DNA of 64,000 nucleotides from Arenibacter certesii DSM 19833 (lineage in GTDB: Bacteria > Bacteroidota > Bacteroidia > Flavobacteriales > Flavobacteriaceae): positions 124,001-188,000 of the forward strand of contig NZ_AUCB01000003.1 in assembly GCF_000429545.1 (NCBI RefSeq). Reading direction: 5' to 3'. Both the position numbers and the translations under genes were made by a program. A model generated the notes under the pieces. The model worked only from the letters and a program-made list of their open reading frames with translations, ran no database searches and was not told the origin of the DNA. Of this stretch, positions 1 to 64,000 are shown one piece after another; the stretch's first letter is position 1; each line of letters starts with the position of its first letter.

Positions 1-1115
1 TTTAATCCATTTTCCTTAATGTGTCCTAACATAAGATTAAAGGTACCCACACCGCCACCACCGGAGATATTTGCCGAGGTATTATAAGAGTGAGATTTTT
101 GTCTCATTACCACATCAAACCAATTCACATTTGGTAACTCCCCATTCTGGGATTTCATAATGTCCTCTTCTGAATACAATAAAGTTTGCCCTTGCATCTT
201 TCTGGCTTCATTGTTTAAGCGCATGTAGTCGGCTGAATTTACTATATTGGGAGTATCTGTAGGGTCTTGCACAGACAGCCAAGTGTGTACTTCCGCCCTA
301 AATTCACCTGTGGCACCACGATTGGTCTCTATTATAATTACCCCATTAGCACCTCTAGAACCATACATGGAAGCCGCCGCCGCATCTTTTAAAACGCTAA
401 TGCTCTTGACTTGATTGGGATCAATATCGTTTAACGATTGCTCCATGCCATCCACTATTACTAATGGTGACGCATTTTGTAAAGTGCTCAATCCTCTAAT
501 GGAGATCTCACTTCCAGAGCTGCCAGGTAAATTGTTTCCTTGCATACGTGTCACTCCGGGTATTGTACCGCTAAAAGCTTCATTTAGTTTAACAATTGGC
601 CTAGAACTAATCTTGTCCATGTCCATCACCGCAATGGAGGATGCAAGATGTTTTCTTTCTATGGCGTTATATCCTACCGAGACAACAACTTCGTCCAAGG
701 TTTCAACATCGTCTTCTAAAATGACATCTAAGATGTCTTTGTCCTGTATGTGTACTTCTTTTTCCTTGTACCCCATGCTACTGAAAATAAGGGTAGCATC
801 ACTTTGAGCCATTATCTCATAATATCCAAATTCGTTGGTAACAGTTCCCACGGTAGAACTTTTAACCAACACATTGGCAAAAGCGATCGGTTCTCCTTTA
901 CTATCAGTGACCGTTCCCGATACTTTAGATTGTATAGGTTGCCCTTTAAGATTTAAAACATTGTTTAAAGTCAATGCTATTTCCGTGCGATTTAAATCTG
1001 AATTTGCCTGAATTTGAAAAAAAAGAGATAACAGGACTAAAGTTGATAGCTGAATTTTAAGTTTAAATCGCAAGGGAATCCCTATACGAGTTACATAATC
1101 ATTATAATTTCTCAT
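1..1115 (-). CDS. SusC-like TonB-dependent receptor, partial (N-terminal 371 codons)
   Basis: The minus-strand frame is open from the ATG at 1115 to the left edge, so the C-terminal barrel is outside the window. A membrane-spanning signal segment lies at about residues 20-38. A CarboxypepD_reg-like beta-sandwich begins near residue 65 (SGTVTDSKGEPIAFANV). The linker LDEVVVSVGYN (140-150) follows, then a plug domain with the SusC hallmark VLKDAAAASMYGSRGANG (241-258). By family knowledge this is the outer-membrane half of a SusC/SusD nutrient importer. The segment between signal and CarboxypepD_reg (about 40-60) is longer than in simple SusC proteins and may be a remnant of an STN domain; that is inference. 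Its SusD partner would lie to the left of the window. It is on the same strand as the cluster at 1494-12392, but 378 bp separate them, so it is probably a separate unit. Confidence 0.9.
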   Translation of the reverse strand, partial: MRNYNDYVTRIGIPLRFKLKIQLSTLVLLSLFFQIQANSDLNRTEIALTLNNVLNLKGQPIQSKVSGTVTDSKGEPIAFANVLVKSSTVGTVTNEFGYYEIMAQSDATLIFSSMGYKEKEVHIQDKDILDVILEDDVETLDEVVVSVGYNAIERKHLASSIAVMDMDKISSRPIVKLNEAFSGTIPGVTRMQGNNLPGSSGSEISIRGLSTLQNASPLVIVDGMEQSLNDIDPNQVKSISVLKDAAAASMYGSRGANGVIIIETNRGATGEFRAEVHTWLSVQDPTDTPNIVNSADYMRLNNEARKMQGQTLLYSEEDIMKSQNGELPNVNWFDVVMRQKSHSYNTSANISGGGGVGTFNLMLGHIKENGL

Positions 1116-1493
1116 ACATTAAATAGTGTTCTGGTTATTAAATTTGTTTAGATAATAGAATACTAGCAGAGGGTGTTTACTACATCTTCTGGTTATAATT
1201 TTTTAGTTTAGCTTCATAATAACATTATCTCATAGGCATTTTAATTTTTTGGTTAATTGATAGTGAAGTAATTTTTTTATATTATTTTTCTTTCTACTAT
1301 AGTGATAAACAACCTTTTAATTGTAGTTAAATTTTTACATTTAATTTTTTGACAATGCAAATTCTATAGGAAAAGCTCTCTTTTGCTTTTCACCATATTT
1401 TTTCAGTAAAGCAGTTTGATTTATGTTTTGCTATAAACGCAAATTTCAGATGCTAATAGCTCTAGCGTTGAGGTATTTAAGCTGATCCACCTT
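1116..1493. other. Intergenic region upstream of the partial SusC gene
   Basis: This AT-rich 378-bp stretch carries no credible coding frame. It must contain the promoter of the partial SusC gene, but no exact TAnnTTTG -7 box is visible on the minus strand. A weak hairpin (AAAAGC at 1371-1376, GCTTTT at 1385-1390) could help end transcription of the sialidase-like gene, but it has only six pairs. Confidence 0.5.
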
Positions 1494-3188
1494 CTAACTA
1501 GGTCCACTCCTAACATATCCAACGTAAAAGCCCTGTTTATCCTCCTGCCGGGCAGTTGAAATAAAATGCACATAACTAAGACCGTGGATACTTTCTCGGT
1601 TTAGAAATAAAGTGGCTATTTCATTTCCGGCCTCATCCGTAACAATACAATTCTTATTCTTACCGGAAAGATCATAATTAAAAACCAAGGTTTGCCATTG
1701 GTTTGGTTGCAATTCTTTTATTGCAAAATTGTACATGGCAAACTTATAAGCGGTGGTGTCAGATGGATTAAACCAGCGGTCATTAAGACTTATTCTTCCC
1801 CCATGGCTGCCTTCAGGAATATATACCGAAGTTTTAAAGCGACCTTTTTGCAAAGCAGGGAAATTCCATACTGCTCCTTGGTTGGCTATTTCCAGGTCTT
1901 CACTATCCTTTCTAACAATTTTAAGGACTTGCTTTTTAGGTTCTTCTGGGTCTGCAACTAAATGAGCTCCTTTATCTCTATTGTAAGCACAATGACCAAC
2001 AATTCCCTTCTTGTAAAGGAAGGTACTCCAGTTTTCCAATCCTGTAGAAAAATTGTCTTCTCTGCTTGTTTCATTGAGCCATTCTGAATCAAATAATAAC
2101 ATTTTTCTATGTTCTGCGTGCTGGCCTAGAGAGACTAATATCTTACCGCCTTGTAATTCAACAGACTGTGTTTGGTGAACGCTCATATCCAAGCTTAAGC
2201 TCTGATCAGCTTCTCCATAGTCGGGATCATTTCTGTTAGGGTTTAGGATTAGCTCTCGAAAACCTTTCCATGTTTTTCCGTCATCTTCAGAAATAGCGGC
2301 ATGCAATACATCCCTATTGGTGAATACGTCTTCCCAAACACCATCATTTCCTTCTTTTTCCGGTAATGGGGTGGTGTTGTTCCAAATAAAAAGTAATCGA
2401 CCATCTACCAGTCTGTTCATCGTTGGCATTGTAATGGTTCCATAAAATGGAGAGGGTGTTAATTCGCTCCATGTTTCACCGCCATCCTCAGAAAAACTTT
2501 CGTAGTGTTCATCTTGTGCCGTCCGGGCTATCATCCATATTCTTCCATCCTGTAATTCAATAACTGTGGGCTCTACAGCACCATGGTTCCATCGTTTACC
2601 TAAATGAACTCCTCCTGGTTGGTGATGGGGCGACTGAACAAACTGAGAACGTTTCCAGCTATCCCCATCGTCATCGGAATAGAAAACACCACATCCAAAA
2701 CGTGCAGTGCTGTGGGCACCAACAAGGATGCGTGTACCTTTCCTAATGGTAACAGGCGGTTTTAACATAATATAACTGCCTTCGCCTTCTTTGGTTTCAT
2801 AAACCAGGCTCTTCGTCCAATCTCCATCGATACTTCCGTTAGAACGGAGTGCCAATACACCGTTTTCACTTGTTTCCAAGCGGATATATTCTCCACTTAT
2901 AGGACTTTTTACATCAGCTCCTATCCACTTGTTTTCCACTTGTATGGTGTCCCAAGTAAATCCGTTATCCTGGCTTCTGATATAAAATGAGTGGTCTTCT
3001 TTATTACCTTCGCCATAGTTGTAATGACGAATTTCCCCATTATCTAAACGTACTAGGCCAATAAAGGCATTATAAGGAGGGGTGCCAACTAAGGTGGGTT
3101 CATATATCTTATCTAACCGACTGCCGCAGCTCGTACTAAGTATAATAAAGGAAATTCCTATATTTCTAAGAATACTTGATCTAATCAT
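1494..3188 (-). CDS. Sialidase-like (BNR/Asp-box) lipoprotein
   Basis: This 564-aa protein starts with a lipoprotein-type signal ending in STSC (Cys21), so it is probably attached to the outer membrane. Four Asp boxes (S-x-D-x-G-x-T/S-W) are visible at residues 72-79, 171-178, 233-240 and 300-307, the signature of a sialidase-type beta-propeller. The stretch GAVEPTVIELQDGRIWMIAR (203-222) resembles the conserved active-site blade of BNR_2 sialidases. Residues from about 375 to the end form an extra C-terminal domain, probably beta-sandwich. Asp-box folds are shared by enzymes that do not cleave sialic acid, so the substrate is uncertain. It is the last gene of the minus-strand SusC/SusD cluster, 101 bp after the GDPD gene, so a sugar carried by the cluster's substrate is a likely target. 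Confidence 0.8.
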   Translation of the reverse strand: MIRSSILRNIGISFIILSTSCGSRLDKIYEPTLVGTPPYNAFIGLVRLDNGEIRHYNYGEGNKEDHSFYIRSQDNGFTWDTIQVENKWIGADVKSPISGEYIRLETSENGVLALRSNGSIDGDWTKSLVYETKEGEGSYIMLKPPVTIRKGTRILVGAHSTARFGCGVFYSDDDGDSWKRSQFVQSPHHQPGGVHLGKRWNHGAVEPTVIELQDGRIWMIARTAQDEHYESFSEDGGETWSELTPSPFYGTITMPTMNRLVDGRLLFIWNNTTPLPEKEGNDGVWEDVFTNRDVLHAAISEDDGKTWKGFRELILNPNRNDPDYGEADQSLSLDMSVHQTQSVELQGGKILVSLGQHAEHRKMLLFDSEWLNETSREDNFSTGLENWSTFLYKKGIVGHCAYNRDKGAHLVADPEEPKKQVLKIVRKDSEDLEIANQGAVWNFPALQKGRFKTSVYIPEGSHGGRISLNDRWFNPSDTTAYKFAMYNFAIKELQPNQWQTLVFNYDLSGKNKNCIVTDEAGNEIATLFLNRESIHGLSYVHFISTARQEDKQGFYVGYVRSGPS

Positions 3189-3289
3189 ACTGTGAGGCTG
3201 AGGTGTGCTTGTTATTGGCGCTAATTAATTGGTTTTCTATATTCAAAACACCCAAAAATATTAATTTCCGTAATTGTTATAGAGTTCCG

Positions 3290-4087
3290 TTATTTTCTAC
3301 TAAGAACCTTAAAAAGTAGTTCTGGTTCATCCGTGGTGATATAATCTACTTTTTGCTCTAAAAAGAAATTCATATCCTCTTCTTTATTTACGGTCCAAAC
3401 ATTGACATTAAGCCCTAAATCCTGTGCTTCTTTTATCCAAGTTGGGTTATTTTTATAAACTTTGTGATTGTAGTCGATCCCTGTATAACCTACCTTTTTG
3501 ATTTCCGCAGGAGTTTTGTCACCATTTAAATAGGCTACCTCTGCTTTGGGATCTAATTGACTGACCAATTTACCTGCATCGTAATCAAAGCAGATATATT
3601 CTACCATTGACTGCCCATTTAATTCATGGACCATTTCAACAGCTAACTCGGTCAATTTTAGGGTCCTTTCTTTACCGGAAGGCGCCGATTTAATTTCTAA
3701 GATCAATTTGGTATTCTTCTGTTTTAGGCCCTCTTCTAAATAAGCCTTCAAGGTTGGAATTTTCTCCCCGTTTGGAAGATCCTTTACTAACAGCTCTTCA
3801 TAGGTAGAAGTTTCAATGTCAATCCCTAAGAAGTCTTTATCGTGATTTACCACTGGAACATTGTCTTTGGTAAGGTGAACATCGAATTCGGCGCCAAAAC
3901 ATTTCAATGTAATGGCCTCTTGCAAGGAAGCAATAGAGTTCTGTGGAATTTCTTGGGTTTTCCATGCACCTCTATGGGCAATAACAGGATTCTGTTTCTT
4001 CACTGCGCAACTGCCAAACAGAAGGATGAAAATTAGAAATATACCGCATCCTTTACTCTTTTTATTGGTTGAAAATATTGTCGTCAT
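3290..4087 (-). CDS. Glycerophosphodiester phosphodiesterase, lipoprotein
   Basis: The 265-aa product has a lipoprotein signal with lipobox FGSC (Cys27), placing it on the periplasmic face or the cell surface. The GDPD family core is intact: HRG at 38-40, Glu67 and Asp69 in GAEFDVHLTKD, and His82-Asp83. The C-terminal end shows the usual TIM-barrel closing strands (VNVWTVN, YITTDEPE). The family hydrolyses glycerophosphodiesters to sn-glycerol 3-phosphate and an alcohol. It follows the phosphoesterase gene after 165 bp and belongs to the SusC/SusD cluster next to glpD, glpK and glpF, which would consume its products. It resembles GlpQ/UgpQ in activity, but the orthology is not established, so no symbol is given. 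Confidence 0.9.
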   Translation of the reverse strand: MTTIFSTNKKSKGCGIFLIFILLFGSCAVKKQNPVIAHRGAWKTQEIPQNSIASLQEAITLKCFGAEFDVHLTKDNVPVVNHDKDFLGIDIETSTYEELLVKDLPNGEKIPTLKAYLEEGLKQKNTKLILEIKSAPSGKERTLKLTELAVEMVHELNGQSMVEYICFDYDAGKLVSQLDPKAEVAYLNGDKTPAEIKKVGYTGIDYNHKVYKNNPTWIKEAQDLGLNVNVWTVNKEEDMNFFLEQKVDYITTDEPELLFKVLSRK

Positions 4088-4252
4088 GTCTTTTTTTAAT
4101 TTATTTTTGGAAAATTAAGGATTCTCGTCTGAACTTTTCTAAAGAACGAATCCTATATGGTACTAAATGGCAAATTAATCTTTACTTTTTAACGGGTTAA
4201 TGGCTAACCTATGGGTGTTTAATTCGAACAGATTCTTTTTGATAATTCAGGA

Positions 4253-6238
4253 TCAACTCATATTTAAAGAAAAAGCTTTTGGGCGCACCATGTTTTCTGT
4301 ATACACGTTGCCAAAACGGTCGGTCACTTTAATCTCTAGTGTAGTACTGGGAGCCGAGGCCGTTACTTTAAATAAATGTGCTGTATCGTTCGTAACAAAA
4401 GCGCCCGTTGGGGTGGCTCCAACATTAAGCCGTAAAGCGTCATAGGAAATTATATGTAAGGGGTCTTTTGTATTTACCCGCGTAACATTAAGTTTATTAT
4501 TGTTTTCAGTTACTTCAATTTCCCATTGGCTATCGTAGCCCCATATATTAATCAACACTTCGTTGTTTACATTTTTTTGCGTATACGGTCCGGCATAAGG
4601 CGCAAGCGTTTCCTCTGTAGTGTTAGGGGCAAACTCTGATGCGGTAATGTGAACTTGGTTCAGGTCATAGGAGCGAAATTGGTAGTCTTCTTCATAACCT
4701 ATGCTCTTATACCGCCATTGAACATCTTTCCCGTTCATTTGCCAAATACCGTAACCCCCAGGGCTTCCATCCTTGCAAATGTGGTTCCCAGCATAACCAT
4801 TTCTGCCCGTCCACCACCATGTAGCACATATAGCTGCGGTATTATGCTCCATAATATTTTCTTCCTCCTCTATCCTGTAATTCACATGGGTATGTCCAGA
4901 TAACACGTGTACAGTGGAGAAATCCTTTAAGCAATTGATTAGAGTGCTTCCATTGTCCAACGCATGATTATTTACTTGGTCACCATAGGCATCCAGTGTT
5001 GGCCTTCTATACAAAGGTGTATGCATGGCAATCACAATGGGTGTGCTTTTATCTGTAATAGCTGCTAGATCTTTTTTTAACCATTCTATTTGTTCTGGAC
5101 TAATATTGGTTTTGTAATTACGATCGCCAACTGTACCAATGGCTCCGCCGGTATTTATATACTCCACGTCGTCTAACACAACATAATGTACCTTTCCAAG
5201 ATTGAAGGAGTAATAGGTAGGACCTAATACATCCCTATATTTATTTTCTGCCTCCCAGTCATTGGCATAATAAGGATCATAATCATGATTACCTATTACG
5301 TTAAAGACAGGGCAGTTCAGCATATTCATATAAGGGATATACTCATTCAGCCCAAAATCATTGTTGTACCAGTAGGTATCCCAAGTCATATCTCCCAAGG
5401 TTAGGACATAAACTTTGGTGCCGTCGGCTGAGTATTGATCGATAGCTGTATTTACATCGGGTAAAACCGTCCCAGTAAATTGGTCTATATCGTTGTTTCT
5501 ATTTGCCAAATGCCAGTCTGCCATAGGAATAACCACATGCTTATCGTTGTTTGTTTTGATCAGCGAAAAATCCTTCTGTTCAATTGCAGTGCTGTTATTG
5601 CTCAGGCGCTTAAAGAATTGAGGAGCCTTCCCCTCATTGGTCACTTCGTAGTTTCCCGGAATAGATATGAATACAAATCCGATTTTCTTTAAGGAGGGGA
5701 GGTAATATACCCCTTCCTCATCGGTAACTGTTACCTCATAACCATCGGATACGACCACCCCCGGAATACCTTTTCCTTCCGAGTACACCACTCCTTTTAC
5801 TGTCATGCCTTCAATATCTGGAATTTCGGTATTGGCCATTAAATTGAGGAGCACCGCACCTAAAATTAATTCCTCAGCTCCTCGTTCTACATTTATTTTA
5901 TAGTTTCCGGTAGTTAACCCATTGGGAACCGAAAAGGTTACGGTTCCATCACCTACAGAAGTAACGTCGTTATTGAAGGATAAACCAGTGTCGAGCGTGG
6001 AGGTCAATTTTATTTTATCCCCCATATTAAATCCTTTCCCTGTGAGTGTAATGGTCCCCCCTTGTTTAACATTTAGACTTGGTGGGATAGATACCCCAGT
6101 AATATTTAAATTGTTGTTATCATCAAAATCAATTGATTCCTTATTGTCACAACTAGAAAATACCAGCCCTATTCCACTTAGCCCAGCGATGGTTGATAAC
6201 CCACCTATTTTTATAAATTTTCTTCTTGTTTGGTTCAT
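4253..6238 (-). CDS. Calcineurin-like phosphoesterase, Tat-type lipoprotein with TIG domain
   Basis: The N-terminus carries a twin-arginine motif (TRRKFIKIGG, residues 4-13), a hydrophobic stretch and a lipobox (FSSC, Cys30). It is therefore predicted to be exported folded by Tat and then lipidated. Domains in order: an IPT/TIG Ig-like domain (about 46-135), a carboxypeptidase-regulatory-like N-domain (about 143-200), and a metallophosphoesterase core (about 235-460). Metal-site residues visible are Asp241/His243 (ADWHL), GDMTWD from 282, GNHD at 316-319, His406 (MHTPL) and GHTH at 448-451. A C-terminal beta domain follows. It should remove or cleave phosphate esters using two metal ions. It lies 14 bp after the BACON lipoprotein and upstream of the GDPD gene, which supports a role in releasing phosphate from the imported substrate. 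Confidence 0.9.
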   Translation of the reverse strand: MNQTRRKFIKIGGLSTIAGLSGIGLVFSSCDNKESIDFDDNNNLNITGVSIPPSLNVKQGGTITLTGKGFNMGDKIKLTSTLDTGLSFNNDVTSVGDGTVTFSVPNGLTTGNYKINVERGAEELILGAVLLNLMANTEIPDIEGMTVKGVVYSEGKGIPGVVVSDGYEVTVTDEEGVYYLPSLKKIGFVFISIPGNYEVTNEGKAPQFFKRLSNNSTAIEQKDFSLIKTNNDKHVVIPMADWHLANRNNDIDQFTGTVLPDVNTAIDQYSADGTKVYVLTLGDMTWDTYWYNNDFGLNEYIPYMNMLNCPVFNVIGNHDYDPYYANDWEAENKYRDVLGPTYYSFNLGKVHYVVLDDVEYINTGGAIGTVGDRNYKTNISPEQIEWLKKDLAAITDKSTPIVIAMHTPLYRRPTLDAYGDQVNNHALDNGSTLINCLKDFSTVHVLSGHTHVNYRIEEEENIMEHNTAAICATWWWTGRNGYAGNHICKDGSPGGYGIWQMNGKDVQWRYKSIGYEEDYQFRSYDLNQVHITASEFAPNTTEETLAPYAGPYTQKNVNNEVLINIWGYDSQWEIEVTENNNKLNVTRVNTKDPLHIISYDALRLNVGATPTGAFVTNDTAHLFKVTASAPSTTLEIKVTDRFGNVYTENMVRPKAFSLNMS

Positions 6239-6252
6239 TTCAAGTTAGTTTA

Positions 6253-7485
6253 TCAATCGATTATTTCTACTTTGATATCGTCAATGAAAATACGGTTCTT
6301 ATTGGGTGACGCACTACTTAGGTCATAGGCTCCGCCCAGTAATTTTATACGTGTACTCGCATCCGCACCAGTAATGATGAACTCATATTTAGCTGTTTCT
6401 GCCTGCCATACTTCTGTGCATTCTGGGTCGGCATCATAATCTGGCCAATTGTCAATTGTTAGTGAGTTTACGCTTGGGGTTCCAGCACCAAGTGCCTCAA
6501 TGTTAAGGGTGTTGGTATCCCGTGTTCCTCCTTTTGTTTGGTAGGGGACAGCTTTAAACGTTACCCGGACATTTGAGGTTTGTTCCAAATTGGATAATGT
6601 AGGAGAAGTTAAATCCCCTCCATAATTGGTTTTGCCTAACTTTACAAAACCGGTACGTGCATACACCAATTGTTGGTTACTAGAGTTGGTGTTTTCTGTA
6701 CTGGTCCATCCTCGTTCTTTCTCGTCTGAGGTCCAACTGTCCATTCTTTTCTCACCTGAGGTATCATAGAATATGGTGCTTCCGTAAGTTAGCCAATCAA
6801 AGTTTTCTTCTAAAATAATATTCCCTGCAGATTGGGTAATAACAATTTCCTTATCTAGACTAGGATGTTGTGCTGAGCTAATTTTCACTTTAGTGGAGCG
6901 TTCTTCTCCACTATTTCTTTCTGCTCGTAATTTTATGCCATTTTCCAAGACCGCTATTTCAGTGAGCCAGCTACCATTTTCAAGGGTATAGATCCATTCT
7001 ACATTTGCTTTTACGTGAATATTCAACTCGCTTTCCGCCGATGGGACAGCTATTCCCTTTTCTTCATCATCAAGGGTGATATAAGGTACATTAGCTTCCT
7101 GATCTACACGAAAAAGTAGGGGTTGCTCTTTCCCATCAACCACAAAGACAAAGTTTATGGTACGGGGATCAAAGGTGTCGTTTTCTGATATTATAACTTT
7201 AAAAATACCATCATCTTTACCTTCAATTGGGAAGGTCTTTGCCCAATGTGATTCTCCTTGCGGCACAATTTGCCAAGGACGGTTGGAACGTACCACATAA
7301 CTTTTTGTATCGCCACTTACTCCCACGGCAAGTCCGGTCGGATTTTCTTCGATGATGAAAAAAGGATCTCCCACAAATTCGGTATCGTCATCATTACACG
7401 CGGTAAAGATTAAGGGTAAAAAGAAAAGGGCCAATACAGACAACAACCCTATTCTTCTATTCGATATTTTATTTTTAGTATACAT
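6253..7485 (-). CDS. BACON-domain surface lipoprotein
   Basis: The 410-aa protein has a lipoprotein signal with lipobox FTAC (Cys30). Two successive BACON-type Ig-like domains are recognisable at about residues 45-130 (ending in a VDQEA motif) and 133-220 (ending in ITQSAG), the usual repeat of this family. The C-terminal half (from about 222, LEENFDW) looks like a jelly-roll, carbohydrate-binding-like domain ending in a typical IFIDDIKVE strand. By analogy with SusE/SusF-type proteins it probably sits on the cell surface and helps capture substrate. It lies 21 bp downstream of susD and 14 bp upstream of the phosphoesterase gene, so it is almost certainly in the same operon. The ligand is not known. 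Confidence 0.8.
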   Translation of the reverse strand: MYTKNKISNRRIGLLSVLALFFLPLIFTACNDDDTEFVGDPFFIIEENPTGLAVGVSGDTKSYVVRSNRPWQIVPQGESHWAKTFPIEGKDDGIFKVIISENDTFDPRTINFVFVVDGKEQPLLFRVDQEANVPYITLDDEEKGIAVPSAESELNIHVKANVEWIYTLENGSWLTEIAVLENGIKLRAERNSGEERSTKVKISSAQHPSLDKEIVITQSAGNIILEENFDWLTYGSTIFYDTSGEKRMDSWTSDEKERGWTSTENTNSSNQQLVYARTGFVKLGKTNYGGDLTSPTLSNLEQTSNVRVTFKAVPYQTKGGTRDTNTLNIEALGAGTPSVNSLTIDNWPDYDADPECTEVWQAETAKYEFIITGADASTRIKLLGGAYDLSSASPNKNRIFIDDIKVEIID

Positions 7486-7506
7486 GCTTTCTGTTTTTTA
7501 CGGTTG

Positions 7507-9081
7507 TTATTTTCCTTCGTCAATGGCCTGTTTGCTCCACCATACGGGTGTTTTCATAGTATTGTCCCCACCCATTCGCTGTAAGGCCGCTTGTGCATTT
7601 TCATTATTGGTAGCCATAGTTGTGGTTGGGTAGGCAAAACGAGTTGGAAGGATATAATCGTTAAAAACTGCTCCGCTTCCAATGGTTAATTCGGGATATC
7701 CAGTGCGGCGGTATTCATGATAAGCTTCCATCCCGATCCAAAAAAGGGCTAAATACTTTTGGTTTCCTATCAATTCTTCTTTGTTGGTAGCATTGTCCCA
7801 AGATGCTAGATCAGAGGAAAGTAGAGTAGTGATATCAGTACTAGTAATCGTTATGGGAACCTCACTATATTGTCCCAATTCCGCCCATTTTTCCACAGAT
7901 GCTGTTACCGCGTTTTCGTAGTGAGTTTTGGCAACTGATTCGCCACCAGGAATTCTTCCTTTTAAGGCGGCTTCGGCTAAAATAAATTGTACTTCGGCAT
8001 AGTCCATAAAGGTTCCAGGCGCATCCGATCTTACAAATACTGCTGCGTTAAGCCATGAGGAACCACGGTCTGCTGTGCTCTGGTCTTGTTCTGGAACCCC
8101 AGCTATGGTACCTTTCCACAAATTATTTGGATTCACATTGATGTTTGGATTCTTTTTTCCATAAATGGGAAGGCGTGGATCTTCGTAGGTTTGATTGCCA
8201 TTATCATCGCTAACTACTGTCATCTTAATGAGTTGTTCGGTTAATTTTCTGCCCGAACTGGTAAAGTCTCCTTCGTTACTATCAGAAAACTGACTGCGAT
8301 AGGGATCATTTCCAGAGAAGGTAACCGTGGCATTATCTGCATTGGAAGTGAATATGGGAAACTTGTCTGGATTGTTAAGGATTTCGGTCATTTTTGTGCC
8401 CGTATTCATTTCGCTGCGGCCACTAACCCTATTGAGTAATCTTAGATATAACGAATTGTTAAATTTTCTCCATTGTTCCATGTTACCCTTATACATCCCA
8501 TCTAAGGCAGGTTTTGCAAAAATTGGCTTTGTGGCATAAATTTCATTAGCCTCCATAAGATCTGTAAACATTTGTAGGTAAACTTCTTTTTGGGGGTCGA
8601 ATTTCGGTTTAGTGGTACCATTTGCTTTTCGCGCAGTAAAGGCTTCGGAATATGGAACGTCACCAAACATATCCGTAAGATTGGACATATATAATACCTT
8701 TAGTGTTAAAGCAATAGCCTCCAATGATCGTTCTTCTTGCTCTATGCTCATATCATACATATGTAAGGCATTATTGGCATATCTGGTATAAAGGTTCCAT
8801 ACGCTCTGCCAGTTCCCGTCACTAATAAAATACCGGTGCTCTTGACGGGTAGTTCCACCCGTAAATGCGGTAAATTGAACAAGCTCATTATTCCAATACC
8901 AAGAATAGTTCATCCAAGCGTTAGCACCATTATAAAGCAAAGGTTCAAACATGCCACTTGCTTGTATTTCCCCAACTGTTGTTCTGTTCGGGTTTGTATT
9001 TATCTCCTCAAAATCAGATGTACAGGCAAAAGTGACTCCTACTATAAATCCAATTAATATTATTTTTTTCAAATTGTTCAT
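7507..9081 (-). CDS. SusD/RagB-like outer-membrane substrate-binding lipoprotein
   Basis: The 524-aa protein begins with a lipoprotein signal and lipobox TFAC (Cys20), followed by the typical SusD start TSDFEEINTNPN. The pattern of helices (for example WNLYTRYANNALHMYD, LTDMFGDVPYSEAF, YAEVQFILAEAALKG) matches the SusD-like_2 branch. SusD proteins form the lid of the SusC channel and bind the substrate at the surface. The gene is 11 bp downstream of the full-length susC gene, the standard pair arrangement. The protein itself does not reveal the substrate. Confidence 0.93.
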   Translation of the reverse strand: MNNLKKIILIGFIVGVTFACTSDFEEINTNPNRTTVGEIQASGMFEPLLYNGANAWMNYSWYWNNELVQFTAFTGGTTRQEHRYFISDGNWQSVWNLYTRYANNALHMYDMSIEQEERSLEAIALTLKVLYMSNLTDMFGDVPYSEAFTARKANGTTKPKFDPQKEVYLQMFTDLMEANEIYATKPIFAKPALDGMYKGNMEQWRKFNNSLYLRLLNRVSGRSEMNTGTKMTEILNNPDKFPIFTSNADNATVTFSGNDPYRSQFSDSNEGDFTSSGRKLTEQLIKMTVVSDDNGNQTYEDPRLPIYGKKNPNINVNPNNLWKGTIAGVPEQDQSTADRGSSWLNAAVFVRSDAPGTFMDYAEVQFILAEAALKGRIPGGESVAKTHYENAVTASVEKWAELGQYSEVPITITSTDITTLLSSDLASWDNATNKEELIGNQKYLALFWIGMEAYHEYRRTGYPELTIGSGAVFNDYILPTRFAYPTTTMATNNENAQAALQRMGGDNTMKTPVWWSKQAIDEGK

Positions 9082-9092
9082 TTCCTGATTGT

Positions 9093-12000
9093 TTAAAATG
9101 AGAATTTTACATTAAAACCATAAGATCTTGTCATAGGGAATGACATGGATTCTATTCCTTTATAAATATTTGATCCATTTACCATTCCTGTATCCGGATC
9201 GTATTGTGGGAAATCTGTTATCGTAATTAAATTGGTGGCATAGACTCCAAGACTAACACTGTGAAATAGATCTGTTTTTTGCAAGAAACGCTCTGGTAAT
9301 TGATAGTCCAGTCTTACTTCTTTTAATTTTAAATAAGAAGTATCAAATGTATTCATCTCTGTATTGTTACGATTCCAAATATAGGAGTTGTAATACGTCT
9401 GAATACTCTGGGTTACGGTATTGTTCTTGGTATAGCTCACGGATCCATCATTGTTATTTACAACATTTACCCCAGGGTGAACCAATCCATCATACCTTCC
9501 TTCCAAAGAGTTTTTTAGCTTTCCTTGATAGGAAAGGGCAAAGTTGGTTACGGAAAAGGCATTTCCTCCCATTTGCCCTGTAAAGGCTGCTGTTAAGGAT
9601 AGGTTCTTGTACCTAAAACGCTGAGTCATTCCTCCTCTCCAATCAGGATTTACGTTTCCAATTTTACGATTTGGTGATTCGTCTAAAATGGGATATCCGT
9701 CTGCGTTTACAAGATGCATTCCTGAAGCGTCTACCTGTTGGCCATTCTCATCTGTATACACTGAACCTTCGGGTGCTCTTTGAAAACCTCTTCCATAGAT
9801 TACGTGCATTTGTTCACCTACATAGGAATAAATGTAAGTACGTCCTCCAATGGTAGTCCCCATGTCTGTTTGCAAAGGCTCATTGGGATCCCATCCATCT
9901 TGTAAACTTACCAGTTTGTTCTTGTTTTTTGACCAGGTCAGATCAAAGGACCAATCAAAATCTTGGGTTCTGACCGGAGCAAAATTTGCCGATACCTCTA
10001 TTCCTTCGTTGGTAATTTCTCCGGCATTGATCTTCATCCCAGTTGCCCCTGTAATTTGATCTACGTCTACCGAAACAATCTGGTTAGTAGTAGAGGAGTG
10101 GTACCAAGTAACATCAAATGACACTCGATTTTTGAAAAGTTTGGCTTCGATTCCCGCTTCCCAACTTTCCACATTTTCAGGTTTGATCAATGGATCTGGA
10201 ATAGTACCTGGCAACGTATATCCGCCAGGGTAGGAGGAGTTTCCATAGTATTGATCTAAGGAATAGGGCGATGTATCATTCCCTACATTTGCCCATGAGA
10301 ATCTTAGTTTAGTAAAGTCTATCCATGGTACATTCGACTTAAAATCCAGTACTCTGTCCATAAGAATACTCGTAGCCACCGAGGGATAGAAGAAAGACCA
10401 GTTACCTCTGGATAGGGTGCTAGACCAATCATTACGCCCTGTAATATCAACAAAATAGGTGTCGTCCCAGCTAAGTGAGGCCATCCCGAATAAGCTGTTC
10501 ACAATTTTTTTACTACGGTAATTGTAGGGCTCCGGAATTACTCCCGTTGGAAGGTTGGAAGTATGATAGATTCCCTCTTCCCCTAGTTTGTCCAAAGTGA
10601 GTCTGTTATTATAGTACTCATTGATCCTGTTATTACCTCCTACAAAAGTTGATAGTCCAAAACGGCCGTCCGCTATATTATTGTTGGTATAACGCAACAT
10701 AAAATCGTTATTGTTTTCTATGACTCTAACAGTTTGTTCCCTATAAAATCCGTCTTGATATCCATCGGTGTAAAATGGTCTCCGTTGGGTACGGAATTCA
10801 TCCGACCAATCCAATCCAGAACCTACGTCTAAGGTTAATCCCTCCATTATGTCAAATGTGAGTCCTACACTTCCGAAAACTCTATTTTTATCATATGCAT
10901 TAGTTGCTTCGTATAAGGTTCGATAGGGATTATAGCCACTGGTAGATGGATATACCAATCCTTGGCCATCTTCCCCTTGTGCGGCCCAGTTGGCGTAATT
11001 ATAGCGTCCTTCAAAATATTCTTCTTTCCAAGCATCTATACTGTTAACATTAAAGCCCCAGACCAATGCATACATTGGATTACTGGCACTATATCCACCT
11101 CCGGGCATGTTGTCACTACTTTTTAAGTAATAATTGATTTTAGTATTGAACTTTATTTTATCGCTTATGGGCGTATTAAAAGCCAAGGAAATGGTCTTTT
11201 TATCGAAACCTGTATTTGGAAGTATCCAATCGTTTTTATAATCTGTTACTGAAAATCGGGTACTGGTGCCTTTTCCATTGCTGCCACTAAGACTAACGGT
11301 GTTACTAGTGGTTAAACCGGTGCGGAATAGACCTGTATACCAGTCGTCTTGATATTCCCATGGTAATTTGGAGAACTCGCCCGTGTCCCAGTTTTTAGAC
11401 GCATATAAATAGCGTAATTTACCTGAGTCAAATTTTTCCCCAAAGGTGTAGCGGGAGTAACGTCTTGGTACGGCCACCCCGTCTGGGGCCATTTCGGGAG
11501 TTAGTTCCCACAAAGAATATTCTCCAGACCCCATATCGGAACCATTACCGTATTCTTTTTGAAAATCGGGAAAGTACCCTGCTTGTTCAAAAGTTACCGA
11601 AGAACTTACCGATACCCCTAGGCCTTTACTTTTCCTACCCGATTTTGTAGTGACAACAATTGCTCCGTTGGCTGCCCTTGAGCCATATAGTGCAGCTGCA
11701 GCCGGACCTTTAAGTACCGAAACGGAGGCAATATCATCGGGGTTAAGATCACTCATTCCGTTACCGTAATCTATTGGTGCATCGCCCTGCGCATAATTAC
11801 TTACACTCTTTGTTGCCGTTGCTCCTGAAGTAACTGGAACACCATCTATTACAAAAAGTGCTTCGTTGCTTCCATAATTCAAAGATTGGTCTCCTCTTAA
11901 GGTTACTCTCATAGATCCACTTGGGCCCGTGCCAGCCTGATCAAAAGTTAAGCCGGCAACTTTTCCGGACATACCATTTAGCCAGTTACCGGTAACCGCT

Positions 12001-12392
12001 TTATTTATTTCTTCTCCTTCCACTTTAGAAATGGAATAACCCAAGGACTTTTCTTCTCTGGTAATATTAAGTGCTGTAACAACCACTTCATCCAGGGCAT
12101 TTGTATCCTCTAGCATGATTATTTCTAGACGTTCTCCCGATTTGGTGGTTACCTCTTGGGTGATATATCCTATGAACGAAACAATTAAATTAGTTTCTTT
12201 TTTTGTGGGTTTTAAACTAAAGATTCCATCAAAATCGGTAACAACCCCGTTGTTGGTGCCTTTCTCTAAGATCGTGGCTCCTGGTAATGGATTTCCATCG
12301 GCATAAACAGTTCCTGTAACCGTTTGTCCATACGTAAACGATGTTATGGTAAATAACACCAGTAGCGTAACTAGTTGGTTAATTTCTCTCAT
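9093..12392 (-). CDS. SusC/RagA-like TonB-linked outer-membrane receptor
   Basis: This 1,099-aa protein has a cleavable signal peptide (about residues 1-22, ending TYGQ). A CarboxypepD_reg-like domain (about 23-95) and the TonB-box-like linker LDEVVVTALN follow. The plug domain carries SVSVLKGPAAAALYGSRAAN, then comes a long beta-barrel ending in the expected aromatic residue (NVKFSF). It is the TonB-dependent importer paired with the SusD lid encoded 11 bp downstream. A -7 element 30 bp upstream of the ATG suggests it is the first gene of the operon that continues down to the GDPD and sialidase-like genes. The DeoR-type regulator at 16952 or an unlinked regulator could control it; no SusR, anti-sigma or hybrid two-component gene is present here. 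Confidence 0.95.
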   Translation of the reverse strand: MREINQLVTLLVLFTITSFTYGQTVTGTVYADGNPLPGATILEKGTNNGVVTDFDGIFSLKPTKKETNLIVSFIGYITQEVTTKSGERLEIIMLEDTNALDEVVVTALNITREEKSLGYSISKVEGEEINKAVTGNWLNGMSGKVAGLTFDQAGTGPSGSMRVTLRGDQSLNYGSNEALFVIDGVPVTSGATATKSVSNYAQGDAPIDYGNGMSDLNPDDIASVSVLKGPAAAALYGSRAANGAIVVTTKSGRKSKGLGVSVSSSVTFEQAGYFPDFQKEYGNGSDMGSGEYSLWELTPEMAPDGVAVPRRYSRYTFGEKFDSGKLRYLYASKNWDTGEFSKLPWEYQDDWYTGLFRTGLTTSNTVSLSGSNGKGTSTRFSVTDYKNDWILPNTGFDKKTISLAFNTPISDKIKFNTKINYYLKSSDNMPGGGYSASNPMYALVWGFNVNSIDAWKEEYFEGRYNYANWAAQGEDGQGLVYPSTSGYNPYRTLYEATNAYDKNRVFGSVGLTFDIMEGLTLDVGSGLDWSDEFRTQRRPFYTDGYQDGFYREQTVRVIENNNDFMLRYTNNNIADGRFGLSTFVGGNNRINEYYNNRLTLDKLGEEGIYHTSNLPTGVIPEPYNYRSKKIVNSLFGMASLSWDDTYFVDITGRNDWSSTLSRGNWSFFYPSVATSILMDRVLDFKSNVPWIDFTKLRFSWANVGNDTSPYSLDQYYGNSSYPGGYTLPGTIPDPLIKPENVESWEAGIEAKLFKNRVSFDVTWYHSSTTNQIVSVDVDQITGATGMKINAGEITNEGIEVSANFAPVRTQDFDWSFDLTWSKNKNKLVSLQDGWDPNEPLQTDMGTTIGGRTYIYSYVGEQMHVIYGRGFQRAPEGSVYTDENGQQVDASGMHLVNADGYPILDESPNRKIGNVNPDWRGGMTQRFRYKNLSLTAAFTGQMGGNAFSVTNFALSYQGKLKNSLEGRYDGLVHPGVNVVNNNDGSVSYTKNNTVTQSIQTYYNSYIWNRNNTEMNTFDTSYLKLKEVRLDYQLPERFLQKTDLFHSVSLGVYATNLITITDFPQYDPDTGMVNGSNIYKGIESMSFPMTRSYGFNVKFSF

Positions 12393-12747
12393 TTGAATTT
12401 AATTATTTAATAATTCTGGGCCAAAATTAGGTCCTTGGTTCATTCTAAATATTAAGCTAACATTAAGTTCCTCCTTTATCACTGGCGGTTGCATTTAAAA
12501 TAGTTGGACCCTACGTGTTTATGTTTTTAAGCAATATCATAGTTGTAGTGACTGTTGAAATAGGTTATAATGGTTTCGATTTATATTAAGCAGATATCAA
12601 TAATACATAAATTATCTTATATATGAAATAAAACGAAGCAAATCATAATTTAATGATGTAGAGCGTATTCTGTTTTGGTTGAGGGGGGTGCTTCTGAATT
12701 TTTTCTTTATTTAGTTGGTTCAATTTAAATAGGGACTTGCATTAATA
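12393..12747. other. Intergenic region between glpF and susC
   Basis: These 355 bp hold the susC -7 element near the left end. The rest is AT-rich and shows no open frame, RNA gene or convincing terminator for glpF. Read-through from glpF into the susC cluster therefore cannot be excluded. Confidence 0.5.
12422..12429 (-). promoter_or_regulatory. Bacteroidetes -7 promoter element for the susC operon
   Basis: Read on the minus strand this is TAATTTTG, an exact match to TAnnTTTG. The implied start is near 12416, giving a leader of about 25 nt before the susC ATG. No good TTTG/TTG -33 box is seen at the usual distance, so use of this promoter may need an activator. Confidence 0.45.
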
Positions 12748-13476
12748 TTAGGAAAGTGCTAACATCAGTAGCGCAGCTAAAGTACCTCCCAAAATAGGTG
12801 CTACTACAGGGATCCACGCGTAGCTCCAATCGCTGTTCCCTTTGCCTTTTATTGGTAAAATGGCATGAATGATTCTGGGACCTAGGTCTCTAGCTGGATT
12901 AATGGCATAACCCGTTGTGCCTCCCAATGATAGTCCAATGGCCCAGACCACAAAGGCAACTGGTAGTGCCCCTAAAGATCCAAGCCCTATAACGGTATTC
13001 TTGTCCATAATTGTAGCATCCGTAAAATAGAGCACCGCGAATATTAAAACGAATGTGCCTATTACTTCGCTAATAAAATTGGCGCTGGTATCCCGGATTG
13101 CGGGATCGGTGCAGAATACCGCTTTTTTTAAACCTTTATCATTAGTTGCTTCAAAGTGTTTTCTATACATTGCCCAAACCAAGAATGCCCCAATCATAGC
13201 GCCAATAAACTGGGCTAAAATATAGTACGGAACTTCGAGCCAGGGAAATAGGCCGGCTACGGCCAAACTTATGCTTACCGCGGGGTTAAGATGTGCACCG
13301 CTGTAAGGGGAGGCAACCACAACGCCTACATAAACTGCTAATGCCCAGCCTGTGGTTATAACGATCCACCCACTGTTTTGGCCTTTGGTCATATTTAATA
13401 CTACATTGGCCACTACACCACCTCCTAAAAGGATTAATAACATGGTGCCGATAATTTCTGCTATATATGGAGTCAT
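12748..13476 (-). CDS. glpF: Glycerol uptake facilitator (MIP family aquaglyceroporin)
   Basis: The product is an integral inner-membrane channel letting glycerol diffuse into the cell. Both family half-site motifs are present: NPA at about residues 64-66 (SGAHLNPAVS) and NPARD at about 193-197 (GYAINPARDLGPR). The Asp after the second NPA-R is the mark of the glycerol-conducting branch rather than a pure water channel. I chose the ATG at 13476 because MTPYIAEIIGT matches the usual GlpF N-terminus. An upstream in-frame ATG at 13515 would overlap glpK by 19 bp and add a charged tail. The gene follows glpK by 20 bp and is the last of the glpD-glpK-glpF operon. Confidence 0.92.
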   Translation of the reverse strand: MTPYIAEIIGTMLLILLGGGVVANVVLNMTKGQNSGWIVITTGWALAVYVGVVVASPYSGAHLNPAVSISLAVAGLFPWLEVPYYILAQFIGAMIGAFLVWAMYRKHFEATNDKGLKKAVFCTDPAIRDTSANFISEVIGTFVLIFAVLYFTDATIMDKNTVIGLGSLGALPVAFVVWAIGLSLGGTTGYAINPARDLGPRIIHAILPIKGKGNSDWSYAWIPVVAPILGGTLAALLMLALS

Positions 13477-13496
13477 GATAGTTTTATATTTGGTTA

Positions 13497-14993
13497 TTAT
13501 TTTTGTTCTGTCCAATACTGAAGAGCCTCAACTGCCCGGTACCAACCTTTAATTCCTTTTTCTATTTCAGTCTGTTCTTCAGTGGGTGAAAAATGGACAT
13601 CGGTTTGCCATATTTTTTGAATTTCTTCTAAATCTTTCCAATATCCAACGGCTAAGCCAGCTAGGTATGCGGCGCCCATTACGGTGGTTTCCACCACTTT
13701 GGGGCGGACGGTTTTGGTATTTAGGACATCGGACTGAAATTGCATCAAAAGTTTGTTGACCGTAGCGCCCCCGTCCACTCTTAGTTCTTTAATAGTTACC
13801 CCTGAATCGGCTTCCATGGCTTTCAAAATGTCCATGGTCTGATATGCTATGGATTCCAATGCGGCCCTTGCAATATGGGCGTCAGTACTACCCCTGGTAA
13901 GTCCAAAAATGGTGCCCTGTGCCTTTTGGTTCCAATGGGGGGCGCCTAAACCAGCAAAAGCTGGGACAAAGTATATGCCGTCAGAGCTGGAGACAGAATT
14001 GGCCAATTTTTCCACTTCGGAAGAGTTATTTATCACTTTAAGGCCATCCCTTAACCATTGAACTACCGCTCCGGCGATAAAAATACTTCCCTCCAGTGCA
14101 TATTGGGTTCTGCCATTTATTTTCCATGCAATGGTAGTTATGAGGTTATTGGTGGAGATAATGGGTTTTTCTCCAATATTCATTAACATAAAACAACCTG
14201 TACCATAGGTGTTCTTTACCATTCCAGGTTGTGTGCACATTTGGCCGAAAAGAGCCGCTTGTTGATCACCCGCAATGCCAGCAATAGGAATCCTTGTTGC
14301 GAAGAAATTGGGATGCGAATGACCATATATCTCGCTAGATTGTTTTACTTGGGGCAACATATTCTTTGGAATGGTGAACAGGTCCAAGAGCTCTTGATCC
14401 CATTCCAAAGTATTTATATTAAAAATAAGTGTTCTACTGGCATTGGTAACATCGGTTAAATGGAGTTCACCCTGTGTCATTTTCCATATTAGCCAAGAAT
14501 CTATGGTGCCAAATAGTAATTCCCCTGCTTCGGCACGTTCTCTTGCACCGCTTACATTGTCTAAAATCCACTTTACTTTTGTTGCCGAAAAGTAGGAGTC
14601 AATAACTAACCCCGTCTTTTCCCTTATTAGGTCCGATTTTCCATTAGCTTTAAGCGTGTCACAGTAATCAGAAGTACGTTTGTCTTGCCAAACAATGGCA
14701 TTGTAAACAGGCTCTCCTGTTATTTTGTCCCAGACCACAACGGTCTCGCGCTGGTTAGTAATACCTATGGCCGCTATATTAGCGCCACTAAGCCCTCTTT
14801 TAGTGACTACTTCTGCCGCCATTCCAGCTTGTGTAGACCAAATTTCTATGGGGTCGTGTTCTACCCATCCTGGTTCAGGAAAGTATTGGGTAAACTCTTT
14901 TTGGGCCGTGGAAACAATGTTTCCTTTCTTATCAAAGATAACAGCTCGGGAGCTTGAGGTGCCCTGATCCAGGGCAAGTATAAACTTTTCCAT
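13497..14993 (-). CDS. glpK: Glycerol kinase
   Basis: The 498-aa protein is a full-length FGGY-family kinase that phosphorylates glycerol to sn-glycerol 3-phosphate with ATP. The phosphate-binding start DQGTSSSR is at residues 9-16. [23 protein letters not shown] and the C-terminal LRVDGGA...LLMQFQSD motifs are typical of GlpK. The length equals that of characterised glycerol kinases. It is 18 bp downstream of glpD and followed at once by glpF, forming one operon. It traps glycerol entering through GlpF and feeds GlpD. Confidence 0.97.
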
Positions 14994-15011
14994 TATTATT
15001 AATAGTCTTTG

Positions 15012-16628
15012 TTATAGGTTGATCTTTTGTTTTTTATCAAGTGGAGGGGTTGGAATTTCCTGTAGAACATATTGAGCGGCGATTGCATTGTATGCTGTAA
15101 CTTGTTTTTTTTGCCAGTCTAAATCCTTATTCATTTCCAATGCCATGATTTCCGCAACTTTCGGAGCCATTTCCACAGATGCTTTGGCGTCAAGGAACAA
15201 TGCTCTTACCCGTCTTGCAAGAACATCTTCAACCGTCCTTGCCATTTCACATCTTACTGCCCAAACCACTTCTGCACAGAAAAATTCGAGGTTAGGATGT
15301 AGTTTCTTTCCTAGTTCCGGTGACTTGGCCATTAATTCTAAAATCGCTGTTCTATCGGATCCGTAAGCGTAAAGGTGGTCATTGCTTTCCATTTCACGGG
15401 TTGAACCGTGAATGGGGAGGTGTTGCGTAGCGCATGCTCTCTTTGGAAGTTTTCCTATCCTAATAACCTTATCAATGGTGTCTTGAGCCATTTTTCTATA
15501 GGTAGTCCATTTTCCGCCTGTTATGGTAATCAAGTGCGATTTTGACACTATAATTTTATGGCTTCTAGATATTTCTTTGGTTTTCTCTGATTCATCCTTA
15601 GGGGCTGCCAAAGGTCTTAATCCAGCGAAAATACTTAGTACATCTGCCCTTGTGACCTTCTTGGTTAGATAGCTGTTCGCTGTTTCTATTATAAAGTCAA
15701 TTTCCTTTTCAAGTGCAACTGGTTCTAGGCTATGGTCGTCCAGTATGGTGTCTGTAGTGCCTATTAACACTCTATTGTGCCAAGGGACCAAAAATAACAC
15801 CCTGCCATCATCTGTCTTTGGGATCATAATGGCATCTTCGCCAGGTAAAAATGATTTGTCCAGTACTAAATGGATTCCTTGGCTAGGGCGGACCATATTT
15901 TTTGCATCGCGATTATCCATCTTCAATATTTGGTCTGTGAAGACTCCCGTGGCGTTAATTACAACTTTGGCCGGTAATACATACTCTTTATTGGTCTCCA
16001 CATCTTTGGCAACTACCCCGTTTACTATTCCTTCGCCATCTTTTGTAAGTTGGGTAACCTGAAAATGATTTAAAAGGGTTGCACCTTTTTCAATACAGGT
16101 TTGTGCAATATTTACAGCTAATCTGGAATCGTCAAATTGACCATCGTGATAGAGAACTCCTCCCTTTAGCTTATGGGTGTTAAGTGTGCCTAATCTGCTA
16201 GCTGTCTCTTTACGGTTTATATGAACGGATTTGCCCAAGCTCAATTTGCCCGCAAGTACGTCGTACACTTTTAATCCTACCGTATAGAACATACCACCCC
16301 ACCACCTATAATTAGGTATGATGAAAGACTGGTTCTTTACAAGATGGGGTGCGTTTTTTAAGAGTAGACCTCTTTCATATAACGCTTCCTTTACTAGGCC
16401 TAAGTCGCCCTGCGCTAAATAACGAACTCCTCCATGCACCAATTTGGTGCTCCTGCTAGATGTTCCTTTGGCATAATCTACCTGTTCTAACAATAGTGTC
16501 CTATAACCACGGACCACACTATCTATTGCAACACCAAGGCCGGTTGCACCACCACCAATAATGATAACATCCCATTTATCAGGGGAGTCCAAATGCTGTA
16601 AAATTGCTTCTCTCTTAAATAAATCCAC
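15012..16628 (-). CDS. glpD: Aerobic glycerol-3-phosphate dehydrogenase (FAD)
   Basis: This 538-aa flavoprotein oxidises sn-glycerol 3-phosphate to dihydroxyacetone phosphate and passes electrons to quinone at the inner membrane. The FAD-binding GGGATG is at residues 25-30 and is followed by the family signature GTSSRSTKLVHGGVRYL. The C-terminal DAO_C-type domain (EVVWAVRCEMARTVEDVLARR) is present. It is the first gene of glpD-glpK-glpF. Glycerol 3-phosphate made by GlpK, or released by the GDPD encoded at 3290-4087, would both be consumed here. The divergent DeoR-type gene at 16952 is the obvious candidate repressor. Confidence 0.96.
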   Translation of the reverse strand: MDLFKREAILQHLDSPDKWDVIIIGGGATGLGVAIDSVVRGYRTLLLEQVDYAKGTSSRSTKLVHGGVRYLAQGDLGLVKEALYERGLLLKNAPHLVKNQSFIIPNYRWWGGMFYTVGLKVYDVLAGKLSLGKSVHINRKETASRLGTLNTHKLKGGVLYHDGQFDDSRLAVNIAQTCIEKGATLLNHFQVTQLTKDGEGIVNGVVAKDVETNKEYVLPAKVVINATGVFTDQILKMDNRDAKNMVRPSQGIHLVLDKSFLPGEDAIMIPKTDDGRVLFLVPWHNRVLIGTTDTILDDHSLEPVALEKEIDFIIETANSYLTKKVTRADVLSIFAGLRPLAAPKDESEKTKEISRSHKIIVSKSHLITITGGKWTTYRKMAQDTIDKVIRIGKLPKRACATQHLPIHGSTREMESNDHLYAYGSDRTAILELMAKSPELGKKLHPNLEFFCAEVVWAVRCEMARTVEDVLARRVRALFLDAKASVEMAPKVAEIMALEMNKDLDWQKKQVTAYNAIAAQYVLQEIPTPPLDKKQKINL

Positions 16629-16951
16629 TTTCGAAAAATTTCAATTCTTTTCAATATTAGTTAAAATTATGCTAAAACAAAACATGTTGAGCTAAAAAAG
16701 AAGATTATCGAAGATGTTTTTATTCGATTTTAATTGAATTATCGAGAAAAATGCTCATGTAATTAGGGGGTTTGGCTAATTTTTGGTTTCATATTATTTT
16801 ATTTTTAGGTTGCCAAAACATTTTAAACCTAATTTTGATACCTTCGTAGAGATCTATTATTGCAATCGCTGTAGTCTTACTCGCGAACAGTGGTTAAAAG
16901 CAAGTGGTTGTTAATAATAAATAATTCGTAATCATCGATAAACCAATAGTC
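16629..16951. other. Divergent promoter region between glpD and the DeoR-type regulator
   Basis: These 323 bp separate two divergent genes and should contain both promoters and operator sites. A near -7 match on the plus strand (TACCTTCG, 16839-16846, one mismatch to TAnnTTTG) could serve the regulator. No exact -7 box is visible for glpD. The stretch around 16713-16750 contains repeated TCGA-centred AT-rich words that could be operator half-sites; that is only a suggestion. Confidence 0.4.
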
Positions 16952-17704
16952 ATGAAAAGACACCAAATTATATTAGAGAAACTAGCCCAAGAAAAGTATG
17001 TCGAGGTCTTGGATCTTTGTAAAATATTGGGAGTTTCAGCCGTAACCATTAGGAAGGATCTTAAGTTTCTAGAAGAGAAGGGATTGTTGTTTCGCACCCA
17101 TGGTGGAGCGTCATTGGAAGACCCATATATTAACGATAGGCATGTAACGGAGAAGGAAAAAATATCTGTAGAAGAGAAAAATGGTATCGCTCAGGCGGCG
17201 GCAGCGCTTATTGTTGAAAACGATTCTATTTTAATCGGATCTGGAACAACAGTACAGGCATTAGCTAAATTTTGTAAACCAATTGGTAAGTTAATGGTAA
17301 TCACTTCTTCTGTTCACGTGGTATTGGAACTCATAAAATTTAAGGATGTAGATGTACTGCAATTAGGAGGATATGTAAGACATAGTTCTGCCTCCGTAGT
17401 TGGTAGTTATGCCTTGCACATCTTGGAAAATGTTTCCTGTAGTAAGTTTTTTTTAGGGGTAGACGGAATAGATTTGGAATATGGCCTTACTACCACTAAC
17501 TTGGAGGAGGCCCAATTAAATAGGAAGATGTTGTCCTCTGCTCAGAAGACTATAGTTCTGGCAGATTCTTCAAAATTTGGTAAAAAAAGTTTTGCTAAAA
17601 TAGGTAACCTCGATCAGATAGATCACATCATTACTGATAAGGGGGTGTCCACTACAGTATTGGATAAATTGGAAGATATAGGTATTCAAGTTACTATCGT
17701 CTAA
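16952..17704 (+). CDS. DeoR/GlpR-family transcriptional regulator
   Basis: The 250-aa protein has the DeoR-type winged helix at residues 1-55 (VSAVTIRKDLKFLEEKG is the recognition helix and wing; THGGAS closes it). A sugar-phosphate-sensing DeoRC domain follows from about 75 to the end, with GSGTTVQALAK and ADSSKFGKKSFAKI motifs. It is divergent to glpD-glpK-glpF, the classical place for a GlpR-type repressor that responds to glycerol 3-phosphate. That assignment is by context; other DeoR members respond to other sugar phosphates. It may also regulate the neighbouring phosphodiester cluster. Confidence 0.85.
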   Translation: MKRHQIILEKLAQEKYVEVLDLCKILGVSAVTIRKDLKFLEEKGLLFRTHGGASLEDPYINDRHVTEKEKISVEEKNGIAQAAAALIVENDSILIGSGTTVQALAKFCKPIGKLMVITSSVHVVLELIKFKDVDVLQLGGYVRHSSASVVGSYALHILENVSCSKFFLGVDGIDLEYGLTTTNLEEAQLNRKMLSSAQKTIVLADSSKFGKKSFAKIGNLDQIDHIITDKGVSTTVLDKLEDIGIQVTIV

Positions 17705-17868
17705 GAGTGAAGGTTACCCAATAAAGATTCTCTAGTTTGGGCTCGCCTATAGATCAGTGTGTAGTTGACACTGTTTATTATCAGTAAATCTTAAAAAAAA
17801 ATTCAGGGTGTAAGGTGTGGGGGATTATAAAAATTTCTAATTTCTGCTTAGTTTATCCATATTAATCA

Positions 17869-17876
17869 TAGCTTTG
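17869..17876 (+). promoter_or_regulatory. -7 promoter element of the TPP-riboswitch transcript
   Basis: TAGCTTTG matches TAnnTTTG exactly and lies 10 bp before the riboswitch. The implied transcription start (about 17882) falls just at its 5' end. A -33 box is not clear. Confidence 0.6.
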
Positions 17877-17885
17877 CCGCTAAAA

Positions 17886-17974
17886 TGGGGTGCTTGCTAA
17901 TTTATGTAGGCTGAGATGATACCCAAGAGCGCTTTTACGCTGTACCTGATCCGGATAATGCCGGCGTAGGGATT
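17886..17974 (+). promoter_or_regulatory. TPP (thiamine pyrophosphate) riboswitch, THI element
   Basis: The sequence contains the conserved pieces in order: GGGGTGCTT (17887), GGCTGAGATGATACCC (17909-17924), the ACCTGATCCGGATAATGCC core (17944-17962) and the closing GCGTAGGGA (17964-17972). The 5' GGGG and the 3' end of the motif form the P1 region. TPP riboswitches turn expression off when thiamine pyrophosphate is abundant. It precedes the PnuC-family transporter gene by about 70 bp, so it most likely controls that gene and the overlapping gene after it. Confidence 0.95.
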
Positions 17975-18042
17975 TTAGTTTATGGATGTCCATAGTACTT
18001 CTCTTGATTCATCGTCCCATCTCATTGCTTAAAACAAGATTA

Positions 18043-18666
18043 ATGATTGTGGACATTTTATCAAATCTTACCTTATTGGAGGCGTTGGGAACTGCCTTTG
18101 GAATTACTCAGGTCCTTCTAGCTAGAAATAATAATGTTAATAATTACCTATTTGGTATAGTATCTATTTTACTGGGGATATATGTGCTGTATCATTCTAA
18201 ATTATATGCAGATATCCTATTGAGCATGTACTATTTTGTAATGAGTATTTACGGCTGGGTATATTGGAAATTTGGAAAGCATAAAGAAGAGGCCCCTATT
18301 TCCGGTTCTACTACTCAAGAACATCTAAAAGCGCTTGGTATTGTATTTGGCTGTTTTCTTTTAATGGCCTATTGGCTGCGATACCATACCAATTCCGATG
18401 TTCCATTTTGGGATGCTATTGTAGTAGCATTCGCCTGGGCAGGAATGTGGCTAATGGCGAAAAGAAAACTTGAAAATTGGATATATCTTAATATCAGTAA
18501 TATAATTTCCATACCTCTATTATTTTATAAGGGCTTATACATCTACGCAGGTTTAACCATTTTTTTATTTATTGTGGGCACTTCTGGGTATTTAAAATGG
18601 CGTTCAATTGTTAGAAATGAAAGACAAGAAAAATATCACCAGGCTAAGGGAGCTATGCTTAAATAA
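18043..18666 (+). CDS. PnuC-family transporter, probably thiamine transporter PnuT
   Basis: The protein is about 207 aa, hydrophobic, with about seven membrane segments and the PnuC-family layout (GTAFGITQVLLARNNNVNNY near the start, YGWVYW in the middle). PnuC proteins carry nicotinamide riboside, and PnuT members carry thiamine. The TPP riboswitch just upstream favours thiamine; this follows from regulation, not from residues I can read. I chose the ATG at 18043 because family similarity starts there. An in-frame ATG at 17986, 12 bp after the riboswitch, would add 19 residues and cannot be excluded. The next gene overlaps it by 50 bp. No thiamine pyrophosphokinase gene is adjacent, unlike many pnuT loci. 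Confidence 0.82.
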   Translation: MIVDILSNLTLLEALGTAFGITQVLLARNNNVNNYLFGIVSILLGIYVLYHSKLYADILLSMYYFVMSIYGWVYWKFGKHKEEAPISGSTTQEHLKALGIVFGCFLLMAYWLRYHTNSDVPFWDAIVVAFAWAGMWLMAKRKLENWIYLNISNIISIPLLFYKGLYIYAGLTIFLFIVGTSGYLKWRSIVRNERQEKYHQAKGAMLK

Positions 18667-19633
18667 AGACAGTTTCCCTAAGGCTGTTTTAGACTGGATT
18701 GAAAAAGAAAATTTTTGGAATATTTGGGTGCCACAAAAACATGGTGGTCTTCAAATGTCCTTGGTTGAGGGGTTGGGTCAGCTAAAATCGCTTGCAAAGA
18801 TTGATGGGAGTCTAGGTTGGACAGTTACGTTATGCAGCGGGGCCAATTTTTTTATTGGCAATCTGCAGCCTGCAGTGGTGCAAGAAATCTTTGGGGTAAA
18901 TGCGTCCCAGATTTGCTTTGGAGGTAGTGGAGGTGTGTTTGGTACGGCGGAAAAACAAGGAGATTCCTATATCATCTCGGGGAGGTGGCATTATGCCACG
19001 GGAGCTGACTACCTCTCCCATTTTACCTTAAATGCCAAAATTATGAAGAATGGTACAGCATTGATTAATGAGGATGGTTCCCCTATGATTCGATCTTTTG
19101 TACTTCCCAAAAATAAGGTCCAAATTATAGAAAATTGGAATACCATGGGATTAAAGGCTACCGTAACCCATTCGTTTGATGTAAAAGAAGTAATGGTTAA
19201 TGAAAAATTCAGTTTCCTTTATAATCAAGTGCTGTTGGATTATCCAATATTCAAAATTCCATTTTCTGTTTTTGCCGATCTTACCCTTTGGGTAAATTAT
19301 ATTGGAATGGCTCAACATTTTTTGGAAGAAGCTACTGCAATCTTGCCAAATGAGCAGTTAAATAAGTTAGAAGACACTATAGAACAGGCGGATACATATA
19401 TAAGTGGATTTGCTCGGGAGATAGAAGCTACAATTGCCAATCAATTAGTTTGTGTGGAGGACAGCGTAGTAAAAATCCACTCCCGAGCAGCAGATTCTGT
19501 TCAAGCTATCACAAAATCCATTATTGAAGTATATCCATTGCTTGGAGTTGGTGCAAGTCGAGAGAACAATCAGATCAATCAAATTTTTCGGGATTATTTT
19601 ACTGCCACTCAGCATCATATTTTTACTCGCTAG
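18617..19633 (+). CDS. Acyl-CoA dehydrogenase-like flavoprotein (possible flavin-dependent monooxygenase)
   Basis: The 338-aa protein has the acyl-CoA-dehydrogenase superfamily layout. An N-terminal helical part (VPQKHGGLQMSL, about 35-46) is followed by a middle beta domain (SGRWHYATGADYLSHF, WNTMGLKATVTHSFDV) and a C-terminal helical domain. It lacks an obvious catalytic Glu motif of true acyl-CoA dehydrogenases. IDGSLGWTV is typical of the branch containing two-component flavin monooxygenases (HsaA/DszC type). The ATG at 18617 is preferred over a TTG at 18608. Its start lies inside the upstream transporter gene (50-bp overlap), so the two are co-transcribed and likely translationally coupled under the TPP riboswitch. 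A role in using a thiamine-related compound is inference; the substrate is unknown. Confidence 0.75.
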   Translation: MKDKKNITRLRELCLNKDSFPKAVLDWIEKENFWNIWVPQKHGGLQMSLVEGLGQLKSLAKIDGSLGWTVTLCSGANFFIGNLQPAVVQEIFGVNASQICFGGSGGVFGTAEKQGDSYIISGRWHYATGADYLSHFTLNAKIMKNGTALINEDGSPMIRSFVLPKNKVQIIENWNTMGLKATVTHSFDVKEVMVNEKFSFLYNQVLLDYPIFKIPFSVFADLTLWVNYIGMAQHFLEEATAILPNEQLNKLEDTIEQADTYISGFAREIEATIANQLVCVEDSVVKIHSRAADSVQAITKSIIEVYPLLGVGASRENNQINQIFRDYFTATQHHIFTR

Positions 19634-19869
19634 GTGAGCATAGATTATCCGATGGGGCCTGCCCGTACTGTATAAGCGGGCCAGCCCGTATCCGCTCCGT
19701 GTGTGTTGATCTATAATCGGTATTATTCGTCTGATGATAGCTTTTGGGTTTTACCTGGGTAATTATCTGGGTAGAAATAGTAGCATTAGCCGATTCTTTA
19801 AGAAAATTATAACGACTTATTTTTCGTCTTCATGACTTATAATTTTATCTTGAGCTAAAAGATAAAAGA

Positions 19870-20580
19870 ATGGAATTAAAAGGAAAAGTGGCCTATATAA
19901 CAGGCGGATCAAAAGGAATAGGGTACGGAGTTGCCCAAAGATTGTTGGAAGCAGGAATGAAAGTTGCTGTTAGTGGTAGAAACTTAGATTCGGTAACCAA
20001 AGCGGCCAGGAAATTAGGAACTGAAGAAAATGTGCTTGCACTCGAATCCGATGTTACTAAGCTAGAGGATGAGAATAACGCTATTTCTCAGATTGTTGCT
20101 AAATGGGGAAGTGTAGATGTGGTGCTCGCCAATGCTGGTGTAGGTCACTTTGCACCCGTAGATCAACTCTCTGATGATCATTGGCACCAGATGATGGATA
20201 CTAACCTAACTGGGGTGTTCCACACGCTAAAGGCCTCCGTAGAGTCTCTAAAAAAGAGTAAAGGGTACTATATTACTTTAGCAAGTCTTGCAGGCACTAA
20301 CTTTTTTGCCAATGGTGCGGGCTATAATGCCAGTAAATTTGGTGTGGTAGGATTTACCCAAGCAGCTATGTTGGATTTAAGAGAGTATGATATAAAAGTT
20401 TCTACCATAATGCCTGGATCCGTAGCCACTCATTTTAATGATAATGAACCTTCGGAAAAGGATGCATGGAAAATTCAACCAGAAGACATAGGGGATTTGG
20501 TATTGGATCTTTTGCGCATGAATCCGAGAACCTTACCTAGTAAAATTGAGGTAAGGCCAACGAGACCTGATAAGAAATAA
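19870..20580 (+). CDS. Short-chain dehydrogenase/reductase
   Basis: This 236-aa classical SDR has the cofactor motif TGGSKGIG (residues 11-18) and NAG (88-90). The catalytic triad is Ser139 (TLASLAG), Tyr152 and Lys156 (YNASK). SGRN after the second strand favours NADP(H) over NAD(H). The substrate cannot be told from sequence. It stands alone between the acyl-CoA-dehydrogenase-like gene (236 bp upstream) and the convergent addB-like gene, whose stop codon lies immediately beyond it. The strong Shine-Dalgarno sequence seen in other phyla is absent, as usual in this phylum. Confidence 0.9.
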   Translation: MELKGKVAYITGGSKGIGYGVAQRLLEAGMKVAVSGRNLDSVTKAARKLGTEENVLALESDVTKLEDENNAISQIVAKWGSVDVVLANAGVGHFAPVDQLSDDHWHQMMDTNLTGVFHTLKASVESLKKSKGYYITLASLAGTNFFANGAGYNASKFGVVGFTQAAMLDLREYDIKVSTIMPGSVATHFNDNEPSEKDAWKIQPEDIGDLVLDLLRMNPRTLPSKIEVRPTRPDKK

Positions 20581-20581
20581 G

Positions 20582-23332
20582 CTAAACTTCCTTTTCAGTA
20601 AGGGGAATGTTTGGATTGCAGATTTCGGCTATAAGCTGATTTAAAGCAGTGGTAAAAAGGGCCATAGTTTCTTGGGTAATTTGATTATCCTTGGATCTGC
20701 TGCCCTTCTTCTCTTTAGTGGCAAAGCTTAAAACACCTGAGTTTAAATTTTTAAAGGAAATAATACCTGCTTCTATACTGTGGATTGGAGTATTAGCGTA
20801 ATACATTAAAGCGTAACATAGTAGCTGAAAAGCTTTGCTGTATTCGTACTCCTCTATAAGTGAATCCCATTCCACTAGCTCTACTTGAGGCTGGGTTACC
20901 CTGCCAGTTTTGTAATCTATAATTCTAAGAATCCCATCTATCTCATCAATACGGTCTAGCTTTCCTTTTAAAATAACAGGGAACTCTGTTCCTGGTACAG
21001 AAAGTTCTAACCTAAGATTTTCTTCGATCCCCAAAATTCTTATTTTGTGCTTTTTTATTGTGTCCAGCTCTATTGCTAGAAAATTGGAAATATATCTTAA
21101 GACCACTTGATAGGCGATTAAATTTTTCCCTTTGGAAATATCCCCTTCCGCAAAACTTTTCGCAAAATGATGTAAGACCGTAGTTTTTACCTTCCCTTGC
21201 ATGCTTTTGATCATGGTGGGATCTAAAAATTGATTGATGTAAGGTTTATATAAATCTTCCAAGCTGTCATGCACAATGGTACCAAAGGTGTTACTTGCCA
21301 CCGTTTCCTCCACTTCCATCACATCGTTTATTCCCAAAAGGTTTCTTTTATAGAAATCGATTGGATTACGTATATAATTGCTTAATGATGTAGGGGAAAA
21401 GCCATTGGATGCATGTTTTTTGATCAAATCCATAAGTGCCAAATCCTTATTTATAGATTGCAAGGTTTTAGGGGCGGTGTGTATCTCGGGAGCTGCAATA
21501 ATTTCGTTTATTTGCGGAATTTTGTTCTCGTCTGTAAGTAGCTGTATGAGGAGCCTACTCTTTTCACCGCCTTCCAATACATCAGGCTCTGTATTATATA
21601 CAAGATATATATTTTTCGCTCGCTGTAGCAGTCGATAAAAATGGTAAGTATAGACCGCATCCTTTTCCTTGTAGGTAGGTAGTTGGTAATACTTTTTTAA
21701 ATCAAATGGAATAAAGGAATTATTAGATTTTCCCGAAGGAAGTATATCTTCGTTAACGGAGGTCAATATTATGGTCTCAAAGTCTAGCGCCCTACTTTCT
21801 AACATCCCCATTATCTGCAATCCTTCTAGAGGCTCTCCTTGGAAGTCTAGAGTTTCCGTTCTTAGTAACTCGGTATATAAGCTCTCCATGGATCTTAAAT
21901 CGTTTATAAACGCATATTTTATTACCATTTCCTGGAGCTGGTTGAAAAGCGAATAAAACTTATAAAGGTATTCTAATCCCAAGTGATCTTTAGAACTTGA
22001 AAATTTGTCTTTTAATTTAAGTATTATTTCTTGACAGTGGACTAGGAATTTAGCCCCGTTTAACGGCCCTTGATAGAAGAATAAATCTATAAGTTCAAGA
22101 ATATCCGGAGCAGCGGATTTTAGGTTATTCGAATTTACAAAGGCCCAGTTGTTTTTTTTAATGGTGTCTACCAAGAGGCTGGCATTATTTCTTCTTTCCT
22201 CGGTAAATAGTATTTGGATATAGGGGTGCGACAGAAAATCGAGAATTTGTTGATAATACCACCCTTCTCCATCTCTTTTTAGGTATAGATCTAGGAATTG
22301 GGAAAATAAGCTTGCAAGCGGCGTACTGGTTAATGGGTAGCCCATGGTAATATTTACCGTATCTATTTCTTGGGGAATTGAGTTCAAAAGTGGATTTAAT
22401 AGGTTTTCGTCACCAAGTACTACGGCTGCGTTCTTAAGGATTTCTGGATTTTCCTGATGTATTTCTAATAGGAGGTTGCCTACATATTTCATTTGGGAAA
22501 CATTTTTAGGCACACCTATGATGTTAATATTTTTATTTTCCGAGTAATAGTTGGTAACACCCTTTAAAGGTTTGTTCTGCAACCAAGTCCAAGTCTTTTG
22601 GTGTTGTCTTATAAAGTAGCCTGCATCATGTACTGGATCATTTAGAAAATAAGGGTCGCTGTCCCAGAAAATCTCCGCATTACCTTTAGATAGTATTTCC
22701 TGAATAATGAAGGATTCGGCGGTATTAAGGGCATTAAAACCGACAAAAATATGGTTTTTGTTGCTATTGCTACTTATGTATTGGGGCAGTTGCTCACAGG
22801 CGGTGCGGTAAATTAGTCCCTGATGGCCTAAGTTCTTTTCTTTTAGTAGTTGGTTAAAAGCGGTATAGAGTGGATGTAACTGGTTCCAGAACTCGATATA
22901 GTTGCTTATGATTTCGCTTTTGTCCTTTTGTAAAGACCAATGGTTTATTTCCTGTATATCTGCTAAATAGGAAAAAATATCTTTTGTATCTATTAAGTAT
23001 CGATCTATCTCATTAAAATCCTGGAGTAGGATCTGTCCCCATTTTGTAAAAGAGGAAAAGTTATCCTTTTCCTCCGCTTCAAGGGTTAAGTAGGCTTTGT
23101 ACAAGGTAAATAATTGTTCGGTACTATTGGCTGTTTCCAATTCGGAAATATGCTCTACAAAGTTTTCAATGCTATAAATTTTCGGAGCAAAACAAGTTTT
23201 GTTAGCTGTTTTTGCCAAAGTAGTTCTTAAGACCGTTCCTGCTCTTTTGCTTGGAAGTATCAATACAACATTATCTAGGGAAGGGTAGGTGGTTAAAAGG
23301 TGGTGTACCAACTGTTGAAGAAAACTTTTCAC
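20582..23332 (-). CDS. AddB-like PD-(D/E)XK nuclease/inactivated helicase
   Basis: The 916-aa protein starts with a degenerate helicase-like region (ILPSKRAGTVLR, about 25-36) where AddB proteins keep a fold but not always activity. It ends with a PD-(D/E)XK nuclease of the RecB type: GKLDRIDEID...IIDYKTGRV at about 790-815, followed by QLLCYALMYY. It would pair with the AddA-like helicase-nuclease encoded at 26206-29328 to process double-strand breaks for RecA. The two genes are on the same strand but separated by ompA and kbl, whereas addA and addB are usually adjacent. No four-cysteine iron-sulphur motif is obvious. Confidence 0.8.
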   Translation of the reverse strand: MKSFLQQLVHHLLTTYPSLDNVVLILPSKRAGTVLRTTLAKTANKTCFAPKIYSIENFVEHISELETANSTEQLFTLYKAYLTLEAEEKDNFSSFTKWGQILLQDFNEIDRYLIDTKDIFSYLADIQEINHWSLQKDKSEIISNYIEFWNQLHPLYTAFNQLLKEKNLGHQGLIYRTACEQLPQYISSNSNKNHIFVGFNALNTAESFIIQEILSKGNAEIFWDSDPYFLNDPVHDAGYFIRQHQKTWTWLQNKPLKGVTNYYSENKNINIIGVPKNVSQMKYVGNLLLEIHQENPEILKNAAVVLGDENLLNPLLNSIPQEIDTVNITMGYPLTSTPLASLFSQFLDLYLKRDGEGWYYQQILDFLSHPYIQILFTEERRNNASLLVDTIKKNNWAFVNSNNLKSAAPDILELIDLFFYQGPLNGAKFLVHCQEIILKLKDKFSSSKDHLGLEYLYKFYSLFNQLQEMVIKYAFINDLRSMESLYTELLRTETLDFQGEPLEGLQIMGMLESRALDFETIILTSVNEDILPSGKSNNSFIPFDLKKYYQLPTYKEKDAVYTYHFYRLLQRAKNIYLVYNTEPDVLEGGEKSRLLIQLLTDENKIPQINEIIAAPEIHTAPKTLQSINKDLALMDLIKKHASNGFSPTSLSNYIRNPIDFYKRNLLGINDVMEVEETVASNTFGTIVHDSLEDLYKPYINQFLDPTMIKSMQGKVKTTVLHHFAKSFAEGDISKGKNLIAYQVVLRYISNFLAIELDTIKKHKIRILGIEENLRLELSVPGTEFPVILKGKLDRIDEIDGILRIIDYKTGRVTQPQVELVEWDSLIEEYEYSKAFQLLCYALMYYANTPIHSIEAGIISFKNLNSGVLSFATKEKKGSRSKDNQITQETMALFTTALNQLIAEICNPNIPLTEKEV

Positions 23333-23475
23333 AAATATATTTTTTGGTAATTGATCTATAGGCTAAATATAGGGTATAGATTGGATTTAAATAAGTAGAA
23401 GTTGGTTTAAAGTTTTGTCAAAATGGGTTTCGTAATCCAGTTTATAATCACTTTTAAATTCAAGTTTAAGCAAAA

Positions 23476-23505
23476 AAAAGCTCCGCGATCGCGGAGCTTT
23501 TAAAT
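23476..23505 (-). terminator. Rho-independent terminator after the ompA-like gene
   Basis: A perfect palindrome spans 23476-23501, with GCTCCGCGATCGCGGAGC at its core. On the minus strand it is followed by a run of eight U. It starts 28 bp downstream of the ompA stop and is also flanked by T on the other side, so it may work in both directions. Confidence 0.85.
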
Positions 23506-23528
23506 ATAGTTTTAGAAATAACTGGTAA

Positions 23529-24890
23529 TTACTTTACCAAGTTAATTTCAACTCTTCTGTTTTGTTCTCTTCCTTTAGCTGTATTGTTAGTAGCGATTGG
23601 CTTATCCTCACCGAAACCAACTGCAGATAACCTGAATTCTTCAATTCCTTTGTCTACTAAGAACTGCTTAACAGAAAGTGCTCTAGACTCAGAAAGTTTT
23701 TGGTTCAAAGAATTGCTACCTACACTGTCGGTATGTCCTTCTACAGTAAACTTAGCAGTTGGGTACTCATTCAGTATAGTAATAATGTCTACCATTACAG
23801 ATGTAGAAGAAGCTTTTATAGAGGATTTACCCGTATCAAATAAGATAGTTTTAGCAAATTCATTCAATTGCTTTTGAACTTCTTCAGTAACTTCAGGACA
23901 ACCTTGGTTAGCTACAGTCCCGGCTACTTCTGGACACTTATCGTCTTTATCCAACACACCATCTCCGTCAGTATCAGGCCATGGACATCCTTTGTTTTCA
24001 GCAGGACCAGCTTCGTTAGGACACTCATCATCCTTATCGGCAACACCGTCACCATCAGCATCAGGACAACCATTTAAAGCAGCAGATCCAGCTTCGTTAG
24101 GACAAGCGTCATCTTTGTCAGCAATACCATCACCGTCAGAATCAGGACAACCGTTCATTTCTTTTGAACCCGCTTCGTTAGGACACTCATCATCCTTATC
24201 AGGAATACCGTCTCCGTCAGAATCAGGACAACCATTAAATTCAGCTAAACCAGGAACTTCTGGACAAGCGTCGTCTTTATCATAAACACCATCACCGTCT
24301 GTGTCAACACCACCAAATTTAATGGCAAGACCAGCTAAATGCTGAAAATGGGTAATTGCTGCAGGGCTGCTTGGCGTAGCATAATCTTCAAAAACATGCT
24401 TATAAGCAGTCTGTAGGGTTAGGCCTATGTTATCTGTGAACCAGATATTAAGTCCAACACCACCATTAACAGTACCAGCACCTATTTCATCCATCCAAGT
24501 ATAACCACCACCGATTTCAACGAAAGGATCAATTACAGTGTTGTTTAAAAATGCATATTTAATAGTACCATCTACAGCGTAATGAGAAAGGTCGTCTACC
24601 TTCATATCACCCCATTTATCAATGCGGTTTAATGAACCTCTTGCTCCAATAGAAAAACCACTACCAACGTATTTGGATACTCCAACATACGATATAGAAG
24701 GTAACATATTCCAGTGCTCGGACACATTGAAAAACTCCTTACCGAAGCTGCTAACATCTCCGGTTGGGAAAACGTCAATTGCGTTAGCTCCGAAACTTAC
24801 TTGCCAAGGATTATTTTCGTCTTGCGCTTGTACGTTGTTGAAACCTACGAAGAGTAAGGCAACAACCAATAATTTGCTAAGATGTTTCAT
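23529..24890 (-). CDS. OmpA-family outer-membrane protein with TSP3 calcium-binding repeats
   Basis: The 453-aa protein has a signal peptide (cut after NNVQAQ, about residue 23) and an N-terminal eight-stranded barrel-like domain (about 30-195). Five thrombospondin type-3 repeats follow (about 200-340, each with DxDGDGxxDKDDxCP and an NxGCP spacer). A C-terminal OmpA peptidoglycan-binding domain (about 345-453) ends the protein, with [20 protein letters not shown] and [11 protein letters not shown]. It links the outer membrane to the cell wall. The repeats probably bind calcium. Its own strong promoter and terminator show it is a single-gene, highly expressed unit, as is usual for these abundant proteins. 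Confidence 0.93.
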
Positions 24891-24924
24891 TTTTAATTTT
24901 TTAAGTTTAAGTGTTTATTAGCTG

Positions 24925-24955
24925 CAAATGTAAGTTGTTAATAACTATTAACAAA
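24925..24955 (-). promoter_or_regulatory. Promoter of the ompA-like gene (-33 TTTG, -7 TAnnTTTG)
   Basis: On the minus strand TTTG (24955-24952) is followed after 19 nt by TACATTTG (24932-24925). This matches both boxes of the primary Bacteroidetes sigma factor promoter. The start would be near 24919, about 30 nt before the ATG. It is the best promoter match I found in the window. Confidence 0.8.
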
Positions 24956-25003
24956 ATCATTTAATTAGTTTTTTTAACACAAACAGCATGTTGAAAGCCT
25001 CAT

Positions 25004-26197
25004 TTAAATTATATTTAAGGTTTTTCCAACTTCTGTAAACGCTTTAATTGCGTGATCTAAATGGGCTCTCTCATGTGCAGCAGATAGTTGCACTCTAATC
25101 CTTGCTTTTCCTTTGGGAACAACTGGGAAAAAGAAGCCAATTACATAAATTCCTTTTTCCAGTAACATTTCTGCCATTTTTTGGGATAATTTGGCATCGT
25201 AGAGCATTACTGGAACAATGGCAGAATCTCCATCAATGATATCAAAGCCGGCGTTTTTGATGCCCTCTTTAAAATACTTGGTGTTTTCGTCTAGTTTTTC
25301 TTTTAGGCTATTGTCTCTTTCTAATATTTCAAAAACCTTTAGAGATGCACCTACAATTGCTGGAGCTAGGGAGTTGGAGAATAAATAAGGTCTAGAGCGT
25401 TGTCTTAATATCTCAATGATCTCTTTTTTACCTGTGGTATATCCGCCCATAGCGCCTCCCATTGCTTTTCCTAAGGTTCCCGTAATGATATCTACTTTGT
25501 CCATTACATTCTTTTCCTCTAAGGTGCCTTTCCCTGTTTCTCCAATAAAACCAGTCGCGTGACACTCATCTATCATCACCATGGCATCATATTTGTCTGC
25601 TAACGCACAAATTTCGTCCAAGGGTGCTACTAGTCCATCCATTGAGAATACGCCATCGGTTACAATTATTTTGAACCTGGCCTCATCTGCATTGGCCTGT
25701 TTTAATTGAGCTTCTAGATCTGCCATATCATTATTGGCATACCGGTATCGTTTTGCTTTGCACAGTCGCACCCCATCTATAATGGAAGCGTGGTTTAGTG
25801 AGTCCGATATAATGGCATCCTCAGGACCTAATAAAGGTTCAAAAACCCCACCATTGGCATCAAAGGCAGCAGCATATAATATAGTGTCCTCTGTACCGTA
25901 GAATTCTGCTATCTTTTTTTCCAATTGTTTGTGGATGTCTTGGGTTCCGCAGATAAAGCGCACGGACGACATACCAAAACCATGGGAGTCCAAGGTATCC
26001 TTTGCCGCTTGTATTACCTCTGGGTGGGAAGATAGTCCTAAATAGTTGTTAGCGCAGAAATTGATTACCTCTTGCCCTGTATCTATTTTTATGACTGCCC
26101 CTTGCGGTGTGGTAATTATTCTTTCTTCTTTGTATAGTCCAGCCTCCTTAATGGCCACTATTTCTTCCTGTAAATGTGATTTAATTTTTCCGTACAT
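25004..26197 (-). CDS. kbl: Glycine C-acetyltransferase (2-amino-3-ketobutyrate CoA ligase)
   Basis: The 397-aa protein is a PLP enzyme of the alpha-oxoamine synthase family. It converts 2-amino-3-ketobutyrate plus CoA to glycine and acetyl-CoA in threonine breakdown. The N-terminus ([15 protein letters not shown]), the [11 protein letters not shown] stretch and the PLP-lysine motif [10 protein letters not shown] (Lys244) match KBL rather than serine palmitoyltransferase or BioF. The length equals that of E. coli KBL. The usual partner threonine dehydrogenase is not in the window. It begins 8 bp after the addA-like stop codon, so it is probably co-transcribed with that gene. Confidence 0.93.
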
Positions 26198-26205
26198 GAT
26201 TCTTG

Positions 26206-29200
26206 TTAAATAATAAAGTCCAATATAATATCCTTGTTGATATATACAATGATTTTGTCCTCAATTTTATATCCCATCCCTTCCAAAGCATCTGCATATG
26301 CATAAAGTTGCTGGTGATAACTGCTGTTTTTATTTCCAGTTTTATAATCGATTATTGTGGCTTTATCGTTGTTCAGTACAATTCTATCCGGTTTTAAAAT
26401 TTTGCCATCCATGGTAAGAATGTCCTGTTCATTCATTATAACTAGATCGTTGTTATAATATCTGGATAACTGGGGATGCTCAACAATGGAGGAGACCTTT
26501 TCCATTATTTCCTGGTGGTCATCTTGTGAAAGGTCCCCACTCTTAATGGCGCCTTTTACAGCACTATCAATATCTGCCTTTGTTTTTATTAGGCCCATTA
26601 TTAAATGGACCAGATTCCCCTTGTTTATGGCGGTTTCCCTTTCAGTGTCCCATAACGCTCCAGATTTCGTTAGGATGCGGAATTCTGGGCGGTCCTTATA
26701 ACTATAAAGGTAAGGAATGTTTTCTTGTGTATCCTTAGGGTTTAAAATACTGCTTGCAAGGTCTAACTCTCCAAATTGGTATAGCAGTTGGCTTTCTTGC
26801 CATAATCCCTTTTCTATAAGATAATGGATAAATAAACCGGAATAATATTTTGTTTTATGTTCCCCTTTTTGCGTAAGGTCTTGCTTGGAAATAATATACA
26901 AACCTTTCTCGGCCCTAGTTAAAGCTACATACAAGAGATTAAAGGCATCTAGCTCCAGTTTGTGCTGCTCCTCATTATATATGGTCTCCGACGTTGCGCC
27001 ATAGGTAGGTACTTCCTGATTTTTATTGATGAGCAGTTCATGGAAGCCATTAAAAGATTCGGCCGGAACTGGGATCCATAGTTTAGGGTTTATTTCTTCG
27101 TATATATTGGAATTGGCAAAGGGAAATATTACAATGGGGAATTCTAGGCCTTTGGACTTATGGACGGTCATAATCTGCACAGCATTCACGTTCTCGGGAG
27201 CGGTGATGCTCAGGGACTTTTTTTTCTTTTCCCAATGCGCTAAAAATACTTGGCTATTAGCGCCATCCTTTTGTTCTACCTCTTGTACAACATCTAATAG
27301 ATAGGTAATATAAGCATCTGAACTTTCCGCTAGATCAAATTTCTTAATGGCCAGTTCCAATCCATCGTAAACTGAGGATTGCTTTAATGTTTCAATATTA
27401 AATCCATAGTGGTCCCTTAATAAGATGGTGACCTCTTCTAGATGAGTGTGAATATATTTATGTAGATTATTTTCGCCCTTATATAGAAATGAGATGATGT
27501 CAAAGCTAATTTCTAAATCCGTTGGTTGAAGGCTATAACGAAGAAGGTTAATTAAAAAACGAACTTTGGGATTGCTGTTCAGTAATAGGGTTTCTGATGA
27601 AATTATAGGAATATTACGTTGCATTAGAAAGTCTGCTAATAGGATCCCTTCCTTTTTCTTCCTGGTAAGGATACAGATGTCCTTAAGGGAATATTTCTTT
27701 TCCAAAACTTGTTCCAAAGTAGTTAATACTGCTCTACAATATAACTCTCCCTCATCTACCTCTACCTCTGGATCTATAAATGACAGTTGAACCATTCCTC
27801 CCTTTTTACAGTTGTACGCTTGTTGGTTGCCATCTATAAACAATCTATTATAGGTGCTACTTTCTAAAAAGGGACTAGTAAGAGTGAAAAAATCATTATT
27901 AAATTTTATGATCTCTTCATGACTTCTATAATTGGCAGGAAGGTTAGTTGTTTTGGGTGGAAATACAAACGGATTTTCCTTTGTGTTGATCAGATTTAGA
28001 AATTGCTCTGCTCTACCACCTCGCCAGCGATATATGGCTTGTTTGGCATCACCTACAAGCATTAGGGAGCCAACTTTCCCTAGATCATCCTCGCTTTCCA
28101 AAGCATTGCTTATCAGTGGAGTAAGGTTGTTCCATTGCATTTGGGAAGTGTCCTGAAATTCATCGATAAAATAATGTCGGTATTTCTCACCTATTCGTTC
28201 ATATATAAAGGGTGCCGGCTGGTCTTTTATCTCATTGGAGATAAGGCTGTTGAAGGAAGAGATTGGTAGGAGATCCCGTTCCAGTTCTAAAGCCTTAATC
28301 TCTTGTTGTATTGCGTTTAAAACAGTTAACGGAACTAAATTGTTATAGGCGTTCCGCATTAGAGAAACGGAAGTGTTGTTTTGCTTAATACGTTGAAAAA
28401 ATATACTGAACTGAGGGTGGAGGCCGTCTAAAATATCTTTGATGCCCTGTGGGCAACTCTTGGTATATAAGGAATCCGAATCAAAATTTTGTTTCCATCC
28501 AGCTTTAAAGTCCATCTTTAAATCTCCATCGGCAATTTTTTGAATGAATTTTGGAAAGTAGCTCGACTTAAAATTATTGAATTCCAAGCCATTTTCATCC
28601 ATTATGCTTAAGATGCTTTGGGCATCTTCCTTAATTTCTACCTCTAATATTTTTATGTTTTGTATTAAGGTCGATTTAAGAATAAGAAAATCTTCTATAT
28701 TTTTCCCTTCCAGTTTTTTAAGATGGGGATGGTGATTTTCATTAAAAAGCAATCTTCCTACATTAAGCAGGTCAATACTGATATCCCAACTTTTATCTTC
28801 GTCAATTTTTTCTAATGCAAAATCTATCAGAACTTTTGTTAGCTCTTTGTTGCTGCCTGCTTTATTGAGTAGTTTGGCAATTGCCTCGTCCAATAAAAGG
28901 TCGGTATCCAATATTACTTCAAAATTTTGTGGCAACTTTAAATCCTTTGCAAAGGTTCTAATGAGCCGGTGGGTAAATTTATCGATGGTAGAAACGTCAA
29001 AGAAGGCATAGTTGTGCAAAATTTCTTTAAGTGTCTGCTTGGCTCTATTCTGAAGTATTTGGATTTCAACTCCCAGCTCTTTGGATATATCCAACAACAT
29101 TGGGGGAGCTTCAGAGGTATTGCCAAGTTTGCCAAATGCAAAAAGGCTGCCCAAGATACGCTGCTTCATTTCATTTACGGCCTTATTGGTAAATGTAATC

Positions 29201-29328
29201 GCAAGGATATTTCTATAGCTTTTATTAAAATCAGAGGAAAGAATAATTTTTAGGTATTCTTTGGCAAGGGTATAGGTCTTTCCTGAACCAGCGGATGCAT
29301 TATAAATTTTGTACGGAGCCTCTTGCAC
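26206..29328 (-). CDS. AddA/UvrD-type ATP-dependent helicase-nuclease
   Basis: The 1,040-aa protein has the superfamily 1 helicase motifs in order: Walker [11 protein letters not shown] (11-20), Walker [41 protein letters not shown] and [15 protein letters not shown]-terminal RecB-type nuclease follows (LKPDRIVLN...IIDYKTG, about residues 970-995). This is the AddA layout, for end resection together with the AddB-like protein at 20582-23332. The start is a GTG at 29328; no ATG fits, because the Walker A motif begins only ten codons later. The next gene, kbl, follows after 8 bp. Confidence 0.88.
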
Positions 29329-29403
29329 GTCGTTTTAGTCGCAAAATAAGCAATATTCAATAGTTCTTAACAAATATTTAGCTGAAAATCTGACTTAATT
29401 TGT

Positions 29404-29411
29404 TAATTTTG
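29404..29411 (+). promoter_or_regulatory. -7 promoter element of sodA
   Basis: TAATTTTG matches TAnnTTTG and lies 37 bp upstream of the sodA ATG, giving a leader of about 30 nt. The -33 box is not clear. Confidence 0.5.
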
Positions 29412-29447
29412 GGAAACAACATTATTTAACTTAAAAACATAAATATT

Positions 29448-30056
29448 ATGGCTTTTGAATTACCAAAATTACCTTATGCGTACGACGCGCTGGAACCACA
29501 TATTGATGCTAGAACGATGGAAATTCATCACACAAAGCATCACAATGGTTATACTACCAATTTAAACAATGCTATTGAGGGGACCGATATGGCTAATAAG
29601 TCAATTGAAGACTTGTTAAAAAATATGGATATGTCCAATGCTGCGGTTAGAAATAATGGGGGAGGTTTTTATAACCATTCCTTGTTTTGGGAGATCATGT
29701 CGCCAGAAGGCGGTGGCGAGCCAACCGGTGATCTGGCAGATGCCATAAAATCTAGTTTTGGCTCTTTTGAGTCCTTTAAGGATGCTTTTGCAAAAGCGGC
29801 AGGAACAAGATTTGGTTCTGGATGGGCTTGGCTATGTGTTCACAAAGGTGGTAAATTGGAAATTTGTTCTACCCCTAACCAAGATAACCCCCTTATGCCA
29901 GATACAGGCTGTGGAGGCTTCCCAATCTTAGGCTTGGACGTATGGGAGCATGCTTATTATCTAAATTACCAAAATAGAAGGCCAGATTATATCAATGCCT
30001 TTTTTAATGTGGTGAACTGGGAAAAAGTTGCTGCCTCTTACGGAGAAAATAAGTAA
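29448..30056 (+). CDS. sodA: Superoxide dismutase, Mn type (Mn/Fe family)
   Basis: The 202-aa enzyme converts superoxide to hydrogen peroxide and oxygen. The four metal ligands fit His27, His77, Asp164 and His168 ([12 protein letters not shown]). The outer-sphere glutamine is in the C-terminal half at Gln145 (STPNQDNPL), and [13 protein letters not shown] follows, as in manganese enzymes; iron enzymes carry it elsewhere. Cambialistic use cannot be excluded. There is no signal peptide, so it is cytoplasmic. It is a single gene with its own -7 box and a clear terminator. The RNA cluster downstream is on the opposite strand. Confidence 0.95.
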
Positions 30057-30108
30057 TTAGTGTTATAGTCCAACGTTAACGCGTATTGTTAACGAATGGT
30101 GAATTTTA

Positions 30109-30150
30109 ATGTCCCGTCTTAATATTATATTAGGACGGGACATTTTTTTA
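30109..30150 (+). terminator. Rho-independent terminator after sodA
   Basis: The inverted repeat GTCCCGTC (30111-30118) and GACGGGAC (30134-30141) is flanked by AT pairs and followed by a run of seven T. It lies about 55 bp after the sodA stop codon. Confidence 0.85.
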
Positions 30151-30167
30151 TAGACGGTAGAAAACAG

Positions 30168-30237
30168 AAAAGGGCGGGGAAACCCCACCCTTTTCATCCC
30201 AAATCTTACCATAAACTTAACCTACTTATGCTATGGC
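30168..30237 (-). ncRNA. Candidate small RNA, copy A of three
   Basis: Read on the minus strand, a ~42-nt 5' block begins CCATAGCATAAGTAGGTTAA (30236 downward), continues GTTTATGGTAAGATTTGGG and ends in a GC hairpin (AAAAGGG...CCCTTTT, 30168-30194) with a U run. This block is nearly identical to copies B and C, whereas the hairpin stem differs in sequence. Five bases upstream of the start is TATTTTAG (30249-30242), one mismatch from TAnnTTTG, at the same spacing as in the other copies. This copy differs by starting GCCATAG instead of ACCATAG and by TATGG where the others have CATGG, which adds one pair to the CCAT/ATGG stem. No function is known to me. Confidence 0.7.
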
Positions 30238-30521
30238 GGGACTAAAATACTGGTATTGTGAGATATAAAAAAGTTTTTTTGGGAGTTTTTCAGGTATATC
30301 TATTGTAAAAACAGAGGATTTATTGCACAGCTTGCATTATTTTTTGTTAAAATGCTGATTTTCAATAATTAAGATTAAAGAGGTTGTAATTGTGTTTTTG
30401 CAAACTAGGATAAGGAAAGATGGATATGCTTTTTAATCACAAAAGATTATGGGGTGTAAATTACAGGGAAAAAACCGTAGGATGTAAGAAGTCCTATGAG
30501 CTCCTAAATCTTGTTGAAAAT

Positions 30522-30593
30522 AAAAAGGCAGAGCATGATGCTCTGCCTTTTTCCCCAAATCTTACCATGAACTTAACCTACTTATGCTATGGT
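30522..30593 (-). ncRNA. Candidate small RNA, copy B of three
   Basis: On the minus strand the transcript would start at 30593 (ACCATAGCATAAGTAGG). It runs through the conserved block to GATTTGGGG and ends in the hairpin GGCAGAGCAT/ATGCTCTGCC with U5 (30522-30552). The promoter is the best of the set: TATGTTTG (30605-30598) matches TAnnTTTG exactly, five bases before the start. CCAT at the 5' end can pair with ATGG 20 nt later, leaving GCATAAGTAGGTTAAG in the loop. The hairpin stem shares no sequence with copies A or C. A plus-strand open frame of 64 codons across this region is not a gene: it would read through the hairpin and conserved block. Confidence 0.78.
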
Positions 30594-30738
30594 ACATCAA
30601 ACATAAGGCTATAGTTGATAGGGAGAAAAGGTTTTGGTTGAATGTCGCTTTAATAGGTTGAAATGCATTTTTATAGTTAAAGCGTTATAAATAAACGTTG
30701 AAGAAAATTGGAAGAAAAGATGCGCGATTATTGACAAT

Positions 30739-30811
30739 AAAAAAGGCGGGGATTTCCCCGCCTTTTTTGCCCCAAATCTTACCATGAACTTAAACCTACT
30801 TATGCTATGGT
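30739..30811 (-). ncRNA. Candidate small RNA, copy C of three
   Basis: On the minus strand it starts ACCATAGCATAAGTAGG at 30811 and keeps the same block with one extra base (GTTTAAG instead of GTTAAG). It ends in the hairpin GGCGGGG/CCCCGCC with U6 (30739-30768). The -7 box is TACTTTAG (30823-30816), one mismatch, with the same spacing as copies A and B. It lies 105 bp beyond the purF stop codon on the same strand, so its hairpin could also end purF transcription. The conserved 5' block and the varying terminator stem show that selection acts on the 5' part. Confidence 0.73.
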
Positions 30812-30915
30812 GATACTAAAGTAGTAGTGCTCAGTACGATTGTAATTATAATTGCGTTGAAAAGTGTTAATTATCGATGAAATGCACTTTCTTGTTAATT
30901 TATGATAAGTAAATG

Positions 30916-32814
30916 TTAATATGCTCTTTCATTCTTGCCTTCATAAAAGTTTATAAATGCCCTATTTACTACCCTGTTGCCTCCTGGGGTGGGGTAATCT
31001 CCTGTAAAATACCAATCACCTAAATTTTTTGGACACGCTTGATGAAGATTATCAATGGTCTGGTAGATGATTTGTACTTCGGCATTAATATCGGAAGGAC
31101 TCAATAATTTACCAATTTTATCCGAGATTTCCTCATCTGTAAATGGCGTATAGAAATCCTTAACATAGTTCACCACCTCGGTATCCTTATTGTTTACTTG
31201 TTGTAGGCATTTCTGATATATATCTTCTACCAAATGCATGGTGTTTCTTTCTTCATGCAAGGTTAAAGCAGCTTTAAATGCAATGAAATCTTCTAGTTTG
31301 GCCATGTCTATTCCGTAGCAATCGGGGTAGCGGATCTGCGGTGCAGAGGAAACTACTATAATTTTCTTGGGGGATAAACGGTCCAATATACCGAGGATGC
31401 TCTTTTTAAGGGTGGTTCCCCTCACAATACTATCGTCAATAATTACAAGATTGTCGCCCTTTTTTACAGAACCGTAGGAGATGTCATAAACGTGAGCAAC
31501 TAAGTCGTCCCTACTACTGTCCTGAGTAATAAACGTTCTTAATTTTGCGTCTTTAATGGCTACCTTTTCTATTCTTGGACGTACTTCTAAAATAGAATGC
31601 AATTCTTCTGCAGTTATTCTTCTGCCTATAGAAAGAATCTGCTCTTCCTTCTTTTTGTTCATGTAATTCTGCGCTGCGATTACCATCCCAAAGAATGATG
31701 TTTCGGCAGTATTTGGAATATAGGAGAATACGGTGTTGCGTATATCCTCTTCTATGGATTTTAAGATCAAAGGGAAAAGTAGTTTTCCCAACTCTTTCCT
31801 TTCTTGGTATATTTCCTTATCGCTTCCTCTTGAAAAATAAATACGCTCAAAAGAACATGCTTTTCTTTCTGTGGGTTCTAGAATTTTTTTGATTTTGACG
31901 GTGCCATTTTTTTTGATGATAATGGCATGACCCGGGTCTAATTCTTTAACATCCTCGAAGCTTACGTTAAAAACGGTCTGAATAGCGGGTCTCTCTGAAG
32001 CTACAACCGCAATTTCGTCGTCCATATAATAATAGGCGGGTCTTATCCCTGCAGGGTCTCTAAGCACAAAAGAATCTCCGTGGCCTAATAATCCGGCCAT
32101 GGTAAATCCGCCGTCAAAATTTTTGCCAGCTCTTTTTAGGATTTTTGCAACATTTAATCTTTCGGCTATAAGTGGAGAAGCTTCCCTTTTATTATATCCT
32201 TCTTTTTTTACCTCTTTATATAGCTTTGCTACCGCATCATCCAAAAAGTGACCTATTTTTTCCATAACGGTTACGGTGTCGGCCTTTTCTTTAGGATGTT
32301 GGCCAATTTGGATCAAGTTGTCAAAAAGCTCATTAACATTGGTCATGTTAAAGTTTCCTGCAACAATAAGATTGCGGTGCATCCAGTTGTTTTGTCTTAA
32401 AAAAGGATGTACGTTTTCTATACTATTTTTTCCGAAGGTTCCATAGCGTACATGGCCTAAAAGCACTTCCCCTATATAAGGAATATGTCTTTTTTGTTTG
32501 GCTACATCATCCACATATTCTGGATGCTCTTTAAAGCTAGTGTTTATGCGTTCGTTGATCTGGGAAAAAATATCCTGAATAGGTTGCTTATCTATGGATC
32601 TAACTCGGCTCATATATCTTTCGCCAACTTCCATATCTAGCTTTATACTGGCAAAACCAGCCCCGTCCTGACCGCGGTTATGCTGTTTTTCCATCATCAA
32701 GTACATTTTGTTCACCCCGTAAAATGCGGTGCCGTACTTTTCTTTATAATACTCTAATGGCTTTAGCAACCTTATTAGGGAAACTCCACATTCGTGTTTA
32801 ATGGCGTCGCTCAT
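30916..32814 (-). CDS. purF: Amidophosphoribosyltransferase (purine synthesis, first step)
   Basis: The 632-aa enzyme transfers glutamine amide nitrogen to PRPP, making phosphoribosylamine. The N-terminal Ntn-type glutaminase begins at Cys9 (HECGVSLI), which would become the nucleophile after a short propeptide is removed. HNRGQDGAGFAS and HVRYGTFG lie in this domain. The PRPP motif VIIDDSIVRGTT is at 457-468. It is longer than the roughly 500-aa E. coli enzyme, as is usual for this branch in Bacteroidota. It is downstream of the PfkB kinase gene, separated by a terminator hairpin. Confidence 0.95.
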   Translation of the reverse strand: MSDAIKHECGVSLIRLLKPLEYYKEKYGTAFYGVNKMYLMMEKQHNRGQDGAGFASIKLDMEVGERYMSRVRSIDKQPIQDIFSQINERINTSFKEHPEYVDDVAKQKRHIPYIGEVLLGHVRYGTFGKNSIENVHPFLRQNNWMHRNLIVAGNFNMTNVNELFDNLIQIGQHPKEKADTVTVMEKIGHFLDDAVAKLYKEVKKEGYNKREASPLIAERLNVAKILKRAGKNFDGGFTMAGLLGHGDSFVLRDPAGIRPAYYYMDDEIAVVASERPAIQTVFNVSFEDVKELDPGHAIIIKKNGTVKIKKILEPTERKACSFERIYFSRGSDKEIYQERKELGKLLFPLILKSIEEDIRNTVFSYIPNTAETSFFGMVIAAQNYMNKKKEEQILSIGRRITAEELHSILEVRPRIEKVAIKDAKLRTFITQDSSRDDLVAHVYDISYGSVKKGDNLVIIDDSIVRGTTLKKSILGILDRLSPKKIIVVSSAPQIRYPDCYGIDMAKLEDFIAFKAALTLHEERNTMHLVEDIYQKCLQQVNNKDTEVVNYVKDFYTPFTDEEISDKIGKLLSPSDINAEVQIIYQTIDNLHQACPKNLGDWYFTGDYPTPGGNRVVNRAFINFYEGKNERAY

Positions 32815-32828
32815 CTTTATCTAGAATT

Positions 32829-32854
32829 AAAAATGCCTTGAAAGTTCAAGGCAT
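32829..32854 (-). terminator. Terminator between the PfkB kinase gene and purF
   Basis: ATGCCTTGAA (32833-32842) and TTCAAGGCAT (32845-32854) form a ten-pair stem with a two-base centre. On the minus strand it is followed by TTTTTAATT. It lies right after the kinase stop codon and 15 bp before the purF start, so purF may depend on partial read-through or on a promoter overlapping the hairpin. Confidence 0.7.
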
Positions 32855-32858
32855 ATAA

Positions 32859-33785
32859 TTATTGTAATTCAATATCAAATTGGGTTAATTCCCTAAATTG
32901 GATCAACCTATTGTTTACTTCTTTTTTGTTTAAATCCGTCATTCGTTCAGTTCCAAATTTTTCTACGCAAAACGAGGCAAGGTTAGAACCGTGAATTACC
33001 GCACGTTTAAGATTGCTAAAACTAGCATTCTTGGATTCTGTTAAATAGCCTGTAAATCCACCAGCAAAAGTATCTCCTGCCCCAGTAGGATCAAATACCT
33101 CTTTTAAAGGAAGTGCAGGAGCAAAGAACACTTTGGATTTGTGGAACAGCAAGGCGCCGTGTTCCCCTTTTTTTATCACAACGAATTTGGGGCCCATTTG
33201 CTGAATTTTTTCAGCGGCTTTTACCAATGAGTATTCATTGGTAAGCTGTCTCGCCTCTTCATCGTTTATGGTAATAACATCTATATGCTTTATTACTTCC
33301 ATTAATTCTTCTAATGCATTGTCCATCCAAAAGTTCATAGTATCCAATACTATCAGCTTTGGTCGTTCTTGCATTTGATTAATTACACTCATTTGAGTGC
33401 TAGGATGCAAATTTCCCAACATTACTACATCGGCGTCCTTAAAATTTTCGGGAACTATGGGTTCAAAATCTGCGAGTACGTTTAATTCAGTAGATAAAGT
33501 ATCCCTGGAATTTAAATCATTGTGATATTTGCCGCTCCAAAAAAAAGTTTTGCCACCTTTTATCACTTGTAAGCCAGTGAGGTCTATGTTCTTTCTGGTA
33601 AGCAAATCTAGATATTCTTGAGGAAAATCTTCACCAACTACGGAAACTATGGCCGATTCTAAATTAAACTGGGACGCTGCTAGGCCTATGAAGGTTGCTG
33701 CTCCGCCGAGAATTTTGTCTGTTTTCCCAAAAGGGGTTTCAATAGCATCAAAGGCTACAGTGCCTACAATTAAAAGTTTACCCAT
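32859..33785 (-). CDS. PfkB-family sugar/nucleoside kinase
   Basis: The 308-aa protein has both PfkB signatures: the N-terminal glycine-rich GGAATFIGLAASQF (about 28-41) and the C-terminal DPTGAGDTFAGG (232-243), with Asp238 as catalytic base. The family phosphorylates sugars or nucleosides with ATP. The position next to purF, and close to purN, hints at a ribose or purine nucleoside substrate, but this is inference. A -7 box lies about 20 bp upstream of the ATG, and a terminator follows the stop, so it can be a single-gene unit. Confidence 0.88.
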   Translation of the reverse strand: MGKLLIVGTVAFDAIETPFGKTDKILGGAATFIGLAASQFNLESAIVSVVGEDFPQEYLDLLTRKNIDLTGLQVIKGGKTFFWSGKYHNDLNSRDTLSTELNVLADFEPIVPENFKDADVVMLGNLHPSTQMSVINQMQERPKLIVLDTMNFWMDNALEELMEVIKHIDVITINDEEARQLTNEYSLVKAAEKIQQMGPKFVVIKKGEHGALLFHKSKVFFAPALPLKEVFDPTGAGDTFAGGFTGYLTESKNASFSNLKRAVIHGSNLASFCVEKFGTERMTDLNKKEVNNRLIQFRELTQFDIELQ

Positions 33786-33803
33786 TAAGTCTTAAAATTT
33801 GTG

Positions 33804-33811
33804 CAAAGATA
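33804..33811 (-). promoter_or_regulatory. -7 promoter element of the PfkB kinase gene
   Basis: On the minus strand this reads TATCTTTG, an exact TAnnTTTG match, 19 bp upstream of the ATG. No good -33 box is seen. Confidence 0.45.
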
Positions 33812-33870
33812 GGGTATTGAAATGCTAATCCCATGGCTATAGAATTCAAATTTCAAAAATTACTGTTAAT

Positions 33871-34506
33871 TTATTTCCGGCCGAAATCTGCTGGAATTTC
33901 GCCCCAGGCCTTGGTTTCCCATTTTACAATAACTGTATTGTAAGAATTGGTTTTCAGCCAATTTTCTGCACGTTTAATGAGGTCAAATACGTCTTTATTT
34001 TTAATGGACTCCTTTAGTTTTGAATTGCATTTTTTCTTGCGTACCCAGCTCATTGCCGTTTTGGAATCTGTGTAGATTATTCTGTTGCTATTATGTTGTT
34101 TTAAAAATGCCAATCCGTGTACCAGTGCTAGAAATTCCCCAATATTGTTTGTGCCCTGTTTAAAGGGGCCTTGTTTAAAGAGTTCTTTTTTGGTCTTGGT
34201 GTCTACCCCTCGATATTCCATAATGCCTGGGTTACCGCTAGATGCGGCGTCTACAGATATGGAATTGTAATTAGGGCTTCCTATCTTCAATAGTTGTTCC
34301 TTAGATAATGATGTGGTTTTGGTTTTTTTGCCTTTATGATCCTCATAATTCCCGTTGAAAGCTTTTTTGGCCTCTTCAAAAGTAGGGAACGATTTGTATT
34401 GTGCACCTTTGTAATTGGCAATGGCTGCCTTGCATTCTTTCCAGCTTTGATAAATTCCCGGCTTATGGCCTTTCCAAACGGTATAGAATTTTTCGTTTTT
34501 GGCCAT
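33871..34506 (-). CDS. rnhA: Ribonuclease HI with N-terminal hybrid-binding (viroplasmin-like) domain
   Basis: The 211-aa protein joins an N-terminal RNA/DNA hybrid-binding domain (about 5-52, FYTVWKGHKPGIYQSWKECK) to a catalytic RNase H domain (about 80-211). The acidic active-site residues are Asp86 (SVDAASSGNPG), Glu124 (NNIGEFLA), Asp147 (IYTDSKTA) and probably Asp207. It degrades the RNA strand of RNA-DNA hybrids. The layout is that of eukaryotic RNase H1, found in many Bacteroidota. Its ATG shares one base with the purN stop codon, so the two genes are translationally coupled. Confidence 0.92.
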   Translation of the reverse strand: MAKNEKFYTVWKGHKPGIYQSWKECKAAIANYKGAQYKSFPTFEEAKKAFNGNYEDHKGKKTKTTSLSKEQLLKIGSPNYNSISVDAASSGNPGIMEYRGVDTKTKKELFKQGPFKQGTNNIGEFLALVHGLAFLKQHNSNRIIYTDSKTAMSWVRKKKCNSKLKESIKNKDVFDLIKRAENWLKTNSYNTVIVKWETKAWGEIPADFGRK

Positions 34507-35075
34507 TATTGTCCCATTACTACTTTATGAATCACCTTTGGGAAATGTTCATATTCCAATTGGTGTACTTTTTCAGCTATAGATTGTGGGGTGTCTGCAA
34601 CTTCTATAGTTACTTTCACTTGCTTAATAATAGCGCCTTCATCATAATTTTCATTAACAAAATGAATTGTAATGCCTGTTTCGGATTCATTATTTTCTTT
34701 TACGGAATTATGCACATGCATTCCATACATTCCTTTTCCTCCATATTTTGGGAGTAGGGCGGGGTGAATGTTTATAATTTTATTTGGGAAATGTTGAATA
34801 AGATTTCCTGGAATTTTCCATAAAAACCCGGCAAGTACAATTAAATCGGGTTTAAAGGATTTAAGAATTTCCAATACACAGTCTGATTGGTAAAAGGAAT
34901 ACTTGTTAAAGTACAATGCGTTAACGTTTAGTCTGTTGCACCGTTCAAAGACGTTGGCGTCCTTATTGTTTGAAAGTACGCATTTAACGCTAACTTCGGT
35001 GCTATCTTGAAAATAATTGATTATATTTTCAACATTGGAACCAGAACCGGATGCGAATAGTACAATTCTTTTCAT
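34506..35075 (-). CDS. purN: Phosphoribosylglycinamide formyltransferase
   Basis: The 189-aa enzyme transfers a formyl group from 10-formyl-THF to GAR in purine synthesis. It has the N-terminal FASGSGSNVENI loop, the catalytic NIHPALLPKYGGKGMYG stretch and HFVNENYDEGAII containing the catalytic Asp. The length is typical. It overlaps rnhA by one base. It is divergent from acpP, with 160 bp between the two starts. A near -7 box (TATTTTAG at 35120-35113) could be its promoter, about 40 bp upstream. Confidence 0.95.
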   Translation of the reverse strand: MKRIVLFASGSGSNVENIINYFQDSTEVSVKCVLSNNKDANVFERCNRLNVNALYFNKYSFYQSDCVLEILKSFKPDLIVLAGFLWKIPGNLIQHFPNKIINIHPALLPKYGGKGMYGMHVHNSVKENNESETGITIHFVNENYDEGAIIKQVKVTIEVADTPQSIAEKVHQLEYEHFPKVIHKVVMGQ

Positions 35076-35193
35076 GGGATGTTTTGGGGTTGTAATAGGA
35101 AATAATTTTAGGCTAAAATAGCACTCTTGTATTTAAATTTATTAATTTAGGTCACATTTTAACCACAAATGGTGTTATTAATCTAAAGTTTTT

Positions 35194-35201
35194 TATTTTT
35201 G
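35194..35201 (+). promoter_or_regulatory. -7 promoter element of acpP
   Basis: TATTTTTG matches TAnnTTTG and lies 34 bp upstream of the acpP ATG. The expected -33 box is weak. Confidence 0.5.
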
Positions 35202-35235
35202 CCAATCAATTTAAATTTTTAAAAACGATATTATT

Positions 35236-35469
35236 ATGTCAGACATTGCATCAAGAGTAAAAGCTATCATCGTAGATAAGTTAGGTGTTGACGAGAACGA
35301 AGTGGTAACCGAAGCTAGCTTTACCAACGACTTAGGCGCGGATTCATTGGATACTGTTGAGTTGATAATGGAATTCGAAAAGGAATTTGACATCCAGATT
35401 CCAGACGATCAAGCGGAAAACATTGCTACAGTTGGTCAAGCTATAAGTTATATAGAAGAAGCCAAGTAA
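35236..35469 (+). CDS. acpP: Acyl carrier protein
   Basis: The 77-aa acidic helical protein carries growing fatty acyl chains on a phosphopantetheine arm attached to Ser37 in the [12 protein letters not shown] motif. The sequence is full length and closely follows bacterial AcpP ([21 protein letters not shown]). The partner ketosynthase gene fabF follows 111 bp downstream, but a strong terminator lies between them, so acpP can be made in excess. Confidence 0.98.
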
Positions 35470-35494
35470 TTTTATGATTTCTTGAACAAGTTTC

Positions 35495-35538
35495 AAAATT
35501 ATCCATGTGGTAACGACGCTGCATGGATAATTTTTTTT
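35495..35538 (+). terminator. Terminator between acpP and fabF
   Basis: AAAATTATCCATG (35495-35507) and CATGGATAATTTT (35522-35534) form a 13-pair stem with a 14-nt loop, followed by more T. It should uncouple abundant acpP mRNA from the fabF-rnc genes. Confidence 0.85.
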
Positions 35539-35580
35539 AATTTACGCATTACTTATTAGGTTAAACAAAAATTTGTTTCA

Positions 35581-36831
35581 ATGCAATTAAAGCGAGTTGT
35601 GGTTACTGGTCTTGGTGCTTTAACGCCCATAGGCAATAATATTGAGGAATATTGGGAAGGTTTAAAGAGCGGCAAAAGCGGCTCTGCACCTGTTACCTAT
35701 TACGATACAGAAAAATTTAAAGTAAAATTTGCCTGTGAGTTAAAGGGCTATAATTCTGAAGATTATTTTGATAGAAAAGAAGGTCGAAAACTAGATAGGT
35801 TTGCGCAATATGCTCTTATAGCCTCTGATGAGGCCATTAAAGATTCCGGTCTAGATTTAGATAAAATAGATAAATTTAGAACTGGAGTAATTTGGGGAGC
35901 AGGAATTGGTGGCTTAGAAACTTTTCAAAATGAAGTTTTAAATTTCGCTGCAGGTGATGGAACACCAAGGTTCAATCCTTTCTTTATTCCAAAAATGATT
36001 GCAGATATTGCACCAGGAAATATTTCCATTAAATATGGATTTATGGGGCCTAACTATACTACGGTCTCTGCATGTGCCTCTGCTGCCAACGCTATTATAG
36101 ATGCTTTAAACACCATTCGTTTAGGTTATTGTGATGTAGTGGTGACGGGGGGTAGTGAAGCTGCTGTGACCATTGCAGGAATGGGTGGTTTTGGAGCTAT
36201 GCACGCACTTTCGACTAGAAACGATGAGCCAGAAACAGCTTCTAGACCATTTGATGCTACAAGGGACGGTTTTGTTTTAGGTGAAGGAGCTGGTGCCTTA
36301 ATATTGGAAGAATATGAGCATGCCAAAGCAAGGGGTGCCAAAATATATGCCGAAGTTGCTGGTGGTGGATTGTCTAGTGATGCATATCACATGACCGCAC
36401 CGCATCCTGAGGGAACCGGAGTGGTTCGCGTAATGGAGAACTGCCTAAAAGATGCCGGAATGAAGCCGGAGGATGTAGATGCTATTAATACTCATGGTAC
36501 GTCTACCCCTTTGGGAGATGTAGCGGAATTAAAAGCTATCTCAAAGGTTTTTGGAAAGCATGCTCCTAACATAAATATTAATTCTACAAAATCCATGACT
36601 GGGCATTTATTGGGTGCAGCAGGTGCAGTTGAAGCCATTGCCTCTATATTGGCCATGGAGCATAGTTTGGTGCCGCCAACAATAAATCATACCACGGTAG
36701 ATGAGAATATAGATCCAACACTGAATCTAACGCTGAACAAAGCGCAAAAACGAGAAGTGAACGTTGCTTTAAGCAATACTTTTGGTTTTGGTGGTCATAA
36801 TGCTTGCATTATTTTCAAAAAAATTAGTTAA
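35581..36831 (+). CDS. fabF: Beta-ketoacyl-ACP synthase II
   Basis: The 416-aa enzyme elongates fatty acids by condensing acyl-ACP with malonyl-ACP. The Cys-His-His triad is complete: Cys165 (VSACASAAN), His305 (NTHGTSTPLGD) and His342 (SMTGHLLGAAGAVEA). The GEGAGALILEE and NTFGFGGHNA motifs are also present. The two-histidine active site fits FabF/FabB; length and context with acpP and rnc favour FabF. rnc follows after 11 bp and is surely co-transcribed. Confidence 0.96.
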   Translation: MQLKRVVVTGLGALTPIGNNIEEYWEGLKSGKSGSAPVTYYDTEKFKVKFACELKGYNSEDYFDRKEGRKLDRFAQYALIASDEAIKDSGLDLDKIDKFRTGVIWGAGIGGLETFQNEVLNFAAGDGTPRFNPFFIPKMIADIAPGNISIKYGFMGPNYTTVSACASAANAIIDALNTIRLGYCDVVVTGGSEAAVTIAGMGGFGAMHALSTRNDEPETASRPFDATRDGFVLGEGAGALILEEYEHAKARGAKIYAEVAGGGLSSDAYHMTAPHPEGTGVVRVMENCLKDAGMKPEDVDAINTHGTSTPLGDVAELKAISKVFGKHAPNININSTKSMTGHLLGAAGAVEAIASILAMEHSLVPPTINHTTVDENIDPTLNLTLNKAQKREVNVALSNTFGFGGHNACIIFKKIS

Positions 36832-36842
36832 GTCATCAGGTT

Positions 36843-37580
36843 ATGAGCTTTCCTTCCAATTTATTTTATTCCCATTCCAAAAAGGATGGGGATTTTTTTT
36901 TGGGGATGAGAAAAATACTGGGGTTTAAGCCAAAGAATCTAGAGATATTTCAAAAAGCCTTTGTTCATCGTTCTGCAAATAGGAAAGATAAGGATGGTAA
37001 TCCCATTAACTATGAACGCTTAGAGTTTTTGGGTGATGCCATGTTAGGAACTATTATTTCTAAACATTTGTACTTAAAAGTGCCCGATGGAGATGAGGGG
37101 TATCTCACTAAAATGAGATCTAAAATTGTAAGTAGGGAGCATCTCAATGAATTGGGTAAAGATTTGCGTCTAATTGATTACGTGGAAAGTAAAATTCCGA
37201 AATCCCGTTTCGGAGACAATATTCATGGTAATGTTTTTGAAGCTTTGGTTGGAGCAATTTACTTGGATAGGGGATATAAATATTGTGAAAAATTTATTTC
37301 CGAAATGGTGATTGCCCCTTATGTAGATATTGAGCAGTTGGAAGGAAAAGTTATTAGTTACAAAAGTTTGGTTATCGAGTGGTGCCAGAAGCAAAAAAAA
37401 TCCTTTAACTTTGATGTATATGAGGATACAGGCAATGATGCTGTTAAGCACTTTGCAGTAAAACTCACCATAGATAATAAAATTGTGGCAAAGGCTAGAG
37501 CTACTTCTAAGAAAAAGGCAGAGGAGAGAGCGTCAAAACGAGCCTACTTTGCTTTACAGGACAAAATGAAGAAATCTTAA
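36843..37580 (+). CDS. rnc: Ribonuclease III
   Basis: The 245-aa enzyme cleaves double-stranded RNA in rRNA and mRNA processing. The RNase III signature ERLEFLGDAMLG starts at residue 58, and the second acidic site is Glu133 (NVFEALVGAIYLDRG). A C-terminal double-stranded-RNA-binding domain covers about 170-242 (ATSKKKAEERASKRAYFAL). About 25 extra N-terminal residues precede the core. It follows fabF by 11 bp, the usual acpP-fabF-rnc order. Confidence 0.96.
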   Translation: MSFPSNLFYSHSKKDGDFFLGMRKILGFKPKNLEIFQKAFVHRSANRKDKDGNPINYERLEFLGDAMLGTIISKHLYLKVPDGDEGYLTKMRSKIVSREHLNELGKDLRLIDYVESKIPKSRFGDNIHGNVFEALVGAIYLDRGYKYCEKFISEMVIAPYVDIEQLEGKVISYKSLVIEWCQKQKKSFNFDVYEDTGNDAVKHFAVKLTIDNKIVAKARATSKKKAEERASKRAYFALQDKMKKS

Positions 37581-37692
37581 CGTAAAATATAGTGAACTCC
37601 AACGTTTTCGTATTGCCTAGATGTTTTTATAGGTATCATAGACTAGGCTTGTTTCTATATTAACCCTATATTTACGACTTTTCACGGAAAGT

Positions 37693-38157
37693 ATGGCGGC
37701 GATATACAAAATTTCGGAAGATAGCTATGATGAGCATTTTACCTTAATCGCTTTACACTCTAGTAGAGAGGATCATTCACTTGTGTACGCACTAAATTCT
37801 TACTTGAAAATAAAATTAAAAAGAGCTGTAAAGGATCTGGAAATATCTCCCAATGGATCGTTTCCCTTTTTTGACTGGAGGGATGAAATTCACGATCGCT
37901 ATTATACCCTTATAAGTAATAATAGCGTAGCAAAGGAGGAATTAAATGTAGGTAACCTATTCCAAGACCTTCCCTCATTTACTGCCTATAGTCTAATTCC
38001 CGAATATAAGGAAGTAGATTATTTTTTAAAGGTAGAACATGATGAACTGGACGTGGAGGAGAAAATCCTTAAGTCCGTTCTTTCCATCCCAAAGGTAATA
38101 ACTGCCTATAGTGTGGATGCAAACAAACTTAAATCAAGAAATAATTTAATATATTAA
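37693..38157 (+). CDS. IPExxxVDY family protein of unknown function
   Basis: The 154-aa protein carries the naming motif of its family, IPEYKEVDY at residues 102-110. No enzyme motif, signal peptide or membrane segment is visible. The first half is rich in basic residues (YLKIKLKRAVKD). The family is known from Bacteroidota genomes, often between rnc and pyk as here, but I know of no function. A possible promoter (TATATTTA at 37667-37674, one mismatch) lies just upstream. pyk follows 4 bp after its stop, so the two are co-transcribed. Confidence 0.88.
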   Translation: MAAIYKISEDSYDEHFTLIALHSSREDHSLVYALNSYLKIKLKRAVKDLEISPNGSFPFFDWRDEIHDRYYTLISNNSVAKEELNVGNLFQDLPSFTAYSLIPEYKEVDYFLKVEHDELDVEEKILKSVLSIPKVITAYSVDANKLKSRNNLIY

Positions 38158-38161
38158 TAGA

Positions 38162-39610
38162 ATGCCAGCATTAAAAAAGACAAAAATAGTAGCCACCTTA
38201 GGGCCAGCTACTAGTAAGAAGAGTGTTCTAAGGGACATGATAGGAGCAGGAGTGGATGTCTTTAGGATAAATTTTTCACATGCCGACTACGAAGATGTTA
38301 AGGAGCGCATAATAATGATCCGCGAATTAAACGAAGAGTTGGGAACCAATACTTCTATACTTGCAGATTTGCAAGGCCCAAAGCTTAGGGTAGGGGTAAT
38401 GGCAAAGGAAGTAATCGTTTCCGCAGGAGATGAGATTACCTTTGTTACCGGAGAACCTTTTGAAGGTGATTCCGAGCGAGTTTATATGAACTATTCTCAA
38501 TTTCCAAGGGACGTAAATGAGGGCGAACGCATTCTTTTGGATGATGGAAAGTTAATGTTCCAAGTAATCTCCACTAATAAAAAAGATGAGGTTAGAGCTA
38601 AGGTTATTCAGGGTGGACCTCTTAAATCCAAAAAAGGGGTAAACTTACCTAATACCAATATATCCCTACCAGCGCTTACAAAAAAGGATATCAAGGACGC
38701 TATTTTTGCAATTTCCCAGAATGTAGATTGGATTGCTCTATCCTTTGTTAGGTTTAGTCAGGATTTAATTGATCTACAGAATATTATAAAGGAGCATTCC
38801 GAACATAAGATTCCAATTATCGCCAAAATAGAAAAGCCCGAAGCAGTAGAGAACATCGATAAGATTGTTGCCTATTGTGATGGCTTAATGGTTGCCCGTG
38901 GAGATTTGGGTGTAGAAGTTCCTGCCCAAGAAGTACCTCTTATTCAAAAGCAGTTGGTATTACGTGCTAAAAAGGCAAGGATTCCTGTAATCATCGCCAC
39001 GCAGATGATGGAAACCATGATAACTAGCCTTACGCCTACCAGGGCAGAGGTGAATGATGTGGCCAACTCTGTTATGGACGGTGCAGATGCAGTGATGCTA
39101 TCTGGCGAGACTTCTGTAGGGAATTACCCAGTACAGGTTATTGAAAGAATGGCAAGCATTCTAATGAGTGTGGAGAATTCAGATCTTATTAAAGTGCCAC
39201 ATGAACATCCACACATCAGAACCAATAGGTATATTACCAAATCTATCTGTTTTCATGCGGCCAATATGGCAAATGAAATAAAGGCCAAGGCTATTTCAAC
39301 CTTGACTAATAGTGGCTATACCGCTTTTCAGATTTCAGCTTGGAGACCTAAGGCACATATTTTGGTATTTACCTCTAATAAAAGAATCCTTACGCAACTT
39401 AACCTGTTATGGGGAGTGAGGGCGTTTTATTATGATAAATTTGTGTCCACGGACCAGACTATAGAGGATGTAAATAAAATTGCTTTCGAAAAAGGATTTT
39501 TGGAAGTGGGGGATATGTTGGTCAGTTTAGCAGCCATGCCTATTAAGGCGAAAGGAATGGTAAATACGCTAAGGGTATCTGAAATGGGAATTGATAATCT
39601 TAAAGCTTAA
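38162..39610 (+). CDS. pyk: Pyruvate kinase
   Basis: The 482-aa enzyme makes pyruvate and ATP from phosphoenolpyruvate, the last step of glycolysis. The N-terminal KTKIVATLGPATS, the active-site stretch IPIIAKIEKPEAVENID (its Lys is catalytic) and MVARGDLGVEVP followed by ATQMMETM are all present. The C-terminal allosteric domain is complete (about 350-482). It sits 4 bp after the IPExxxVDY gene and ends at a bidirectional terminator. Confidence 0.97.
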   Translation: MPALKKTKIVATLGPATSKKSVLRDMIGAGVDVFRINFSHADYEDVKERIIMIRELNEELGTNTSILADLQGPKLRVGVMAKEVIVSAGDEITFVTGEPFEGDSERVYMNYSQFPRDVNEGERILLDDGKLMFQVISTNKKDEVRAKVIQGGPLKSKKGVNLPNTNISLPALTKKDIKDAIFAISQNVDWIALSFVRFSQDLIDLQNIIKEHSEHKIPIIAKIEKPEAVENIDKIVAYCDGLMVARGDLGVEVPAQEVPLIQKQLVLRAKKARIPVIIATQMMETMITSLTPTRAEVNDVANSVMDGADAVMLSGETSVGNYPVQVIERMASILMSVENSDLIKVPHEHPHIRTNRYITKSICFHAANMANEIKAKAISTLTNSGYTAFQISAWRPKAHILVFTSNKRILTQLNLLWGVRAFYYDKFVSTDQTIEDVNKIAFEKGFLEVGDMLVSLAAMPIKAKGMVNTLRVSEMGIDNLKA

Positions 39611-39630
39611 CCAGCTTAAATTTTTATAGC

Positions 39631-39668
39631 AAAACCTGTTGGATTTTAATAATCTAACAGGTTTTTTT
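39631..39668. terminator. Bidirectional terminator between pyk and dinB
   Basis: AAAACCTGTTGGATT (39631-39645) and AATCTAACAGGTTTT (39651-39665) pair with one mismatch and are flanked by T on the right and A on the left. The hairpin lies between two convergent genes and can stop transcription from both sides. Confidence 0.8.
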
Positions 39669-39675
39669 ATTTCGT

Positions 39676-40773
39676 TTATAAATCGAATTTCAGTTGTATG
39701 GAAAGCGATTTTTCGGTTGCTGGGGTGCTTTTCTCCGTGTTTAGGTTAGATAAGGAGATTCCTAACAGGCGAACAGAATTTTCCATTTTTTCTTGATAGA
39801 GCAATTCCTTTGCTAATTCCAAGATCACATTTTTATCTGCAATAAAATAAGGTACGGTCTTACTTCTTGTTTGTAGGGTGAAATCGCTATATTTTATTTT
39901 TAGGGTGATAGTCTTTCCAGCGATATGAGACTTTTTAAGTCTCCGCTCCAACTCGTTGGCAATGTGTTTTAAGCGCTCTAGCATAAATACCTCACTGCTT
40001 AGGTTTTCACTAAAGGTACGTTCTGCACCTACCGATTTTGGAATCCTATTTGGTTTTACCGGACTTAGGTGTATACCCCTTACCACATGATAATAATATT
40101 CGCCACTCTTTCCAAAATGGGCGCTTAGGAATTCCAAAGTCTTTTGCTTTAAATCCAGCCCAGTGAATATTCCCAGTTGGTACATTTTATCTGCGGTAAC
40201 CTTACCTACTCCGTGGAATTTACGGATTTCTAAGTTTTCCAAAAATGGAATTACTTCTTCAGGGTTTACAGTTTTTTGACCGTTGGGTTTGTTATAGTCA
40301 CTGGCTACTTTCGCAATAAACTTATTTATTGAAATCCCTGCCGATGCTGTTAGGCCTACTTCTTCATAAATTCTTTTTCTTATTTCCGCAGCAATTAAAG
40401 AAGCAGAGGGATTTCCCTTTTTGTTGATGGTAACATCCAAATAGGCCTCATCTAAGGAAAGTGGTTCAACCAAATCTGTATACTCAAAAAATATGTTGCG
40501 AATTAGCAGGGATATTTCTTTGTACCGGTCAAATCTAGGCGGCACAAAAATAAGGTCTGGGCAATTTCTTTTGGCCATGTAGCCGCTCATTGCGCTACGT
40601 ACCCCATATTTTCTGGCTTCATAGCTAGCTGCAGCCACAACTCCCCTTTTTTCAGCCCCACCAACAGCAATGGGCTTCCCTTTTAGAGTGGAATCATCCA
40701 TTTGTTCTACAGAAGCATAAAACGCATCCATATCCACATGGATTATTTTTCGTAGCGGAAAATCCAATTTCAT
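39676..40773 (-). CDS. dinB: DNA polymerase IV (Y family)
   Basis: The 365-aa error-prone polymerase has the catalytic acidic residues Asp14 (HVDMDAFYASVEQ) and Asp108-Glu109 (SLDEAYLDVT). The helix-hairpin-helix FHGVGKVTADKMYQLG and the little-finger domain (about 240-350) follow. The C-terminal tail ends IQLKFDL, which fits a beta-clamp-binding peptide. It allows synthesis past damaged template bases. It is a single gene convergent with pyk. No LexA-type operator was recognised upstream. Confidence 0.95.
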   Translation of the reverse strand: MKLDFPLRKIIHVDMDAFYASVEQMDDSTLKGKPIAVGGAEKRGVVAAASYEARKYGVRSAMSGYMAKRNCPDLIFVPPRFDRYKEISLLIRNIFFEYTDLVEPLSLDEAYLDVTINKKGNPSASLIAAEIRKRIYEEVGLTASAGISINKFIAKVASDYNKPNGQKTVNPEEVIPFLENLEIRKFHGVGKVTADKMYQLGIFTGLDLKQKTLEFLSAHFGKSGEYYYHVVRGIHLSPVKPNRIPKSVGAERTFSENLSSEVFMLERLKHIANELERRLKKSHIAGKTITLKIKYSDFTLQTRSKTVPYFIADKNVILELAKELLYQEKMENSVRLLGISLSNLNTEKSTPATEKSLSIQLKFDL

Positions 40774-40847
40774 ACTGTAAATTTATAACAACTATAGGGG
40801 AGTACATATAATTATTGATTAAACTCGCACCTTAAGAATTTTGGTCT

Positions 40848-41516
40848 ATGAACGAACAATTAAAAACCGCGATTATATTAGGAGCTACTGGTTTAACTGG
40901 AGGTATCTTATTAAGAACACTATTGGAAGATGATCGCTATGGTAAGATCAAATTGTTTTCCAGATCTACCATCGGATTTTCTCATCAAAAATTGGAAGAG
41001 TACCTTGGTGATCTGCGCAATCTTGAACAGTTTAAAATGGATTTTAATGCCGATGAGGTATTTTGTTGTATTGGAACCACAAAAGCCAAAACGCCGGATT
41101 CCGAAAAGTATCGCGAAATAGATGTTGGTATCCCAGTTTCAGCAGGGAAGCTTTGCAAGTTAAACAATATTAACACTTATATTGTAATTTCTGCCTTGGG
41201 TGCCAATCCTAAGAGTAGGGCTAGTTATAACCGGTTAAAAGGGGAGATGGAGAATGCTGTTTTGGCATTAGGTATACCTAAAACTCATTTTTTGCGTCCT
41301 TCTTTGATTGCGGGTAAGAGAGCGGAACAAAGATTGGGAGAAGGTTTGGCAAATCAATTTATGAAGGTATTGAATTTTGTGTTCGTTGGACCATTGGACA
41401 AATATAAGTCTATTAAACCAGAGACAATTGCTTCTGCTATGGTCTGGCTTGCCAATAAACAGTACAATGAAGTTTATATCGAATCAGACCAGATAAGAAA
41501 GCTTGCAGCTGAATAA
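40848..41516 (+). CDS. NAD(P)-binding Rossmann-fold protein (HTATIP2/NmrA-like)
   Basis: The 222-aa protein begins with a Rossmann dinucleotide-binding loop, GATGLTG at residues 12-18. Next come EVFCCIGTT and the active-site-like YIVISALGANPKSRASYNRLKGEME, with a Ser and a YxxxK-like arrangement. This is the atypical SDR layout seen in HTATIP2 and YwnB-type proteins. The substrate is unknown. It lies 36 bp before the CYTH gene on the same strand, and the two probably form an operon. Confidence 0.8.
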   Translation: MNEQLKTAIILGATGLTGGILLRTLLEDDRYGKIKLFSRSTIGFSHQKLEEYLGDLRNLEQFKMDFNADEVFCCIGTTKAKTPDSEKYREIDVGIPVSAGKLCKLNNINTYIVISALGANPKSRASYNRLKGEMENAVLALGIPKTHFLRPSLIAGKRAEQRLGEGLANQFMKVLNFVFVGPLDKYKSIKPETIASAMVWLANKQYNEVYIESDQIRKLAAE

Positions 41517-41552
41517 AGAGTAGTAGAGAAGATCAATTCAATAATAAATAGT

Positions 41553-42026
41553 GTGATAGAAATAGAGCGTAAGTTTTTAGTGAATTCCGAAGCGTTTAAG
41601 GAGGTTTCGGTAAGTGCTTATAGAATTGTTCAGGGTTTCCTTAATACAGATCCCTTACGTACGGTAAGGGTGCGAATTAAAGACGATGCGGGATTCCTTA
41701 CTGTTAAGGGAAAGGGAAATGATTTGGGGACAACCCGTTTTGAGTGGGAAACGGTTATTCCGGTTGAGGATGCCGAATCCTTAATGGAATTGGCAGAACC
41801 CGGCGTTATAGAAAAAGTTAGATATGAAGTGCCAGTGGGAGAGCATTTATTTGAAGTAGACGAATTCTTTGGTGAGAACAGGGGGCTAATAGTAGCCGAA
41901 ATAGAACTGAATTCAGAAGACGAGCCTTTTAAAACTCCTTCATGGTTAGGTAAAGAGGTAACGGGAATAAATAAATATTATAACTCCCAATTGAGTAAAC
42001 AACCCTTTAAAACATGGAAATCGTGA
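41553..42026 (+). CDS. CYTH domain protein (triphosphate tunnel metalloenzyme family)
   Basis: The 157-aa protein starts with the hallmark EIERKFLV (residues 3-10). It continues with alternating charged strands that line the tunnel (VRVRIKDDAGFLTVKGKG, RFEWE, VRYEVP, FEVDEFFGE, IVAEIELNSED). Family members act on triphosphates such as inorganic tripolyphosphate, ATP or thiamine triphosphate. Small bacterial ones are often tripolyphosphatases, but the substrate here is not readable. The start is a GTG at 41553, which places EIERKFL at the usual position. It follows the Rossmann protein by 36 bp. Confidence 0.9.
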   Translation: MIEIERKFLVNSEAFKEVSVSAYRIVQGFLNTDPLRTVRVRIKDDAGFLTVKGKGNDLGTTRFEWETVIPVEDAESLMELAEPGVIEKVRYEVPVGEHLFEVDEFFGENRGLIVAEIELNSEDEPFKTPSWLGKEVTGINKYYNSQLSKQPFKTWKS

Positions 42027-42070
42027 AATAATTGAGTTATATATTTCCTTTTGGTTTAGTATTTTCATGT

Positions 42071-42520
42071 ATGAAAACTTTAGAAAATAGTATGAAGGGA
42101 AATAATGTAATAGAAGGGAAGAAAATTTCTATTGTGCATACAAAGCAAGAATTGGAAGAGCAGGGCTTCTAAATATTGGATTATGTAGATAAAGATACTA
42201 AGGATACCATATTGATGTAATAATATTTTATGGTCTTCTTAAAATGAGGAGAAAACACGTATCTGTGTAAGACAGAGTTAGACACTATGCAAGTTTTGCA
42301 TTTAGCGCATCTAGAAAGAAGGTATCTATTGGGTTATGCAGATATATCAGGTCCTTTTGGGGATGATGGAGAAATAAGGAGAATTACCATTTATAATGTG
42401 CCAACTCAGAAAATGGCGGTTAGTCTTGCCAATTTAGACCCAATGATTGCTGCCGGGAGGCTTACTATAGAAACTCAGCCTTGGTGGGCTGCAAAAAAAA
42501 TTTCCTTTGAGGTTGCCTAA
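42071..42520 (+). pseudogene. YCII-like domain gene interrupted by four in-frame stop codons
   Basis: A single reading frame from the ATG at 42071 to the stop at 42520 (150 codons) encodes a recognisable YCII-like protein. It is broken by TAA at 42170, TAA-TAA at 42218-42223 and TGA at 42245. Pieces read in order: KISIVHTKQELEEQGF, stop, ILDYVDKDTKDTILM, two stops, YFMVFLK, stop, GENTYLCKTELDTMQVLHLA, then HLERRYLLGYADISGPFGDD and a C-terminal QPWWAAK. From memory, intact relatives have MQQYFM and FLKxG at the two later breaks, so the stops replace Gln and probably Arg codons. No frameshift is present. The last 78 codons (from the ATG at 42287) could still be translated alone but lack the first strand of the fold. 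Confidence 0.75.
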
Positions 42521-42525
42521 GTTTA

Positions 42526-43164
42526 TTACACCGCTAATAGAATGGCTACATAATGGCAAATAGCAGCGGCCAGTACAAAAAAATGCCACACAGCATGGTT
42601 GTAGGGGTATCTTCTCCATAGGTAAAAGATTACCCCCAATAAGTAAAGTCCACCTCCAATAAGAATCATGGTCATTATAGCGGAGGGAATAGTTTCAAAA
42701 AAAGTACGACCGCCTACGAGCATAATACAGCCCATTGCAATGTAAATGAGTGTTGAAATAATGTTCCACTTACCGGTAAAAAAGATCTTAAAAATAATTC
42801 CAAAAGCCGTTAGGCTCCACAACACACTCAATAATGAAATGCCAAAAGCATTATTCATATAAATTAATAAGAAAGGGGTATAAGTGCCGGATATTAGGAA
42901 ATAGATGCTAATGTGATCTAGAATTTGAAATATGGGTTTTACTTGGGCGTGTTGAAAGCCGTGATAGAGTGTAGAAAAAGTAAAAAGTTGTAGAAAGCAA
43001 AATCCATATATTGCTGCGCCAATAACGCCGGGTGTATTATTGCTTTTTATGGCAAAGGCAATTAGAATAGGAATACTCACGATCCCAAAAATAATTCCAA
43101 AGCCATGGATGATGCTATTTACCAGTTCTAGTTGAATTTTGGTTGTGGAATGTTGTGCCTGCAT
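42526..43164 (-). CDS. trhA: Hemolysin III/TrhA family membrane protein (PAQR type)
   Basis: The 212-aa integral membrane protein has seven predicted membrane segments. The PAQR/hemolysin III signature histidines are present: NSIIHGFGIIFG near the start, STLYHGFQH...LDHISIYFLISGTYTP in the middle and VWHFFVLAAAICHYVAI at the end. These Asp/His residues form a metal site in the family. It is thought to help control membrane fluidity; an actual haemolytic role is doubtful. It is a single gene, convergent with the broken YCII gene whose stop is 6 bp away. Confidence 0.9.
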   Translation of the reverse strand: MQAQHSTTKIQLELVNSIIHGFGIIFGIVSIPILIAFAIKSNNTPGVIGAAIYGFCFLQLFTFSTLYHGFQHAQVKPIFQILDHISIYFLISGTYTPFLLIYMNNAFGISLLSVLWSLTAFGIIFKIFFTGKWNIISTLIYIAMGCIMLVGGRTFFETIPSAIMTMILIGGGLYLLGVIFYLWRRYPYNHAVWHFFVLAAAICHYVAILLAV

Positions 43165-43379
43165 ACTGCTGGATTGAAGCTTACTATTAGCAATTGAAAA
43201 CTTTTACTAAAGTACCAAAATGGATTCAGTTTGTTGTGCCTTTTGAAGCACTGAATATTATTTGCTTTATATTTAGACGGGATGGAAGAGCAAGATTTAT
43301 TCCCTAAAAATATGACACTATTATTCAAAGAAATATTCTAAATAGTGTGGCAGTAATAAAAATAATAATAATATAAAAG

Positions 43380-44294
43380 TTATCGCAAAGCACCTTCTGG
43401 GAATTTAACCTTATCTGGAGCTTCGTTCAACAAGGGCAGAGCATATTTTAAAATACGGTTTCTACGAGCAGTAGTATCTTTAGGTTCAACAGGATAAGCT
43501 ACTACTCCCTCTATCCAAGCGTACTTGCTTATCCTAAAATGGACTGCGGCATCCCATTTTACATATTTTTGATTTGCTAGCTGCGGATAACTTTCCTTAA
43601 AATCTCTAATAGCTGCCTGCAATAAACATTCTTCCACAAACTTTAGATCACTGGTATAGGCCACTTGAATTGCAATTTCATTCCAAATGAAAGGAGCTTC
43701 GGGTCCAGTATAATTAATTATTTCCTCTCTCAGTATAAGGCTATTGGGAAATCTAATTACTCTTCCGCTTTTGCGATCGTTGCCCAGATAATCTCCGCTA
43801 CATTCCATAATGGAGGTGTCTAAATAACTTATTTCTACCACATCACCACGGAAGTCTTTTATTTGAATACGATCTCCTACTAGATAGGATCTACGAAAAA
43901 TTAAATAAATCCACGCGATAAAAGAGGTAATGGGGGCTTGCAAGGCAAAACCTATAACTAAGGATATTAATCCAAAACTGACGACTGCCGCGTATAGGTT
44001 TTGAAATAGAAAGGAAGCCACCACTATAAGGCTGAATACCATCGCTAAGAAGCGGACAATTCTCAAGAGGTTATACCTATCCCCTTCAGAATTTGTTTGG
44101 GTGTCTATAATCTTAGCAATAATTTTGCTTATCAGATAGATTATGGCAATTAAAAATAAGCTTATAGTTAGTTTTTTTGCGAAAGGAAGGTACTGATCCC
44201 ATGGATCAAATACGCTTAAGTCTAATAAATAATGTATGGCAATTAGCAACAATGCCATCACTCCATACATCGTAATCCCACCTTTAGTTTTCAT
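43380..44294 (-). CDS. Small-conductance mechanosensitive channel (MscS family)
   Basis: The 304-aa protein has three or four N-terminal membrane helices (about 8-125), including the pore-lining one with the AAVVSFGLISLVIGFALQAP pattern. A cytoplasmic MscS beta domain follows (VGDRIQIKDFRGDVVEISYL, FPNSLI). The family opens under membrane tension to release solutes during osmotic downshock. The C-terminal vestibule is shorter than in E. coli MscS but present. The gene lies 40 bp after the tolC-like stop on the same strand, so read-through from the efflux operon is possible. Confidence 0.88.
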   Translation of the reverse strand: MKTKGGITMYGVMALLLIAIHYLLDLSVFDPWDQYLPFAKKLTISLFLIAIIYLISKIIAKIIDTQTNSEGDRYNLLRIVRFLAMVFSLIVVASFLFQNLYAAVVSFGLISLVIGFALQAPITSFIAWIYLIFRRSYLVGDRIQIKDFRGDVVEISYLDTSIMECSGDYLGNDRKSGRVIRFPNSLILREEIINYTGPEAPFIWNEIAIQVAYTSDLKFVEECLLQAAIRDFKESYPQLANQKYVKWDAAVHFRISKYAWIEGVVAYPVEPKDTTARRNRILKYALPLLNEAPDKVKFPEGALR

Positions 44295-44334
44295 AGAGTT
44301 TTGATGCTATATAACCTACATACATCTAACTATT

Positions 44335-45735
44335 TTATTGCCATCCCCCGCCAAGTGCCTCATAAAGTGTGACTATGGCGTTTAATTGACCAAATTGGGA
44401 GTCAATAAGATTTAATTGGGAATTAAGTACATTTTGTCTGGCAGTCAGTACCTCTAAATAATTGGCTAAGCCGTTATTTAGCAATTCTTCAGAATAGGTC
44501 TCGGCCAGCATATTGGATGCGAGTTCCATTTTTCGCACTTCAATTTTTTTGCTTTCTGCCTCATATTCATAGAGGGCGTCCGACACTTCCTTTCCCGCCA
44601 TCAACAATGTCTTTTTGTAGCGTAGTAAAGCTTGCTCTTGTTGCGCTTGTGAAACTTCATGTTGCGTCCTTATTCTTCTTCCGTTTAATATGGGCTGGGC
44701 TAAGGACCCTGCTAAATTTGAGAATAGGGAGCTGGCGCTGAATAAATTATCCAACTCCAAACTTTGAAAACCTCCAGCAGCGGTAAGTCGCAAAGAAGGG
44801 TAAAAATGGCTTCTAGCCACATTGGTAAGCTCAAATGCATTGATTAATCCGTACTCCGCTTGTAAAACATCGGGTCTGTTCACCAATAAATCTGCAGGTA
44901 CACCAGTGGTCAGTTCAGTTTGTACTTCTTGGTCTTCCAATGCACCTCTTAACACACCTCGTACCGATTCGCCCATTAGGATAGAAAAAGTGTTCTCTAA
45001 TAGTTTAATATTCTTTTCAATGTCTACCAAAATAATTTCTGTGGAATACAATTGCGCTTCGGTTTGTTTTACCGCTACCTCTGTAACTTGGCCTGCGTCT
45101 TTTAAAGCTTGAGTGGTGTTTAAGCTACTTTTTCTGGCTTCTATGGTTTCCTTAATAATATCTTTCTGCTTATCAAGGGCTAAAAGTCTATAGTAAGTAC
45201 TGCTTATGGCAGCAATGAGGTTTGTTTTCACCGCTTGGTGCGCGGCCACGGATTGTAGGTAGGTGGCTTGGGATGCTCTGTCTGTACTTCTAATTTTCCC
45301 CCATATATCTGCCTCCCAAGATAGGGAACCTGATAGTTCAAATTGTTCAGAGGCAGATCCGCTATTCATTCCCATTGCACCGTTTTCTGAAAAGGTAGAT
45401 CGGCCATAACTTGCCATAGCATCCAAAGTAGGGTAATAGCCAGCTTTTCCTTGCCTTAAATAGGCCTGTGCAGCATTAATGTTTTCTAATGCAACCCTTA
45501 TATCCAGGTTATTGTCTAGTCCTCTTTGGATATAATCCGTTAAAATAGGATCTGTAAACAGTTGCGTCCAAGACAATTCGGCTATAGAAAGACTATCTGT
45601 TTTAATATTGTCTGTACGGTAGAGGGCATCGCTTTCTATTGCAGGTCTAACATATTCCTTGGCAGAAAAACAGGATTGCATCAATACCGGAATTATAGTT
45701 AATAGAAAGAGTCTGTACAAAGTGTTATTTCGCAT
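44335..45735 (-). CDS. TolC/OprM-type outer-membrane efflux lipoprotein
   Basis: The 466-aa protein has a lipoprotein signal with lipobox MQSC (Cys22). Two OEP repeats form the barrel and alpha-helical tunnel (about 60-260 and 275-460). The NodT/OprM signature region is seen (NLDIRVALENINAAQAYLRQ, VNRPDVLQAEYGLINAF). It forms the outer exit duct of the RND pump encoded just upstream (15 bp gap). The acrA-acrB-tolC order with one regulator at the front makes a complete tripartite exporter. The transported compounds are not evident. Confidence 0.92.
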   Translation of the reverse strand: MRNNTLYRLFLLTIIPVLMQSCFSAKEYVRPAIESDALYRTDNIKTDSLSIAELSWTQLFTDPILTDYIQRGLDNNLDIRVALENINAAQAYLRQGKAGYYPTLDAMASYGRSTFSENGAMGMNSGSASEQFELSGSLSWEADIWGKIRSTDRASQATYLQSVAAHQAVKTNLIAAISSTYYRLLALDKQKDIIKETIEARKSSLNTTQALKDAGQVTEVAVKQTEAQLYSTEIILVDIEKNIKLLENTFSILMGESVRGVLRGALEDQEVQTELTTGVPADLLVNRPDVLQAEYGLINAFELTNVARSHFYPSLRLTAAGGFQSLELDNLFSASSLFSNLAGSLAQPILNGRRIRTQHEVSQAQQEQALLRYKKTLLMAGKEVSDALYEYEAESKKIEVRKMELASNMLAETYSEELLNNGLANYLEVLTARQNVLNSQLNLIDSQFGQLNAIVTLYEALGGGWQ

Positions 45736-45749
45736 AATATATAAAACTA

Positions 45750-48700
45750 TTATTCTTCAATGGTTTCTACTGTGGGTACCCCGGTAACTTTCTCTTGCAA
45801 CCATTGAAAGAGAATAAATAGAACTGGGATAATAAAAATTCCTATAACCGTACCTACTAACATTCCTCCAACAGCTCCGGTTCCAATGGCATTGTTCCCC
45901 GCAGCTCCTACGCCTTTTGCTACTACTAATGGCATTAATCCTAGGATAAAAGCAAAGGAGGTCATTAAAATAGGTCTTAATCGGGCTCTTGCACCGTCTA
46001 TGGCAGCTTCGGTAATAGATAGACCATGCTGTCTTCGCTGTATGGCAAATTCTACAATTAGAATAGCATTTTTAGCTAACAGACCAATAAGCATAATCAA
46101 AGCTATCTGGAAATAAATATTATTTTCCAAGCCTAAAAATTTAGTGGATAAATAGGCGCCCGCTACCCCAATTGGCAGAGAGAGCAATACTGCAAACGGT
46201 AATAAATAGCTTTCGTACTGTGCGGATAAAAAGAAGTAAACAAATATGATACTCAGTAAAAATATGACCCCAGACTGTCCTCCGGAAGAAATTTCCTCTC
46301 TAGTTATCCCAGAAAAGGCAATCTCATAGTTCCGTGGTAAATTCTGTTGTGCAACCTCTGTTACCGCATCAATAGCATCTCCAGAACTAAAGCCTGGACC
46401 CGCTGATCCGTTTATTGTTACCGAATTAAATAGGTTAAATCTATTTACCGTTTGGGGTCCGTAAACCCGACTTAACGTTACAAACTGCGATACAGGGGCC
46501 ATTTCCCCTTCGTTATTTCTAACATACATGCTGTGCAAGCTGTTTTCGTCCTTTCGGTCTTCTGGTTTAGCCTGTACCATTACTCTAAACTGTTTTCCGA
46601 AGCGACTGAAATCTGCGGTGTATAAGCCGCCAATATACCCTTGTAGTGTCCTTAGGATGCTACTGATCTCTACTCCCGCTTCCTTGGCTTTTGGAATATC
46701 GATATCCATTTGTAACTGTGGAAAATTGGTGCTAAACGAATTGGAAGCATAGCCAATTTCGGGTCTTTGTGTAAGTGCTGCGGCAAATCCGTTCGCTATG
46801 GTGTCTAACGCCTTTAGGCTCCCTGCAGCACGGTCTAAAATCTGAACCTCAAATCCATCTGAAGCCCCAAACCCTGGGATACTTGGAGGTGCGAAGAATA
46901 TTATATTCGCATCTGTAATATGCCCAGTTTTAGCAAATAATTGCTGAATAATGGATTCTGAAGAAGTTTCATCAGTTGTTCGCTTATCAAAATCTTCTAA
47001 CAGGATAAAGCCCATTCCATAGGAGCTGCCTGCTCCGGAAAAGAAATTTCGACCCCCTTGTAAAGATGCAGATCTTACTCCTTCGATAGATTCAATAGCT
47101 TTATAAATGTCTTCGGTAATACTGAAGGTACGGTCCAAAGAGGAACCTTGGGGAAGTTCCATGTTCATAAAAATTACGCCCCTATCCTCAGAAGGAACAA
47201 AACCTGTTGGGGTAGTGCTATTGGCCCACCATATGCCAAATACGGAGACTAAAAGAATGATTACGGTTACCCAACTATTCTTTACTAAGAACCTTAGGGA
47301 CTTAACATACTTGTGAGTGGTTGCTTCAAAACCTGCGTTGAAAGCGGTATAGAACCTTGTTACAATAGTTTTCTTCTTTTCACCTTCCTTCTTAGGCGGT
47401 TTAAGGAAAATAGCACATAATGCCGGACTTAATGTTAACGCGTTAACAGCAGAAATTAAGATAGCAATCAAGAGAGTCACCCCAAATTGTTCATAAAATA
47501 CCCCAGATGGACCTTGAATAAAGGTAATAGGGATAAAAACCGCTGCCATTACCAAAGTAATAGAAACAATGGCGCCACTAATTTCATTCATAGCACTCAA
47601 AGAGGCCTTTTTTGCTGAAGTGTACCCATCCTCTAGTTTGGCATGTACCGCTTCTACCACTACAATAGCATCATCTACTACAATACCGATGGCCAAAAGA
47701 AGTGCGAAAAGAGTTAAAAGGTTTAAGGAGTAGCCCAGGAGATTAAGGAAGAAAAAGGTTCCTATAATAGAAACTGGTACTGCTATTGCTGGAATTAAAG
47801 TTGATTTAAAATCTTGAAGGAATAAGAAAACCACTAAGAAAACCAATAAAAAGGCCTCTATTAGCGTCACTTGCACCTTGGTCATAGATGCCGTTAGGAA
47901 TTTATTGGTGTCGAAGTTTACAACATAGTCTACCCCTGAAGGGAATCCTTCTTTTAACTCATCCATTTTCTCATAGATTTGCTCTATGATCTGCTGTGCA
48001 TTAGATCCTGGAGTTTGGAAAATTCCAAAACCTACTCCGGGATAGCCTCTTGCGCGACCAATGGAAGTATAGGAAAATGCATCTAACTCTACTTTGGCTA
48101 CATCACTTAGTTTTAGAAACTGACCATTACCCAAAGATTTAATAATTATATTCTGATACTCTTCAGCGGTCTTATACCTTCCTTTGTATTTAATAACATA
48201 CTCAAACGCTTCCCCGGAGTTTTGCCCAAGGGATCCGGCAGCAGCTTCCATACTTTGCTCTCCAATGGCTTGGGTGACATCGGTCACGGTTAAATTATAC
48301 GCGGTTAGCTTTACGGGATCTAACCATACGCGCATGGCGTAATCCTTGCCCCCAAAAACATTTACATCACCCACCCCTTTAATACGTTGCAATTCTGGTT
48401 TGACGTTAATGTTGAGATAGTTCTGTATAAAGGTCTCATCATAATCGGGATTGGTAGAATATAGGGACGCGTACATTAGCGCCGAGCTTTGTCGTTTTTG
48501 GGTTATTACTCCAGATCGGATAACCTCTGCAGGTAACAGTGCATTGGCACGAGCTACTCGGTTTTGTACGTTTACAGCAGCAATATCAGGATCTACGCCT
48601 TGTTCAAAATATACCGTAATACTCGCACTACCTGTGTTACTTGCTGTGGAGGTAATATAGGTCATGTCCTCTACCCCGTTGATCTGTTCCTCTATAGGAA

Positions 48701-48887
48701 CAATGACACTCTCTAAGATGGTTTCCGCATTTGCTCCTGGGTAACTGGCAGATACTTGTACAGTAGGTGGTGCAATATCCGGGTATTGGGTCACTGGTAA
48801 AGTGAGTAATCCCAAACCACCTAATAATAATAGGATTATAGATATAACGGTGGAAAGTACAGGCCTTTCTATGAATGTTTTTAGCAT
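45750..48887 (-). CDS. RND multidrug efflux transporter, HAE1/AcrB type
   Basis: The 1,045-aa inner-membrane pump has twelve predicted membrane helices in two similar halves, each with a large periplasmic loop. The start MLKTFIERPVLSTVISIILL, GIVVDDAIVVVEAVHAKLED (proton-relay Asp pair in helix 4) and the C-terminal MLIGLLAKNAILIVEFA are typical of HAE1 pumps. It takes hydrophobic compounds from the periplasm and membrane using the proton gradient. Its adaptor gene lies 6 bp upstream and its exit duct 15 bp downstream. Confidence 0.95.
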   Translation of the reverse strand: MLKTFIERPVLSTVISIILLLLGGLGLLTLPVTQYPDIAPPTVQVSASYPGANAETILESVIVPIEEQINGVEDMTYITSTASNTGSASITVYFEQGVDPDIAAVNVQNRVARANALLPAEVIRSGVITQKRQSSALMYASLYSTNPDYDETFIQNYLNINVKPELQRIKGVGDVNVFGGKDYAMRVWLDPVKLTAYNLTVTDVTQAIGEQSMEAAAGSLGQNSGEAFEYVIKYKGRYKTAEEYQNIIIKSLGNGQFLKLSDVAKVELDAFSYTSIGRARGYPGVGFGIFQTPGSNAQQIIEQIYEKMDELKEGFPSGVDYVVNFDTNKFLTASMTKVQVTLIEAFLLVFLVVFLFLQDFKSTLIPAIAVPVSIIGTFFFLNLLGYSLNLLTLFALLLAIGIVVDDAIVVVEAVHAKLEDGYTSAKKASLSAMNEISGAIVSITLVMAAVFIPITFIQGPSGVFYEQFGVTLLIAILISAVNALTLSPALCAIFLKPPKKEGEKKKTIVTRFYTAFNAGFEATTHKYVKSLRFLVKNSWVTVIILLVSVFGIWWANSTTPTGFVPSEDRGVIFMNMELPQGSSLDRTFSITEDIYKAIESIEGVRSASLQGGRNFFSGAGSSYGMGFILLEDFDKRTTDETSSESIIQQLFAKTGHITDANIIFFAPPSIPGFGASDGFEVQILDRAAGSLKALDTIANGFAAALTQRPEIGYASNSFSTNFPQLQMDIDIPKAKEAGVEISSILRTLQGYIGGLYTADFSRFGKQFRVMVQAKPEDRKDENSLHSMYVRNNEGEMAPVSQFVTLSRVYGPQTVNRFNLFNSVTINGSAGPGFSSGDAIDAVTEVAQQNLPRNYEIAFSGITREEISSGGQSGVIFLLSIIFVYFFLSAQYESYLLPFAVLLSLPIGVAGAYLSTKFLGLENNIYFQIALIMLIGLLAKNAILIVEFAIQRRQHGLSITEAAIDGARARLRPILMTSFAFILGLMPLVVAKGVGAAGNNAIGTGAVGGMLVGTVIGIFIIPVLFILFQWLQEKVTGVPTVETIEE

Positions 48888-48893
48888 GCTGAC

Positions 48894-50003
48894 TTATTTA
48901 AAAACAGGATTGAAAGAATATATAATGCTGTCCAAACTGGTGGGTTGTGGTATAATTTTTTGCCCTGGCCTAACTTTGCCAAGTCCGTTTGCCAATATCT
49001 GCACTCCCTCTTCCAGTCCTTCTATGGCCGATATACCATTTACTGCAGCCGTAAGGGTGATAGACTTTGGTACTAAGGAATCGCCTTGTACTAGGTATAC
49101 AAATTTTTTCCCTTGTTGTTCATAGGTTGATAAGGTAGGGATCACTAAAACATCGTTCAATTTGTTAGGTAGAATAATGCTACCGCTACTACCGTTTCTT
49201 AATAGCCCTTGTGGATTGGGGAAAGTTGCTCTAAATGTTACTGTTCCGGTATTAGTGTTGATCTCACCACTAATAGTCTCTATTTTTCCTTTATGTTCAT
49301 ATATAGAGCCATCTGCAAGAATTAATTGCACGTCCGACATGTTTTTCGCTTTCTCTTCCATAGTATTTCCTTCAACGTCTCTTAGAAAGCTAATAAGGTC
49401 TTTTTCGTTCATGGAGAAAAATGCATAAACCCGTTCTATACTAGAAACGGTGGTCAATGGCACAGCATCTTGGGCACTCACCAGATTTCCTTTTCTAAAT
49501 GGTATTGAACCCACAACTCCATCTACTGGACTTTTTATTTGGGCATAACCAATATTGGCGGCTATACTTTGATAATTACTTTTGGCCTGTTCTAGGTTGG
49601 CCTTAGCGGTTTCTAGTTGGACACTGCTAATAATATTTTTTTCTACCAAAGGACGTAATTTATTCAACTCTACCTGAGCAGAATTTATTCTTGCCTTTGC
49701 GGCACCAGCATCCTGAGTTAGGGATTGGGTTTCCAAAGTAAACATTAACTGCCCCTTTTTTACCTCCTGTCCTTCGTCTACTAAAACCTCCTGAATATAA
49801 CCAGCAACCTTGGCGCGAACCTTACTATTTACCATCCCCTCTATACTGGCTGGATATTTGGTGAAATTGTCTACCGATCTTCTTTCTACCTTTATGGTAG
49901 GGTAAGGGGCAGCAGAGGCAGCCTGTATAGGTTGTTCCTTTTCTCCACAACCAATAAATAAGGTAATGCTAAGGATTATGGGTGCAATTAATAATTTTTT
50001 CAT
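48894..50003 (-). CDS. RND efflux periplasmic adaptor (AcrA/MexA type), lipoprotein
   Basis: The 369-aa protein has lipobox FIGC (Cys19). The membrane-fusion-protein layout is clear: first half-lipoyl motif (VAGYIQEVLVDEGQEVKKGQ, about 67-86), a coiled-coil hairpin (about 100-145), second half-lipoyl (AQIKSPVDGVVGSIPFRKG), then beta-barrel and membrane-proximal domains. It joins the AcrB-type pump to the TolC-type duct. Its start overlaps the stop of the regulator gene by 4 bp (ATGA), so the regulator and pump are translationally coupled. Confidence 0.93.
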   Translation of the reverse strand: MKKLLIAPIILSITLFIGCGEKEQPIQAASAAPYPTIKVERRSVDNFTKYPASIEGMVNSKVRAKVAGYIQEVLVDEGQEVKKGQLMFTLETQSLTQDAGAAKARINSAQVELNKLRPLVEKNIISSVQLETAKANLEQAKSNYQSIAANIGYAQIKSPVDGVVGSIPFRKGNLVSAQDAVPLTTVSSIERVYAFFSMNEKDLISFLRDVEGNTMEEKAKNMSDVQLILADGSIYEHKGKIETISGEINTNTGTVTFRATFPNPQGLLRNGSSGSIILPNKLNDVLVIPTLSTYEQQGKKFVYLVQGDSLVPKSITLTAAVNGISAIEGLEEGVQILANGLGKVRPGQKIIPQPTSLDSIIYSFNPVFK

Positions 50004-50503
50004 TTGGAATTGGAGTTAACGGTAATTTTTAAATTTTCTTTGAGTTGGTTCAAATTTTCAATAAAATATTCAGCAAGCTTTGCATACGTTTTAGTATAGT
50101 GTAGGCCCGGCATATCCTCCTGGGAGTTGGAGTTAATTTTAAGCAGGTTTTTTTTAAATTTATAAACCTTTAGATGCATCTCTTTCTCTGTCTCCCATTG
50201 CTCAATTTTCTTGTCTAATTGTTCGAAAATATCATTGGGAGATATTTTAAAATAGCGTTTACGGTCCCCAGGTTTAGTAAAGTAGATAATTCGCCCAGTG
50301 GCTTGTAACAGTTGTAAGTTAGTAGAGATAGAACTTTTACTGGCAAAAAGGCCCTCAACAAAGTCATCAAAAGAAATGCCTTCTTGATCGGTAAGAATCA
50401 ACATAGCGAAGATTCTGGCAGCTAGGGGAGGTAATATTTTGTTGTTTTCAAAATATACGCCAAGCTCCTCAATTAATTGATTTTTCTCTAGGTCGGTTGC
50501 CAA
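50000..50503 (-). CDS. GbsR/MarR-type transcriptional regulator of the efflux operon
   Basis: The 167-aa protein has a winged helix-turn-helix at about 40-100 (SKSSISTNLQLLQATG is the recognition helix, YFTKPGDRKRYFKI the wing) and a C-terminal helical dimerisation part. This is the GbsR branch of the MarR superfamily. The start is a TTG at 50503: there is no upstream start before a stop codon, and the next ATG is 33 codons later, inside the fold. It is the first gene of the efflux operon and overlaps acrA by 4 bp. A palindrome directly upstream suggests it represses its own operon. Confidence 0.85.
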   Translation of the reverse strand: MATDLEKNQLIEELGVYFENNKILPPLAARIFAMLILTDQEGISFDDFVEGLFASKSSISTNLQLLQATGRIIYFTKPGDRKRYFKISPNDIFEQLDKKIEQWETEKEMHLKVYKFKKNLLKINSNSQEDMPGLHYTKTYAKLAEYFIENLNQLKENLKITVNSNSK

Positions 50504-50505
50504 AC

Positions 50506-50531
50506 TTGTAAATTCAAAAGTAATTTTACAA
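50506..50531 (-). promoter_or_regulatory. Palindromic operator candidate upstream of the efflux operon
   Basis: TTGTAAA (50506-50512) and TTTACAA (50525-50531) form a perfect seven-base inverted repeat with centres 19 bp apart, extended by AT-rich flanks. It begins 3 bp before the regulator start codon. The size and symmetry fit a MarR-type dimer site, but binding is not shown. Confidence 0.5.
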
Positions 50532-50619
50532 ACTTAGCATTGGTTCTGAATAAAGAGAACCGCTAAAGCGTTAATTATTAGTTAAAAATGAGGAAGCGTC
50601 TCAGGCAAGGTCTTGGAAA

Positions 50620-51015
50620 TTATTTTGCCAGTACGCCATCAACTTCCATTACGGGCAAAGAGGTGAAATTATTTTCTTTTATCGTGTTCTTCTCAAAAAC
50701 AAACCTTTTTTCGTAAAGTTTATTGTCCGCGAAATAGGTGACAAAAAATTCGTTGTTAAAGGCGAGTATCCCTTCTTGCAACATCTCTATTTTTTTAATC
50801 GCTTTAGCAGGGATATCTCCTAAACCATGTCTCATTGTGGAGGTTTTATGATCTCCTTCATAACCTGTAGATACTGCGATTACGGCTTCAATTGAGGTCT
50901 CTCGATCGTTTATAATGTATGCATTCCAGTTTTTTACCAAGAATTCTTCATTCCACTCATGTACTACTGCTACGTATACCTTTTTAGAAACTGGAATTTC
51001 TATGTCCTTTTTCAC
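50620..51015 (-). CDS. Conserved hypothetical protein next to pheS
   Basis: I do not recognise a domain in this 131-aa protein. It has no signal peptide, membrane segment or enzyme motif. It starts with DIEIPVSKKVYVAVVHEWNE and has alternating hydrophobic and charged residues, which suggests a small cytoplasmic alpha/beta fold. Codon usage looks like that of its neighbours, so it is probably a real gene. It lies 47 bp after the pheS stop on the same strand and may be co-transcribed with it. It is 116 bp downstream from the efflux regulator start and clearly not part of that operon's coding order. Confidence 0.7.
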   Translation of the reverse strand: MKKDIEIPVSKKVYVAVVHEWNEEFLVKNWNAYIINDRETSIEAVIAVSTGYEGDHKTSTMRHGLGDIPAKAIKKIEMLQEGILAFNNEFFVTYFADNKLYEKRFVFEKNTIKENNFTSLPVMEVDGVLAK

Positions 51016-51062
51016 TATTAAATGCGTTTTAAATTAGATGATCTCTACGTGAGTCCTTAAAA

Positions 51063-52082
51063 TTAAAGGGCGCTTTTAAATTGCTCCAAAAATCGCAAGT
51101 CGTTCTCACTCAATAATCGAATGTCCGAAATTTGGTGCAATAAGAGGGCAATACGGTCTATTCCCATGCCAAAGGCAAATCCGGAGAACTCATTGGCATC
51201 TATTCCACAATTAGTAAGGACATTTGGATCTACCATACCACATCCCATAATCTCTAACCAACCTGTACCTTTGGTCATCCTATAATCTGCTTCTGTTTCC
51301 AAGCCCCAATAAACATCTACTTCAGCGCTGGGTTCCGTGAAAGGAAAATAGGAGGGACGAAGTCGGATTTCAGATTTTCCAAAGAGTTCCGTGGTAAAGA
51401 ATTGTAGGGTCTGCTTTAAATCAGCAAAAGAGACGTCCTTGTCTATGTAAAGACCTTCTATCTGATGGAAGAAACAGTGAGATCTTGCCGATATGGCCTC
51501 ATTTCTATATACTCTACCTGGAGAGATGGTCCTTATTGGAGGTTTGTTGTTCTCCATGTACCTCACCTGTACCGAAGAGGTATGGGTGCGCAACAAAATA
51601 TCTGGAGCGGTCTGTATAAAAAAGGTGTCCTGCATATCCCTTGCCGGGTGGTATTCCGGAAGGTTCAATGCTGTAAAGTTGTGCCAGTCGTCTTCTATTT
51701 CTGGTCCTTCGGAAACATTAAACCCAATTCTGGAAAATATATCAATTATCTGATTTTTAACGATGGAAATGGGGTGTCTAGAGCCTAAATTAAGTGGTTC
51801 TCCGGGACGAGTAAGATCGCCATAAACCCCATGGGCTAGCTTTTCATCCTCTAAAGCTTGCTTTAAAGTGGTTACCTTTTCAGTAACTACCGCCTTAAGT
51901 TGATTCACAATCTGTCCAAACTCCTTTTTCTGGTCGTTAGGAACATTTTTAAAATCTGAGAAAAAATGATTGAACAGTCCCTTTTTTCCTAAGTATTTTA
52001 TTCTAAACGACTCAATGGCATCCTTATCGGAGGAAGTGAATTTTTCTACTTCCGAAATATGTTCCTTTATCTGATTTATCAT
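51063..52082 (-). CDS. pheS: Phenylalanine-tRNA ligase alpha subunit
   Basis: The 339-aa subunit attaches phenylalanine to its tRNA together with PheT (not in the window). It has the N-terminal coiled coil for tRNA binding (about 1-90). Class II motif 2 is seen around [10 protein letters not shown]...[21 protein letters not shown]. Motif 3 [16 protein letters not shown] lies near the C-terminus, followed by [16 protein letters not shown], typical of PheS. A -7 box lies 40 bp upstream of the ATG. The missing pheT neighbour is common in Bacteroidota. Confidence 0.97.
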
Positions 52083-52122
52083 GGCAATGGTATGGCTTGG
52101 ATTCTCCTCAAAAATTGAACCG

Positions 52123-52130
52123 CAAATTTA
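52123..52130 (-). promoter_or_regulatory. -7 promoter element of pheS
   Basis: On the minus strand this reads TAAATTTG, an exact TAnnTTTG match, 40 bp before the pheS start. A TTG lies 13 bp further upstream, which is closer than the usual spacing. Confidence 0.45.
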
Positions 52131-52322
52131 AAACTTTTATACCAAGCCACGAATAGATTTTATCTAAATATATTCTCCGAGGAACCTCGGGGAACATTAA
52201 GCACCTATTTAAATAGAAGTACCCAATAGAAATTGGTGGATTAGTTTGACTTTATTTATGGCTAGAGTAGTTTATGCTTTGAAGGGTAAGTCCTTATAAT
52301 GCCCTTTTTATCAAGTCGATTA

Positions 52323-52952
52323 TTAATCTAGTCGATAGATTTCCATAATGTTATTTAGAATACCCTTAAAATCTATCTTTAAGTCTATCAGTTTCCCCGT
52401 TTTTATATCAAAAACCCAACCGTGTACAATTAGATTACGATCTCTATAGGCCCTTTGTACCGCTGCAGTCTTAATAAGGTTAATACATTGCTCCTGTACA
52501 TTTAACTCCACTAAACGATTGTATTTATCCTCTTCGTTTTCAATAGCGTTCAATTCATTTCTGTGTTGCCTATAAACATCCCTAATATTTCTTAGCCATG
52601 GGTTTAGAATACCAAGGTCTGCTGACTGCATAGCCGCTTTAACGCCCCCACAGGCATAATGGCCACAAACAACAATATTGTTGACCTTAAGGTGGTCTAC
52701 TGCATAGTTTACCACGGACATAACATTGAGGTCTATACTGATTACCATATTGGCAATATTTCTGTGTACAAAGACTTCGCCAGGTCCCAAGCCCATCAAT
52801 TCCTCGGTAGTCACCCTACTGTCCGAACATCCTATATAAAGAATATCAGGTTTTTGACCTCTTTCCAAATCATTAAAGAATTCTGGGTTGCCTTCCAGTT
52901 TATCCTTAATCCATTGTTCGTTGTTTTTGAAGACTTTATCTAGGCTATCCAT
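52323..52952 (-). CDS. can: Beta-class carbonic anhydrase
   Basis: The 209-aa zinc enzyme interconverts carbon dioxide and bicarbonate. The zinc ligands and catalytic dyad are Cys42, Asp44-Arg46 (GCSDSRV), His98 and Cys101 (CGHYACGGV). VHRNIANMV is also typical. There is no signal peptide, so it is cytoplasmic and probably supplies bicarbonate for carboxylases. It stands alone, with 240 bp on each side free of genes. Confidence 0.94.
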   Translation of the reverse strand: MDSLDKVFKNNEQWIKDKLEGNPEFFNDLERGQKPDILYIGCSDSRVTTEELMGLGPGEVFVHRNIANMVISIDLNVMSVVNYAVDHLKVNNIVVCGHYACGGVKAAMQSADLGILNPWLRNIRDVYRQHRNELNAIENEEDKYNRLVELNVQEQCINLIKTAAVQRAYRDRNLIVHGWVFDIKTGKLIDLKIDFKGILNNIMEIYRLD

Positions 52953-53092
52953 CTGTTGCTTTTAATACGGAGGTAAAATACCAACTGCGACTAATCGCCA
53001 ATTGAAAATAGGTATAATCCGATTGCGATTTCTGGATCGCAAGATAATTATAAAATAATAGGGAAATCTACCTTTGTATCCAATTTTCGGTA

Positions 53093-53120
53093 AAATTTTA
53101 ATCCATTCGTATTAAAATTT
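53093..53120. repeat. AT-rich inverted repeat downstream of batE
   Basis: AAATTTTAAT (53093-53102) and ATTAAAATTT (53111-53120) are perfect inverted copies with an 8-base loop. It lies about 80 bp after the batE stop and upstream of the carbonic anhydrase gene. It could be a weak terminator or a protein-binding site; the sequence does not decide. Confidence 0.4.
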
Positions 53121-53197
53121 AGATCCATAAGATTAAAAAATCAGTGGTGAATATGGTGATATAAATGCTTAATACGGCTTTTAAGTTTGGATAAGCA

Positions 53198-53956
53198 CTA
53201 GAAATCCTTTAGTTCCCTGATCTCTGTGGATAAGACCCAGCCTGTTTTACCGTCTGCTATTTCAATTTTTTTCCATCCGTCTAATTGATCAACTACTTCC
53301 ACCTTTGTCCCAGCATGTAAATTAAATATTGCCTGACTCCTGTTATTGGGTTCAGATTTAATTGGCGCTTGTTCCACATATATTATGGCAGGTTTTTCAG
53401 AATTAAACCTTTTGTACTGAACATAGGCTAGCGTAGCTGCAATGAGGGTGAAAATAAGAAATATAAGGCTACTGATAAATGCGATTCGCTTTTGGGTAGC
53501 AAATCTAAAATAATAAAAAGCAATATAAAGACCTACAAATAAGAACATAAACGCAATGCTCAAATATGCCCATTGATCAAAGGTCAGGTAGCCTGTAACT
53601 TTATGGTAGAATTTAGCCACCGTTGTTTGGGGTAGAGGTTCAATGGCATCCAAGGTCATGTTTCTGGCAAAAGACAAGTTATTTAAAACGTCTTGGTCCG
53701 ATGGATTTAACAACAAGGCTTTTTCGTAATAATAAATACTTGGAGCAATATCGTTAAGTTTATAATAGGTGTTGCCCAAATTAAAGTACAAGGCTGCAGA
53801 ATGCTCTCCGTTTTCTAGAATCTTTAAGTAGTTTTCCCTTGCATCTTCATATTCCCCAGCATTATAAAAAGTGGTGGCCTTTTCAAATAGTTGTTGGTTT
53901 TGGGAGTGTCCCAAAACGCCAATTATCAAGAAAAGAACTGCTAATACACGTACCAT
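53198..53956 (-). CDS. batE: BatE-like TPR and SH3 domain protein
   Basis: The 252-aa protein has a signal peptide (about 1-18) and tetratricopeptide repeats at about 20-95 (LYFNLGNTYYKLNDIAPSIY). Two membrane helices follow (about 127-148 and 156-180). A C-terminal bacterial SH3 domain covers about 190-250 (GTKVEVVDQLDGWKKIEIADGKTGWV). This is the BatE arrangement. It is the last gene of the Bat operon, 3 bp after batD. It probably binds other Bat proteins or cell-wall material at the periplasmic face. Confidence 0.88.
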   Translation of the reverse strand: MVRVLAVLFLIIGVLGHSQNQQLFEKATTFYNAGEYEDARENYLKILENGEHSAALYFNLGNTYYKLNDIAPSIYYYEKALLLNPSDQDVLNNLSFARNMTLDAIEPLPQTTVAKFYHKVTGYLTFDQWAYLSIAFMFLFVGLYIAFYYFRFATQKRIAFISSLIFLIFTLIAATLAYVQYKRFNSEKPAIIYVEQAPIKSEPNNRSQAIFNLHAGTKVEVVDQLDGWKKIEIADGKTGWVLSTEIRELKDF

Positions 53957-53959
53957 GAC

Positions 53960-55753
53960 TTAAATTTGTTTGTCTAATTGTGAAATTACCTCACTGGCTT
54001 TATCGTAATCTTGTTGCATCTGCACCTCGGAAAAAGGACTGTATCTGGCCATTTCACAATTTTCTAACAGCCCAATAAAGCCGTCATTTGTATGATCATC
54101 AACATTTTTTTCTTTTAGTAGCATGGCAATTTTATCCTTGCTAAACTCCGAAGTTTCTATCTTCAGTTTTGCTTTTAGATAATTATGCAGTGCTTTTTCC
54201 AAGGCTACGTAAAAAGAATCTTTGGAACCGAGGGCTTTCCTAGAAGCTGAAAGATATTTTCTCGCCAATCTATTGGCTCTTTTTATCCTATTACCTTCTA
54301 CATCGCTTGCTATAGCTTCACGTTTTTTACCAAAAACAATTGCCAAAGGTATTAGTAGTAAGGGTAGGAGCCACCACAAATAAAATGCCGTAGAACCAAA
54401 AAAGTAGTTAGTGCTTATAGCAGTTAAGTTGGAGTTTAATTTGTTAAAAACAAATTGGTCCGCAGTTGCTACAACAAGCTGTTTACTGCTGTCACTACTG
54501 GTAGCGCTAGGTCCTATAGCACTTAACGCGCCACTGGTAGGTCCCTCCAAGACATTGATCATAGCCTCTTTGGAATTTAGGGTGTGGTATTTTTCCGTTT
54601 TTGGATTAAAATAACTGAATGTTAAGCTGGGGATTGGATATTTCCCCCTATATGTGGGCACTACGGTATAACTGTTTTCTACCTTTCCCTCCATTCCTGA
54701 AAGAGTGGTCCGTACGCTTTCTTTATACTCAGGATCATAGACCTCTAAGGAGCTGGGAAGATGAAGTTTTGGAATTTCAAATAATTTTAAATTTCCTTTT
54801 CCGTTGATGCTTACTACTGCTTGTAGCGATTCGGAAGCGTTTAAATGGGTTTTACTCGGGGTTACAAAAAAGTCAAACTCCCCTACAGCACCACTAAAGC
54901 CTGCTGGCTTGCCTTCTGTAGGAAGGGCTTTTACACGGAGGGTCCTTTTACCTGCGGAAACCGTTTTGTTGGCCGGTGCCATAACTCTCCCCCCAAAAAA
55001 ATCGCGTTTATTAGTAGGTATTTGAAGGCTTACGTCCAAAGAAAGGGGCTCTAGTTCTAATTCGCCTGTTCTTTGGGGATATAGTACGACTCTCTTTAAA
55101 ATTACGGACCTATACGGTTTACCATTGTAGGTGGTGTTCTCAATGGTATATTTAGTAACAGGAATGTCTTGACTCCAAAAGTTGTTGTACTTTGGATTGT
55201 CTAATGCCCTAAAATTGGTTACGTCTATATTTGGGCTAGCATAAAGTTTGTACACCACAGAAACAGCTTCATTTAAGTAGGGGCTGCTCTTAGAAACTTC
55301 TGCCACCAAATGCAGACTTTCATCCGCAACATCATCCACCGTTTTTTCACCATCAGGTCGGTCTACTGCTGCTGTTACCTCTACTTCCTGTGGTAAGGAT
55401 TTATAAGTGGTTCCCTTTATATCGATGGTAGCCTGATTAATAGTGAATTTCCCCCTTGCTGTGGGTGCCAGGGTATAACTATAGGTCTTGGAGAAGCTCC
55501 TTACTCCATTCACCCAAGACGAGCTTATAGACTGCGAAGGTCCCATAAGAATCCTAAATCCGTTAAAATCTGGTGGATTAAAATTATCCCCATCCCTGTT
55601 CATAGTAAAATCTACCCGTATCCTTTCGTTAATACCTAGCTTGTCCTTGCTGAGTACCATTTCAAAAGTCACAGATTCATCATCGTTCTGGGCATTAAGT
55701 GTAATGGCCATGAACAATAGAACTATAAATGTTATGTATCTTTTTAAATGCAC
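53960..55753 (-). CDS. batD: BatD family protein
   Basis: The 597-aa protein has a signal peptide (KRYITFIVLLFMAITLNAQ), three or more Ig-like beta domains in the periplasm (about 25-430) and one membrane helix (about 455-475, YLWWLLPLLLIPLAIVFGKK). A cytoplasmic helical tail ends it. BatD is the oxygen-tolerance-associated partner of the VWA proteins BatA and BatB. I chose a GTG at 55753, just after the batC stop, because it gives a normal signal peptide. A TTG at 55765 would overlap batC. It sits between batC and batE, spaced by a few bases. Confidence 0.88.
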   Translation of the reverse strand: MHLKRYITFIVLLFMAITLNAQNDDESVTFEMVLSKDKLGINERIRVDFTMNRDGDNFNPPDFNGFRILMGPSQSISSSWVNGVRSFSKTYSYTLAPTARGKFTINQATIDIKGTTYKSLPQEVEVTAAVDRPDGEKTVDDVADESLHLVAEVSKSSPYLNEAVSVVYKLYASPNIDVTNFRALDNPKYNNFWSQDIPVTKYTIENTTYNGKPYRSVILKRVVLYPQRTGELELEPLSLDVSLQIPTNKRDFFGGRVMAPANKTVSAGKRTLRVKALPTEGKPAGFSGAVGEFDFFVTPSKTHLNASESLQAVVSINGKGNLKLFEIPKLHLPSSLEVYDPEYKESVRTTLSGMEGKVENSYTVVPTYRGKYPIPSLTFSYFNPKTEKYHTLNSKEAMINVLEGPTSGALSAIGPSATSSDSSKQLVVATADQFVFNKLNSNLTAISTNYFFGSTAFYLWWLLPLLLIPLAIVFGKKREAIASDVEGNRIKRANRLARKYLSASRKALGSKDSFYVALEKALHNYLKAKLKIETSEFSKDKIAMLLKEKNVDDHTNDGFIGLLENCEMARYSPFSEVQMQQDYDKASEVISQLDKQI

Positions 55754-55758
55754 GGTTA

Positions 55759-56613
55759 TTACCAATCTTTTTCGTTCTTAACTTTTGGTCCCTTTATCTT
55801 TTGGGCATCTATTTTCTCTTGAACTTTCTTTTCTTCGTTCTGCATGGCCTCTAGTAAACTTCTCACCTGTTGTGGAGATAATTGGTTGGGCCTTGGCTGT
55901 TGTTGTTCTTCTTGATCTCCATCTTGGGGCTGCTCATCTTTTTTATCGCCTTCTCCCTCTTTCTCATCTTCTTTCTCTTGATCGCCCTGATCTCCTTCTT
56001 CCTGATCTTGATTCTTATTGTCTTCCTGGTCCCCTTTATCCTCTTGGTCTTGTTCGCCTTCCTGCTTGTCTTGGTTCTGATCCTGTTGATCTTGTTTATC
56101 CTGGTTGTCCTCTTGGTCCTGGTCGTCCTTATCTGGGTTATTTTTCTGCTCTTCCTGTTGCTTTTTCAGCATCTCTTTGGCCAAAGCAAAATTATACCTG
56201 GTCTCCTCATCGGTGGGGTCGTTCCTCAACGCTTCTTTATACGCTTCTACCGCCTTCTCATATTCGTTACTCTTCATAAATACATTTCCTAAATTATGGA
56301 ATGCCTTATGTTTTTCTGATTTGCTAGTAGCGCTCTCAGCGGACTGCTTATACCTCCCAAAAGCTTCGCTATATGTTTTGTTCTCATAATAAGCGTTCCC
56401 CAAATTATAGGGGGCGATGTTGTTATCTGCATTTTCGGAAATTGCTTTTCTATATTTAGCCTCAGCATTCACAAAATCCTGCTCATCCAATTTTTTATTG
56501 CCCTCCCAAGTGTAGGTTGCCGACTTTTTTATTGCCTTTTGAGTTTCTTTATCCATTTCTTGGGCATGGCCAAGATAACCGAACAATAATATGATGCATA
56601 CAATCCTTTTCAT
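55759..56613 (-). CDS. batC: BatC-like TPR protein with long acidic low-complexity tail
   Basis: The 284-aa protein has a signal peptide (MKRIVCIILLFGYLGHAQ), three TPR units (about 35-155, APYNLGNAYYENKTYSEAF and AFHNLGNVFMKSNEYEKAVE) and then about 95 residues made almost only of D, E, Q, K, N and G (about 160-255). A short helix with a basic end closes it. I prefer the ATG at 56613; an upstream ATG at 56640 would overlap batB. TPR proteins in this operon are thought to organise the VWA complex. The acidic tail is probably unstructured. It lies 10 bp after batB. Confidence 0.86.
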   Translation of the reverse strand: MKRIVCIILLFGYLGHAQEMDKETQKAIKKSATYTWEGNKKLDEQDFVNAEAKYRKAISENADNNIAPYNLGNAYYENKTYSEAFGRYKQSAESATSKSEKHKAFHNLGNVFMKSNEYEKAVEAYKEALRNDPTDEETRYNFALAKEMLKKQQEEQKNNPDKDDQDQEDNQDKQDQQDQNQDKQEGEQDQEDKGDQEDNKNQDQEEGDQGDQEKEDEKEGEGDKKDEQPQDGDQEEQQQPRPNQLSPQQVRSLLEAMQNEEKKVQEKIDAQKIKGPKVKNEKDW

Positions 56614-56623
56614 TTTCTTAGAT

Positions 56624-57664
56624 TTATTGCTCCTTCTCATTAAATAAGTTCAACTTTTTCAGCCACTTAGTTTTTCGGTCCAGGACAAAGATGTCTAAAA
56701 ATATAAATAAAAGTCCCGCCCCCAAAAACCATTGGAACTGATCTTTAAATTCTGCGAACTGTTTGGCTTCAAACTCCGTCTTATCTATCCTATTTAACTG
56801 ATCTCTTATAAACGCAACGGCTTGTTCTGTGTTTTCCCCGTTTATGTATTCCCCGTTTCCATCGTTGGCAATATCTTGCAAGGTCTGTTCGTTCATTTTT
56901 GTAATGACTACTTCTCCTTCACGGTCTCTTAAAAAGCTTTCTACAACGCCATTTTTCTTTATTGGGATGGGTCCACCTTTTGTACTTCCAACCCCTATGG
57001 TGAAGATCCTAATATTTTCATCGGTTGCCTCTTCTATACTTTGAGAAATATCCCCTTCCGAGTGATCTTCCCCATCGGAAATTATAAAAAGCACCCTATT
57101 GGTTTCACCATCATCATAGTAATTAGTGGCCAACTTAACGGCTTGGTCAATTGCAGTCCCTTGTGAGGAAAGCATATCGGTATTCATGTTTTGCAAGAAC
57201 ATTTTTGCCGCTCCATAATCTGTGGTCAATGGCAATTGGGGATACGCCTGCCCAGCATAAGCAATAATCCCAATACGGTCGCTTGCCAGTTGGTTTATGA
57301 TTTCGGAAACTAGGCGTTTTGCCTTATCAAGTCTATTTGGTGCAATATCCTCTGCCAGCATACTTTTAGAGACGTCTACGGCAAATACAATATCTAGCCC
57401 CTCCCTTTTAACCGTTTCTAACTTAGTGCCCATTTTTGGATTAACTAACGCAAGGGTCAAAAAGGTGATTCCCAATAGCAGAAGTACCAATTTTAAGGTG
57501 GACTTAAAGGTAGATCTCTCTGGAGTTAATCTTTTTAATAGCGTAAGATCTGAAAATTTTTTTTGCGTTCTCCTTTTCCAGATTTGAAATAAAACAAATA
57601 GCACGATCATCACCGGGATGATGAATAACAGGTATAAATATGTTTTCTCGTCTAATTGAATCAT
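56624..57664 (-). CDS. batB: BatB, VWA-domain membrane protein
   Basis: The 346-aa protein has two N-terminal membrane helices (about 8-27 and 58-75), a von Willebrand A domain (about 90-285) and a C-terminal helix (about 310-330). The MIDAS metal site is intact: DVSKS at Asp97, Ser99 and Ser101. The Thr and Asp partners follow (TAID..., ISDGEDH). It is paired with BatA, 53 bp upstream, and followed by batC. These proteins form a membrane complex served by the MoxR ATPase; their client is not known. Confidence 0.9.
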   Translation of the reverse strand: MIQLDEKTYLYLLFIIPVMIVLFVLFQIWKRRTQKKFSDLTLLKRLTPERSTFKSTLKLVLLLLGITFLTLALVNPKMGTKLETVKREGLDIVFAVDVSKSMLAEDIAPNRLDKAKRLVSEIINQLASDRIGIIAYAGQAYPQLPLTTDYGAAKMFLQNMNTDMLSSQGTAIDQAVKLATNYYDDGETNRVLFIISDGEDHSEGDISQSIEEATDENIRIFTIGVGSTKGGPIPIKKNGVVESFLRDREGEVVITKMNEQTLQDIANDGNGEYINGENTEQAVAFIRDQLNRIDKTEFEAKQFAEFKDQFQWFLGAGLLFIFLDIFVLDRKTKWLKKLNLFNEKEQ

Positions 57665-57717
57665 TTTAATTTCTTCATTTATTACAGCTAGTAAACTTAG
57701 TTTTTTAACTTATGGGG

Positions 57718-58716
57718 CTATATAAAACTTCTGAACAGGGTGATTCTGGTCAACCATTCTATCAATAGCAATACCCCTGCCAAATAAACCCAAGGCCTAA
57801 ATTTTTCTTCGTACTTATAATATTTAAATTCTTCTATGTCAGTTTTTTCTAATTTGTTGATTTCATCATAAATCGCCTCTAGCTTTTTGTTGTCAGTAGC
57901 TCTAAAATATTTGCCGCCCGTTGTTTCTGCTATCGATTGTAATAGGGCTTCGTCTATTTCCACGGCTTCCATGGCATATCTGAAGGAACCGTCTGCATTA
58001 TAGGCAACGGGGGATAAAGCGTTACCGTTAGTTCCAATGGCAATGGTGTACGTTTTAATTCCAAACTCTACCGCAAGTTCTGCAGCGGTCTGTGGTTCAA
58101 TAAAACCTGAATTATTAACTCCGTCGGTTAGTAAAATGATAACCTTACTTAAAGCTTTGCTATCTTTTAGACGGTTTACTGCGGTTGCAAGACCTAATCC
58201 TATTGCAGTTCCATCATCCACTTGTCCATAAGTGATTTCCTTTAAAGCATTTTGCACAATGGCCTTGTCACTTGTAATGGGAGTTTTGGTATAGCTTTCT
58301 CCAGCATATACTACTAATCCTATTCGGTCATTGGGTCTTTGGTCAATAAACTCTGCAGCTACTTTTTTAAGGGCAACCAGCCTATTGGGTTTAAGGTCCT
58401 GGGCCAACATACTGGACGAAACATCTATAGACATTACAATATCTATACCTTGCGTTGTCTTGGTTCTGGTAGAGATATCTTCTGTCTGTGGTCTGGCCAT
58501 AGCTACAATAATAGCGGCCAATGCCAATAGGCGAAGTGCAAATAACAGTGGTTTTAATTTTGGTAACACGCTCTTTGTAGGGAATCCCTTTATGCTCGAT
58601 ATTCTTAGTGAAGCGACTTCTTCTTTTCTTTTAAAGAAATACCAAAGCATTGCCACTGGCAGTAATACTAAGAGCCAGAAAAACTGTGGGTTCGCAAAGG
58701 AAATATTCTCTAACAT
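57718..58716 (-). CDS. batA: BatA, VWA-domain membrane protein
   Basis: The 332-aa protein has N-terminal membrane helices (about 10-27 and 57-73), a von Willebrand A domain (about 88-290) and a C-terminal membrane helix. The MIDAS motif DVSSS begins at Asp98, and LTDGVNNSG supplies the later Asp. It is about 30% similar by eye to BatB, which suggests an old duplication. Its start codon follows the stop of the 552-aa gene directly, with no gap. Confidence 0.9.
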   Translation of the reverse strand: MLENISFANPQFFWLLVLLPVAMLWYFFKRKEEVASLRISSIKGFPTKSVLPKLKPLLFALRLLALAAIIVAMARPQTEDISTRTKTTQGIDIVMSIDVSSSMLAQDLKPNRLVALKKVAAEFIDQRPNDRIGLVVYAGESYTKTPITSDKAIVQNALKEITYGQVDDGTAIGLGLATAVNRLKDSKALSKVIILLTDGVNNSGFIEPQTAAELAVEFGIKTYTIAIGTNGNALSPVAYNADGSFRYAMEAVEIDEALLQSIAETTGGKYFRATDNKKLEAIYDEINKLEKTDIEEFKYYKYEEKFRPWVYLAGVLLLIEWLTRITLFRSFI

Positions 58717-60375
58717 TTATAAAGTCGTTTTTACTTCAACTGAGTTTAAAATCCTATCTACAATCTTATCGGCATAGGGGTCATCTGCAAGCCAGCTAAG
58801 GATAAGGTTTTGTTGAAATCCCTTACCGCCAAAAAAGAGAACCACATAATTCCCTGTAACCAATTCTTCCGATTCTGGTACAGCAAATTTTCCACTCCCA
58901 TAGAGTTTCACTCCTTTTACCCCCGTAAGAGTAGTAAATTCTTCCTGTTTGGTAGTGATATTCTTGGCGCCTTGGGCCTCAAAATTTTGTAATATTTGTT
59001 CTGATGATTTTACATAGTCGGGCTCCTCTGGTTGTGATAATAAGATAGAGGTGGTTGCTATAGTAAACAGTCCTTTATTGCTCCTATAGGCAAAAGCTTG
59101 CATTTCTTTGATAGCTGCCTGTGACTCTGGCGGGAGCTTTATGGCCTGACGTAAAAGTACTTCTGGTGTCTGTACACTAACAGGAGGAAATCCGTAATCA
59201 CTTTGTACCCAATTTCCTTCCAGTAATTTTTTTGTAGGATGTCCCATTACTGTATCCTTAACATAATCAAACCCATAATAACCTACGGCAGCTACCCCAG
59301 TAAATAATAGCAGGAGTACGGCGGCCAAGGAGGTGAGCAATATTCTTTTTCTGTAATTTTTCTTTTGAAGCTCCTCCTGATATTCTTCCTGCAACATTAA
59401 CTCTTCTTCCGTAGGCTCTGGAATAGCTTCTTTTGTTTTAATAACAATTTGCTCTACAGATTTTCTATCTGCTACAGCAACAGACGTCTCGGGTTTGGAT
59501 TTTGCAAATTTTACTAGGTCAGAGGTTTGCAATACTTTTTTAAACTGCTGTATGGTTTCGTGTTCCAGTTTTAATTTACCTGCATCCTTCATCATTTCCA
59601 ATTTGTCTATCAACTGGTCCGTAGTACTTTCCAAGGCAGATACATGTGCGTCTTCCTCTAAATAGGAGCGTACAATATCTGTGAGTTCGGAGTAGTACGA
59701 CTTATAATCGTCTTCGATTAGGTATTTAGAGTTTTCTAGTTGTTTTAATCCTAGAATAGCCCTATCAAAAGGAGGTAATAATGCTACCTTCTCTTCTTCG
59801 CTAAGTGGTTTTTTTCTAAATACAAACCAATATAATAGAGCTCCCACAACCAAGAGTATACCTAGGATCCATAAAATTAATATCCAAGGAATAGACCTGC
59901 TCTTTTCTATTGTGATAATGGGCTTTATGTCATACATTTTCTGGGCTGTGGTGTCTACAGCTACGTCTGCGACTTTTATAATGAGTGAATCCGTAAAGAA
60001 ATGCTTCCCATTAATTTCTATCATCTGTGAAGGCAGCGTATAAGTGCCAGAATCAAATTGGGTAAGGGCATATGTTTTCTGAAGGGTTAACCGATCATTT
60101 TTCTTTACCGAATCGGTCTTTAGCGCTTCTACTGTTTCTAGAGGTGAAAACGTCTGGCCATCGGGAAAAACAACATGGGATAGGGTATCGGTTTCTACGA
60201 TAACCTTAAATTTTATCTGCTCCCCAATCTTAATGGCCGTAGTGTCTACAACCGACTTAATTGTTGGTATAGACTGAGAAAACCCCGGTATTGCAGCCAA
60301 AAATAGGCAGATAGCCAAGGAACGCAGCAAATGCGAAGCATATTTTTCAAAAATAAATAGCACAGAATTCTTCAT
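58717..60375 (-). CDS. Bat-operon membrane protein of unknown function (552 aa)
   Basis: The protein has a signal peptide (about 1-34, ends FSQ), an Ig-like periplasmic domain (about 38-150), a membrane helix (162-185, ILILWILGILLVVGALLYWF) and a cytoplasmic helical region (about 190-335). A second membrane helix (about 345-370) and a C-terminal periplasmic domain (about 380-552) follow. The N-terminal part resembles BatD-type domains, and the segment after the first helix resembles DUF4381. It lies between DUF58 and batA, 5 bp and 0 bp apart, so it belongs to the operon. I know no specific function. Confidence 0.8.
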   Translation of the reverse strand: MKNSVLFIFEKYASHLLRSLAICLFLAAIPGFSQSIPTIKSVVDTTAIKIGEQIKFKVIVETDTLSHVVFPDGQTFSPLETVEALKTDSVKKNDRLTLQKTYALTQFDSGTYTLPSQMIEINGKHFFTDSLIIKVADVAVDTTAQKMYDIKPIITIEKSRSIPWILILWILGILLVVGALLYWFVFRKKPLSEEEKVALLPPFDRAILGLKQLENSKYLIEDDYKSYYSELTDIVRSYLEEDAHVSALESTTDQLIDKLEMMKDAGKLKLEHETIQQFKKVLQTSDLVKFAKSKPETSVAVADRKSVEQIVIKTKEAIPEPTEEELMLQEEYQEELQKKNYRKRILLTSLAAVLLLLFTGVAAVGYYGFDYVKDTVMGHPTKKLLEGNWVQSDYGFPPVSVQTPEVLLRQAIKLPPESQAAIKEMQAFAYRSNKGLFTIATTSILLSQPEEPDYVKSSEQILQNFEAQGAKNITTKQEEFTTLTGVKGVKLYGSGKFAVPESEELVTGNYVVLFFGGKGFQQNLILSWLADDPYADKIVDRILNSVEVKTTL

Positions 60376-60380
60376 TTAAA

Positions 60381-61247
60381 TCAACCTCGTCGCTTAAAAT
60401 AGCCTAATAATTTTTTCACATAACTTTCGTCTACCCTACAGCTCAATACGCCACAACCCGCTTTGGTAAAAGAGTCTTGGAAATAGGTAACCCTTTCATG
60501 ATGATATTTTTCATAAGCCCTGCGTACTTGTTTAGATTGGGTATTTACCAACTGTAGCGCCCCTGTCTCAGCGTCCTGCATTTGTACCATCCCTATATTG
60601 GGAATACTTTCTTCTCTTTCATCAAAAACCCTAATTCCTGTTAGGTCGTGTTTTTTTCCTGTTATCCGTAAAGTTTGTAGGTAATCATCTGCAATAAAAT
60701 CGGAAAGCACAAAAACAATGGCCTTCTTTTTCATTACGTTTGTCAGAAATTTTAACGCTGCCCCCACATCGGTTTTCGAGCTTTTTGGGGAAAATTCCAA
60801 CAACTCCCTTATTATGCGTAGGGCATGACTTCTTCCTTTTTTTGGTGGGATATACAATTCTACTTCATCGGTAAATAGAAGTAGTCCAACCTTATCATTA
60901 TTTTGTAGCGCGGAAAAGGCCAAAGTGGCTGAAATCTCCGTGATAACTTCCTTTTTAAATTGATTATTGGTACCAAAGAGCTGGGATCCACTAACGTCTA
61001 TCATTAGCATCATAGTAAGTTCCCTTTCCTCTTCAAAAACTTTTACGTAAGGTTCGTTGTATCTTGCAGTAACGTTCCAATCTATAGACCTTACATCATC
61101 CCCAAATTGGTATTGACGGACCTCACTGAAGGTCATCCCCCTTCCTTTAAAGGTCGAGTGGTATTCCCCGCCAAAAATATGATCGGAAAGACGTCTGGTC
61201 TTTATTTCAATCTTACGTACTTTTTTTAGTAATTCCTTAGTATCCAT
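60381..61247 (-). CDS. DUF58 domain protein of the Bat operon
   Basis: The 288-aa protein contains the DUF58 core: GRGMTFSEVRQYQFGDDVRS, IDWNVTARYNEPYVKVFEEE and a VWA-like strand with MLMIDVSGS near residue 85. There is no membrane segment, so it is cytoplasmic and probably links the MoxR ATPase to the membrane VWA proteins. This gene order (moxR, DUF58, then Bat proteins) is widespread. It lies 71 bp after moxR. Confidence 0.9.
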   Translation of the reverse strand: MDTKELLKKVRKIEIKTRRLSDHIFGGEYHSTFKGRGMTFSEVRQYQFGDDVRSIDWNVTARYNEPYVKVFEEERELTMMLMIDVSGSQLFGTNNQFKKEVITEISATLAFSALQNNDKVGLLLFTDEVELYIPPKKGRSHALRIIRELLEFSPKSSKTDVGAALKFLTNVMKKKAIVFVLSDFIADDYLQTLRITGKKHDLTGIRVFDEREESIPNIGMVQMQDAETGALQLVNTQSKQVRRAYEKYHHERVTYFQDSFTKAGCGVLSCRVDESYVKKLLGYFKRRG

Positions 61248-61318
61248 TTTTCAGTTTACATTGATAAATATTCAACCATAGCTGAGCCTTTGCTTATGGA
61301 CTGATAACTGTGGACGGA

Positions 61319-62320
61319 TTAAGGTACTTCAATTTCGTTTACGATCTTATTTATAATTTCTTCCGAAGTAATATTTTCTGCCTCTGCTTCATAGGTTATA
61401 CCCACTCTGTGACGCAATACATCCAAAACAACCGCCCTAACATCTTCTGGGACTACATAACCTCTTCTTTTTATAAACGCGTAACATTTGGCAGCGGTGG
61501 CCAAATTGATACTACCTCGTGGAGAAGCGCCAAAACTAATTAATGGTTTTAGGTTTTCTAGGTTGTATTTTTCTGGGTAACGGGTAGCAAAAACGATATC
61601 GAGAATGTATTTTTCAATTTTCTCATCCATGTACACTTCCCTAACTGCTTTTTGCGCTCTAAGGATTTGATCTATGCTTACTACTCGCTGTACCTGGTCA
61701 AAGGCACCGTTCAGGTTCTGACGGACAATTAGTTGTTCCTCATGAAGTTTAGGGTAATCTATCACCGTTTTTAACATAAAACGATCCACCTGTGCTTCAG
61801 GTAAGGGGTAAGTCCCTTCTTGCTCTATAGGGTTTTGGGTGGCCATTACTAGAAATGGCTTATCTAAAATGAAGGTTTCATCTCCTATGGTTACCTGCTT
61901 TTCTTGCATGGCCTCTAAAAGAGCGGATTGTACCTTTGCTGGGGCACGGTTAATCTCATCAGCTAAAACAAAATTGGCGAAAATTGGACCTTTTTTTATG
62001 GAAAAGTCGTTTACTTTCATATTGTATATCATGGTCCCTACTACATCGGCAGGCAATAGATCTGGTGTAAACTGAATTCTACTAAAGCTACCGTGTACCG
62101 CTTTGGCCAAGGTGTTTATTGCTAAGGTTTTTGCTAATCCTGGTACCCCCTCTAAGAGGATATGACCCTGTCCCAAAAGACCGATAAGCAAACGTTCTAC
62201 CATGTGCTTTTGACCTACAATCACTTTGTTCATTTCTAAAATAAGTAGGTCGATGAAAGCACTCTCCTGTGCAATTTTTTCGTTTACAGCGCTGATATCC
62301 ACCGAAGTATTTTGTTCCAT
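61319..62320 (-). CDS. MoxR-family AAA+ ATPase
   Basis: The 333-aa ATPase has Walker A EGVPGLAKT (57-65), Walker B FVLADEINRAPAK and sensor 1 MATQNPIEQEGTYPLPEAQ, followed by the MoxR C-terminal lid. MoxR proteins act as chaperone-like remodellers for VWA-domain complexes. As the first gene of the Bat operon it is likely to energise BatA and BatB. Upstream lies a 376-bp divergent region. Confidence 0.94.
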   Translation of the reverse strand: MEQNTSVDISAVNEKIAQESAFIDLLILEMNKVIVGQKHMVERLLIGLLGQGHILLEGVPGLAKTLAINTLAKAVHGSFSRIQFTPDLLPADVVGTMIYNMKVNDFSIKKGPIFANFVLADEINRAPAKVQSALLEAMQEKQVTIGDETFILDKPFLVMATQNPIEQEGTYPLPEAQVDRFMLKTVIDYPKLHEEQLIVRQNLNGAFDQVQRVVSIDQILRAQKAVREVYMDEKIEKYILDIVFATRYPEKYNLENLKPLISFGASPRGSINLATAAKCYAFIKRRGYVVPEDVRAVVLDVLRHRVGITYEAEAENITSEEIINKIVNEIEVP

Positions 62321-62696
62321 ATAGCCCTTTGTTTTATTTTGAGTTAAGTTGTAAGTTTCAAAAGTGGATGCAAATTGAAAATTTATTTAGTTATCGGCTG
62401 TTAATGTATGGTTAAAAATTTTGCAAACACCTAAGATTTATGAAGTATTTAAGGGATTTATTCATATTTTCACAAACATATGTAAAATTATTGAGCCGAT
62501 TCAAAATCAGGTTCCTCATATAGCACTGTAGTATAATTTAGCTGCTATTTACTATTTCAAAACTTAAAGAAAGGACGTGAGGTAACGGTTATTTTTATGG
62601 ATCTACTTTGCCTTGTGGTGAATTGTACATCAAATTTCGCGCAGAGATCTATATGCCTTAAGCACTATATATTAAAATGTAAAACACCAGAATTTA
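62321..62696. other. Divergent promoter region between moxR and the SDR gene
   Basis: These 376 AT-rich bases must hold the Bat operon promoter. A near -7 match on the minus strand (TCAATTTG at 62378-62371, one mismatch) lies 51 bp upstream of moxR. No exact -7 box, RNA gene or open frame was found. Confidence 0.4.
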
Positions 62697-63467
62697 ATGC
62701 AAATATCAAATAAAAAACTTACAGCATTTATTACCGGAGCAACTAGTGGGATAGGGTTAGAGACGGCTAAGTTGTTTGCTATGAATAAAATTGATCTTAT
62801 TCTTTGTGGAAGAAGACAATCTGCCTTAGATACTCTAAAGAAACAACTCTCTAGGCATACCAAGGTCCACACCCTTAATTTTGACGTGCGGGATAAAGAT
62901 GCTGTTTTTGAGGCGATAGATTCTCTTCCCCAAGATTTTTCCGAAATTGATATTCTTATCAATAATGCTGGAAACGCTCACGGGTTGAATAAGTTTGATG
63001 AAGGCGATATTGAAGATTGGGACGCAATGCTAGATATTAATGTAAAAGGTCTTCTTTATGTTTCCAAGGCAATAATTCCTACTATGATAAAGAATAGAGC
63101 GGGACATATAATTAATATCGGTTCTATTGCAGGGAAAGAAGTATATCCTATGGGAAATGTATATTGTGCTAGCAAATATGCTGTAGATGCCATTAATCAA
63201 GGGATGAGGATAGATCTAAATCAACACAATATCCGGGTAGGTGCTGTTAATCCTGGTTTGGTGCAGACGGGCTTCAGTGATGTTCGCTTTAAAGGGGATA
63301 AGGAAAGAGCCGCTAAGACTTATGAGGGTTATGAGCCCCTAAAGCCCGAGGATATTGCAGATATTATCCATTTTATGGTTACTAGACCTTACCATGTGAA
63401 TATTGCAGATTTATTGGTGTTCCCTACCGCACAAGCCAGTGCTACTATTGTGAATAAACAGCTATGA
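62697..63467 (+). CDS. Short-chain dehydrogenase/reductase (YdfG-like)
   Basis: The 256-aa SDR has the cofactor loop TGATSGIG (13-20), NNAG (89-92), catalytic Ser143 and Tyr156/Lys160 (YCASK). The sequence after the third strand (LCGRR) and the C-terminal [20 protein letters not shown] are typical of the YdfG group, which oxidises 3-hydroxy acids such as serine or 3-hydroxypropionate with NADP. The substrate is inferred from family similarity only. The next gene overlaps its stop by 4 bp. Confidence 0.9.
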
Positions 63468-64000
63468 TTAATAAGCGCCTTCTTGTAAAAAATCTTTTGG
63501 CCCATAATGATGAAAACAGTTTTTATGATAAAAAACGATTTATAGATATTGGGCATAAAGAAGGAAAGGCTAAATTTTTAAAACATGTTTGTGCCCTAGC
63601 TAATAGCAATCCCAACAACAATTCCTTTATTGTTATTGGGGTAGAAGATGAGGATAATACGATCTTAGGGGTCGATTTCTTTGATGATAGTAAAATACAA
63701 AACCTAGTAAATGCCTATCTGGATAATCCGCCACGGATTTCCTATGAGAATATCCCTTTTCCGCACCTTCCCTTGGGTAAGGTGGTAGGTTTAGTAACGG
63801 TTAGATCTAATGGAAAAGTCTGTGCCTTGCGGAAAAATATTTGGAAATATTATGGAGGGATGGTATTTTTTAGGGAAGGCAGTATTAGCTTGCCAAAAGC
63901 TTTCGGAATTGAGTTAAAGGATATGAATGCAGAGGCCGTTGCTCGCATTGAACAACATGCCAAAAATAATATTGAGCTTACCCTGGACGGCGTTATCGAT
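63464..64000 (+). CDS. AlbA_2 (schlafen-type) ATP-binding protein, partial
   Basis: The frame opens at the ATG at 63464, sharing ATGA with the SDR stop, and stays open to the right edge (179 codons). [20 protein letters not shown] (25-44), followed by [20 protein letters not shown], matches the start of the AlbA_2 domain, where small acidic and glycine-rich segments surround a predicted nucleic-acid or nucleotide site. The function of this family in bacteria is poorly known. Translational coupling to an SDR is unusual for a regulator; the rest of the gene is needed to say more. Confidence 0.75.

Follow-up and report, generated by a model that had tools for sequence, protein, structure and literature searches.

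The array and its neighbors

Three tandem units between a purF-like gene and sodA, all on the minus strand, are almost certainly small RNA (sRNA) genes and, judged by sequence, they belong to a real sRNA gene family, very widely conserved and absent from Rfam 15. They lie in the window, the whole 64,000-nucleotide stretch of Arenibacter certesii DSM 19833 DNA that was analyzed. As a whole, the data are probably best explained by a tandem sRNA gene family that acts in trans and whose copies are under differing control.

Every unit consists of a TAnnTTTG-type -7 box, a near-invariant block of 39–40 nt (CCATAGCATAAGTAGGTTAAGTTYATGGTAAGATTTGGG) and an intrinsic terminator, giving a predicted RNA of ∼70–75 nt. 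The original prediction had placed three copies of this 5′ block on the minus strand, and we found them there, starting at 30236, 30592 and 30810. Unit 1, proximal to sodA, has a predicted RNA at 30162..30237 and its block at 30198..30236, of the subclass GTTTATGG ... TTTGGGA; for unit 2, in the middle, the corresponding positions are 30518..30593 and 30554..30592, and for unit 3, proximal to purF, 30734..30811 and 30771..30810. Each predicted RNA runs from +1 to the terminator, begins with a purine downstream of a -7 box, and is recognized by R1, a covariance model of 77 positions built from the alignment A2 of 40 units, with scores of 91.1, 85.8 and 94.5 bits for units 1, 2 and 3. Over 39 nt, a single base distinguishes copy 1 from copy 2, and copy 3 carries one inserted T (GGTTTAAG). 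When up to three mismatches were allowed, the 16-mer GCATAAGTAGGTTAAG matched the window four times, against a shuffle mean of 0.88, and three of these matches were the array copies. Both BLAST with copy 2 and R1 detected three copies in the entire genome.

The upstream neighbor on the same strand (30916..32814, minus) encodes a 632-aa amidophosphoribosyltransferase that we call purF-like because its TIGR01134 score of 131.5 bits falls below the model cut-off of 350; it is thus a divergent enzyme of this type and may not be the canonical PurF. The convergent neighbor (29448..30056, plus) is a sodA-type Fe/Mn superoxide dismutase gene with Sod_Fe_N and Sod_Fe_C domains, and the synteny with both genes is conserved. 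Directly 3′ of sodA, the plus strand has an inverted repeat of 17 pairs followed by a T tail (30108-30144), likely the sodA terminator opposing the sRNA array.

Anatomy of the predicted RNA

All three units end with a GC hairpin followed by a T-rich stretch, as had been claimed, and the hairpins were recovered on the minus strand at 30167..30195 for unit 1, at 30522..30552 for unit 2 (inverted repeat I3) and at 30739..30768 for unit 3 (inverted repeat I4). Each of them folds; a simple terminator scan picked up the hairpin of unit 1 and missed the other two. The statement that the stems are all unlike one another proved too strong, since the GG(N)GGGG hairpins of copies 1 and 3 are related, with 27-nt arms that are 85% complementary, and copy 2 is the odd one. 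The further claim, that the terminator is kept in function, was borne out in 150 units of alignment A4, which was fitted to the model structure and therefore favors the pairing figures: 99.2% of the cells in the terminator helix are paired, with changes on both sides in 10 of its 11 pairs, and 98.0% of those in the 5′ hairpin are paired, with few cells changed on both sides. Covariation support for the 5′ hairpin is small because this hairpin is mostly invariant. Full-length units fold with z-scores of -3.8 to -5.1 (five folds), and the 5′ hairpin alone folds weakly (-0.9 to -2.0, six hairpins).

The layout that emerges is a weak 5′ hairpin with a GUAGG loop, a linker AGAUUUGGG(G) that is predicted to be unpaired, and a covarying terminator. 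Within the loop region, AGUAGG-UUA is one of the two most invariant parts of the 150 aligned units, the other being the single-stranded linker; at the DNA level AGTAGG-TTA and AGATTTGGG are near-invariant. Of these two parts, the original prediction had named the loop alone, as a common target-binding segment.

Promoters and upstream regions

The predicted TAnnTTTG-type boxes were found in a promoter scan of the units, all on the minus strand, as TATTTTAG at 30242..30249 for unit 1, TATGTTTG at 30598..30605 for unit 2 and TACTTTAG at 30816..30823 for unit 3, with predicted transcription starts at 30237, 30593 and 30811. For a broader view, we used 333 distinct units selected on core sequence, mostly at loci that an exact core pattern had retrieved, a selection that inflates core conservation and leaves the promoter figures unaffected, as the box was not used in picking. 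TAnnTTTG was matched at five or more of its six positions in 315 of the 333 units, versus 60 of 1665 control placements, and the spacing was nearly fixed, with 289 of the 315 boxes exactly at -13 to -6 from CCAT and 26 one base farther upstream. In 332 of 333 units a purine directly precedes CCAT, and taking this base as +1 places the -7 box at -12 to -5, which equals the position of the sigma-A box in Flavobacterium psychrophilum (PMC9723704, in part).

Farther upstream, the units diverge. Between random unit pairs, identity was 32% over -110..-51, compared with 96% over core nt 1–22, the latter figure being raised by the choice of units. A 20-base lag signal is present upstream of the -7 box, where the correlation among the 333 units reached 0.089 at a lag of 20 bases and was at most 0.016 at the other lags from 5 to 31. 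Reading the minus strand of the window, we noted a 20-bp-spaced direct repeat upstream of unit 2 (TTCAACC...TTCAACC, 30636..30662) and another upstream of unit 3 (TTCATCG...TTCAACG, 30855..30881), each a possible activator site, and no clear repeat of this spacing upstream of unit 1. The repeat pair resembles a paired activator site and is best regarded as putative. A model of the upstream site, run over 800 kb, scored above 9 at 954 places, the best of them within a coding gene, and for this reason no regulon is claimed.

The copy nearest sodA has a promoter type of its own in part of the family. A promoter of the CACAAT type was seen in 36 of the 333 units, and 34 of these 36 carry the TTTGGGA linker, versus 16 of the 297 others. 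In 40 arrays with at least three units, the upstream regions of last copies resembled one another across loci (0.606) more than they resembled those of their own neighbors (0.384). First copies were not more alike across loci (0.396), so that the data show a separate promoter identity in the last copy alone. Upstream divergence among the copies might allow a nearly identical RNA to be made at several doses or in response to several signals, and the sodA-proximal copy would do so, in part of the family, from its own promoter type and with a slightly different linker.

Distribution of the family

BLAST with copy 2 detected the unit in 31 of 60 genomes, the A. certesii genome included, all of one GTDB family. 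The original prediction had proposed building a covariance model and searching it against genomes, and R1 matched 206 of 249 sampled Flavobacteriaceae genomes, representing 196 of 235 genera, with one to seven matches per genome. These sample searches used Infernal's stricter filters, which weak relatives may escape. Six of the 206 positive genomes matched weakly, with best E-values of 5.7e-6 to 7.9e-4, and may be chance matches; without them the count is 200 of 249.

Beyond the family, R1 matched 25 of 148 genomes in a sample of the order, 17 from the same family and 8 from other families. Among the matches listed, the 17 family genomes scored at least 66 bits and the 8 others 31–38 bits. At the latter loci the opposite strand also matched, with E-values up to 0.5, as is likewise the case for true members through the hairpin, and the DNA retrieved around them had no purF or sodA match; because of these two properties we judge the eight to be chance terminators. 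In a sample of the phylum, R1 matched 23 of 247 genomes, and 23 of 23 were in the same family. A pattern scan of GTDB r220 returned at least 118 stretches, and the named matches among those listed are from flavobacterial genera, e.g., Zobellia, Maribacter, Aquimarina, Winogradskyella, Flagellimonas and Flavobacterium, the remaining listed matches being metagenome-assembled genomes named only to higher rank.

Most of what is known about regulation by sRNAs in the Bacteroidota comes from Bacteroides. A near-invariant sRNA that is present in about four-fifths of the sampled genera, at a usual address, would offer a natural entry point to sRNA regulation in this phylum.

Genomic place

A strict core scan of 178 records found units in 162; the other 16 records include the 8 chance loci and some true loci that are divergent or cut off. 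Both neighbors were in view in 103 of the 162 records, one in 53, and neither in the stretch examined in 6 (L023, L024, L044, L053, L079, L106). In all 103 records with both neighbors, every unit lies between purF and sodA, with the same orientation as purF and converging on sodA. The same placement holds for 94 of 94 distinct loci, defined as having no identical unit in common, with one to six units each and a median spacing of 207 bases. A conserved block found only in coding or mobile-repeat contexts had been named as an observation that would speak against sRNA genes. The block is instead intergenic and syntenic at these 94 loci, viral contigs had no match to the exact pattern, and plasmids had no BLAST match with copy 2.

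In the window the array is whole. In several genomes of the same genus it is split, with part beside the purF-like gene and part beside sodA, so that copies occur at both ends (L012 and L037 in G002; L007 and L036 in G011; L038 and L039 in G015). L023 has two minus-strand copies (3036 and 11660) separated by 8.6 kb; their upstream regions are near-identical, and the stretch examined contains no purF and no sodA, an arrangement indicating that a unit can occur outside its usual place.

Possible targets and protein partners

The mechanism that we propose is that the RNAs would pair in trans with mRNAs near their start codons, using the invariant linker AGAUUUGGG, the hairpin loop or both as seed. 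We lean only slightly toward action by trans base pairing, a choice made by analogy with sRNAs of like architecture. Since Bacteroides FopS RNAs (see below) act on susC mRNAs, pairing was calculated for a SusC set of 28 starts from the A. certesii genome, taken from 30 loci of the 56 matches to TIGR04056, with L203 and L226 left out for having too short a region or an ambiguous start. With the full core, these starts and 237 genes of a same-genus genome (G004) had the same mean, -19.55 kcal/mol; SusC starts thus pair no better than other genes (28 vs 237), which gives no support to SusC mRNAs as preferred targets. In a shuffle test on the SusC set alone, the mean for the full core was lower than that of 200 of 200 mononucleotide shuffles, a result that may reflect general complementarity to start regions; when pieces of the core were used alone, the shuffle fractions were 0.295 for the loop, 0.105 for the linker and 0.625 for the middle. 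A SusC/RagA-like receptor gene match is also present in the window itself, at 9096-12326 on the minus strand (G000:C2:133096-136326).

A search without a preset gene class gave a similar picture. Among k-mers enriched near 591 starts of G004, the flagged words all contain the start codon. Core duplexes of -24 kcal/mol or lower were found for 23 of these 591 genes, compared with 13.6 for shuffled cores, and the ranking of whole-core duplexes showed this weak excess without pointing to a gene class. The original prediction, of sibling regulatory RNAs that bind targets through a common loop, is partly supported: its class was right, the units being an sRNA family, and target binding by the loop is only putative, as pairing to start regions gave no clear target class.

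Known partner proteins were also sought. For Hfq, 0 of 60 family genomes were positive, in contrast to some control genomes, and for the RRM_1 domain (PF00076) the count was also 0 of 60, the A. certesii genome included, with the Bacteroides control positive. A more far-reaching version of our reading is that the units constitute a core post-transcriptional regulator across the Flavobacteriaceae, encoded as tandem siblings at one locus, with at least the last copy having its own promoter identity; because it would work without Hfq or an RRM protein, this version calls for an undiscovered RNA-binding partner, and we put it forward as a tentative possibility that may well be wrong.

CsrB and 6S RNA bind and titrate protein, and the units could in principle do the same, with the invariant block as a protein-binding site and base pairing secondary. 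A stretch of ∼40 nt that is near-invariant across up to 196 of 235 genera is longer than a short seed would require, a tandem arrangement increases the dose, and the target tests yielded no class, all of which fit such a role. On the other hand, the RNA is short, each transcript has a single copy of the motif, and there is no candidate protein, RRM_1 and Hfq being the two that came out at 0 of 60. We regard titration as an unlikely main function.

Comparison with Rfam and with FopS

The original prediction recognized no named RNA family, and this stands, since Rfam 15 gave no match in the window at its curated cut-offs. The best sub-threshold match, STnc40 (34.4 bits against a cut-off of 45), is carried by the hairpin and U-run, and sraA and the other sub-threshold matches are due chiefly to the GC hairpin and U-run; none of them was retained. 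A model of the unit family would supply a family that Rfam 15 is missing.

The known RNAs that most invite comparison are FopS/GibS (RF04319). FopS has 14 paralogues in Bacteroides thetaiotaomicron, which are bound by RbpB and repress SusC translation (PMC11697453, in part). Like the units, they are short multicopy sRNAs with a conserved 5′ block, a canonical -7 promoter and a variable terminator (PMC11697453, in part), and cmscan aligns UUCAUGGUA..AGAUUU..GG of a window copy to the FopS consensus. The units might accordingly be imagined as a flavobacterial arm of a FopS/GibS superfamily, sharing a UUCAUGGUA-AGAUUU block antisense to start regions, a view to which the multicopy, short and terminator-ended nature of both lends itself. 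However, the window copy scores 19.5 bits with the FopS model, for which the Rfam gathering cut-off is 56. None of 60 relatives passes this cut-off, and the weak matches in 2 of the 60 are both outside the family; in the phylum sample, FopS was above cut-off in 2 of 296 genomes, neither of them in the Flavobacteriaceae. The shuffle test of the resemblance was unconvincing: the best pairing beat most shuffles, with 22 and 36 of 3000 as good, but 246 and 313 of 3000 were as good when the alternative form of FopS was used, and as many as 1541 of 3000 for the more distant core in its T variant.

Organization and partner differ as well. FopS genes number 12–15 per genome (PMC11697453, in part), in contrast to the 1–7 units per genome here, and in two matched genomes they occupy mostly separate places, whereas the units are tandem at one syntenic place. 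The 5′ end of FopS is single-stranded, whereas the units have a predicted 5′ hairpin, a weak one, and their predicted single-stranded linker comes after it. The FopS partner RbpB is an RRM-1 protein, of the kind for which the 60 family genomes were negative. Since the units agree with FopS neither in score nor in partner protein or copy layout, they were not classed as FopS, and we consider descent from the same superfamily improbable. At L182 (G053, 1501-1569), in another family of the same order, we noticed a FopS-like sequence of 43.9 bits against the cut-off of 56, possibly a distant FopS relative or a chance match.

Termination and coding

A position between convergent genes raises the question of whether the units are simply serial terminators or insulators, protecting against read-through from the purF-like gene and against convergent sodA transcription. 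The fixed place and the strong hairpins would suit that function, but neither an invariant 39-nt 5′ block nor a precisely spaced -7 box is needed for termination, and 6 of the 162 records with units have neither neighbor in the stretch examined, which makes this explanation very improbable. That the block is a small coding gene is next to negligible, as the ATG that lies within the core in 332 of 333 units opens an MVRFG frame in 211 and an MVDLG frame in 119 of the 333, owing to an indel of one base ahead of GATTTG, and in 188 cases the frame runs through the 90 nt examined without a stop; with two different frames from the core ATG there is no conserved peptide, and the small-peptide reading was rejected as contradicted by the frame shift.

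Relation to other described sRNAs

Using the core sequence as a text query of the literature, we found no paper on the unit, to judge by titles and abstract openings, and the accessible parts of PMC9723704, PMC5395568 and PMC11697453 contain no description of the family. Candidates for an earlier detection do exist. In F. psychrophilum, 85 RNAs were newly described, of which Rfp11, 13, 15 and 18 are conserved beyond the species (PMC9723704, in part). As sRNAs of the same bacterial family, some of them with conservation beyond the species, the Rfp RNAs resemble the units, and one of them could be the orthologue. Rfp18, described with a pairing site in a third stem-loop (PMC9723704, in part), would be set apart by this from the units, which have two predicted hairpins. 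The unit may also have been detected earlier without a family description, e.g., among the candidate sRNAs of F. columnare, which are listed only in a supplement (PMC5395568, in part).

The general kind to which the array would belong, sibling sRNAs encoded by several genes, has precedents in other phyla. Pneumococcal csRNAs and Vibrio Qrr are multicopy sibling sRNAs. Listeria LhrC1-7 are a further example (PMC11697453, in part). In all three, as among the units, near-identical sRNAs are encoded more than once, each with its own promoter, and have a common seed, which in the units is putative; all three are far better characterized. With no Rfam 15 match at cut-off, we see no sequence relationship between them and the units, and the likeness is one of organization: here too, the genes are paralogous and short, and each has its own promoter and its own terminator.
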